Assembly: GCA_014728215.1 (NCBI GenBank)
Contig: WJLZ01000012.1
Location: 1-34,462 of the forward strand
Length of the DNA: 34,462 nt
Source: Chitinivibrionales bacterium
GTDB taxonomy: Bacteria; Fibrobacterota; Chitinivibrionia; Chitinivibrionales; WJKA01
Direction: 5' to 3'
Shown in pieces: positions 1 through 34,462 of the stretch. A model generated the notes under the pieces. That model was given only the letters and a program-made list of their open reading frames with translations, made no database searches and was not told the origin of the DNA. Position 1 is the first letter of the stretch. Each line of letters opens with the position of its first letter. The translations under genes and the position numbers were made by a program.

Positions 1-246
1 GATGATAACCGGCACCGATGCACACAACGGTTCGCTTCGCAGGGTTTCAAGTACCTGCCAGCCATCCATGCCGGGCATCATAATATCCAGCAGAATAAGG
101 TCCGGATGCTCTTTTTTTGCCAGTTCGATCCCCTCTTTGCCGTCTGCAGCGGCAATCGCCACCGCCCCTTCTTTCTTTAATAAAAGGATTGTGGTAGTAC
201 GGATAAGCCGCTCATCATCGATCACCAGAATTTTTTTGTTTATCAT
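1..246 (-). CDS. Response regulator receiver domain, partial (3' end outside window)
   Basis: The 82 visible residues are the first part of a CheY-like receiver domain. They show the acidic pair at D10-D11 and the phospho-acceptor D54 in the motif LILLDIMMPGMDGW. The switch Thr/Ser and the conserved Lys lie beyond the window edge, so any output domain is unseen. The ATG at 246 overlaps the stop of the upstream kinase as ATGA, which implies translational coupling. The natural inference is that this protein receives phosphate from one or both kinases encoded just upstream. Whether it is a single-domain regulator or carries an effector cannot be decided here. Confidence 0.93.
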   Translation of the reverse strand, partial: MINKKILVIDDERLIRTTTILLLKKEGAVAIAAADGKEGIELAKKEHPDLILLDIMMPGMDGWQVLETLRSEPLCASVPVII

Positions 247-2888
247 GCACCCTCCTCGTTTGTATCTTCAACATTTGTAGTGTTTCGTTTATAGACAACT
301 CTCACCATACACATCGTTCCTTTCGGATCGTTGTTTTTCATTTCAAAGGTTCCTCCAAGCAAACGGGTAAGTCCCTCTGTAACCGGCAATCCAAGACCGG
401 CGCCACCATATTTTCGTGTTACCGATTGATCGGCCTGAAAAAAAACCTCGAATATATGATCTTTAATCTCCTCTGCAATGCCCGGCCCGGTGTCGGTAAC
501 GGTAAAAAGGACATGAATATCATTGGTGGCTGTGTGTTCATCCTGCTGCTGGATTTCAGCACTCACCCGTACTTCCCCGCTGTCGGTAAATTTGACGGCA
601 TTTGAAACAAGCTGCCGCAATACCATGGCGGTTTTAGAATTATCACCGGCAACAACAAGCGGCTTCTCAGGAATTTTGCAGAAAAAACGGAGCCCCTTTT
701 CCCGTGCCTCGCCGGCAAAACGGGCGTCGATTGTTTTCAACATATCAACAACATCGAATTGCGTTTCATTAACTTTGAGTATACCGGCTTCCAGACCGGT
801 AAGGGCAATAATATTATCGACTGTATCCATAAGCCGTCCCGCAGCCTTCCGCATGAGTATCAGTTCATCGCTGCCGTCACTTCCCACCGCAGAACCATAT
901 ACCAATTCGGACAGCGACATTATGGCCGTAAGGGGGGTGCGCATTTCATGGGTGACCGAAGACATAATCCGCATTTTCATCTGCGCCGCCTTTTCGGCTT
1001 CATCGCGCGCCCGCACCGTTGCTTTTAAAAGGGCCTTTTCTTCGGTAATATCGGTAAACGTACCGACCAGACCGGCCACCTCTCCTTTTTCATTATAGAA
1101 TGCTCCCTTGTAGAACTTCACATCCCGCAACTCTCCGTCGCCGCGCTTGACTTTCCACTCATACCGCTGTGATGTCCCCGAAGAAAAAAGCTCGTTGTCC
1201 TGCCGTGCATATTCTTCTGCAATCTCCGGTGGGGCCATATCCCAGACTGTTTTTCCATCCAGAAAATCCCGATCCTTACCGGTAAATTTTTCAAAGGCAC
1301 GATTACATCCCATATATCGACCTTCACGGTCTTTGAAAAATACCGGAATGGGAATCGTATCCATAAGGATGGAGATAAAGGAATGCTGTTGCCGGATCTG
1401 CACTTCGCCGGCCATACGACGGAGCACGACCGCGGCCTGACGGCCGAGAGTTTCGAGCGCCTCGCGCTTTTCAGAGCCGAGAGTCTGGTCTCCCCGCATA
1501 ATAAACGAAGCACTTCCATACACTTCACGCTGCCAGGAGATTCCCAGCGCATACAACCTGCCCAGGTCCAGACTTTTGGTAAGAGATGTACAAATATCGG
1601 GTGGAATCGCACCAAATGAAAGCTCGTAAATTCCGCCGGAAATCTCTGCAATTTCGCCCGAGCGAAGCGGCTCTAGTGATGTATCGTCAACCGGCATGGT
1701 CAAAGTCCGCGGGTCACCGAGGAGAGAGGCCAGCTTCTCAATATAACAGGGATGAACATAGTAATCACTTACGTTCAAAGTGCCGGCATCGGCGTCGTAG
1801 ATACTGACAATAGAGAATGCATCCCCGATGATCGTTCCCGCCAATTCTGCAAATATCCTGTAAATATCACTGCTTCTGGTGGCTGCACCGAACCGGACCG
1901 CACTCGATGAAAGCACTAAAAGATCATTTTTGTACGATTCCTTGCGGGTTTCCAGATTTCTGATCATCGAAATGTCCTCAAGACTTCCCTCGAAAGTGGT
2001 TGTTTCCATTCCCATTTCGTCTATTCTTTTCGCCCGCCGCACATTTTCCCGGACTGATATTTCAGCACCGTCCCGCCGCTGAAGAGTCCGGGTAATACCA
2101 TGCACCTGTTCATCTTTTAGAAACCGGCGGGATACTATCTCAGAAAAGATGCCGGGAACAAACAGTTTTTCCTTAATCATTTGCTCTGCCGATTCACAAC
2201 CAAACATCGCAGCAAGCGCCCTGTTCACCCCCACCAGTTCACCGCCGGAAGAAGCCTGGTACAAACCAATGGGAACATTATCGTAAAGCGCCCGATATTT
2301 CCGGTCCTGCTGCGCAATATTCTGTGCCGCGGAAGAAACAACCAATTCATAGGTGAGTGCGATGATGAATACCAGAATCAGCGAACCGAAAAGACGGAGT
2401 TTGAAATTGACCGGATAGACATATTGCCACTCCCACAGGCGGGGGAGGAGGAGGATAAGGGCTACGCAAGCGAGAAAAATGACGGCAAGAACCATCCCTT
2501 CCCGGCGTTGCAGCAACAGCACCGCGGCGATGGGATATCCGAAAAGCCAGAGGTGCCCGGACCCCTCGGAGCCGCCGGTTATCAGGAGAAATAAAAAGAG
2601 CATGCCGACACATATCAAAAAAGCCCAGGTGCTGCACCAACGTGCACGTTGTTTAATCAGAAAGTATACACTGATACTTGTTGAAATAAAAGCCAAAGCA
2701 TCAGCGATAGCCACCCCACACATGCCTTCATGGATCGCTTTGAAGCTAAAAATCGTCATATATATCATACCGATACCGTGAAGTGCAATGAGGGTGCGCA
2801 TGCGGATATGATCGCCCAGAGCCTGAAACCGGCCGTTAAATACCGCCGATTGCTGTGTACCTTGCCCTTTGCCGGACCGATCAAACAT
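243..2888 (-). CDS. Membrane-bound PAS-GAF-PAS sensor histidine kinase
   Basis: An 881-residue kinase. Residues about 30-185 hold roughly six hydrophobic segments and form the membrane sensor. A PAS domain follows (about 197-310), then a GAF-like region (about 335-490) and a second PAS (about 502-618). The HisKA dimerisation domain carries H647 in MSSVTHEMRTPL. The HATPase domain has the N box (N763 in VSNAVKF), the G1 box DTGPG (799-803) and the G2 box GGAGLGL (828-834). I chose the ATG at 2888 because it follows AAGGAGG by a few bases and overlaps the stop of the preceding kinase by 8 bp. An upstream in-frame start at 3104 would run through the HATPase coding region of the previous gene. 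The sensed signal is unknown. The kinase has no receiver domain of its own and is followed directly by a response regulator. Confidence 0.9.
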   Translation of the reverse strand: MFDRSGKGQGTQQSAVFNGRFQALGDHIRMRTLIALHGIGMIYMTIFSFKAIHEGMCGVAIADALAFISTSISVYFLIKQRARWCSTWAFLICVGMLFLFLLITGGSEGSGHLWLFGYPIAAVLLLQRREGMVLAVIFLACVALILLLPRLWEWQYVYPVNFKLRLFGSLILVFIIALTYELVVSSAAQNIAQQDRKYRALYDNVPIGLYQASSGGELVGVNRALAAMFGCESAEQMIKEKLFVPGIFSEIVSRRFLKDEQVHGITRTLQRRDGAEISVRENVRRAKRIDEMGMETTTFEGSLEDISMIRNLETRKESYKNDLLVLSSSAVRFGAATRSSDIYRIFAELAGTIIGDAFSIVSIYDADAGTLNVSDYYVHPCYIEKLASLLGDPRTLTMPVDDTSLEPLRSGEIAEISGGIYELSFGAIPPDICTSLTKSLDLGRLYALGISWQREVYGSASFIMRGDQTLGSEKREALETLGRQAAVVLRRMAGEVQIRQQHSFISILMDTIPIPVFFKDREGRYMGCNRAFEKFTGKDRDFLDGKTVWDMAPPEIAEEYARQDNELFSSGTSQRYEWKVKRGDGELRDVKFYKGAFYNEKGEVAGLVGTFTDITEEKALLKATVRARDEAEKAAQMKMRIMSSVTHEMRTPLTAIMSLSELVYGSAVGSDGSDELILMRKAAGRLMDTVDNIIALTGLEAGILKVNETQFDVVDMLKTIDARFAGEAREKGLRFFCKIPEKPLVVAGDNSKTAMVLRQLVSNAVKFTDSGEVRVSAEIQQQDEHTATNDIHVLFTVTDTGPGIAEEIKDHIFEVFFQADQSVTRKYGGAGLGLPVTEGLTRLLGGTFEMKNNDPKGTMCMVRVVYKRNTTNVEDTNEEGA

Positions 2889-4191
2889 CCATCCCTCCTT
2901 CGACTGAACCGTTCCCGAATTGTGCGGTAAAAGTGAACACAGTCCCCTCGCCGACAGTCGACTCCACGCCGATCGTTCCGCCCATAAGCTCGACCAGGAA
3001 TTTGCATATGGCCAGTCCAAGTCCCGATCCGCCGTAGGTACGGGAAACCGACGCACTTTCCTGGGAAAACCGCTCGAATAACAGTGGTATCGCTTCTTCA
3101 GCAATGCCTGCTCCCGTATCTGACACCCTGAACCGAATCGTCATCGTATCATTTTCAGCAAAATCGAGTGCAGCATCCACCGTTATGGACCCCGAACCGG
3201 TAAATTTGAGTGCATTGCCGATAAGGTTACCGAATACCTGACCGAGCCTGTGGGGATCTCCTGTTACCGGCGAGGGTATCCGCGAATCGACCGTCATGCT
3301 CAATTCGATTCCTTTCTTTACAGCAGCATCCCGGTACATATCCAACCGCTTCCGTATGACTTCTGCAATATCAAAAGAAAGATGTTCCAGTTGCATCCGG
3401 CCCGCCTGAGCACGGGAGAAATCGAGCGTTTGATTGATGACGGAAGAAAGTGCATCGGCTGCTTCATGAATGAGATCGACATATTCTTTCTGTCCATCAC
3501 CGAGTTCCATTTGACCGAGCCCTTCCACTATGGAAACAATAGTTGTAAGCGGGGATCGCAGTTCATGAGCTACATAGTCGGCAAATTCCGCCTTACTTTT
3601 CGCTGCCCGTTCGGCAGCTTCCTTAGCCTTTATAAGCTCACGATTGGCCTTGTCCCGCTCAAAGGCATTACCCAAAATATCAGCCGACATCCTCAGAAGC
3701 TGAAAATCACGATCGTGCCAGGCGCCGGTATCCTGTACATTATCGAAACCGATATATCCGCCCAGTTCACCCTGAATGTTGAATGGGAGCACCAGAAGGG
3801 ATTTTATTCCCTGCGGCTCCAGAATCGCCTTCTCCGCCGAGGCTTCATCGGGAAGGTCCGCTACCGACGTGATATGAATATGCTCGCCTGCCCGAAGACG
3901 GGCCATCCACCAGGGAAACATGGAGGTTTCGAGCCCCTGGAGATTTTCCTTTTCGGGCATTACCCCTTCTGCACACCACTCATAGGCATTGTCCATTATG
4001 AGGCCGCCGTCTCGAAAAAGAAAGACATAGGCACGCCCGGCCTTGCTGATCTCTCCTGTGCGCCGAAGGCACATGCCGACAGCAGTGTAGATATCGTTGG
4101 ATTTCACAAACCATGACATGAGCTGAAATGCAAGGTCCTGAAAGGCGATCTGCCGGGAATTGTTGGGATGATTTAATAAAGCCGGCTCCAT
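2881..4191 (-). CDS. Soluble GAF-domain sensor histidine kinase
   Basis: A 436-residue kinase without membrane segments, so probably cytosolic. An N-terminal GAF domain (about 18-180) is joined by an Ala/Lys/Glu-rich helix (about 180-200) to HisKA with H209 in DYVAHELRSPL. The HATPase domain shows N326 (GNALKF), DTGAG at 358-362 and GGSGLGL at 387-393, so all catalytic boxes are present. The ATG at 4191 has GAGGAG about five bases upstream. It is the first gene of a three-gene minus-strand operon and overlaps the next kinase by 8 bp. GAF domains bind small molecules such as cyclic nucleotides or haem. No ligand can be inferred from this sequence. Confidence 0.9.
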   Translation of the reverse strand: MEPALLNHPNNSRQIAFQDLAFQLMSWFVKSNDIYTAVGMCLRRTGEISKAGRAYVFLFRDGGLIMDNAYEWCAEGVMPEKENLQGLETSMFPWWMARLRAGEHIHITSVADLPDEASAEKAILEPQGIKSLLVLPFNIQGELGGYIGFDNVQDTGAWHDRDFQLLRMSADILGNAFERDKANRELIKAKEAAERAAKSKAEFADYVAHELRSPLTTIVSIVEGLGQMELGDGQKEYVDLIHEAADALSSVINQTLDFSRAQAGRMQLEHLSFDIAEVIRKRLDMYRDAAVKKGIELSMTVDSRIPSPVTGDPHRLGQVFGNLIGNALKFTGSGSITVDAALDFAENDTMTIRFRVSDTGAGIAEEAIPLLFERFSQESASVSRTYGGSGLGLAICKFLVELMGGTIGVESTVGEGTVFTFTAQFGNGSVEGGMDV

Positions 4192-4540
4192 TAACTCCTC
4201 ACAAAGTTACAAAAATGTACAAAAAACGACACGATTCATATTATATACCATTTGCATTTGATTTACAATACCAAATCACCGGATTTCCGGTGTTTTCTTG
4301 TCACTAGACGACCGGATCGTGAAAAGCGAACGCACGCAGGAATGTATTTCTCCATACATACCGGGTCTAACGAACCTGCTTTTTCGGCTACTGCTCGCCG
4401 GCCTCCGGTTACTTCATCCATTATCCTCATCTCCTTTTCTCTCCAAAAATTCTGCCCACAAAAACAGTAATACTTCTACCCTTTTATCCCGGCCTGCATT
4501 ATTTTACCGTAAAGCGTACAAGGTAACGGAGTGGTGCACG
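4192..4540. other. Divergent intergenic region between kinase operon and lamin-tail gene
   Basis: This 349-bp stretch holds the minus-strand promoter (4240-4268). It also has a 6-7 bp inverted repeat CACCGG/CCGGTG at 4277-4292, followed on the plus strand by TTTTCTT. The rest is a plus-strand leader without recognisable signals. An open frame does run through it in phase with the downstream gene (possible upstream start at 4298), but its composition is unlike the mature protein and a signal peptide begins only at 4541. Confidence 0.5.
4240..4268 (-). promoter_or_regulatory. Sigma-70-type promoter of the kinase operon
   Basis: On the minus strand, TTGTAA (4268-4263) and TATAAT (4245-4240) are separated by exactly 17 bp. 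The expected start of transcription is near 4233, giving a leader of about 40 nt before the ATG at 4191. This is the best-formed promoter in the window. Confidence 0.7.
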
Positions 4541-6265
4541 GTGAAATATTCATTTCCTTTTTTATTACTTGCTATTATCATACAGCTTACTTTTGCCGCA
4601 CGGATCAGAGCATTCGGGATGATCGCGATTACCGAAGTACTCAAGGATCCGGTGGGCAACGAAGACACCATTCCCGGCGGCAAAAGCCACGAATGTATCG
4701 AATTCACCAACTTGGGCACCGATTCTTTTTCTCTGAACAGCCTTCTTCTTGCCGACGGCGACCAATGTGATTCGATCATATCCTTCGAAAAAGCCTCCGA
4801 TATCTGTGGGGGGTGTATATATGATGCTTCCATGCTTGCTCCCGGACAAACAGCGGTGATCCTCGATCCTGACTACAGTGTATCACCTCTCGAAAGCCTC
4901 TTTGCATTCGATTCGGGAACAGTCATCCTTTCGGTCAACCACACATCACTGATCGGAAAAATCAGTTCCAATGACGGCTTTTTTCTTTACCGGGGCAATT
5001 CATCACGTATCGACACAATTATCGCTTCCTTTGCCGATTCAGGCACTGTGTTTGAACTGGAAAGTGACAAGATTTCCCACACCCCTCCACCGGGGATACA
5101 GGAAGGCTATTCCATTGTTCCTTCGGGGCTGCTGTTTTATCCGATTACCTATTCATCATCTCCCGAAAAAGTCAGCTTGGGCCGCTATGAATATGAAAAG
5201 AACGGCTGGATAGTGGAAAGTAAATTCGGCAGGGTCAACGACAGCCTTTCAACAGTGCAGTGCTCCCTTGCCTGTCTCAAATCCGGTTCGATAATCAGCC
5301 CCTCAGCCACCTGGTCGGTTCTTGCAACGCCGGGCACTTCCTCAGAAATAATCCACCCGGCGCCTTTTCCGGCTTCGCAAGGTATCAGCTATCTTTCCTG
5401 CACGCTACCACTTGACAGTGTGGCCTACCGGTTCCTTATTGACGATAACGGGAACAGACATTCGTTCCCTCTCGATCTCTCACCGGTCTGGACCCCTCTG
5501 CCGGCAATAAAAATAAGTGAGGTTTTTCCCAAAGCAACCACCATCCCCGAATGGTTTGAAATCACCAATGTGTCATCCATGCCGATCAATCTCAGAAACT
5601 GGCGATTCGGAAATTCGGAAGATACCGAGCTGCTGAGTTCATCGGATATCCTGCTCGAAAAAGGAACGCACCTGATTATTACCAAGGACATGAATGCCTT
5701 TACCGATGCCTTTCCGGCGATATCATCGGTGATTCAGCCCGGCCACTGGCATACGCTCAACAATTATGACGATACCCTGATGCTCTGGAACAATGAGGGA
5801 ACGGTTATGGAAACCGCGTGTTATCATAATGAATGGTTCGACGCCTGGCAATACCAATCGCTCGAGAGGGTATCCTGTGACGATCCCGGATGTGCCGGAG
5901 ATACCTGGGTTGTTGCCCGCCGGCCTACACCGGGCCAACCCAATGAGTCGTCAACCTGGAGAGACACCCGGAAAGCCTCACTTTCCATCGGGCCGATCCC
6001 CTTTACTCCCAACGATGACACCGATAACGATTCACTGATGATCCGTCTGGGATTACCGCCGGGCGCCCGCCTTACCCTCTCTATCTATGGGTTCGACGGG
6101 AAAAAACTCTACGATTTCGCCGTACCTCCACAAAAGAGCGTTACCTGGAACGGCAATAAAAACAACGGCCAACCGGCTCCGGCAGGTCCCTTTTTCCTTG
6201 TTGCCGAAATCGACCATGGCGGCACGACAACGCTTATCAGAAAAAAGGGGATTTTATGGAGATAA
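4541..6265 (+). CDS. Exported lamin-tail-domain protein with FlgD-like C-terminus
   Basis: A 574-residue protein with a hydrophobic signal peptide (about 1-20). It has two lamin-tail-like modules, at roughly 27-150 (starting near IAITEVLKDPVG) and 323-445 (KISEVFPK, then EWFEITNVS). Bacterial lamin-tail domains are Ig-like folds common on secreted and surface proteins. The last 85 residues resemble the FlgD-type beta-sandwich, with W-N-G-x4-NG then PAGPFFLVAEI, and end in KKGILWR; this is the arrangement seen in type IX secretion C-terminal domains. I chose the GTG at 4541 because the signal peptide starts there and GGAG lies about 10 bases upstream. A longer in-frame ORF begins at 4298 but would bury the signal peptide. 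A barrel-like protein gene follows within 30 bp. Its function is otherwise unknown. Confidence 0.75.
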   Translation: MKYSFPFLLLAIIIQLTFAARIRAFGMIAITEVLKDPVGNEDTIPGGKSHECIEFTNLGTDSFSLNSLLLADGDQCDSIISFEKASDICGGCIYDASMLAPGQTAVILDPDYSVSPLESLFAFDSGTVILSVNHTSLIGKISSNDGFFLYRGNSSRIDTIIASFADSGTVFELESDKISHTPPPGIQEGYSIVPSGLLFYPITYSSSPEKVSLGRYEYEKNGWIVESKFGRVNDSLSTVQCSLACLKSGSIISPSATWSVLATPGTSSEIIHPAPFPASQGISYLSCTLPLDSVAYRFLIDDNGNRHSFPLDLSPVWTPLPAIKISEVFPKATTIPEWFEITNVSSMPINLRNWRFGNSEDTELLSSSDILLEKGTHLIITKDMNAFTDAFPAISSVIQPGHWHTLNNYDDTLMLWNNEGTVMETACYHNEWFDAWQYQSLERVSCDDPGCAGDTWVVARRPTPGQPNESSTWRDTRKASLSIGPIPFTPNDDTDNDSLMIRLGLPPGARLTLSIYGFDGKKLYDFAVPPQKSVTWNGNKNNGQPAPAGPFFLVAEIDHGGTTTLIRKKGILWR

Positions 6266-6293
6266 GAACAGACAGCTATTGAGAGCGCCGGCA

Positions 6294-7136
6294 ATGAAAC
6301 AATCTGTTGTGCACTATGCTTTTATTCTCCTGATCTGCCATGCTGCGCTTGGTGAAATGCGGGATCCCTTTCCCATGGGCTATTCCATGATCAATTTCGG
6401 GACCATAATCTGGGATAATGGTGTCGGCGGGCGACAGCCCTGGACACCGTCGTGCTTTTACAACGACACGCTCCGTTTCGGGGTGTCGGCTGCGGCGGCT
6501 TATTATTACGACCCCATGGATAATCTCAAAGAAACCTCGATCAACCAGATGATTTTCGGCGGATGGTCTCATTTTCCCTGGCTCACGGTCAAGACCTCCT
6601 TTGCCCATTTCAGCGCCCTGGACCTCTATTTCGAACAGACCGGCTACCTCTCCCTGGGTACCGACGCTCTCAAGTTTGCTCGTATCAGTTTTGAGCTGTA
6701 CGCTTTTCATGCGGGAATCAGAGAAGAGCCGGATTCTGAAACAATGCTCTTTGCCGGAGAATCATTCTGGGTGCCCTGGAAATTTGTCAGCCTCTCATTT
6801 ACCCGCAAGCATATCCGCCTCAAAGGCGCCTCTTCTGCGGGAATCGATCCGCCGACTACCTATCAGATCGGAATTCATACAAAATTCCAACGCTACGGAG
6901 CACAGGGTATTCTGGTTGAGTTTACCGATGAAAAAGACGACCGGTTCAGGATCTATTTTGGTGAAGAATACCGGTTTCACGAGAGTTTCGCCCTGGGCCT
7001 GGGCATTGCCACGAGTCCCTTTATGATCAGTGTAGGGGCGACAGTCAATATCTTTACCGCCAACGCCTTTGCATCTTTTGTAAACCACCCGGTGCTGGGA
7101 TGGTCAAAAGGATTCGGCATGGAATGGAGCAGGTAA
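6294..7136 (+). CDS. Exported protein, probable outer-membrane beta-barrel
   Basis: A 280-residue protein with a signal peptide (MKQSVVHYAFILLICHAALG). The remainder alternates polar and hydrophobic residues with many aromatic strand ends (FRIYFGEEYRF, FMISVGATVNIF). That pattern suggests a small outer-membrane barrel, although no family motif is certain. The ATG at 6294 was chosen because it starts the signal peptide; earlier in-frame Met codons lie inside the preceding gene. It sits 28 bp after the lamin-tail gene, probably in the same transcript, so it may anchor or export that protein. That link is inference. Confidence 0.65.
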   Translation: MKQSVVHYAFILLICHAALGEMRDPFPMGYSMINFGTIIWDNGVGGRQPWTPSCFYNDTLRFGVSAAAAYYYDPMDNLKETSINQMIFGGWSHFPWLTVKTSFAHFSALDLYFEQTGYLSLGTDALKFARISFELYAFHAGIREEPDSETMLFAGESFWVPWKFVSLSFTRKHIRLKGASSAGIDPPTTYQIGIHTKFQRYGAQGILVEFTDEKDDRFRIYFGEEYRFHESFALGLGIATSPFMISVGATVNIFTANAFASFVNHPVLGWSKGFGMEWSR

Positions 7137-7190
7137 AACCGATACCCTGTATCCTATCCTCCTGAACCCCCAAGCCCCTGCATTAAATCC

Positions 7191-7206
7191 CCATAGTCAG
7201 CTATGG
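7191..7206. terminator. Hairpin between convergent genes
   Basis: CCATAG (7191-7196) and CTATGG (7201-7206) form a 6-bp stem with a TCAG loop between two convergent genes. The plus-strand tail is only moderately T-rich (TATTCTT), so terminator activity is plausible but weakly supported. Confidence 0.35.
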
Positions 7207-7215
7207 TATTCTTCC

Positions 7216-7252
7216 CTCGTGACTTCATGCGCTCGTGACTTCATGCGCTCGT
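7216..7252. repeat. Tandem 16-bp repeat (2.3 copies)
   Basis: The unit CTCGTGACTTCATGCG occurs at 7216-7231 and 7232-7247, followed by a partial third copy (CTCGT). It lies in the gap between convergent genes and ends just beyond the stop of the Bax-inhibitor-like gene. Confidence 0.85.
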
Positions 7253-7256
7253 TCAT

Positions 7257-7991
7257 CTATCTTCTTCGATTCAACTTGGACAGCAGTCGCAGTATCTCCA
7301 GGTAGAGCCATATGAGGGTGACCAGGAGTCCGAAGGCGGCGTACCATTCCATGTATTTAGGTACCCCGGCGCCGGCGCCACGCTCGATGAAATCAAAATC
7401 GAGGACCAGGTTGAGCGCTGCGACAATCACGATAAAGAGACTGATCCCGATACCGAGTGGACCGGCATCGTGAATAAAGGGCATACGTATGCCGAAGAAA
7501 CTTAAAAGGATTGTTGCCATATAGACAAGGCCAATACCCCCCGTAGCGGCGATAACGCCCAGCCTGAAGTTCTGAGTTACTTTGATAACCCCGGTTTTGT
7601 AGGCAAGAAGCAGGGTAAAAAGGGTCCCGAATGTAAGCATGACCGCATTGGTCACGATACCCGGATAGGCAGCTTCGTACATGGAAGAAATTCCTCCCAG
7701 AAACATGCCTTCACACACCGCATAGACCGGAGAGGTCACCGGAGCCCATTCCTTTTTGAATACAGTAACCAGCGCAGCGATCAAACCGCCGATTGCCCCG
7801 AAAATCAAAAGCCCCATCGACTGGCTCCCCCAGGTAAAGGCAGCCGAACCGATGGTAAAAAGCAAAAGCAACCCGGTTTTGTTGACTGTTCCCTGAATAG
7901 TCATCGTTGCACCCCCCGCAGCCGTGCGGGAACGGTCGGCAAAAGTTCCTTCCGAAAGAGCAGGATTTGCGGTTCGCATGATATTAGCCAT
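7257..7991 (-). CDS. Bax inhibitor-1 (YccA/BI-1) family membrane protein
   Basis: A 244-residue protein with a short polar N-terminus (about 1-38) and seven predicted membrane segments. It matches the bacterial Bax-inhibitor-1-like family in length, topology and the motif LDFDFIERGAGAG followed by KYMEWYAAFG. Family members are integral inner-membrane proteins linked to ion leak and stress or protease modulation; the precise role of the bacterial forms is unsettled. The ATG at 7991 has GGGAG about eight bases upstream. An in-frame TTG at 8027 would add 12 residues but lacks as good a ribosome-binding site. It appears to be a single-gene unit. Confidence 0.88.
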   Translation of the reverse strand: MANIMRTANPALSEGTFADRSRTAAGGATMTIQGTVNKTGLLLLFTIGSAAFTWGSQSMGLLIFGAIGGLIAALVTVFKKEWAPVTSPVYAVCEGMFLGGISSMYEAAYPGIVTNAVMLTFGTLFTLLLAYKTGVIKVTQNFRLGVIAATGGIGLVYMATILLSFFGIRMPFIHDAGPLGIGISLFIVIVAALNLVLDFDFIERGAGAGVPKYMEWYAAFGLLVTLIWLYLEILRLLSKLNRRR

Positions 7992-8332
7992 AGTGAAATC
8001 TCCCTTTTTTATGTATTTGTCCCCCAAAATGGCCCATTTGAACGGGCCGGGGCAACTGGTAGTTGGACTATTGCTTTAGAAAAATAGATACTCAGCAATA
8101 AAATAAAAAAGGTACGTGTGCGGCAGGTATAAAAAAGACAAAAGCTAAGAGAAAGGAGAGGAACGCTACTGCGCCGCTAATCTTTGCTTCCTTTCCCCAC
8201 AAGTATGGGGGGCGGGCGAAGCCCGGGGGGTTGGGCTATCAGGGAAAGCATTTTCAGAGCTGGGTATAAGGGCCGCCAAGGCCCTTCCAGAATCTTATAC
8301 CCCTCTCTACCTATTCAACGTCCACTTCCCTT
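7992..8332. other. Intergenic region with a cluster of inverted repeats
   Basis: This 341-bp gap separates two minus-strand genes. It has a 5-bp inverted repeat GGCCC/GGGCC at 8031-8048, in the leader of the Bax-inhibitor-like gene, and an A/T-rich middle. A run of structured G/C-rich sequence fills 8195-8302, as a separate entry describes. I saw no convincing promoter and no small ORF with a ribosome-binding site. Confidence 0.5.
8195..8302. repeat. Three successive hairpins downstream of the sigma factor gene
   Basis: CCCCA/TGGGG (8195-8199/8206-8210), CGGGC/GCCCG with a GAA loop (8213-8217/8221-8225), and a nested structure whose outer 9-bp stem GGGTATAAG/CTTATACCC (8262-8270/8294-8302) encloses GGGCC/GGCCC (8270-8274/8280-8284). 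On the minus strand this is the 3' region of the sigma factor transcript, starting about 30 bp after its stop. No T-run follows, so it is not a textbook terminator. It may be an RNA-stability element or a dispersed repeat. Confidence 0.6.
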
Positions 8333-9175
8333 TCAGGAATACGCCCTCAAGCGCCATCCCCGTCCGGAGCGGAGCTTGCGGATTGCCCGTTCCTTGATTT
8401 GGCGGGCCCGTTCGCGGGTGAGATTGAATCGCTCGCCGATCTCCTCGAGTGTATGCGAGGCTTCATCACCGATTCCGAAATAGAGCTTTACAATCTTTTT
8501 CTCGCGCTCATCAAGACAGTTGAGCGTCCGCTCGATTTCATCATGCAGTGAACTATCCATGAATTCGAGGTCCGGACGTTCCTGGTGACGGTCGCGGACA
8601 ATATCAAGAAGATTACCATCCTCTTCGCGATCAAAAGGCGCATCGAGGGATGCATGATTATCACCGATATTGAGGGCCTCGCGAATGTCCTTTTTCCGGA
8701 TTTTCAGTTCCTCGGCAAGTTCATCGAGGTCGGGAAGGCGCTGGTGTTTCTGTTCGAGCTTTTTATAGGCCTTACCGATTTTATAAATCGTGGCCACTCG
8801 ATTAAGGGGAAGTTTGACAATCCGGGATTGTTCGGCAAGCGCCTGAAGGATCGCCTGACGGACCCACCAGACCGCATAGGAGATAAACTTGAAATTCTTG
8901 GTCTCATCAAAGCGCTTAACCGCACGGATCAAACCAAGATTACCCTCATTGATAAGATCTTCGAGGGGCAATCCCTGGTGTTCGTAGTTGCGGGCAACGC
9001 TCACCACAAACCGTAAATTTGAAAGAACCATTTTCTGCAGAGCTTTGCGGTCACCATTACGAGTCCGCTTGGAAAGCTCAATCTCCTCCTCCTGGCTCAG
9101 GGGTTTGCACTTCCCTATTTCACGAAGGTACAGACCAAGAGAATTTTCATTGGCGAAAAGATTCAAATATTCCAT
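8333..9175 (-). CDS. rpoD: RNA polymerase sigma factor, RpoD/SigA type (short form)
   Basis: A 280-residue group 1/2 sigma-70 factor that begins directly with region 1.2 (SLGLYLREIGKCKPLSQEEE, about 12-31) and lacks region 1.1. Region 2 includes NEGNLGLIRAVKRFD (76-90) and the -10-binding helix FKFISYAVWWVRQAI (95-109). Region 3 follows (about 120-200). Region 4.2 has the helix-turn-helix HTLEEIGERFNLTRERARQI (241-260), which reads the -35 element. I chose the ATG at 9175 because AGGAGG lies about nine bases upstream; a TTG at 9217 would add an unusual N-terminus. Whether it is the main housekeeping factor or a RpoS-like group 2 relative is not settled by this window. Confidence 0.93.
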   Translation of the reverse strand: MEYLNLFANENSLGLYLREIGKCKPLSQEEEIELSKRTRNGDRKALQKMVLSNLRFVVSVARNYEHQGLPLEDLINEGNLGLIRAVKRFDETKNFKFISYAVWWVRQAILQALAEQSRIVKLPLNRVATIYKIGKAYKKLEQKHQRLPDLDELAEELKIRKKDIREALNIGDNHASLDAPFDREEDGNLLDIVRDRHQERPDLEFMDSSLHDEIERTLNCLDEREKKIVKLYFGIGDEASHTLEEIGERFNLTRERARQIKERAIRKLRSGRGWRLRAYS

Positions 9176-9283
9176 AACGTACCAGCCTCCTGTATATACG
9201 ACAATCCTCCCTTCCAAATATAAGGAAATTTTTCTGAAAATTCATATTTAAATTATTTAAATTGTTTTTTGGAACAAGTTGCA

Positions 9284-9300
9284 TGTTTCAAAACGAAACA
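9284..9300. repeat. Operator-like inverted repeat between sigma and MBL genes
   Basis: TGTTTC (9284-9289) and GAAACA (9295-9300) flank a 5-bp spacer, about 110 bp upstream of the sigma factor start. This arrangement suits a regulator site, but no protein can be assigned. Confidence 0.3.
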
Positions 9301-9369
9301 AATCGCTTAATATCCTCAAAAATGGAGAGTTATAACAGAGAAAGTGAGGAAGGCGGGGGCATGGAAAAG

Positions 9370-10209
9370 TTACAATTGTATTTCAAAAGAACTGCCGACT
9401 GCAAAACAATCGAGAGGAGCATTTTCTTTTTGGGCGATTTTACGAGCCTGAGTAACCATTTCATCGATCTCATCGTCGGACCGATTGCGGTTATGGTGAA
9501 ACATGCCGAATCGTTTAACGCCGGCTTTTACGGCCAGCCTGGTCGCTTCGACATAGTGTGAATGACCGAACTCCTTATAGAGTTTGTACTCTTTTTTGGT
9601 GAATTCGGCATCATGAATCAGCAGGTCGGCCCCCTGTGAGAATTCGGCGTAATCATCAAACGTACGTCCTTGTTCATGGGTAAAGCTGAGTTCGTTATCG
9701 GTAAGAAAAACAAACGACTTCCCCTGTTCTTCGATGCGGAACCCCACACCGAAATTGGGATGGCTTAAGGGGATCGGGGTTATTTTCATCTCCCCTACCG
9801 AAAAGGAGCGGGAGTTGATTGTCCCGAATTTCACCCGGGCTCCGAATACTTCAAACCCCACCGGAAAATAGGGCGGGCTCATGAAACCCCGGAGAATTTC
9901 TTTGTACGACGATCCTTCGAAGGAACAGCCACGAATGGTGATATCGATCCCTTTCATGTAGAGGGGAGTAAAAAAGGGAAAACCGAAAATATGGTCCCAG
10001 TGAGCATGAGTAAAAATCATGTCGATTTTGCGGGGCTTTTCCCGGGCCAGTTTGTTGCCCAGTCCGCGGATTCCAGTGCCGGCATCGATAATGACAATAT
10101 CTCCCCTGCTCGACCGCACTTCCATACAGGAGGTATCACCACCGTATTTCAGATATTGGGCCCCACTTGCCGATAAGGAACCACGGGAACCCCAACACCG
10201 TATATACAT
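9370..10209 (-). CDS. MBL-fold metallohydrolase (cyclic phosphodiesterase/RNase Z-like subgroup)
   Basis: A 279-residue metallo-beta-lactamase-fold enzyme. It carries the dinuclear metal motif H68-A-H70-W-D72-H73, with further ligands likely at H150 (PLSHPNFG), D171 (FLTDNE), H216/H218 (GHSHYVEA) and H238 (MFHHNRN). The opening MYIRCWGSRGSLSASG and the GHSHYVEATRLAVKAG segment fit the subgroup annotated as cyclic-nucleotide phosphodiesterase or RNase Z-like hydrolase. The actual substrate is not deducible. The ATG at 10209 has AGGAG upstream at about 11 bases. It appears to be transcribed alone, from the region 10210-10290. Confidence 0.85.
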   Translation of the reverse strand: MYIRCWGSRGSLSASGAQYLKYGGDTSCMEVRSSRGDIVIIDAGTGIRGLGNKLAREKPRKIDMIFTHAHWDHIFGFPFFTPLYMKGIDITIRGCSFEGSSYKEILRGFMSPPYFPVGFEVFGARVKFGTINSRSFSVGEMKITPIPLSHPNFGVGFRIEEQGKSFVFLTDNELSFTHEQGRTFDDYAEFSQGADLLIHDAEFTKKEYKLYKEFGHSHYVEATRLAVKAGVKRFGMFHHNRNRSDDEIDEMVTQARKIAQKENAPLDCFAVGSSFEIQL

Positions 10210-10277
10210 TTATATACAAACTCCTATGCCCTGTATTAAACAGACGCCATATTTTGCTCTATAACAACAGATTACAT

Positions 10278-10283
10278 ATTATA
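10278..10283 (-). promoter_or_regulatory. Candidate -10 element for the MBL hydrolase gene
   Basis: TATAAT on the minus strand at 10283-10278, with a weak TCGCAA at the -35 position 17 bp upstream. This would give a leader of about 60 nt before the ATG at 10209. Confidence 0.35.
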
Positions 10284-10456
10284 TCAATATTATTGGCAAT
10301 TTGCGAGGAAAAAAATTTTTCAACTCCCCTCGAAAATATGTGTGGCACACCGATAAGAAGGATTCAAAGAAGAATTTTTATTATCTTATAAGGAGAATTA
10401 TCGCTGATCGTATAAATTTGGTGTGTTCCTATATTATTTTTAGCATGAAACAATGA

Positions 10457-10544
10457 GGAGAGGTGCCTGAGCTGGCTGAAAGGGGCGGTCTCGAAAACCG
10501 TTGTGGTCGCAAGGCCACCCAGGGTTCGAATCCCTGCCTCTCCG
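10457..10544 (+). tRNA. tRNA-Ser(CGA)
   Basis: An 88-nt class II tRNA. The acceptor stem GGAGAGG (10457-10463) pairs with CCTCTCC (10537-10543), with discriminator G10544. The anticodon loop CTCGAAA places the anticodon CGA at 10492-10494, which reads UCG. A long variable arm (TGTGGTCGCAAGGCCACC) and the GGTTCGAATCC T-arm are present. CCA is not encoded; a T-run follows directly. Confidence 0.95.
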
Positions 10545-10558
10545 TTTTTTTTAATTTT

Positions 10559-10586
10559 AAATCTCAAAATACAAATCTCAAATAAG
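10559..10586. repeat. Short direct repeat between the two serine tRNAs
   Basis: AAATCTCAAA occurs twice within about 28 bp (10559-10586 region). The tract has the A-rich, heptad-like look of the other intergenic repeats in this window. Confidence 0.5.
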
Positions 10587-10621
10587 AGCGGCGGGATGAG
10601 GATTGGTGATTTAATATTTCA

Positions 10622-10708
10622 GGAGAGGTGACCGAGTTGGTCGAAGGTGCACGCCTGGAAAGCGTGTGTGCCCGCGTGGTACCCTGGGTTCGAATCCCAG
10701 CCTCTCCG
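10622..10708 (+). tRNA. tRNA-Ser(GGA)
   Basis: An 87-nt class II tRNA. The acceptor stem GGAGAGG (10622-10628) pairs with CCTCTCC (10701-10707), discriminator G10708. The anticodon stem CACGC/GCGTG encloses CTGGAAA, with anticodon GGA at 10657-10659, reading UCC/UCU. CCA is not encoded. The acceptor and T-arm closely match the neighbouring tRNA-Ser(CGA), which suggests an old tandem duplication. Confidence 0.95.
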
Positions 10709-10794
10709 TTTTTTTCCTTTGCTCAATAATTATTTTTAAAATTGTTATATTAGATGTAAGAATTTTTGCAATTTGATGTTTGACATTTAAATTC

Positions 10795-10894
10795 GAGGCC
10801 AGGCCCTGCGCAACCAAGGACTGTGAACCCCGCCAGGTCCGGAAGGAAGCAACGGTAAGCAGACACCCGGTGTGCCGCAGGTTAACTTGGCCTC
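10795..10894 (+). ncRNA. ffs: Small signal recognition particle RNA (4.5S-type)
   Basis: The 100-nt sequence closes with GAGGCC (10795-10800) pairing GGCCTC (10889-10894). It contains the universally conserved apical region: AGGTCCGGAAGGAAGCA with a GGAA tetraloop at 10841-10844, flanked by GAACCCCGCC and ACGGTAAGCAG. This is the domain IV helix that binds Ffh. No Alu domain is present, so it is the short bacterial type. It sits between the serine tRNAs and dnaX. Confidence 0.95.
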
Positions 10895-10910
10895 ATTATA
10901 AAAACCAACT

Positions 10911-11008
10911 GGAGGAGTGGAGTGATGGAGTATTGGATTAATGAACAAGGCCCGACAAGGAATCTGTTCATTATTCAGTACCACCACCACGCCATTACTC
11001 CTCCACTC
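10911..11008. repeat. Imperfect palindromic TGGAG/CTCCA repeat upstream of dnaX
   Basis: A left arm rich in GGAG/TGGAG (10911-10935) faces a right arm of CATTACTCCTCCACTCC type (10992-11008). The centre is a perfect 9-bp pair, TAATGAACA (10939-10947) and TGTTCATTA (10965-10973). The whole 98 bp can fold as a long imperfect hairpin. A related arrangement occurs at 31204-31342. Confidence 0.7.
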
Positions 11009-11028
11009 CAACCCCCCAGATCTTTACT

Positions 11029-12786
11029 ATGAGCTACCTCGTACTGGCACGAAAATGGCGTCCCTTGAACTTTGGTGATGTTGTTGGGCAAGAGCATATT
11101 ACCAACACATTAAAGAAAGCCATTGAAAAAAACAGGGTTGCCCATGCCTATGTTTTTACGGGTACCAGGGGAGTTGGGAAAACGACTACCGCGCGGATTC
11201 TTGCCCGGGCGCTCAATTGTGAGAAGGGGCCGACCCCTGATCCCTGCGGCGAATGTGATGCCTGCAAAAATATTATCTCAGGTTCCAGTTTCGATGTTCT
11301 TGAAATTGACGGTGCTTCCAACAACAAGGTCGATGATATCCGGGACCTTCGTGAGAATGTCGGGTACTCATCGATGGGTGGCAAGTTCCGGGTTTTTGTT
11401 ATCGATGAAGTCCACATGTTGACCCGTCAGGCATTCAACGCTCTTTTAAAGACATTGGAAGAGCCGCCGAAAAATGTCATTTTCATCTTCGCCACCACCG
11501 AACCTCATAAAATCCCCGAAACGATTCTTTCACGATGTCAGCGATATGATTTCCGGCGGATATCGACCGAACAGATTCTTGGGCGGCTTGAACATATCTG
11601 CACCAGCGAAAATATCACCTTTGATTCAAAAGCGCTGGCGATCGTTGCCCGGAAAGCAGAAGGGTCCATGCGGGATGGTCTCAGTCTTTTGGACCAGGTC
11701 TATTCGTTCTGTCAGGATTCACTCAGCGAAAAAGAGGTACGCTCGGTTTTAGGCCTGGTGGACACCGAAATTTATTCATCGATTATCCATGCGATTGCCG
11801 AGAAAAATCCTGTCCCGGTCCTGGCAGCGGTCCAGAATATCCTCGATCAGGGATTCGACCTCCATGAGTTTATCCTGGGTCTCGAAGAACACCTCCGGAA
11901 TCTTCTCTTTTCCCGGTTTCCCGAAATGTACGCAAGCCGCCGGATCGATATGCCGGTCGATTCGGATGATTCGACCGACAGATGGAGCGAACAGACCAAA
12001 CTTTTTTCCGAAGCCGATCTGCTCCGGATGAGTGAAATCGTGCGTAAGACCGAATACGAACTCAAATGGAGCGCATTCCCCCGGTTTCTGGTGGAGATTG
12101 CATTGCTCAAGCTGGTGAACATGGACACCAGTATTTCGATGGAAGAACTTCTGAGCGCATTCAAAGGTGCGGGAGGCGACAACAACGGACTATCACTGAA
12201 CATTCCAGGGTCACCGCCTGAAAAAGTGGCGCAAAAAAAAAAAGCTGAATCCCCGGTAATTTCTCCTCCCCCCGAACTGTCGACTGAACCTTCATCTCAA
12301 CAACAACCTACAACTCCGCAAAGCATATCATCAATACCACCGCAGGAAACCACCGAAGAATTTGCGGCCGAGGAAAGCACGCCGGGAGCGATTGCCGATC
12401 TTGAAGAAGCATGGCCACAATTTCTGAATTGTCTTATCCAAGACCGCCCGAGTCTGGGATCATTCCTCTCCTTTGCATCAATAACTTCGGCGTCAGGATC
12501 ATCGGTGGGTCTCAAGTTCCCCCCCGAGTACACCTTTCAATTCAGCGAGGTGACCGCAAAAGAACGGCGCGAGGAGATCGTCAAAAAACTGAAGACCTTT
12601 GCAGGCAGGCATATCGATCTGCACATTACAATAGAAACCGAAAGCAACAATAACAATAATAGCGAAAAGAAGGCGAATTATCATCGGAACCTTGCAGCAA
12701 CATCACCGAGTCTTGATGATGAAATGGAGCAGGAACCGATTATCAAAACCATTATCGAACTGTTTGATGGTGAAGTACTATCATAA
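11029..12786 (+). CDS. dnaX: DNA polymerase III subunits gamma and tau
   Basis: The 585-residue clamp-loader ATPase. Walker A GTRGVGKT lies at 45-52, the zinc-binding cysteines at C64, C73, C76 and C79, Walker B VFVIDEVH at 122-129, sensor 1 ATTEPHK at 155-161 and the SRC arginine finger at 168-170. AAA+ domains I-III fill roughly 1-370. A low-complexity Pro/Ser/Gln/Glu linker (about 385-465) joins the C-terminal tau region that binds the polymerase alpha subunit and helicase. An 11-A run inside the linker junction is a likely frameshift or slippage site that would yield gamma. No strong Shine-Dalgarno precedes the ATG at 11029. It heads the dnaX-ebfC-recR operon, a widely conserved order. 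Confidence 0.97.
   Translation: MSYLVLARKWRPLNFGDVVGQEHITNTLKKAIEKNRVAHAYVFTGTRGVGKTTTARILARALNCEKGPTPDPCGECDACKNIISGSSFDVLEIDGASNNKVDDIRDLRENVGYSSMGGKFRVFVIDEVHMLTRQAFNALLKTLEEPPKNVIFIFATTEPHKIPETILSRCQRYDFRRISTEQILGRLEHICTSENITFDSKALAIVARKAEGSMRDGLSLLDQVYSFCQDSLSEKEVRSVLGLVDTEIYSSIIHAIAEKNPVPVLAAVQNILDQGFDLHEFILGLEEHLRNLLFSRFPEMYASRRIDMPVDSDDSTDRWSEQTKLFSEADLLRMSEIVRKTEYELKWSAFPRFLVEIALLKLVNMDTSISMEELLSAFKGAGGDNNGLSLNIPGSPPEKVAQKKKAESPVISPPPELSTEPSSQQQPTTPQSISSIPPQETTEEFAAEESTPGAIADLEEAWPQFLNCLIQDRPSLGSFLSFASITSASGSSVGLKFPPEYTFQFSEVTAKERREEIVKKLKTFAGRHIDLHITIETESNNNNNSEKKANYHRNLAATSPSLDDEMEQEPIIKTIIELFDGEVLS
12232..12249 (+). other. Candidate gamma/tau slippage site in dnaX
   Basis: Eleven consecutive A residues at 12233-12243 encode Q402-K403-K404-K405. 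Adding one A (or a -1 ribosomal shift) reads AGC TGA and stops after Ser406. Losing one A reads AAG CTG AAT CCC CGG TAA and stops after residue 409. Both products would contain the ATPase domains and lack the tau C-terminus. Confidence 0.65.
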
Positions 12787-12798
12787 GGAGGTATATCT

Positions 12799-13113
12799 AT
12801 GGCAAAGAATATGTCGAAGCTCTTAAAGCAGGCACAGAAAATGCAGAATCAGATGATGAAGGCTCAGGAAGAATTGAGCCAGAAGCAGGTTGAAGGCACT
12901 GCCGGCGGCGGCATGGTTAAAGTCGTTATGAACGGTTCCAACGAGCTTATCTCACTCAGCCTCAATAAAGAAGTGGTGGATCCCGATGATGTAGAAATGC
13001 TCGAGGATCTCATCGTTGCAGCCTACAACAATGCTCAGGAGCAGGTTAAAGAGATGTCTCAGAGTGCACTGGGAAGTTTAGGTGGTGGTATGAATATACC
13101 GGGAATGGGATAA
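12799..13113 (+). CDS. ebfC: YbaB/EbfC family nucleoid-associated protein
   Basis: A 104-residue protein with the full YbaB fold: an N-terminal helix rich in Met, Gln and Lys (KLLKQAQKMQNQMMKAQEEL), a central sheet (GGGMVKVVMNGSNELISLSL) and a second helix (DVEMLEDLIVAAYNNAQEQV). Family members are dimeric DNA-binding proteins. Its place between dnaX and recR is the classical conserved position. The start has AAGGAGG with good spacing. It lies 12 bp after dnaX and 7 bp before recR. Confidence 0.95.
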   Translation: MAKNMSKLLKQAQKMQNQMMKAQEELSQKQVEGTAGGGMVKVVMNGSNELISLSLNKEVVDPDDVEMLEDLIVAAYNNAQEQVKEMSQSALGSLGGGMNIPGMG

Positions 13114-13120
13114 GGCATTA

Positions 13121-13732
13121 ATGGTTGAAGCCCTCGAAAAGCTGGTCGAATCCCTGAGCCGTATGCCCACAATCGGCAAAAAAAGCGCATGGCGTCTGGC
13201 GCTCTATTGTATGGAACGCCCCCGCGAAGAAGTGGATTCGCTGGCGGAAAACCTGAAAAAGATCAAAACCTCGATAACCATCTGCAAAGAGTGTTTCAAT
13301 TACAGCGAAAGCGAGGTGTGCCCGATCTGTTCGTCACACTCCCGGGACACATCGATTTTATGCGTTGTGGAAAAGCCCATGGATGTGTTTACCTTTGAAA
13401 ACGGGGGCCGTTACCGGGGCTTATACCATGTTCTTGGTGGGGTTCTCTCGCCTATCAACGGCATTACCGCCGACAAGCTGCATATCAAAGAATTGCTTAC
13501 CCGGGTGGAGACCCGTAAACCCCGTGAAATAATACTGGGATTGGGTGCGGGTTCGGATGCCGAAACCACGAGCCTCTATCTGGGCCGGTTGTTGTCCAAA
13601 TACCCGGTCAGGATCACCCGCCTTGCACGGGGCCTTCCGGCGGGCCTGGAACTCGAATATGTCGACCAGCTGACTCTTACGCAGGCACTCAATGAACGTA
13701 CGAATATAACCTATGGAGACGAATCGGAATGA
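13121..13732 (+). CDS. recR: Recombination mediator protein RecR
   Basis: A 203-residue RecFOR-pathway protein. It has a helix-hairpin-helix (LSRMPTIGKKSAWRLALY, about 12-29), a C4 zinc finger (C55, C58, C67, C70), a Toprim domain starting at CVVEKPMDV (81-89) and the conserved RGLYHVLGGVLSPINGI stretch (99-115). The usual NPTxEGE-like Toprim segment reads GLGAGSDAETT here (140-150), an unusual variant. The C-terminal ARGLPAGLELEYVDQLTL matches the family. The stop overlaps the start of pgpA (ATGA). RecR acts with RecO and RecF to load RecA at gaps. Confidence 0.95.
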   Translation: MVEALEKLVESLSRMPTIGKKSAWRLALYCMERPREEVDSLAENLKKIKTSITICKECFNYSESEVCPICSSHSRDTSILCVVEKPMDVFTFENGGRYRGLYHVLGGVLSPINGITADKLHIKELLTRVETRKPREIILGLGAGSDAETTSLYLGRLLSKYPVRITRLARGLPAGLELEYVDQLTLTQALNERTNITYGDESE

Positions 13733-14241
13733 AAACACCCATCTCGCAGTGGATCTGGAAATTCTTTTCCTCGCTCTTTTTTTTCGGCTACTTTCCTATC
13801 GCACCGGGAACCGTAGGTTCGGCTGTTACCGTTGCCGTTGTCTGGATCATTAAAATCAAAGCTCCCCACCTTCTTGCATTTTCCCTGGTCAAGTATCACT
13901 GGGCCGTACTCTTTGCCGTCTCCGGACTTGTTATCTATCTCTGCCAACGGGGAAAGGAGGCTTTTAATGCCGACGATCCCAAACAGGTTGTGGTGGATGA
14001 ATTTGCAGGACAGCTGATTACCTTTTTCATGGTCCCGATTACCTGGCGGACATGTCTTCTTGGTTTTCTGCTTTTCAGATTCTTTGATATTATCAAACCC
14101 TATCCGGTCTTCAAGCTTGAAGAAATCGAAGGCGGTGTCGGTATTGCCATGGATGATATCGTTGCAGGCGTTTATGCCAACTTTTCGTTGATCGGCATAC
14201 TCTGGATTTATCACTCGGTACTCCAGCTTCTTCACGCGTAA
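13729..14241 (+). CDS. pgpA: Phosphatidylglycerophosphatase A
   Basis: A 170-residue inner-membrane enzyme that dephosphorylates phosphatidylglycerophosphate to phosphatidylglycerol. The family signatures are present: APGTVGS near residue 25, KQVVVDEFAGQ (about 86-96), the RFFDIIKPYP stretch and GGVGIAMDDIVAGVYAN. About four hydrophobic segments fit an integral membrane protein. It overlaps recR by 4 bp and shares one base with the next gene (TAATG), so all are probably translated from one message. Confidence 0.93.
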   Translation: MKTPISQWIWKFFSSLFFFGYFPIAPGTVGSAVTVAVVWIIKIKAPHLLAFSLVKYHWAVLFAVSGLVIYLCQRGKEAFNADDPKQVVVDEFAGQLITFFMVPITWRTCLLGFLLFRFFDIIKPYPVFKLEEIEGGVGIAMDDIVAGVYANFSLIGILWIYHSVLQLLHA

Positions 14242-14792
14242 TGGGACAGCAAAACCGCAAGGTATCCAGCACCCCGGTAGTCCATCACCTCAATTCTTTT
14301 GAGACAGCCATGAACAACTTGCTTACCGCGCCCCTCTCACTTGTCCGGAAACTGCAGGAAAAATCGTGGCATCTTGCGGTTGCGGAATCCTGTACCGGCG
14401 GGATGATTGGTGCGGCAGTAACCGCCCAGCCGGGCTCATCGGCATATTTCACCGGTGGTATCATCTCCTACAGCAATGAAATCAAGGAATCACTTCTCGA
14501 TGTTCCCCATCATATTCTCGAGCGCCACGGTGCGGTCAGCAGGGAGACCGCCGAAGCCATGGCTCGGGGAGTAAAAAAAAGGATCCCCGCCCACTGCTCC
14601 ATTGCAGTCACCGGTATCGCAGGCCCCAGCGGCGGAACCCCCGGAAAACCCGTTGGCCTGGTTTACATCGCTGTTTCGGTCAATGAACGAACAGAAGTAT
14701 TCAAATACCACTTTGAAGGCGACCGTGCCTCGGTCCGGCAACGGACTGTCGAGGTTGCATTTGAGAAGCTTGAAAAGATGATCGACGGATGA
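14241..14792 (+). CDS. pncC: CinA C-terminal domain protein, nicotinamide-nucleotide amidohydrolase
   Basis: A 183-residue stand-alone CinA C-terminal (PncC) domain. It shows AVAESCTGGMIGAAVT, the YSNEIKESLL segment, GAVSRETAEAMARG and AVTGIAGPSGGTPGKPVGLV, all hallmark motifs. PncC hydrolyses nicotinamide mononucleotide to nicotinate mononucleotide and ammonia, recycling NAD. The N-terminal MoaB-like domain of full CinA is absent, as in other short forms. The ATG at 14241 couples to the pgpA stop. An internal ATG at 14310 would remove 23 atypical residues and is an alternative start. Confidence 0.92.
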   Translation: MGQQNRKVSSTPVVHHLNSFETAMNNLLTAPLSLVRKLQEKSWHLAVAESCTGGMIGAAVTAQPGSSAYFTGGIISYSNEIKESLLDVPHHILERHGAVSRETAEAMARGVKKRIPAHCSIAVTGIAGPSGGTPGKPVGLVYIAVSVNERTEVFKYHFEGDRASVRQRTVEVAFEKLEKMIDG

Positions 14793-14858
14793 GGGAGAGG
14801 CAGAGGAGAAGATTATGAGCGATTGGAGACACCGATTTGAGAAGTTGAGAAAAAAGAA

Positions 14859-14898
14859 TTGACTTTCGACTTTCGATTTTCGACCTTCACCTTTCGGC
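14859..14898. repeat. Heptad repeat tract at the pncC/queC junction
   Basis: About five imperfect 7-bp units of the GACTTTC type (GACTTTC GACTTTC GATTTTC, then weaker copies) fill the gap between convergent genes and run into the last codons of queC. On the minus strand the unit reads TCGAAAG-like. A similar TCGAAA-based tract lies at 30212-30234. Confidence 0.7.
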
Positions 14899-15585
14899 CC
14901 TTTCCTCCCCATACACCGTCGGATCCTCAACCCCGGCGTCTTCGAATCCTTTTTTCCGGATGAGGCAGCTGTCACAGGCTCCGCAGGCATGACCTTCAGG
15001 AGAAGGATCGTAGCAACTGTGAGTCGGAGAGTAATCGACACCCAGAGCAATCCCCTTTTTGATTATCTCCGCTTTTGTCAAATTGATCAGGGGAGTATGA
15101 ATGGTAAATTTATCTCCCTCGACTCCGGCTCTGGTCCCCAGATTTGCCATTTTTTTGTAAGCCTCGATATACTCCAGACGGCAATCGGGATATCCCGAAT
15201 AATCGACAGCGTTGACACCGATGAAAATATCCCGGCAAGCGAGTACTTCGGCCCAGGCAAGGGCAAAGGAAAGAAAAATCGTATTCCGGGCAGGAACATA
15301 GGTGTCGGGAATCTCCTCGCCGGTATCGGAAACATCCCTGTTTTTCGGAACGGCGGTATCCGAAGTCAAGGCACTTCCCCCGAAACTTCGCAGGTTAATA
15401 TCCACAATGGAATGTTTCACTACCGATAATGAATCCGCTACCCGGCGGGCACTTTCGAGCTCGATGTCGTGACGCTGTCCATACCGGAAACTCATGGCAT
15501 AGAGTTCGTATCCCCCGGCTCGAGCAATCGCGCCGCAGGTTGCCGAATCCAGACCGCCGCTCAGTAAAATTACCGCTTTTTTCAC
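14887..15585 (-). CDS. queC: 7-cyano-7-deazaguanine (preQ0) synthase
   Basis: A 232-residue ATP-dependent enzyme that converts 7-carboxy-7-deazaguanine to preQ0, the nitrile precursor of queuosine and related bases. The PP-loop SGGLDSAT is at 9-16. The zinc site comprises C191, C201, C204 and C207 in SCYDP...ACGACDSC. The GTG start at 15585 overlaps the queE stop as GTGA. The C-terminal codons overlap a heptad repeat. It is the last gene of a queD-queE-queC operon; queF and folE are not in the window. Confidence 0.96.
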
Positions 15586-16208
15586 AGTATATCCCCTATA
15601 ACTTTATGAAGCTGTATTCCCAGCCGCACATCGAGACTGGAATCAAGAATCCAGTGAGCAAGGTCTTTTGCCTGAAGGCTGCTTGCTACAGGAGAAAATA
15701 CTATTTCGCATTTTCCCAGCAGATGATGTGTATGGATAAAACGGGCAGCCCAGTCAAAATCGCTTTTATCGACCATAACAAATTTGCACTGATCGGTGGT
15801 GACAAGATGTGCCAGGTTATCATACTGAAATTTTTGACTCATCCCGCTGGAGGGGCACTTGATATCCATAATCCGGATGCATCCTTCAGGAAGACGGGAG
15901 ATATCCAGTGTGCCGTTTGTTTCGATCAGCACGGTATACCCTTTGTGCAAAAAAGCACTGCACAGAGCAGGGGTTTCATCCTGGATGAGCGGTTCCCCGC
16001 CGGTAATTTCAACCAGGGTGGTTTTCTGTTTTTGAATTTCCTTAACAATGGTATCGACAGCCATGGTAGTTCCGTGGTCCCACGAATAGGAGGTATCACA
16101 GTAACTGCACCGGAGATTACATCCTGCAAGACGAACAAAGGAGCAGATCTTTCCTGCAAAGGTCGACTCCCCCTGGATACTCTTGAATAGTTCACAGACA
16201 TTCAGCAT
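15582..16208 (-). CDS. queE: 7-carboxy-7-deazaguanine synthase (radical SAM)
   Basis: A 208-residue radical SAM enzyme that contracts 6-carboxytetrahydropterin to 7-carboxy-7-deazaguanine. The 4Fe-4S motif is C30-x3-C34-x2-C37 ([16 protein letters not shown]). The substrate-binding start [13 protein letters not shown] (8-20) and the SAM-binding EITGGEPL are typical. The queD stop lies 14 bp upstream and the queC start overlaps the end, so the three are co-transcribed. Confidence 0.96.
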
Positions 16209-16222
16209 AGGAAAACATTCAC

Positions 16223-16591
16223 TTATTCGTAGTAGATCGCCGAACTTCCTGGAGATTCGATGACTTCGACGCGGGAGACTTTGCGTGCCCCCTCGTTGAT
16301 TGATTCGGACAACTTCTCGTAAATATACCGTGCAATATTCTCCGATGAAGGATTCAACTCGACCCGGTTAAATACCTTGTTCAAATCGGTATGATCGAGT
16401 TCATCGACAATAGCAGCCAGATTCGTACGCAGCTTACGGAAATCGATACCAATTCCGATCTCATCCAGTTTTTCGCAGGCCACCGTCGCCCGTACAATCC
16501 AGTTATGCCCATGAGGATTTTCGCAGGGCCCGCCGTAATTATACAGATGATGGGCGGCCGAAAATGAGCTTTCGGTAGTTATTTCATACAT
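16223..16591 (-). CDS. queD: 6-carboxy-5,6,7,8-tetrahydropterin synthase
   Basis: A 122-residue enzyme of the 6-pyruvoyltetrahydropterin synthase fold. It carries the zinc ligands at H14/H15 (SAAHHL) and H27, H29 (CENPHGHNW), catalytic C23, D66-H67 (LDHTDLN) and the terminal Glu E112 in VIESPGSSAIYYE. It makes 6-carboxytetrahydropterin from dihydroneopterin triphosphate, the first dedicated step of the queuosine/preQ0 route. It is the first gene of the operon. I looked for a preQ1 riboswitch in the leader and saw none. Confidence 0.95.
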   Translation of the reverse strand: MYEITTESSFSAAHHLYNYGGPCENPHGHNWIVRATVACEKLDEIGIGIDFRKLRTNLAAIVDELDHTDLNKVFNRVELNPSSENIARYIYEKLSESINEGARKVSRVEVIESPGSSAIYYE

Positions 16592-16653
16592 GTATTTTTT
16601 ATTCCTTTCTCTGTTTTATTTGCTTTATCTCTGCAATTATTGTTATCATTCTC

Positions 16654-16753
16654 TATAATATAGTATTATCCAGTACGGTTCCCGGCATGCGTATCACCTC
16701 TTTGTGTATACCATTTTCGGCTTACATTACTTATTTTTGAAAACTGTATACAG
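16654..16753 (+). promoter_or_regulatory. Divergent regulatory region with paired GTATAC palindromes
   Basis: TATAAT at 16654-16659 on the plus strand is a possible -10 with a poor -35. Further on, TGTATAC (16705-16711) and the 10-bp palindrome CTGTATACAG (16744-16753) lie about 40 bp apart, centre to centre. They could be operator sites for the ThiD2-like/ftsK unit. Confidence 0.3.
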
Positions 16754-16761
16754 CACTCTTT

Positions 16762-17214
16762 ATGGAAGCAGGAGAACGGGCTTCTTTGAAACAGAAAGAA
16801 ATCCAGGGCATCTACCGGGTTTTGGATGTAAATTTCAATCGCCTCCGGGAGGCGTTGCGGGTTATTGAAGAATTTGTCAGGTTTATCAGAACAGATGCAC
16901 ATTATTCTTCGGAGATAAAAACGCTTCGCCATTCTCTTCGGGAGTTGGAAGAAGGAGTCGACAGCCGGCATCTGATTGCCAACCGGGATACGTCGACCGA
17001 TCCCTTTTCGCGATCCAATTCCGCACGGGAGCAAGACAGAAAGGGTGCCGATGAAGTGCTTGCTGCGAATTTCAAGCGGGCACAGGAAGCATCACGGGTT
17101 ATTGAAGAGTATATTAAATTAACAGATACCGCGCATCTTTCAGCAACGGCGAAAACACTGCGGTTTTCATTGTATTCGCTCGAAAAAAAATTCAGAGAGA
17201 ACTATATTGGCTGA
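16762..17214 (+). CDS. Stand-alone ThiD2-like protein (thiamine biosynthesis domain)
   Basis: A 150-residue helical protein. It matches the domain usually fused to the N-terminus of thiamine-phosphate synthase in several phyla and named ThiD2 (hydroxymethylpyrimidine-phosphate kinase-like). Visible signatures are YRVLDVNFNRLREALRVIEE (18-37), the LRHSL segment, NRDTSTD and a second ANFKRAQEASRVIEEYIKL copy, followed by LRFSLYSLEKKF. The two similar halves suggest an internal duplication. No ThiE domain is attached and no TPP riboswitch is visible. The ATG at 16762 lacks a ribosome-binding site; a TTG at 16786 with AGGAG upstream is an alternative. Its stop overlaps the ftsK start by 8 bp. The family assignment comes from memory of motifs, so the kinase function is inference. 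Confidence 0.7.
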   Translation: MEAGERASLKQKEIQGIYRVLDVNFNRLREALRVIEEFVRFIRTDAHYSSEIKTLRHSLRELEEGVDSRHLIANRDTSTDPFSRSNSAREQDRKGADEVLAANFKRAQEASRVIEEYIKLTDTAHLSATAKTLRFSLYSLEKKFRENYIG

Positions 17215-19687
17215 GAAAAAAAGAAAAGCAAAGAACGAAAAGCAGAATCCAAAAGAGCAGCATGATGTCGCCCGGGAAATATGGGGCGTGGTTTTTTTAG
17301 GCCTCGGCACACTGGTGCTGATTTCCCTGATTACCCATTTCATTCAGGGAAGAGATAATCTCCTTGGTCCACTCGGAAGGAATCTGGCCGACGGCCTCAT
17401 TTATATCTTCGGGAATATTCCATCATTTGTCTTCCCGCTCTCAATTTTCTTTCTGGGCTGGTCGCAAATCAAAGGCTCATCCCTTAACACCCGCATAATG
17501 CTGTACGCATCACTGTTCACTTTCGAAATCTGTCTTCTGCTTGCCATACCCTCCATACCGATCACCAGCTTCGGTACGAACCTTATCGGCAAGGCAACCG
17601 CATATCTGATTTATACACCCACCATTTTCGGAACCCATAAGTTCGGTCCCTATTTTCTGACATTCATCGCTCTGGCGGTTACGACACTGGCGGCATTCCG
17701 AATAAACGTCTATCCGTTGTTCAAAAAAGCGGGATTCTATATCAGGGAAGTGTTCTTTATATTACGGGAAAAGTTAAAAGCCCGGTTTAAAACTGCCCCT
17801 GTTCCGGCAACCGCACCGAACCAGGGGACCTCCGATACTATAACTCAGACAAAGAGCGATACTTCCACAGGGACCACGAAGTCGACAAAAAAGGAATCGG
17901 GCGGCAAATCCAAAGGTGAAGAGAAAACTCAGGAGCAGATCGACGAAGAACTCGCTCAGTTCCGGGCCAAAAAGAATGAACCTATCAAGATCACGACCGA
18001 AGAAGAGACGCCGGTAAACAGTGGCGATGATACCGGTACGGATGACAGGGAGGAGGATATTCGGCAAGAAGAGCCGGTTATCACCCAGGAGCCGGTGCCG
18101 TCACAGGAGGATGCTGATGAGGACGGTGATGAAGAGAGAGATGATGATTTTCCCGACGATTATTACAAGGTTCCGGTAAAAGACAAGGCCAAGCCCAAAC
18201 CCAGAAAAGCATCAAAGCCCTATGTAATACCCTCGCCTGAGGTCATGAAAGATCCTCCCCCCTACTCGAGCTTTATCGACAGGGATGGAATCCAGGAGAA
18301 TTCCCATACTCTCGAAAAAACGCTCATGAATTTCGGGATTGAAGGTAAGGTGGTCAATGTCAGTCCGGGGCCGGTTATTACCCGCTATGAGATGGCCCTG
18401 GCGCCGGGTATCAAAGTAAGCCGGATCGTGAACCTTCAGGATGACATCGCCATGGCCGTGGGAGGTCAGCGAATCCGTATCCAGGCACCGATTCCCGGAA
18501 AGGCGGCAATCGGTATAGAACTTCCAAATACAAACCGGCAGAATGTCTATTTCAAGCAGATCCTTCTCTCCGACGCGTTCAAGAATTCACGGGCAAAGCT
18601 GCCGTTGATCATCGGAAGAAACATTTCGGGTAACCCCTTTGTCACCGATATTGCAAAGATGCCGCATCTTCTGATCGCGGGTCAGACCGGTTCGGGAAAA
18701 AGCGTGTGTATCAACTCCTTTCTCTGCAGCCTTCTGATGACAATGAAACCCGATGAACTTCGTTTGATTCTTATCGATCCCAAGAAAGTTGAGTTGTCCT
18801 ATTATGCGGGTATTCCTCATCTTATGGCGCCGGTTGTTACCGAATCCAAGGAGGCGGTCAAAGCGCTTCACTGGGGCCAGATGGAGATGGATCGCCGCTA
18901 CAGAATGCTTGCAAAAGTAGGCGCCAGAAACATCGAATCGTTCAATAACAAGGTCAATGCAGGAAAAATTGAAGAGGGCTCAATTCCAAATTGGGACAAT
19001 AAACCACTTCCCTTTATCGTTATAGTAGTAGATGAACTCGCCGATTTGATGCTCACGGCGTCCAAGGATGTTGAAGCGAGTATTCAGCGGATAGCTCAAC
19101 TTGCCCGGGCAGTCGGCATTCATCTGATAATCGCCACCCAACGGCCGTCAGTTGATATCATAACAGGACCAATCAAGGCTAATTTGACATCACGAATAGC
19201 ATTCCGCACCATTCAGGCGACCGATTCCCGTACCATCCTTGGCCATGTGGGCTCAGAGAAGCTTCTTGGACTGGGTGATATGCTCTTTCTTCGAAGCGGC
19301 GCTCCGGATATCGAACGGTATCACGGGGCTTTTATTTCCGAAGAAGATGTCGAATTGATTGTCGATAACATCAAGGCTCAGGGGGTCGAAGTTGAGCAGA
19401 TCCAGAGTTTTGAGGAAGCGACCCGGGAAGGCGGGAGCAGCGAGAGTTTTATGGATGACGGCGACCGGGATGAGCTTTTTGAAGAAGCCGCCGAATTGAT
19501 CGTCATGATCGGCCAGGGATCGACCTCCATGCTCCAGCGGCGCATGAAAATCGGTTACGCCCGTGCAGGCCGTGTTATGGATGAACTCGAACGCGCAGGA
19601 ATTGTCGGCCCCTCGGAAGGCAGCAAGGTCAGAGAAGTTTTGGTGAAACCCGATGAGCTTTCAGAACATCTGGCAACCATTCGATAG
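17207..19687 (+). CDS. ftsK: DNA translocase FtsK
   Basis: An 826-residue division-linked DNA pump. Four membrane segments (about 26-46, 62-85, 96-116, 147-167) anchor it at the septum. A highly charged, mostly acidic linker covers about 190-330. The RecA-like motor has Walker A GQTGSGKS at 492-499 and Walker B VVDELADL around D609. The gamma winged-helix domain that reads KOPS sequences fills the C-terminus (ELIVMIGQGSTSMLQRRMKI, then AGRVMDELERAGIVGPSEGS). The TTG start at 17207 was chosen because it overlaps the previous stop and no better Met occurs before the first membrane segment. FtsK helps resolve and segregate chromosome termini at division. Confidence 0.95.
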   Translation: MAEKKRKAKNEKQNPKEQHDVAREIWGVVFLGLGTLVLISLITHFIQGRDNLLGPLGRNLADGLIYIFGNIPSFVFPLSIFFLGWSQIKGSSLNTRIMLYASLFTFEICLLLAIPSIPITSFGTNLIGKATAYLIYTPTIFGTHKFGPYFLTFIALAVTTLAAFRINVYPLFKKAGFYIREVFFILREKLKARFKTAPVPATAPNQGTSDTITQTKSDTSTGTTKSTKKESGGKSKGEEKTQEQIDEELAQFRAKKNEPIKITTEEETPVNSGDDTGTDDREEDIRQEEPVITQEPVPSQEDADEDGDEERDDDFPDDYYKVPVKDKAKPKPRKASKPYVIPSPEVMKDPPPYSSFIDRDGIQENSHTLEKTLMNFGIEGKVVNVSPGPVITRYEMALAPGIKVSRIVNLQDDIAMAVGGQRIRIQAPIPGKAAIGIELPNTNRQNVYFKQILLSDAFKNSRAKLPLIIGRNISGNPFVTDIAKMPHLLIAGQTGSGKSVCINSFLCSLLMTMKPDELRLILIDPKKVELSYYAGIPHLMAPVVTESKEAVKALHWGQMEMDRRYRMLAKVGARNIESFNNKVNAGKIEEGSIPNWDNKPLPFIVIVVDELADLMLTASKDVEASIQRIAQLARAVGIHLIIATQRPSVDIITGPIKANLTSRIAFRTIQATDSRTILGHVGSEKLLGLGDMLFLRSGAPDIERYHGAFISEEDVELIVDNIKAQGVEVEQIQSFEEATREGGSSESFMDDGDRDELFEEAAELIVMIGQGSTSMLQRRMKIGYARAGRVMDELERAGIVGPSEGSKVREVLVKPDELSEHLATIR

Positions 19688-19700
19688 TACAATATCAACA

Positions 19701-19712
19701 CCTTTTAAAAGG
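19701..19712. repeat. 12-bp palindrome over the ribosome-binding site of the LolA-like gene
   Basis: CCTTTTAAAAGG is a perfect palindrome whose right half provides the AAGG of the Shine-Dalgarno for the GTG at 19721. Confidence 0.4.
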
Positions 19713-19720
19713 AATTTATT

Positions 19721-20359
19721 GTGAAAACCGCGAAAACAAAAAGCATCGTATTTCTTCTTGTATCGGCTTTTATGATCTGCAGCTTTGCCCAGCAGGAGCC
19801 GCCGATCATGAACAAAGTCAGGAAAAAGTACCGTGCCGACAAAACCATGAAAACGGCCTTTGAACTGAGCATCTACTGGAAAATCCGGGACCGGGAAGAG
19901 AAAAAAAACGGTCACCTGTTTCTTGCTCCCGACAACAAATTCAGAGTTGAACTGGGCGATGCTGTCTGGGTATGCGACGGCCGTACCTGGTGGCAGTACA
20001 GCAAAGCCACCGAACAGGTAATAATCAAATATTTACTCGATGTTGACTTATCTCATCACCCCACACGTATTCTAACTGCCCATTTGAACGAAAGAAAATT
20101 CACGCTGAAAGAAAAAGACGGCGCCTACACGGTTGTAGATGCGGTCATCGATCCGGAAAAAGAAAAATCACATGCATCGACAATCCGCCTGTGGATTGAC
20201 AGCAAAAGCGGTATCATTCACAAGCTGATGGTTGTCGATACAAAAGGAAACATAAGCACCTATACGTTTAAAAAGACCCGTATAGGCGAGCAAATTCCAG
20301 AGGAGATGTTCCGATTTGAAGTTCCGAAGGATGCAAAAATTCTTGATATGCGGGAATAA
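19721..20359 (+). CDS. LolA-family outer-membrane lipoprotein carrier-like protein
   Basis: A 212-residue periplasmic protein with a signal peptide (about 1-23, ending near SFAQQ). The body has the LolA/LppX-type half-barrel pattern: IMNKVRKKYR, then GHLFLAPDNKFRVELGDAVWVCDGRTWWQYSKAT, and a late EEMFRFEVPKDAKIL, a typical ending of LolA homologues. LolA shuttles lipoproteins from the LolCDE exporter to the outer membrane. The GTG start follows AAAAGGA. It lies 33 bp after ftsK, in the usual ftsK-lolA order, and its end overlaps the next gene by 29 bp. Confidence 0.85.
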   Translation: MKTAKTKSIVFLLVSAFMICSFAQQEPPIMNKVRKKYRADKTMKTAFELSIYWKIRDREEKKNGHLFLAPDNKFRVELGDAVWVCDGRTWWQYSKATEQVIIKYLLDVDLSHHPTRILTAHLNERKFTLKEKDGAYTVVDAVIDPEKEKSHASTIRLWIDSKSGIIHKLMVVDTKGNISTYTFKKTRIGEQIPEEMFRFEVPKDAKILDMRE

Positions 20360-21905
20360 TTTCTTTACTCCGGCATTGACCGTCCTGCTAACCGCCTGCC
20401 TGGTGAAAGCCACCAACGAAATCACCAGCAATGATATATACCGGCTGGAAGGCAGAAATGATACGCTGTGGATGATTACGGCCAAGGGGATCAATTTCAC
20501 CGTGGTTGAATCGGACAGTTTATCATGGTGGGGATATAAATCGAATGAAATGGTGTTGGGCGAAAAATATGCCTCCCTGGCATTCGGCGGCAACCAGGTT
20601 TTCGTGCCCCTTGCCCCCAAGAACCTTGCCGACCCTAATTCTATCTGGGTTTACGATCTGCCTTCAGGGGACATCGCTTCTATTACGATTCCATGGAATA
20701 ATCAGTGGCTCACTACCCTGCAGGACTCCCTGGATTCAATGGAGATCTATTTCCAGGTTTATGATTGTGCCCTGCCTCCGGTTTCCCCGCAGAGGCCACG
20801 CAAGCTCTGGGCGGCACGATGGTATGGGGGCCTCGTTGAGTGGGATTTAAGCGCCCAAACCGGCGTAGTCCATATTCCCGGCGATCCGCTTCCCTATGCA
20901 GCGGAGTCCTTTCCTTCAAAGGAGCTGAAATATTATCCCGATAGCACCAATGCAGTTGCTGCAATAACAACAACCGGTCACGATGATTCTCTGGATATCT
21001 GGGTCCTGACTCCCGGGAGAATATGGAAGTTTGAACCCGCTGCTGCGGATTCATTCTGGACTCCACTCAGCGATTCTATTGACGATTCCACCCGTACGGT
21101 CAAAGAATTTTCTGGGTTTTATGTTCACCCAAAAGACAGTGAAACCGTTCTTTTTTCCGATATCATAACCACCCCGGTATCGGGCGATACCACAACAACC
21201 GTGTCTCTCTACAAATACGATTTCGACAGGGAACGATGGAACCTTTTTCTCCCCGAATCACCCAATGCCCTTACCTTTGGTTTCGATGATACCCTCTATG
21301 TTGTCATCAATAATAAGATACTTGCTTATAAAGATACTTTTCCCGCTGATGTTGTCATTCCGAATACGCATTTTACCACGCGCCTTTCTGCCGACGGAGC
21401 ACCTCCTCCATCCGAAATAAATGACATTTTATTTGTTCCGCAAAACAGCGATACCGCTCTTTTCTGGATAGCCTCCAATCAGGGAATCTATTTCAGCAGA
21501 AATGAGACCTACGATGAAAAAAACACGATCCCCTTTATTCATGAATTTCGATCTCCGGCTGTTGCGGGCGGGTTGTCGCAGACCTATTTCTACCCCGGCA
21601 TTTTAAAGCCCACCCTCTATGGCGAGGATGTACCGAAGGGTTATTTTGCCTATAATTTGTCAAAAAACGCCACGGTCACAATCAAGATTTACGACTGGAA
21701 CATGGACCTTGTCAAAACCGTTATCGACGGTGCTCCGCGGATCAAGGGAGCATCGAGAAAAAGCGGCCGCAGCACGGTAAAGCATGAAGACAACTGGGAT
21801 GGCCGCAATATGGCCGGCGACCATGTTGCCCCCGGCGTGTACTATTATAAAATTTCATCCAGCGAAGGAGAGCGGGCATTCGGGAAAATCGTTGTCGCCC
21901 GGTAG
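20331..21905 (+). CDS. Exported putative lipoprotein with propeller-like body and FlgD-like C-terminus
   Basis: A 524-residue protein of unknown function. The N-terminus has a hydrophobic signal with a lipobox-like LTAC (residues about 20-23), which suggests lipidation. The middle shows repeated short strands with Trp/Tyr and phrases such as LWAARWYGGLVEWDL and FWIASNQGIYFSR, resembling sensor-type beta-propellers. The last 85 residues form a FlgD-like Ig domain (VTIKIYDWNMDLVKTV, then NWDGRNMAGDHVAPGVYYY) ending in GKIVVAR, like the tail of the lamin-tail protein at 4541-6265. The ATG at 20331 overlaps lolA by 29 bp; a TTG at 20316 is also in frame. Two PorV-like barrel genes follow immediately. 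Confidence 0.65.
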   Translation: MQKFLICGNNFFTPALTVLLTACLVKATNEITSNDIYRLEGRNDTLWMITAKGINFTVVESDSLSWWGYKSNEMVLGEKYASLAFGGNQVFVPLAPKNLADPNSIWVYDLPSGDIASITIPWNNQWLTTLQDSLDSMEIYFQVYDCALPPVSPQRPRKLWAARWYGGLVEWDLSAQTGVVHIPGDPLPYAAESFPSKELKYYPDSTNAVAAITTTGHDDSLDIWVLTPGRIWKFEPAAADSFWTPLSDSIDDSTRTVKEFSGFYVHPKDSETVLFSDIITTPVSGDTTTTVSLYKYDFDRERWNLFLPESPNALTFGFDDTLYVVINNKILAYKDTFPADVVIPNTHFTTRLSADGAPPPSEINDILFVPQNSDTALFWIASNQGIYFSRNETYDEKNTIPFIHEFRSPAVAGGLSQTYFYPGILKPTLYGEDVPKGYFAYNLSKNATVTIKIYDWNMDLVKTVIDGAPRIKGASRKSGRSTVKHEDNWDGRNMAGDHVAPGVYYYKISSSEGERAFGKIVVAR

Positions 21906-21910
21906 AGTCA

Positions 21911-22960
21911 ATGAATATGAACATGAAAAAAGGAATACCCATTCTTATCCTTCTGGGAATTATGGCCTTCCGGAGCATGGCGTCAACTTATCTCGGCGGT
22001 CTGGCTGGCGCCTATCTTCGCCCGCCGGTGGGAGCAACCGCGGCGGCCATGGGCGGCGCCCAAACCGCGGCGCCATCATACCTCAGCCCCTGGTGGAACC
22101 CCGCCCTGCTCTCGACCACCGGTGAACGGAAAGTATCGCTGGGTACCGGCTACCGTTCTCTCGGACGGCTTGAAGGATGTTCTTCGCTGGAGCTGCGAAT
22201 CCGCCGCCTGGGACTCGGGATTATGCTCCTGTACCGGGGGGATCCGTATATCTCCGGTCTGGTCGATCAGGATGAGTATGAAATCGATCCGGTCTCCTAC
22301 ACCACGGTCACTTCGAAGATGGGTTTCAGCTATCTGCTCACCCGCCGTTTGTCGGTGGGCGCGGCGCTGGGGATCTTCTACCAGAGCCTTCCGGCCTACG
22401 ATAACTATCCGCTGGATAAAACCAACGAGTGGTCGTTTGTGATCGGCGGTATCGATCTTGCCGCCCACTATAAGCTCCACGACAATCTCTCTTTGGGCCT
22501 GGTCCTGAAAAATCTGAATGTCACCGAAGACTGGCAGTTTGAAACCGGCACCCTGAGTTCTACCAATACCCGGAGTGTTCCCCCGACAGTTAATATCGGA
22601 AGTCAATACACCACAAATGTTTTAGGCAAGCCCTTTATCTGGAACTGCGATGTAGTTGCGTACCTTATCGACGGGAACATATCCAGTCTCGACCATAAGA
22701 CCGCGGTGCTCAGCAACGGCGTCGAGTGGCGGATGTGGGAATCCTTATATTTACGTGCAGGAATAGGCGACCTGGCCTTTGACAGCGATATCTTCGATGA
22801 CCGGGACACCTACGAGCAGGGTTTTTCGCTGCGCGCCACCGCCGGATTTTCCGCCGATCTTTCAGGAGTCAGGGAAGGTCTCCGGCTTAACTATGGTTTA
22901 TCAAACAGTAAGATACTGTCCGGTGCAAATCAGCAGGTGGACATTACCTATTCTTTTTAG
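21911..22960 (+). CDS. PorV/PorQ-like outer-membrane beta-barrel protein
   Basis: A 349-residue protein with a signal peptide (about 1-24). After it comes the family-like opening RPPVGATAAAMGGAQTAA, leading to WWNPALLS, which recalls the AxALGGA...NPAxL signature of PorV and FadL-type barrels. The remainder is a series of alternating beta-strands ending in the aromatic terminus VDITYSF, as expected of an outer-membrane barrel. Three in-frame ATGs (21911, 21917, 21923) are possible starts; I keep the first. In type IX secretion, PorV shuttles substrates to the attachment complex. Here the neighbour upstream has a C-terminal FlgD-like domain, which makes a partner role attractive but unproven. 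Confidence 0.75.
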   Translation: MNMNMKKGIPILILLGIMAFRSMASTYLGGLAGAYLRPPVGATAAAMGGAQTAAPSYLSPWWNPALLSTTGERKVSLGTGYRSLGRLEGCSSLELRIRRLGLGIMLLYRGDPYISGLVDQDEYEIDPVSYTTVTSKMGFSYLLTRRLSVGAALGIFYQSLPAYDNYPLDKTNEWSFVIGGIDLAAHYKLHDNLSLGLVLKNLNVTEDWQFETGTLSSTNTRSVPPTVNIGSQYTTNVLGKPFIWNCDVVAYLIDGNISSLDHKTAVLSNGVEWRMWESLYLRAGIGDLAFDSDIFDDRDTYEQGFSLRATAGFSADLSGVREGLRLNYGLSNSKILSGANQQVDITYSF

Positions 22961-22966
22961 AACATT

Positions 22967-24430
22967 ATGAAAAAAAACAAATTGCCCCAAGCGTTGTTCT
23001 TATCGATCGTTATTGCCGCAGCAGTGGCATCCTTTGTTTATGCCGATACCGACAGTGACGCCGCCGATATCGGCTTTCACTTTCTGGAGGAGCCGATCAA
23101 CCCCCGTCTCATCGCCATGGGCTCGGCCGGCGCGGCCATGCCGGCCAAGGGATTTTCCTTTTATAATCCGGCGATCATCTCGCTTATCGAACGGAATTAT
23201 CTGGCGGTCGAATACGGGCAACAGAACAGAGCAGATTTGCGTCGTGGAACATTCGAGACCGCCTGGAACCTGGACAAATGGTTTTTCGGGGCGAATTTCA
23301 ACTCCTTTTCGGTCCAGGATATCATCCCGGCCGATGAACGGGGTATTTCCACAGGCCCCCGCTTTTCATGGCAGCAAACCCATCTTCACCTGGCGGCTGG
23401 CTTTACAAAGGATCAATTCGCCGCGGCGTTCCTTGTCACCGGCGCACAGGACAAGCTGGCCGGCTACACCGCCTACGGTCTGGGCCTGGGCCTGGGAATC
23501 ACCTACAGTATCATACCCGGAAAACTCGTGGCTGGCGGCGCAGGATTTAATCTCACCGAAGCCTCCGATGATATCCGGACGTCTACCGGCATGCTCGAAG
23601 AAACAAAAACTTTCGGTCACGGCGCCGACCTTCCGCTTACCGGACGGGCCGGCGTGACCTGGACCGATACAATCAAAAAAGTCGCCTATTCGGCGACCTG
23701 CGATATTACCTATCGTGAAGTTAACGACATGATCATGGTCCCTCTGGGTATCGAGGTCCGGCCAATCGAACCGCTGGCGGTTCGCATGGGTAAAAGATTC
23801 GGTCACGATACCGAACTGATCAATTTCGGCATGGGACTCAATGTTTCCCCTCTCCGGTTCGACCTGGCATTTGTAATCCCGAAACTTGTTTCCGATGTCG
23901 AATTGAAATGGCTCTTTGGCTTGACTTACGGCCTTGTCCCACAGAAGAAAGAACCGGCCGGCCGGAAAGCATCGCAACCGGCCCACAGGAAGATATCTCG
24001 TCCCGTAAAGAAAAAGGCAAAAAAACTGACCCCCAAAGCCGATGTCATTCACATCGAAGAAGCACCGGTGCCTTCAGAAACAAAATCCGATCCCACAATG
24101 ACAACCGAAGTACGCGGCAGCCTTCCGGGACCGGAAACATCGGCAGAACCCCCGGCCGATACCGCTGCAAAAAATACCGAAAAGACATTGGTACCGGAAG
24201 AAGAAACCGGATCGCCCGAAGAAATGGATACACTCCAGACTCGTTCAAACAAGCCCGGTAATGAAGGTGGAAATTTGGATACTCTTATTGAAGAAATTGA
24301 GGACAGTGACGAACTTATCATAGAGGAGACACCCGAAATTGCAGAAGATGCAGAAGACCGGGAACCTCAATTGGAAAAGCAGTCACCCGACCTTTCCTCC
24401 GAAGAAACCGACAGTTCTATTTCGGATTAA
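22967..24430 (+). CDS. PorV-like outer-membrane barrel with charged C-terminal extension
   Basis: A 487-residue protein with a signal peptide (about 1-26). The opening RLIAMGSAGAAMPAKGFSF, then YNPAIISL, is a PorV/FadL-like signature, and the barrel runs to about residue 324. Residues 325-487 form a separate tail: the first 30 are Lys/Arg/Pro-rich and the rest is strongly acidic (many Glu and Asp) and probably disordered. Such a tail on an outer-membrane barrel is unusual. It follows the previous barrel gene by 6 bp and is the last gene before the mre operon. Confidence 0.7.
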   Translation: MKKNKLPQALFLSIVIAAAVASFVYADTDSDAADIGFHFLEEPINPRLIAMGSAGAAMPAKGFSFYNPAIISLIERNYLAVEYGQQNRADLRRGTFETAWNLDKWFFGANFNSFSVQDIIPADERGISTGPRFSWQQTHLHLAAGFTKDQFAAAFLVTGAQDKLAGYTAYGLGLGLGITYSIIPGKLVAGGAGFNLTEASDDIRTSTGMLEETKTFGHGADLPLTGRAGVTWTDTIKKVAYSATCDITYREVNDMIMVPLGIEVRPIEPLAVRMGKRFGHDTELINFGMGLNVSPLRFDLAFVIPKLVSDVELKWLFGLTYGLVPQKKEPAGRKASQPAHRKISRPVKKKAKKLTPKADVIHIEEAPVPSETKSDPTMTTEVRGSLPGPETSAEPPADTAAKNTEKTLVPEEETGSPEEMDTLQTRSNKPGNEGGNLDTLIEEIEDSDELIIEETPEIAEDAEDREPQLEKQSPDLSSEETDSSISD

Positions 24431-24433
24431 AGG

Positions 24434-24491
24434 AACAAGGTAGACGCTCCATTTCAGGAGCCACATCAGGATAACTGCCTAAAACCTTGTT
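24434..24491. repeat. Nested inverted repeat between barrel gene and mreB
   Basis: An outer 8-bp stem AACAAGGT/ACCTTGTT (24434-24441/24484-24491) encloses a 5-bp hairpin GCTCC/GGAGC with loop ATTTCA (24446-24461). It begins three bases after the barrel gene stop and has no T-run, so it could be a processing or termination structure. Confidence 0.5.
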
Positions 24492-24544
24492 ATCTTTAAT
24501 GTTCTGAAAAAAAATGCTTATAAAAATAATAGCTTTTTTTCTTT

Positions 24545-24583
24545 TATAATGATATAGTATATTCTAATAATGTGTCAGTGACA
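24545..24583 (+). promoter_or_regulatory. Candidate mreB promoter and operator-like palindrome
   Basis: TATAAT at 24545-24550 lies in very A/T-rich DNA about 85 bp before the mreB start; no good -35 is visible. The palindrome TGTCA-G-TGACA at 24573-24583 sits just downstream of the expected transcription start. Confidence 0.4.
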
Positions 24584-24635
24584 TGTCTTTTATTCGTTTA
24601 AAACATTTTCAAAATAAATTTAACAGGGTTGGCCC

Positions 24636-25667
24636 ATGAATTTTTCACGTTTTTTTTCAAATAATCTGGGAATTGATTTAGGGACCGCAAACACGCTCAT
24701 TTATGTCAGTAATCGGGGCCTTCTTATCGATGAGCCCTCTGTTGTAGCACTTGACAAGGAGTCCAAGAAGGTCGAAAAGATCGGTCTTGAGGCAAAACGC
24801 ATGCTGGGAAGAACTCCCGGTGAGATTGAAGCAATCCGGCCTATGAAAGATGGGGTTATTGCCGATTTTGACCTTGTTGAACAGATGTTGAAGTATTTTA
24901 TCAAGAAAGTCCAGCGATCACCTTTATTCATGCGCCCCCGTGCGGTCATTGGAGTTCCCTCCGGCATTACCGAAGTTGAAAAACGCGCGGTAAAGGATTC
25001 TGCTGAGAGCGCAGGTGTTCGTGAAGTTTATCTGGTTGCCGAACCCATGGCCTCAGCGATCGGCATGGATATCCCGGTTGAAGAGCCTTCGGGAAACATG
25101 GTGGTCGACATCGGAGGCGGCACAGCCGAAATCGCAGTGCTCGCCCTTTCCGGAATGGTTTGCGACATGTCGGTCCGTATCGGCGGTGATGAAATGGATG
25201 AAGCAATTGTTTCGTACCTGAAGAAGACCTATAACCTTCTGGTTGGTGAGAGCACTGCCGAACAAATCAAGATAGAGATCGGCTCAGCCTTTCCCCTGGA
25301 AGACGAGCTTGAGATGGAGGTAAAGGGCCGCGATCTGGTTGCGGGTATTCCCAAAACGCTGCGGATCACCTCCACTGAAATCAGGGATGCCCTGAATGAG
25401 CCGGTATCCACAATTGTCGAGGCGGTCAAACAGGCGCTGGAACAGACTCCGCCGGAACTGTCTGCCGATATTCTCGATAAGGGCATTGTCATGACCGGTG
25501 GCGGCTCGCAGCTGCGGGGTCTCGATGAACGCCTGCGCCAGGAAACGAACCTTCCGGTAAATGTAATCGACGAACCTTTGACCTGTGTCGCGCGCGGGGC
25601 GCTGAAAATAATTGAAAACCTCGAAAAGTACCGGGCGGTCCTTTTCAACTCCCGGCGCTCGAGATAG
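24636..25667 (+). CDS. mreB: Rod shape-determining protein MreB
   Basis: A 343-residue bacterial actin. Phosphate loop 1 is LGIDLGTANTLIY (11-23), phosphate loop 2 is DIGGGTAEIAV, and the adenosine motif is VMTGGGSQLRGLDERL. MreB polymerises under the inner membrane and directs the lateral wall synthesis machinery encoded downstream. The N-terminal FSRFF could provide the amphipathic membrane-binding helix seen in Gram-negative MreB. It starts the mreB-mreC-mreD-mrdA-rodA operon. Confidence 0.98.
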   Translation: MNFSRFFSNNLGIDLGTANTLIYVSNRGLLIDEPSVVALDKESKKVEKIGLEAKRMLGRTPGEIEAIRPMKDGVIADFDLVEQMLKYFIKKVQRSPLFMRPRAVIGVPSGITEVEKRAVKDSAESAGVREVYLVAEPMASAIGMDIPVEEPSGNMVVDIGGGTAEIAVLALSGMVCDMSVRIGGDEMDEAIVSYLKKTYNLLVGESTAEQIKIEIGSAFPLEDELEMEVKGRDLVAGIPKTLRITSTEIRDALNEPVSTIVEAVKQALEQTPPELSADILDKGIVMTGGGSQLRGLDERLRQETNLPVNVIDEPLTCVARGALKIIENLEKYRAVLFNSRRSR

Positions 25668-25709
25668 TATTAATTTTTAACCCTATTCGCCTAAGCAAAG
25701 CGTTCTTTC

Positions 25710-26543
25710 ATGCTCTGGATTTTTCAGTTTATTGTTCGCCATCATACCTTCTCTTCTCTTATCGTCACGGTCCTTCTCAGCTTATGGATGCTTTCGATGC
25801 CGCCGCAACAACAGAAACAGATGTCCAGAATATTGACTCTCTCGATTTTTTATCCCTTTCAGTACACAATAAGTTTGTCCGGAAGAGTTAAAAATATCTT
25901 TGCCGAAAACAAAAGGCTTCGTCAAAAGGTAGCAACCCTGACGACACGAAATGCCGCTCTGGAGCAATATGCCGAAGAAAATGAGCGATTAAAAGACCTG
26001 CTCTCCATTACCATGGAGTCCCCCTATTCGCTTCAGGCAGCCCATGTGGTTGTCAGAGAGCCCTCACACCAGATGAGAAGTCTTATTATCAATGCCGGTC
26101 ATAACAAGGGCGTTCTCAGATATATGCCGGTGATAACTCAAAATGGTATTGTCGGCAAGATAATTCAGGTCCTTCCCCACCTCAGCCAGGTTCAGCTTAT
26201 CAAAGATCCGTCGTGTAAAACCTCAGTAATGATCAAAAGAAGCAGGGCTGTGGGAATTCTGGAAACCGATGAAGGCGATAAATTCTACGTCCGTTTAAGA
26301 AATCATGAGGATGTTACCGAAAACGATACGATTATTACCTCCGGGTTGGGCGGGATATTCCCCCAGGGCCTGCATACCGGAAGTGTGGCGCGGGTTACCG
26401 AAGATGCTAATCCCCTGTTCAAACGGGTATACATAAAACCATTTGTAAATTTTGACCGTATCGAGGAAGTGTTTGTCATTCTGCTCCCTCCCCAATGGTC
26501 AGCATTCCAGAGTGAAAAAGACTCATTGATTGCCGAGGAATAA
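25710..26543 (+). CDS. mreC: Rod shape-determining protein MreC
   Basis: A 277-residue bitopic periplasmic scaffold. One membrane segment lies at about 15-32. A coiled coil follows (about 60-100, RVKNIFAENKRLRQKVATL then EENERLKDLLSI), then the double beta-barrel core (REPSHQMRSLIINAGHNKGV; VITQNGIVGKI; TSGLGGIFPQGLHTGSV), all standard for MreC. It activates PBP2 and links MreB with RodA. Its stop shares one base with the mreD start. Confidence 0.96.
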   Translation: MLWIFQFIVRHHTFSSLIVTVLLSLWMLSMPPQQQKQMSRILTLSIFYPFQYTISLSGRVKNIFAENKRLRQKVATLTTRNAALEQYAEENERLKDLLSITMESPYSLQAAHVVVREPSHQMRSLIINAGHNKGVLRYMPVITQNGIVGKIIQVLPHLSQVQLIKDPSCKTSVMIKRSRAVGILETDEGDKFYVRLRNHEDVTENDTIITSGLGGIFPQGLHTGSVARVTEDANPLFKRVYIKPFVNFDRIEEVFVILLPPQWSAFQSEKDSLIAEE

Positions 26544-27037
26544 TGTCGACTATTCTGAAATGGATTGCAGTTTTCATTCTTTGCATAATTCTTCAAAGCA
26601 CACTCATGCATTCCATCTCGATTAGGGGAGTCATCCCGGATATTACCTTTATTGCACTCTTTCTCCTGGCGATCAATCACGGTCCTCTGGCCGGACTCTA
26701 TGCCGGATTCCTTCTGGGCGTTTCACAGGACCTCTATTCTCCTTCAATTTTGGGCCAGAATGCCCTTGCAAAGACAATTATCGGCAGCCTTATGGGTCTT
26801 TTTAATGAAAAAATGATGCGTACCGAACCTTTGCTCAGAATGGTTATCCTTTTTATCGCGTTTTTTGTTCATGACAGCATCTTTTCGATTGCCTCGATCA
26901 TCAAGAATTCAGCTCCCCTATCGATGTTGTTTAATGAGTTAATATCAGAAACGCTGCCACGTAGTATTTATTCGATGCTCCTGCTCTCGTTGGTGTATGT
27001 ATGGAGCTATTTTCTTAAACCTTATTTTGTAAAATGA
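26543..27037 (+). CDS. mreD: Rod shape-determining protein MreD
   Basis: A 164-residue integral membrane protein with about five hydrophobic segments and the family segment GPLAGLYAGFLLGVSQDLYSP. MreD is a conserved membrane partner of MreC in the elongasome. The start overlaps the mreC stop by one base (TAATG), and PBP2 follows after 9 bp. Confidence 0.93.
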   Translation: MSTILKWIAVFILCIILQSTLMHSISIRGVIPDITFIALFLLAINHGPLAGLYAGFLLGVSQDLYSPSILGQNALAKTIIGSLMGLFNEKMMRTEPLLRMVILFIAFFVHDSIFSIASIIKNSAPLSMLFNELISETLPRSIYSMLLLSLVYVWSYFLKPYFVK

Positions 27038-27046
27038 GCGACGGAA

Positions 27047-28915
27047 ATGCCTCGAGGTTCACGAGCTCAGGACGAGCAACAGGAACGAATTTATAAAAGC
27101 CTGATATTATCGGTTGCCCTCGCCGCATTTTTTTGTATTCTGATGATTCGCCTGTTTTATATCCAGGTGATTCAGGCGGAAACAAACATCAAACTGTCAA
27201 AAGAAAACCGGATGCAGCTCAGGGTTCTTCAGGCCCCCCGCGGACAGATATTCGATCGTAACGGCGTTGCGCTGGCCCGTAACCGTCCCTCCTATTCCCT
27301 CTGCATTCTTCCCTACCAGATCAAAGACCGTGATGCAGTTACCAAAAAATTGCTTAAAATTACCAGTCAGGAAGACGAAACGATTTTTGCCGACAGCGCA
27401 GAACTGAATGCCCGTTTGCGGAAAGCACGATATCGCCGTTTTGATGCTACCCGTATTAAAGAAGACATATCCATGGAAGTGATCAGCATCATTGAGGAAC
27501 ACTCCATGGAACTTCCCGGCGTCATTACCGAAATCGAGTCCCGCCGGGAATATCCTCTTGGCCCTGCAGCATTTCATGTATTAGGGTATATGGGTGAGAT
27601 TCCCGAAAAAAAATTCGAGTCATTAAAAGAGCAGGGATATCATTACGGCGATGTTATTGGCAAGGCAGGGCTGGAATATGAGTACGAGGATATTTTCAGA
27701 GGAGAAACCGGACAGGAGTATGTTGAAGTCAACGCTTACGGCAAGCGGCTGGGAGCGATCGAAAACATGCCTCGGAATGAGCCTGAATCCGGCCTGGATG
27801 CCTACATAACTCTCGATGCCGATTTGCAGATGCTTGCACAGGAGCAGTTCCCCGATTCTCTTCGGGGCGCCGTGGCAATGATCAATCCTCAAAACGGTGA
27901 GGTGCTCTGCATGTTCAGTAATCCATCGGCGGACCCCAATATCTTTTCCATGGCAACAAACCTCAGGAGCAAACAGTGGACCACGATTGCAACCGATTCT
28001 GATCTTCCGCTCAACAACCGGGCAATCGGCGGCACCTACACACCCGGCTCGACCTTCAAGCTGGTAAGCGCTACAGCCGGTCTGGCTAGTGGAGAAATCA
28101 CCGAAAGATCACGGATGTCCCGTCCATGCACCGGCGCGTACCGGATCGGAAACAGGGTAGCCCGCTGCTGGTACGCAAAAGGTCATGGAGCACTTCGCCT
28201 TCCCGATGCAGTCAGAGTGTCGTGCAATGTCTTCTTTTATCAGCTCGGTTTGAAGATCGGCGATGATGTCATCAGCAAATATGCTCATCTTTTAGGCCTG
28301 GGCCAACCCACCGGCATCGATCTTCCGGGAGAACGCCCAGGATGGATCTGCAGTGAGGAATCCTACAACAAACGACATAAACGCCGCGGATGGACCTGGA
28401 CCCGGGGGATTGTGCTCGATGTCGCAATCGGGCAGCAGCATATTGTCACCCCCCTGCAACTGGCATGCATGATCGGCGCACTCGGTAACGGCACGTATCT
28501 CTATGAACCGTTCCTGGTAAAGGAATTACGGACTTCCAGCGGCATTGTCGTCAAGCAGACAGCACCAAAGATAAAAAGTAAAATTGAACTGGATTCCGCA
28601 ACCGTGACAACGATGCGGAAAACAATGGAGAGTGTTGTCAATCCGGGCGGAACAGGATGGCGATCGGCCGTTCCCGGGATCCCGGTGGGAGGAAAAACCG
28701 GTAGTGCAGAGTGGAAAAAAGGAGAAAAAACCCATGCGCTTTTCGTTGCCTGTGCTCCTGTCGTCAACCCGGTGGTGGCAATCGCTGTGGTTGTCGAAAA
28801 TGCAGGTCACGGCGGTTCGGTCGCCGCTCCGATTGCCGGAGAACTCCTTCGATACTATTTTGAAAACAAAGATGAAGGCATACAACTGGTTGAACAGTAT
28901 GCCGCAATGGAATAA
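27047..28915 (+). CDS. mrdA: Penicillin-binding protein 2 (elongasome transpeptidase)
   Basis: A 622-residue class B penicillin-binding protein. It has a single membrane anchor (about 19-40), a PBP dimerisation/pedestal region with RGQIFDRNG and a transpeptidase domain. Active-site motifs are complete: S335-T-F-K338 (PGSTFKL), S392-C-N394, and K550-T-G552 (GGKTGSAEW). It cross-links peptidoglycan during side-wall growth, driven by MreC. The position between mreD and rodA is the standard arrangement. Confidence 0.97.
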   Translation: MPRGSRAQDEQQERIYKSLILSVALAAFFCILMIRLFYIQVIQAETNIKLSKENRMQLRVLQAPRGQIFDRNGVALARNRPSYSLCILPYQIKDRDAVTKKLLKITSQEDETIFADSAELNARLRKARYRRFDATRIKEDISMEVISIIEEHSMELPGVITEIESRREYPLGPAAFHVLGYMGEIPEKKFESLKEQGYHYGDVIGKAGLEYEYEDIFRGETGQEYVEVNAYGKRLGAIENMPRNEPESGLDAYITLDADLQMLAQEQFPDSLRGAVAMINPQNGEVLCMFSNPSADPNIFSMATNLRSKQWTTIATDSDLPLNNRAIGGTYTPGSTFKLVSATAGLASGEITERSRMSRPCTGAYRIGNRVARCWYAKGHGALRLPDAVRVSCNVFFYQLGLKIGDDVISKYAHLLGLGQPTGIDLPGERPGWICSEESYNKRHKRRGWTWTRGIVLDVAIGQQHIVTPLQLACMIGALGNGTYLYEPFLVKELRTSSGIVVKQTAPKIKSKIELDSATVTTMRKTMESVVNPGGTGWRSAVPGIPVGGKTGSAEWKKGEKTHALFVACAPVVNPVVAIAVVVENAGHGGSVAAPIAGELLRYYFENKDEGIQLVEQYAAME

Positions 28916-28933
28916 CTGAGGAACAGCAGAGCA

Positions 28934-30211
28934 ATGCCCGATCTGGAAAAACGAACAGGTTTTGATTTTTCATTTTTCTTTACTGCAACAGGGTTATGGA
29001 TCCTGGGTATCCTCCTGATTTACAGCGCGACTCATATCCATGAATCGGGCCCTCTTGCCGGCGTTGCCCGGAACCAGATTGTCTGGGTTACCATCGCAGT
29101 AGTTATCGTTTTAGGCGTAGTGTCGATTCCGACGGTGTTTTACTACACCTTTTCCTATGTTTTCTATGCACTGTCACTCCTGCTTCTTTTGTATGTGATA
29201 TTTATGGGTACCGCCTCAAAGGGCGCTGAGCGGTGGATCGCTTTGGGTTCAATCAGAATCCAGCCGTCGGAATTTGCAAAAATCGGCCTTCTGCTGGCCC
29301 TCGCCCGCTATCTCTCGACAAAAACCATAAGCCTCGAAAAGATATCATCCTTTATCGTCCCTCTTCTGCTTATTGCCGTTCCCTTTGTTCTGGTCATGAA
29401 ACAGCCCGACCTTGGAACCGCACTCGTTTTTTGTGCCATGTCACTTCCCCTGTTTTTCTGGTCCGGCTTGTCGCTTGTCGAGATATTTTTCCTTGTCTCC
29501 CCCGGTATATCACTGGCCCTTTCGGCCATACCACTGATAATGGCATTCGGCTCCGAACAGGCCGTAGGAATAGCCGGTTCTGTTCCCTGGGGAATATTTT
29601 TTCTTATCCTCTGCGGAATACTCTATGTTACCCGTCCGAATATGATAATTCTTGTCAGCGTTATTATCCTCAACCTCTTTACTTCGGGCATAACGACCCT
29701 GGTCTGGAATACGTTCTTAAAGGATTATCAGAAAATGCGGATAATCAGTTTTATCGATCCCCAGCAGGACCCCTCGGGCGCAGGATACCAGGTAATCCAG
29801 TCCAAGGTTGCTATCGGCTCGGGACACCTTTTCGGCAAAGGATATCTCAAAGGCACGCAAACTCGCCTCTCCTTTCTTCCCGAGCAGCATACCGATTTTA
29901 TTTTTTCGGTTTTAGGAGAGCAGTTCGGGCTTGTAGGATGTTTCTTTGTGCTGTTTTTGTTTCTATTTCTTATCGTCAGGGGTTATCTTACTACCCAGAC
30001 CATAAAAAACCGATATACCAACCTTCTGGTTGTAGGATCGGTATCGATTATCGGTTTTCATATATTCGTTAATATTGCCATGACACTGGGCATGATGCCT
30101 GTCACGGGCCTGCCGCTTCCCTTTTTAAGTTACGGCGGTTCGTTCACCTTTACCCTTGCGATCCTCGTAGGATTTATTTTAAATGCACGCGTGAACAGAC
30201 AGGATTTTTAA
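28934..30211 (+). CDS. rodA: Peptidoglycan glycosyltransferase RodA (SEDS family)
   Basis: A 425-residue SEDS protein with about ten membrane segments. Conserved blocks include GAERWIALGSIRIQPSEFAK (97-116), KQPDLGTAL (156-164), FIDPQQDPSGAGYQ (273-286) and LPEQHTDFIF (315-324), whose Asp321 corresponds to the catalytic acidic residue of the family. It polymerises glycan strands as partner of PBP2. It starts 18 bp after mrdA and ends the rod-shape operon. Confidence 0.97.
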   Translation: MPDLEKRTGFDFSFFFTATGLWILGILLIYSATHIHESGPLAGVARNQIVWVTIAVVIVLGVVSIPTVFYYTFSYVFYALSLLLLLYVIFMGTASKGAERWIALGSIRIQPSEFAKIGLLLALARYLSTKTISLEKISSFIVPLLLIAVPFVLVMKQPDLGTALVFCAMSLPLFFWSGLSLVEIFFLVSPGISLALSAIPLIMAFGSEQAVGIAGSVPWGIFFLILCGILYVTRPNMIILVSVIILNLFTSGITTLVWNTFLKDYQKMRIISFIDPQQDPSGAGYQVIQSKVAIGSGHLFGKGYLKGTQTRLSFLPEQHTDFIFSVLGEQFGLVGCFFVLFLFLFLIVRGYLTTQTIKNRYTNLLVVGSVSIIGFHIFVNIAMTLGMMPVTGLPLPFLSYGGSFTFTLAILVGFILNARVNRQDF

Positions 30212-30234
30212 ACTCGAAACTCGAAATTCGAATT
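30212..30234. repeat. Heptad repeat tract between rodA and lgt
   Basis: ACTCGAA occurs twice (30212-30225) and is followed by AATTCGAATT-like palindromic sequence. It shares the TCGAAA core with the tract at 14859-14898. Confidence 0.6.
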
Positions 30235-30253
30235 ATAAGAAAGGTTAGATACA

Positions 30254-31213
30254 ATGCACCCCACGCTTATCAATATTTTTGGATTTCCGATTCATTCCTA
30301 CGGCTTCATGCTGGCACTCTCCTTTCTCTTCGGAATCTGGCTCTCATCCCACAGGGCCAAAAACAGAAGCCTCGATCCGACCGTAGTGTCCGATGTTGGT
30401 TTTTATGTGATTCTCGCCGCCATTATCGGTGCGCGACTCTATTATGTATTGCTTCATTTTGAAGAATTCCAAGGCAATATCATAAATATATTCAACCCGG
30501 TACAAAACGGGCTTGCAAACCTTGGCATCGGGGGCCTGGTCATGTATGGCGGCTACATCGGCGCCATTGTTGCAGGAGTGCTCTATTTCAACATTAAAAA
30601 ACAGCCGTTTCTCCCCTATGCCGATGCAATCGCACCCAGTGTGGGGTTTGGCATATTTTTAACCCGGATCGGCTGTTTCCTCAATGGTTGCTGCTACGGC
30701 TCTCATACTCATGCCCCGATCGGCGTCGAATTTCCTCCCGGTTCTCCGGCCGGCGCCTATCAGGAGGAAATCGGCCGGAAACTTGCCCTCGAATTGGGCC
30801 ATGCAGTGGAACATGTCCCCCTCTGGCCGTCTCAACTCTTTCTGTCCGCCGGCGGATTGATCATAGGAATTACCATCCTTTTAGCAGGAAGAAAAAAGCT
30901 TTTCACCGGCTTTGAGTTCTACCTCACCGGACTCCTCTATTCTATTCTGCGATTCGCCGTCGATTTTACCCGGTTCTATGCACCCGACGAAAAGCTTGGC
31001 GGTCTCAGTCATAACCAGATTGTCTGTATCGTACTGTTCCTGATTTTTACCGGGCTTATCCTTAAAAATGTCCTTTTCAACGATATTACACCCGCTCCGG
31101 TGCCGGTTGAAAAGGAACCGTCGGAAACGCCGACCGAACAGCCCAACCAGGGCTCTCCCGGAAGGGAAACAAACCAGGAACAAAATCGGGGAAACAATGA
31201 AGCAATGGAGTAA
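30254..31213 (+). CDS. lgt: Prolipoprotein diacylglyceryl transferase
   Basis: A 319-residue inner-membrane enzyme that transfers diacylglyceryl from phosphatidylglycerol to the lipobox cysteine of prolipoproteins. The start HPTLINIFGFPIHSYGFML is typical, as are GGLVMYGGYIGA and the catalytic-site segment R138-IGCFLNGCCYG (138-149) followed by GVEFP. About seven membrane segments are present. The last 40 residues are hydrophilic and Pro/Gln/Asn/Glu-rich, beyond the usual family end; the final codons coincide with a TGGAGTA palindrome arm. Its substrate, phosphatidylglycerol, is the product of PgpA encoded elsewhere in this window. Confidence 0.95.
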   Translation: MHPTLINIFGFPIHSYGFMLALSFLFGIWLSSHRAKNRSLDPTVVSDVGFYVILAAIIGARLYYVLLHFEEFQGNIINIFNPVQNGLANLGIGGLVMYGGYIGAIVAGVLYFNIKKQPFLPYADAIAPSVGFGIFLTRIGCFLNGCCYGSHTHAPIGVEFPPGSPAGAYQEEIGRKLALELGHAVEHVPLWPSQLFLSAGGLIIGITILLAGRKKLFTGFEFYLTGLLYSILRFAVDFTRFYAPDEKLGGLSHNQIVCIVLFLIFTGLILKNVLFNDITPAPVPVEKEPSETPTEQPNQGSPGRETNQEQNRGNNEAME

Positions 31214-31342
31214 TCCCGATATGCTCAAGGCAGATCCAAAGGTGGAGTAATGGATACGAAACATACAACCGCGCCTGCTCCACCTTTATCCGTCAAAGAC
31301 ACTACCCACTCCTCCAACACTCCGGCACTCGCCTACTCCATT
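31204..31342. repeat. Nested palindromic TGGAG/CTCCA repeat spanning the lgt end and comF start
   Basis: Outer arms AATGGAGTA (31204-31212) and TACTCCATT (31334-31342) match perfectly. Inner arms AAAGGTGGAG (31238-31247) and CTCCACCTTT (31278-31287) also match over 10 bp. The right side carries the CACTCCTCCAACACTCC motif found in the right arm of the repeat at 10911-11008. The structure covers the lgt stop codon, the only ribosome-binding site of comF and its first 31 codons. Confidence 0.7.
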
Positions 31343-32059
31343 CTTCGAAAAGCATTTACTAATGCAATGCACTTCATTTTCCCTCCTCTGTGCATTATCT
31401 GCACCGGACCTCGTGCAGAAAAAAACCGCTGGTTCTGTATCAACTGTTTGGAAAAGCTGAAAAAAAACAATGCCGGTCGCGACGCCTGTCCCCGGTGTTC
31501 TCAAAACAGAGCAATTCGCCCATGCACCTGCGAGATGGTATGGGACCATCCCTTCGAAAGAATATATTCCCTCTTTGATTTCGATGAAACCATACAGTCC
31601 ATCGTCCATAACATTAAATACAGAGGGAAAAGCCGACTCGCCTTTGATACAGCCCTCCTTCATGCCGCCAAAATCCCTGTTGAATTTGTTGAAACCACCG
31701 ATGTAATTATCCCGGTGCCGCTCCACTTTTTCCGGAAAATGAGCCGGGGCTATAATCAGGCGGAATTCTTAGCCCGAGGATTTGCTCACGGATGCAGCAG
31801 ACAGATGCCGATCTATACCGATATTCTGATCCGGAAACGACAAACCAAATCCCAGACTACCCTCGATAAAGAGGAACGCCAATCCAACCTCAAAAAAGCC
31901 TTCACAATCCCATCCTCAAAAGCCTCTTCCCTGAAAAACAAACGAATCCTCTTAATCGACGACGTCGTCACCACCGGCGCGACAACCGGTTATTGCGCCA
32001 CGGCACTGCTCGAAGCCGGAGCACGGTCGGTGAACGTGGTAAGCTTGGCAAGAGACTAA
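31250..32059 (+). CDS. comF: ComF family phosphoribosyltransferase-like protein
   Basis: A 269-residue ComF/GntX homologue. The N-terminal zinc-ribbon has paired cysteines (CIIC; FCINC; CPRC; CTC) between about residues 47 and 92. The C-terminal phosphoribosyltransferase domain has VIIPVPLHFFRKMSRGYNQA, the KRQTKSQTTLDKEERQSNL segment and the PRPP loop ILLIDDVVTTGAT. ComF supports DNA uptake in competent bacteria, although its exact reaction is unclear. The ATG at 31250 lies two bases after GGTGGAG. The first 39 residues are atypical and derive from a palindromic repeat; M40 at 31367 resembles the usual start of the family but lacks a ribosome-binding site. The stop codon forms part of the target site of a MITE-like insertion. 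Confidence 0.9.
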   Translation: MDTKHTTAPAPPLSVKDTTHSSNTPALAYSILRKAFTNAMHFIFPPLCIICTGPRAEKNRWFCINCLEKLKKNNAGRDACPRCSQNRAIRPCTCEMVWDHPFERIYSLFDFDETIQSIVHNIKYRGKSRLAFDTALLHAAKIPVEFVETTDVIIPVPLHFFRKMSRGYNQAEFLARGFAHGCSRQMPIYTDILIRKRQTKSQTTLDKEERQSNLKKAFTIPSSKASSLKNKRILLIDDVVTTGATTGYCATALLEAGARSVNVVSLARD

Positions 32060-32220
32060 GAGTCCCTAACAAAATGAAGTCCTACTCCGGCCGGCTGCTA
32101 AAACCCATTGGCTTCGTTTGGCTGCATCGCCATATCTCAGCGGATATGTCTGCTTCGCCTGCCTCGCCACTGGGTCTTCTCGCTCAGCCATCGTTACGTA
32201 CCTCATTTTGTTAGGGACTC
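32060..32220. mobile_element. MITE-like foldback element inserted at the comF stop codon
   Basis: A 161-bp element with perfect 18-bp terminal inverted repeats, GAGTCCCTAACAAAATGA (32060-32077) and its complement (32203-32220). It is flanked on both sides by TAA (32057-32059 and 32221-32223), a probable 3-bp target duplication; the left TAA is the comF stop codon. The interior is a second imperfect palindrome around CATATC/GATATG, with ACCCA-TGGC facing GCCA-TGGGT outer arms, so the whole can fold as a hairpin. It has no ORF. The parent transposase is not in the window. Confidence 0.75.
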
Positions 32221-32343
32221 TAAATGAAGGGTATCGGTTCAATCCAAAGAGAAAAAGAGACGGCATTTCATAGCTGAAGCCGGAACCATAAAAACCAGCA
32301 AATCCCCCTCCACCATTGCAAACTTTTTTCCGGAATGTTATTT

Positions 32344-32349
32344 TATAAT
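32344..32349 (+). promoter_or_regulatory. -10 element of the tRNA-Ser(UGA) gene
   Basis: TATAAT at 32344-32349 lies 13 bp before the tRNA start, suitable for initiation a few bases upstream of the mature 5' end. No good -35 is visible at 17 bp; TTGCAA at 32316 is too far away. Confidence 0.45.
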
Positions 32350-32362
32350 GCCTGAAAATAAC

Positions 32363-32447
32363 GGAGGACTAGCATAATTGGTAATGCAGCGGTCTTGAAA
32401 ACCGCCGTCCTTTGGACTTGGGGGTTCGAGTCCCTCGTCCTCCGCCA
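32363..32447 (+). tRNA. tRNA-Ser(UGA), atypical, with encoded CCA
   Basis: The acceptor stem GGAGGAC (32363-32369) pairs with GTCCTCC (32437-32443), discriminator G32444 and encoded CCA to 32447. The anticodon stem GCGGT/ACCGC encloses CTTGAAA, with anticodon TGA at 32396-32398, reading UCA. A long variable arm (GTCC-TTT-GGAC) identifies a class II tRNA, hence serine. The D arm is compact (GCAT/ATGC with an 8-nt loop), unlike the other two serine tRNAs, and these lack an encoded CCA. A strong terminator follows. Confidence 0.88.
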
Positions 32448-32458
32448 TGATAATAAGA

Positions 32459-32493
32459 GCCCTTTTGTAAGTCATTGCAAAAGGGCCTTTTTT
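32459..32493 (+). terminator. Rho-independent terminator after tRNA-Ser(UGA)
   Basis: A 9-bp stem GCCCTTTTG/CAAAAGGGC (32459-32467/32478-32486) is followed by a run of six T (32488-32493). It ends the tRNA transcript before the next gene. Confidence 0.9.
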
Positions 32494-32566
32494 ATGTGCC
32501 GATTTTTTACTTGCAATTATCCATGAATGAATTGTCCGGTGAGCCATTCAAAGGGAGCTAAAAACC

Positions 32567-33163
32567 ATGATCCTGTTTGCCCACAAGCCCGATGCAGTCC
32601 TCCATAAAATGTTGTGCGACATTTTCGCCAACGCAGTTATCGACCTCCGGGTATCGGCGCATTATAACGACGAGGTTGTACCTTATATATCCGATGAATG
32701 CCTGCAGATGTTCATGGGCCCCCGCACACTGCTTGGGGTAGTGGAAAAACTCAAGGCAGCCTATGTCGCCGAGGAAATATATGAAGTCTCTCCCTATTAT
32801 TTTTTCTTGATCGACGATCTGCTGCAAATGTGTATTGAATTGTACAACGACGGGACCAGTTTTTTTGAAGAAGACATCCTGGTTCACCCTTCGGGCCGAA
32901 AAATCGATCATATCGATATTTCCTTGCTGCAGAGCCACCTGTTCTTTGATCTGGATTTCAATCTCCCCCCCGACACTGCATTTCAGATAAAGGCGTGTTC
33001 CAATGGCGACAACTTCATAGGCGCACTTCCCGAAGCCCTCCGGGCTGCCTGCAGGATTCCACCGGACAATGCCGACCTCTGGATCAGACCCTGTGAAGAA
33101 GTTCACGAAGAATACGAGCATGAAGAGCTGGACTGGTTCGGTGAATGGGTGCTGGAGGATTGA
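32567..33163 (+). CDS. Acidic hypothetical protein
   Basis: A 198-residue, strongly acidic, soluble protein that I do not recognise. It lacks a signal peptide and membrane segments. The N-terminal half looks helical with hydrophobic heptads (AVLHKMLCDIFANAVIDL; ECLQMFMGPRTLLGVVEKL; FLIDDLLQMCIELY). The end is rich in Glu/Asp/Trp (EEYEHEELDWFGEWVLED). The ATG at 32567 has GGGAG about nine bases upstream. A long minus-strand ORF (32558-33178) covers the same DNA, but it lacks these features. It stands alone between a terminator and a convergent gene. Confidence 0.6.
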   Translation: MILFAHKPDAVLHKMLCDIFANAVIDLRVSAHYNDEVVPYISDECLQMFMGPRTLLGVVEKLKAAYVAEEIYEVSPYYFFLIDDLLQMCIELYNDGTSFFEEDILVHPSGRKIDHIDISLLQSHLFFDLDFNLPPDTAFQIKACSNGDNFIGALPEALRAACRIPPDNADLWIRPCEEVHEEYEHEELDWFGEWVLED

Positions 33164-33261
33164 GCCTCTTCCCGGCATGATAAATTCGACAGGAAGAAGA
33201 TACTTTTCCCGGTTAACAGTGCAAAAGGTTGCCTGTCCCCTGGTTCATGGGTGCGAGATGC

Positions 33262-34462
33262 TCACTTGTCGGAATTTCTGCTGCACGCTTTTCTGTACTC
33301 ATAATCGTATAATTCACTGTCCCTCACAACACAGCCGGTATGGCCGCCGTATCGCATAATCTGTGTGCATTTCGAACAGGTAATACAGCATTTGGAGGGC
33401 TCTAATTTTCCATTGACCATAATATCGCGAGGCGCATCGGGGTAGGCAAACGCCATTCGCCCCAGACCGAGCAGTGACGCTCCCCGGGTGTTGATCACAC
33501 CTGCGGCGATTTGGGGGATAAACTGACGAAGCCAGGAGTATCCCGACGCAACGACCGGAATACGGGGGACCGCCTGCTGGATTTGGCGGGTGAGGGAAAT
33601 AAACCGGCAAACACCGTACAATGGATGTTCAGGGTACGGCTGTACGCCCGGAACCGGTGAATCGTAGGGACGGTTAACATGAGGATTGAAATAGGGATTA
33701 CCGGATGTTACATTCAGAATTGCGATTCCCAATGAGGAAAGGTCTTTTACCAGTGCCGTCGGCTCTTCGAGATCGGGAACCCGATAGTCATCTTTGTCAA
33801 CACCCCAACCCCAGGGATATTCGATAGCATCGTAAACATTCATACGGGTGGTGATAACAATATCCGGCACAGTCTCTTTGATACGGGCAAGTGTCTCCCG
33901 GATGAACCTCGTTCTGTTTTCATAGGATCCGCCGTACTTACCCTCACGGGTATGGGACGCCAGAAGTTCCGATACAAGATAGCGGTGGCAGCTTTTAATA
34001 TCGACGCCGTCAAAACCGGCCCGCGCCGCCAATCCGGCAGCCTCGACAAAGGTATCCTGAAGCCTGTCGAGATATTCGTCGGTAAGAAGCGGGTAATCCG
34101 TCGGAAGGTTATGTTTTGGGTCGAGGACTTTACTGTGATGAGCGATCATGGGACCTGGAGCACTGCCGGGTTTACTATAGCGGCCGGAGTGCGTCAACTG
34201 CAGGATTATCACCGGTTCACGCCCATATTCTTTATGACCCGTCTCTCTGGCGGTCTCAACAAGCCGGGCAAAGGTATCCACATTTTCACGGTTAAGGTAA
34301 AGTTGACACGGATTGGAGCGTCCTTCATGAAGGACCGCGGTTGCTTCAGCCCAGATCAGGCCGAATCCACCACGGGCGTAGCGGATGTAGCGCCTGAAAC
34401 TCAGCTCTCCCGGGGAACCGTCCGTTTCGGAATCAAATCCCTCCATGGGATGAGCCACAAAA
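33262..34462 (-). CDS. Old yellow enzyme family NADH:flavin oxidoreductase, partial (5' end outside window)
   Basis: About 399 visible residues of an FMN-binding TIM-barrel enzyme. Typical segments are VAHPMEGFD near the N-terminal edge, ILQLTHSGRYS, the FDGVDIKSCHRYLVSELLAS stretch with the catalytic-type His, YGGSYENRTRFI and the phosphate-binding GLGRMAFAYPD. Near the C-terminus a Cys cluster (C-x2-C-x2-C-x11-C in CITCSKCTQIMRYGGHTGC) suggests a 4Fe-4S cluster, as in the dienoyl-CoA reductase branch. The C-terminal FAD/NAD domains of that branch are absent, since the frame stops at 33262. The frame is open to the window edge, so the true start lies outside. The substrate is unknown. Confidence 0.85.
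   Translation of the reverse strand, partial: FVAHPMEGFDSETDGSPGELSFRRYIRYARGGFGLIWAEATAVLHEGRSNPCQLYLNRENVDTFARLVETARETGHKEYGREPVIILQLTHSGRYSKPGSAPGPMIAHHSKVLDPKHNLPTDYPLLTDEYLDRLQDTFVEAAGLAARAGFDGVDIKSCHRYLVSELLASHTREGKYGGSYENRTRFIRETLARIKETVPDIVITTRMNVYDAIEYPWGWGVDKDDYRVPDLEEPTALVKDLSSLGIAILNVTSGNPYFNPHVNRPYDSPVPGVQPYPEHPLYGVCRFISLTRQIQQAVPRIPVVASGYSWLRQFIPQIAAGVINTRGASLLGLGRMAFAYPDAPRDIMVNGKLEPSKCCITCSKCTQIMRYGGHTGCVVRDSELYDYEYRKACSRNSDK

Follow-up and report, generated by a model that had tools for sequence, protein, structure and literature searches.

The 161-bp palindrome inserted at the comF stop codon in a Chitinivibrionales genome is a true MITE, moved by a bacterial transposase. 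It is very probably mobilised in trans by an IS5-family transposase and carries, between its ends, one conserved hairpin core that has been reused with the ends of different transposases. The element lies in a stretch of 34,462 nt (positions 1 to 34,462 of contig WJLZ01000012.1), which is referred to here as the window.

The gene preceding the element, an ORF of 269 aa, matches the ComF subfamily profile TIGR00201 (E=2.8e-33), and its features and those of the MITE are listed in Table 1. In agreement with an earlier note made from the sequence of this DNA, the two 18-bp terminal inverted repeats (TIRs) are exact reverse complements of each other, and TAA is present on both sides of the element, the left copy being the comF stop codon. 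Since the target duplication restores the stop, the ComF protein is unchanged by the insertion, also as the note had claimed. A search of the window for the first 17 bases of the TIR with up to three mismatches returned two occurrences, against 0.08 expected. When folded as RNA, the 161-bp element reached -64.7 kcal/mol (z = -7.5 with respect to shuffled sequence), and the inserted MITE would place a hairpin in the 3' UTR of the comF mRNA. The interior is non-coding and hairpin-forming, as had been noted, yet it is not the generic sequence it was taken for, as it contains a conserved structured core common to many MITE families.

Table 1. Features of the MITE insertion at comF (window coordinates).
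Feature	Position	Strand	Basis or remark
comF, ComF-family phosphoribosyltransferase	31250..32059	+	269 aa ORF; TAA stop is the left duplication
Left target-site duplication TAA, comF stop codon	32057..32059	+	sequence
MITE, 161 bp, class A TIR	32060..32220	.	sequence and genome copies
Left TIR GAGTCCCTAACAAAATGA	32060..32077	+	identical at either terminus of an IS5 element of 904 bp in JACPJE010000025.1
Conserved structured core, model R1/R2, 108 positions, 30 pairs	32083..32193	+	covariance models
Right TIR, left TIR in exact reverse complement	32203..32220	-	sequence
Right target-site duplication TAA	32221..32223	+	sequence

Just downstream of the MITE, the region 32363-32495 contains a gene for a tRNA (Rfam, E=2.9e-12), behind which a hairpin with a run of T is probably its terminator. 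In a genome of the same genus (G001), the gap between comF and the tRNA gene, which is occupied by the MITE in the window, contains a different palindrome (TATCCTGAATTCCGCA ... TGCGGAATTCAGGATA; L213).

Searching the host assembly (5.0 Mb in 229 contigs), as the earlier note had proposed, revealed seven full copies of the MITE, 88-100% identical, together with one chimera. A matched TNA duplication, either TAA or TTA, flanks six of the seven full copies, and the remaining one lies between ATA and TTA. Among all class A copies, once deduplicated, identical 3-bp TNA flanks were found in 19 of 22. The class A TIR also bounds dozens of elements outside the host; a scan of public genomes for this TIR next to TNA returned 36 DNA stretches, many of which come from a single Phycisphaerales MAG; the matched pairs included TTA, TAA and TGA. 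The TAA duplication is therefore correct for the window site, whereas the target in general is TNA (TAA, TTA or TGA) and not TAA specifically. Neither a single-copy state nor relatives sharing the sequence without an empty-site allele, the two findings that had been set in advance against a transposable element, was encountered. In G001, comF (63% identical) is not followed by such an element, and the DNA behind the gene has diverged too far to provide a clean empty site. Copy L007 is bordered at one end by a further partial TIR, TTTAGAGGCCCTAACAT (G000:C5, about 1290-1315), which resembles either the remnant of an end or one insertion nested in another.

An autonomous partner was identified in the Latescibacterota contig JACPJE010000025.1, where a 904-bp IS spanning two adjacent tiles (L077 and L058) exhibits the same 18-bp ends and a TTA duplication. 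Its transposase, consisting of 266 aa, matches transpos_IS5_3 (NF033580, E=2.1e-69) as well as PF13340 and PF01609. The IS5-type DDE transposase, the TNA duplication and the length of about 0.9 kb fit the IS1031-like group of the IS5 family, whose limits (a short IS with a TNA duplication) we take to be those used in ISfinder. A transposase gene with the same ends, for which the earlier note had suggested looking, thus exists in a Latescibacterota genome, but the search of the host assembly detected none. No PF13340 proteins were detected there, an absence that carries little weight in a fragmented MAG, and near-match TIRs other than those of the known copies did not exceed the control count; the autonomous IS may have been lost from the host or may lie in unassembled DNA. 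Taken together, the multiple copies, the matched duplications and the IS5-type partner with identical ends support the proposed non-autonomous transposable element. Elsewhere, at L055 (WJKA01000605.1, 900-1080), a lone class A TIR is located directly behind a reading frame that by eye resembles an IS630-type transposase, with no second TIR nearby.

Weak genome matches to the middle of the element came from equally long MITEs that have other TIRs, namely GAACTCATCTCATAAATG in the host and also GAAGCCATCTCATAAATG and GAGCTTATCCATAAATAA. These core-bearing MITEs constitute a class of about 155-175 bp in which the core is enclosed by more than 20 distinct TIRs, with duplications of 3 or 4 bp. TIR classes A, C, F, G and K are associated with a 3-bp TNA duplication, the D-class TIR GGGNACCTCTAAAAATTCA with 4-bp A/T-rich duplication sites, and the E-class TIR CAGGGTGTTGAAAAAGTCC with a 4-bp duplication, TTAA/CTAA. 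A D-type end, GGGAACCTCTAAAAA, is also present on a 1271-bp IS of another genome (G041), whose transposase (transpos_IS5_4, NF033581) could not be aligned by BLASTP with that of class A; the flanks of this D-type IS (L185) show no clean duplication. When 30 PF01609 transposase loci in 14 genomes were checked for the known TIRs, the D-type end alone matched, and a partner IS is identified for two of the more than 20 TIR classes. Within the host, the core occurs in at least two element types beyond class A, one with the class B ends GAACTCATCTCATAAATG (L009/L011) and the other a divergent copy, L175 (G000:C215:61612-61718).

Mean core identity was 0.66 between elements of the same genome with different TIRs, 0.59 between different genomes with the same TIR and 0.52 otherwise, and a single genome (G089) contains four TIR types with cores that are 81-94% identical. 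Copy L008 is a direct chimera, comprising a class A left half, a class B right interior and a class A tip. Many TIR classes are loosely alike (GAGnCnnTnn..AAAA), and slow divergence, rather than swapping, possibly lies behind the ends of some of them. Ends and core are modular, and the interior is older and more widespread than the ends.

To follow the core across genomes, two covariance models were used, one derived from the interiors of 12 copies with four TIR types and the other from 39 diverse copies. In Fibrobacterota, the phylum of the window, 22 of the 151 genomes searched with the 12-copy model gave matches over its full length; this model also recognised Planctomycetota elements outside its training set with E values of 3e-12 to 1e-7. 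With the 39-copy model, the core was detected in 50 of 294 Planctomycetota genomes, and three genomes of this phylum contained 10, 3 and 27 copies, respectively, and a fourth at least 145; the Latescibacterota genome bearing the partner IS contained 23. The same model detected it in 15 of 297 Acidobacteriota genomes, with lower scores, and in 2 of 398 Pseudomonadota genomes, a rarity that doubles as a false-positive control. Of the weak loci inspected in the last two phyla, three (L258, L260 and L261) are flanked by significant inverted repeats whereas several are not, and consequently the range of the core in Acidobacteriota and Pseudomonadota is less certain. The genome with at least 145 copies (G204, Planctomycetota MAG B58T3L14) combines several different TIRs and is well suited to the study of end exchange.

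The predicted pairing of the core shows strong covariation. In 71 distinct sequences aligned by fitting to the covariance model, 28 of the 30 pairs exhibited compensatory change, and 89.6% of cells were paired, compared with 65% when partners were shuffled and 36-50% when they were slid by 1-3 columns. The covariation score was 0.643 against 0.200 for shuffled partners, which we treat as an indication and not as a clean P value because the copies are kin. The 39 diverse copies, likewise fitted to the model, gave the same outcome, and the 12-sequence alignment, which was not fitted, showed 93% pairing against 37-44% when slid. Conservation extends to unpaired positions, where the motif CGGCTGC faces TCGCTCG.

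The stable fold, the strong covariation and the conserved unpaired positions could indicate that the core functions as a structured RNA, produced by transcription of host operons or of the element itself, and the frequent placement of core elements after gene ends would agree with this. We nevertheless consider an RNA function unlikely. An RNA transcribed from a given strand should give an excess of G.U pairs, whereas A.C mismatches are at least as common (54 vs 37, outside the poorly paired helix 7), and this near symmetry favours a constraint on pairing at the level of DNA rather than RNA, again as an indication, given the kinship of the copies. Moreover, Rfam returned no match over the window element at E<=5, and none over 12 other core loci at E<=0.1 except chance matches outside the core.

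Imperfect palindromes can self-correct. The covariation might accordingly be unselected, the arms having been copied onto each other by template switching in a class that is merely old and mobile, and the nearly symmetric G.T and A.C counts are those expected of a process acting on DNA. Such correction would, however, wipe out fixed bulges, yet the unpaired columns of the core are as conserved as the paired ones (mean of 0.90 vs 0.86 bits). We regard this explanation, too, as unlikely.

Internal deletion is the standard view of how MITEs originate (PMC10969869), and the TIR common to the MITE and the autonomous IS5 element would suit an ordinary MITE of this kind, derived from a single IS5 element and retaining an interior without a role. 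The interior, however, is not homologous to the matching IS, and the core gave no match at E<=1 in the partner loci L058 and L077, so that it is not a remnant of the class A partner. The core furthermore recurs with more than 20 other TIRs in several phyla, and its pairs covary. Derivation from the matching IS by internal deletion was thus rejected, and an ordinary MITE appears highly improbable. We likewise reject, as scarcely credible, a small peptide encoded by a class A ORF of 46 codons running from an ATG in one TIR to a TAG in the other: this frame is open in the window copy, but core lengths fall in all three frames (29/22/22 of 73), indels shift the frame, no single frame is open throughout the core, and class C TIRs lack the ATG.

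The earlier note had also suggested that elements targeting TAA/TTAA-like stop codons can spread at little cost. Among the 52 copies, from all classes, that could be tested, 13 overlap a stop codon that ends an ORF of 80 aa or more, whereas TNA or A/T sites in the vicinity but outside ORFs predict 5.5. This enrichment of about 2.4-fold (Monte-Carlo P printed as 0.0 in 20,000 simulations) is suggestive, as ORFs were called mechanically and the host copies had been seen before the test. With a cut-off of 120 aa, the overlap was 10 against 3.5 expected. In the host, an ORF ends exactly at the duplication of copies L001 and L004, and L006 overlaps a stop. The stop-codon idea therefore holds less strictly than proposed, in that the elements insert at TNA, a motif covering two of the three stop codons, and not at the stop codon as such.

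Based on the anatomy of the element and on the partner IS, we propose that an IS5-family transposase of the NCBIfam transpos_IS5_3 type would recognise the 18-bp ends and insert the element at TNA with a 3-bp duplication, and that the MITE would be transposed in trans by this enzyme. The window copy landed on the comF stop codon, which the duplication restored. New ends would probably be acquired by recombination or tip replacement between MITEs co-resident in a genome, and through the drift of ends that follow new transposases. The core would most likely act as an extruded or single-stranded DNA hairpin with fixed bulges that aids survival or transposition under any transposase, which is the least certain step of the proposal. 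Tentatively, the core may be a selfish module, a parasite of transposons, that persists across phyla by acquiring IS5- or IS1182-like ends and has a DNA-hairpin function independent of the transposase.

The window MITE is a further member of the IS5-type MITEs. It resembles IS5-family MITEs (IS1031-like) in being short and devoid of a transposase, with perfect TIRs, a 3-bp TNA duplication and an IS5 partner having the same ends; it differs in that its interior is not IS-derived and its structured core is common to MITEs of other end types. The ERIC and bcr1 repeats are mobile imperfect palindromes of about 130-160 bp with short duplications and a conserved fold. They are listed among MITEs (PMC3733652). 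Descriptions of these repeats concern restricted groups and, for each repeat, a single end type, whereas the core class comprises more than 20 end types in several phyla. Widespread extragenic palindromes with conserved unpaired motifs are also known as REP/BIME and as CGTC- or GTAG-tagged palindromes (PMC3733652). REPs, however, are 20-40 bp long and are tied to tyrosine (RAYT) transposases or to none (PMC3733652), and a REP or REPIN identity was set aside on size and anatomy, given the unit of about 160 bp, the DDE-type TIRs and the duplications. Within the limits of our search, the core class is new, being described neither in Rfam nor in the literature searched; no account of one core common to MITEs with different ends was found there, which is weak evidence of novelty as few subscription papers were reached.

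MITEs are normally classed by their ends and seen as decayed insertion sequences. Here, the core is older and wider in distribution than the ends, a pattern that suggests a mobile structured module outliving its transposases. The covariance model provides a tool to find core elements across phyla regardless of their ends, and the role of DNA hairpin structure in the movement or persistence of non-autonomous elements becomes testable.
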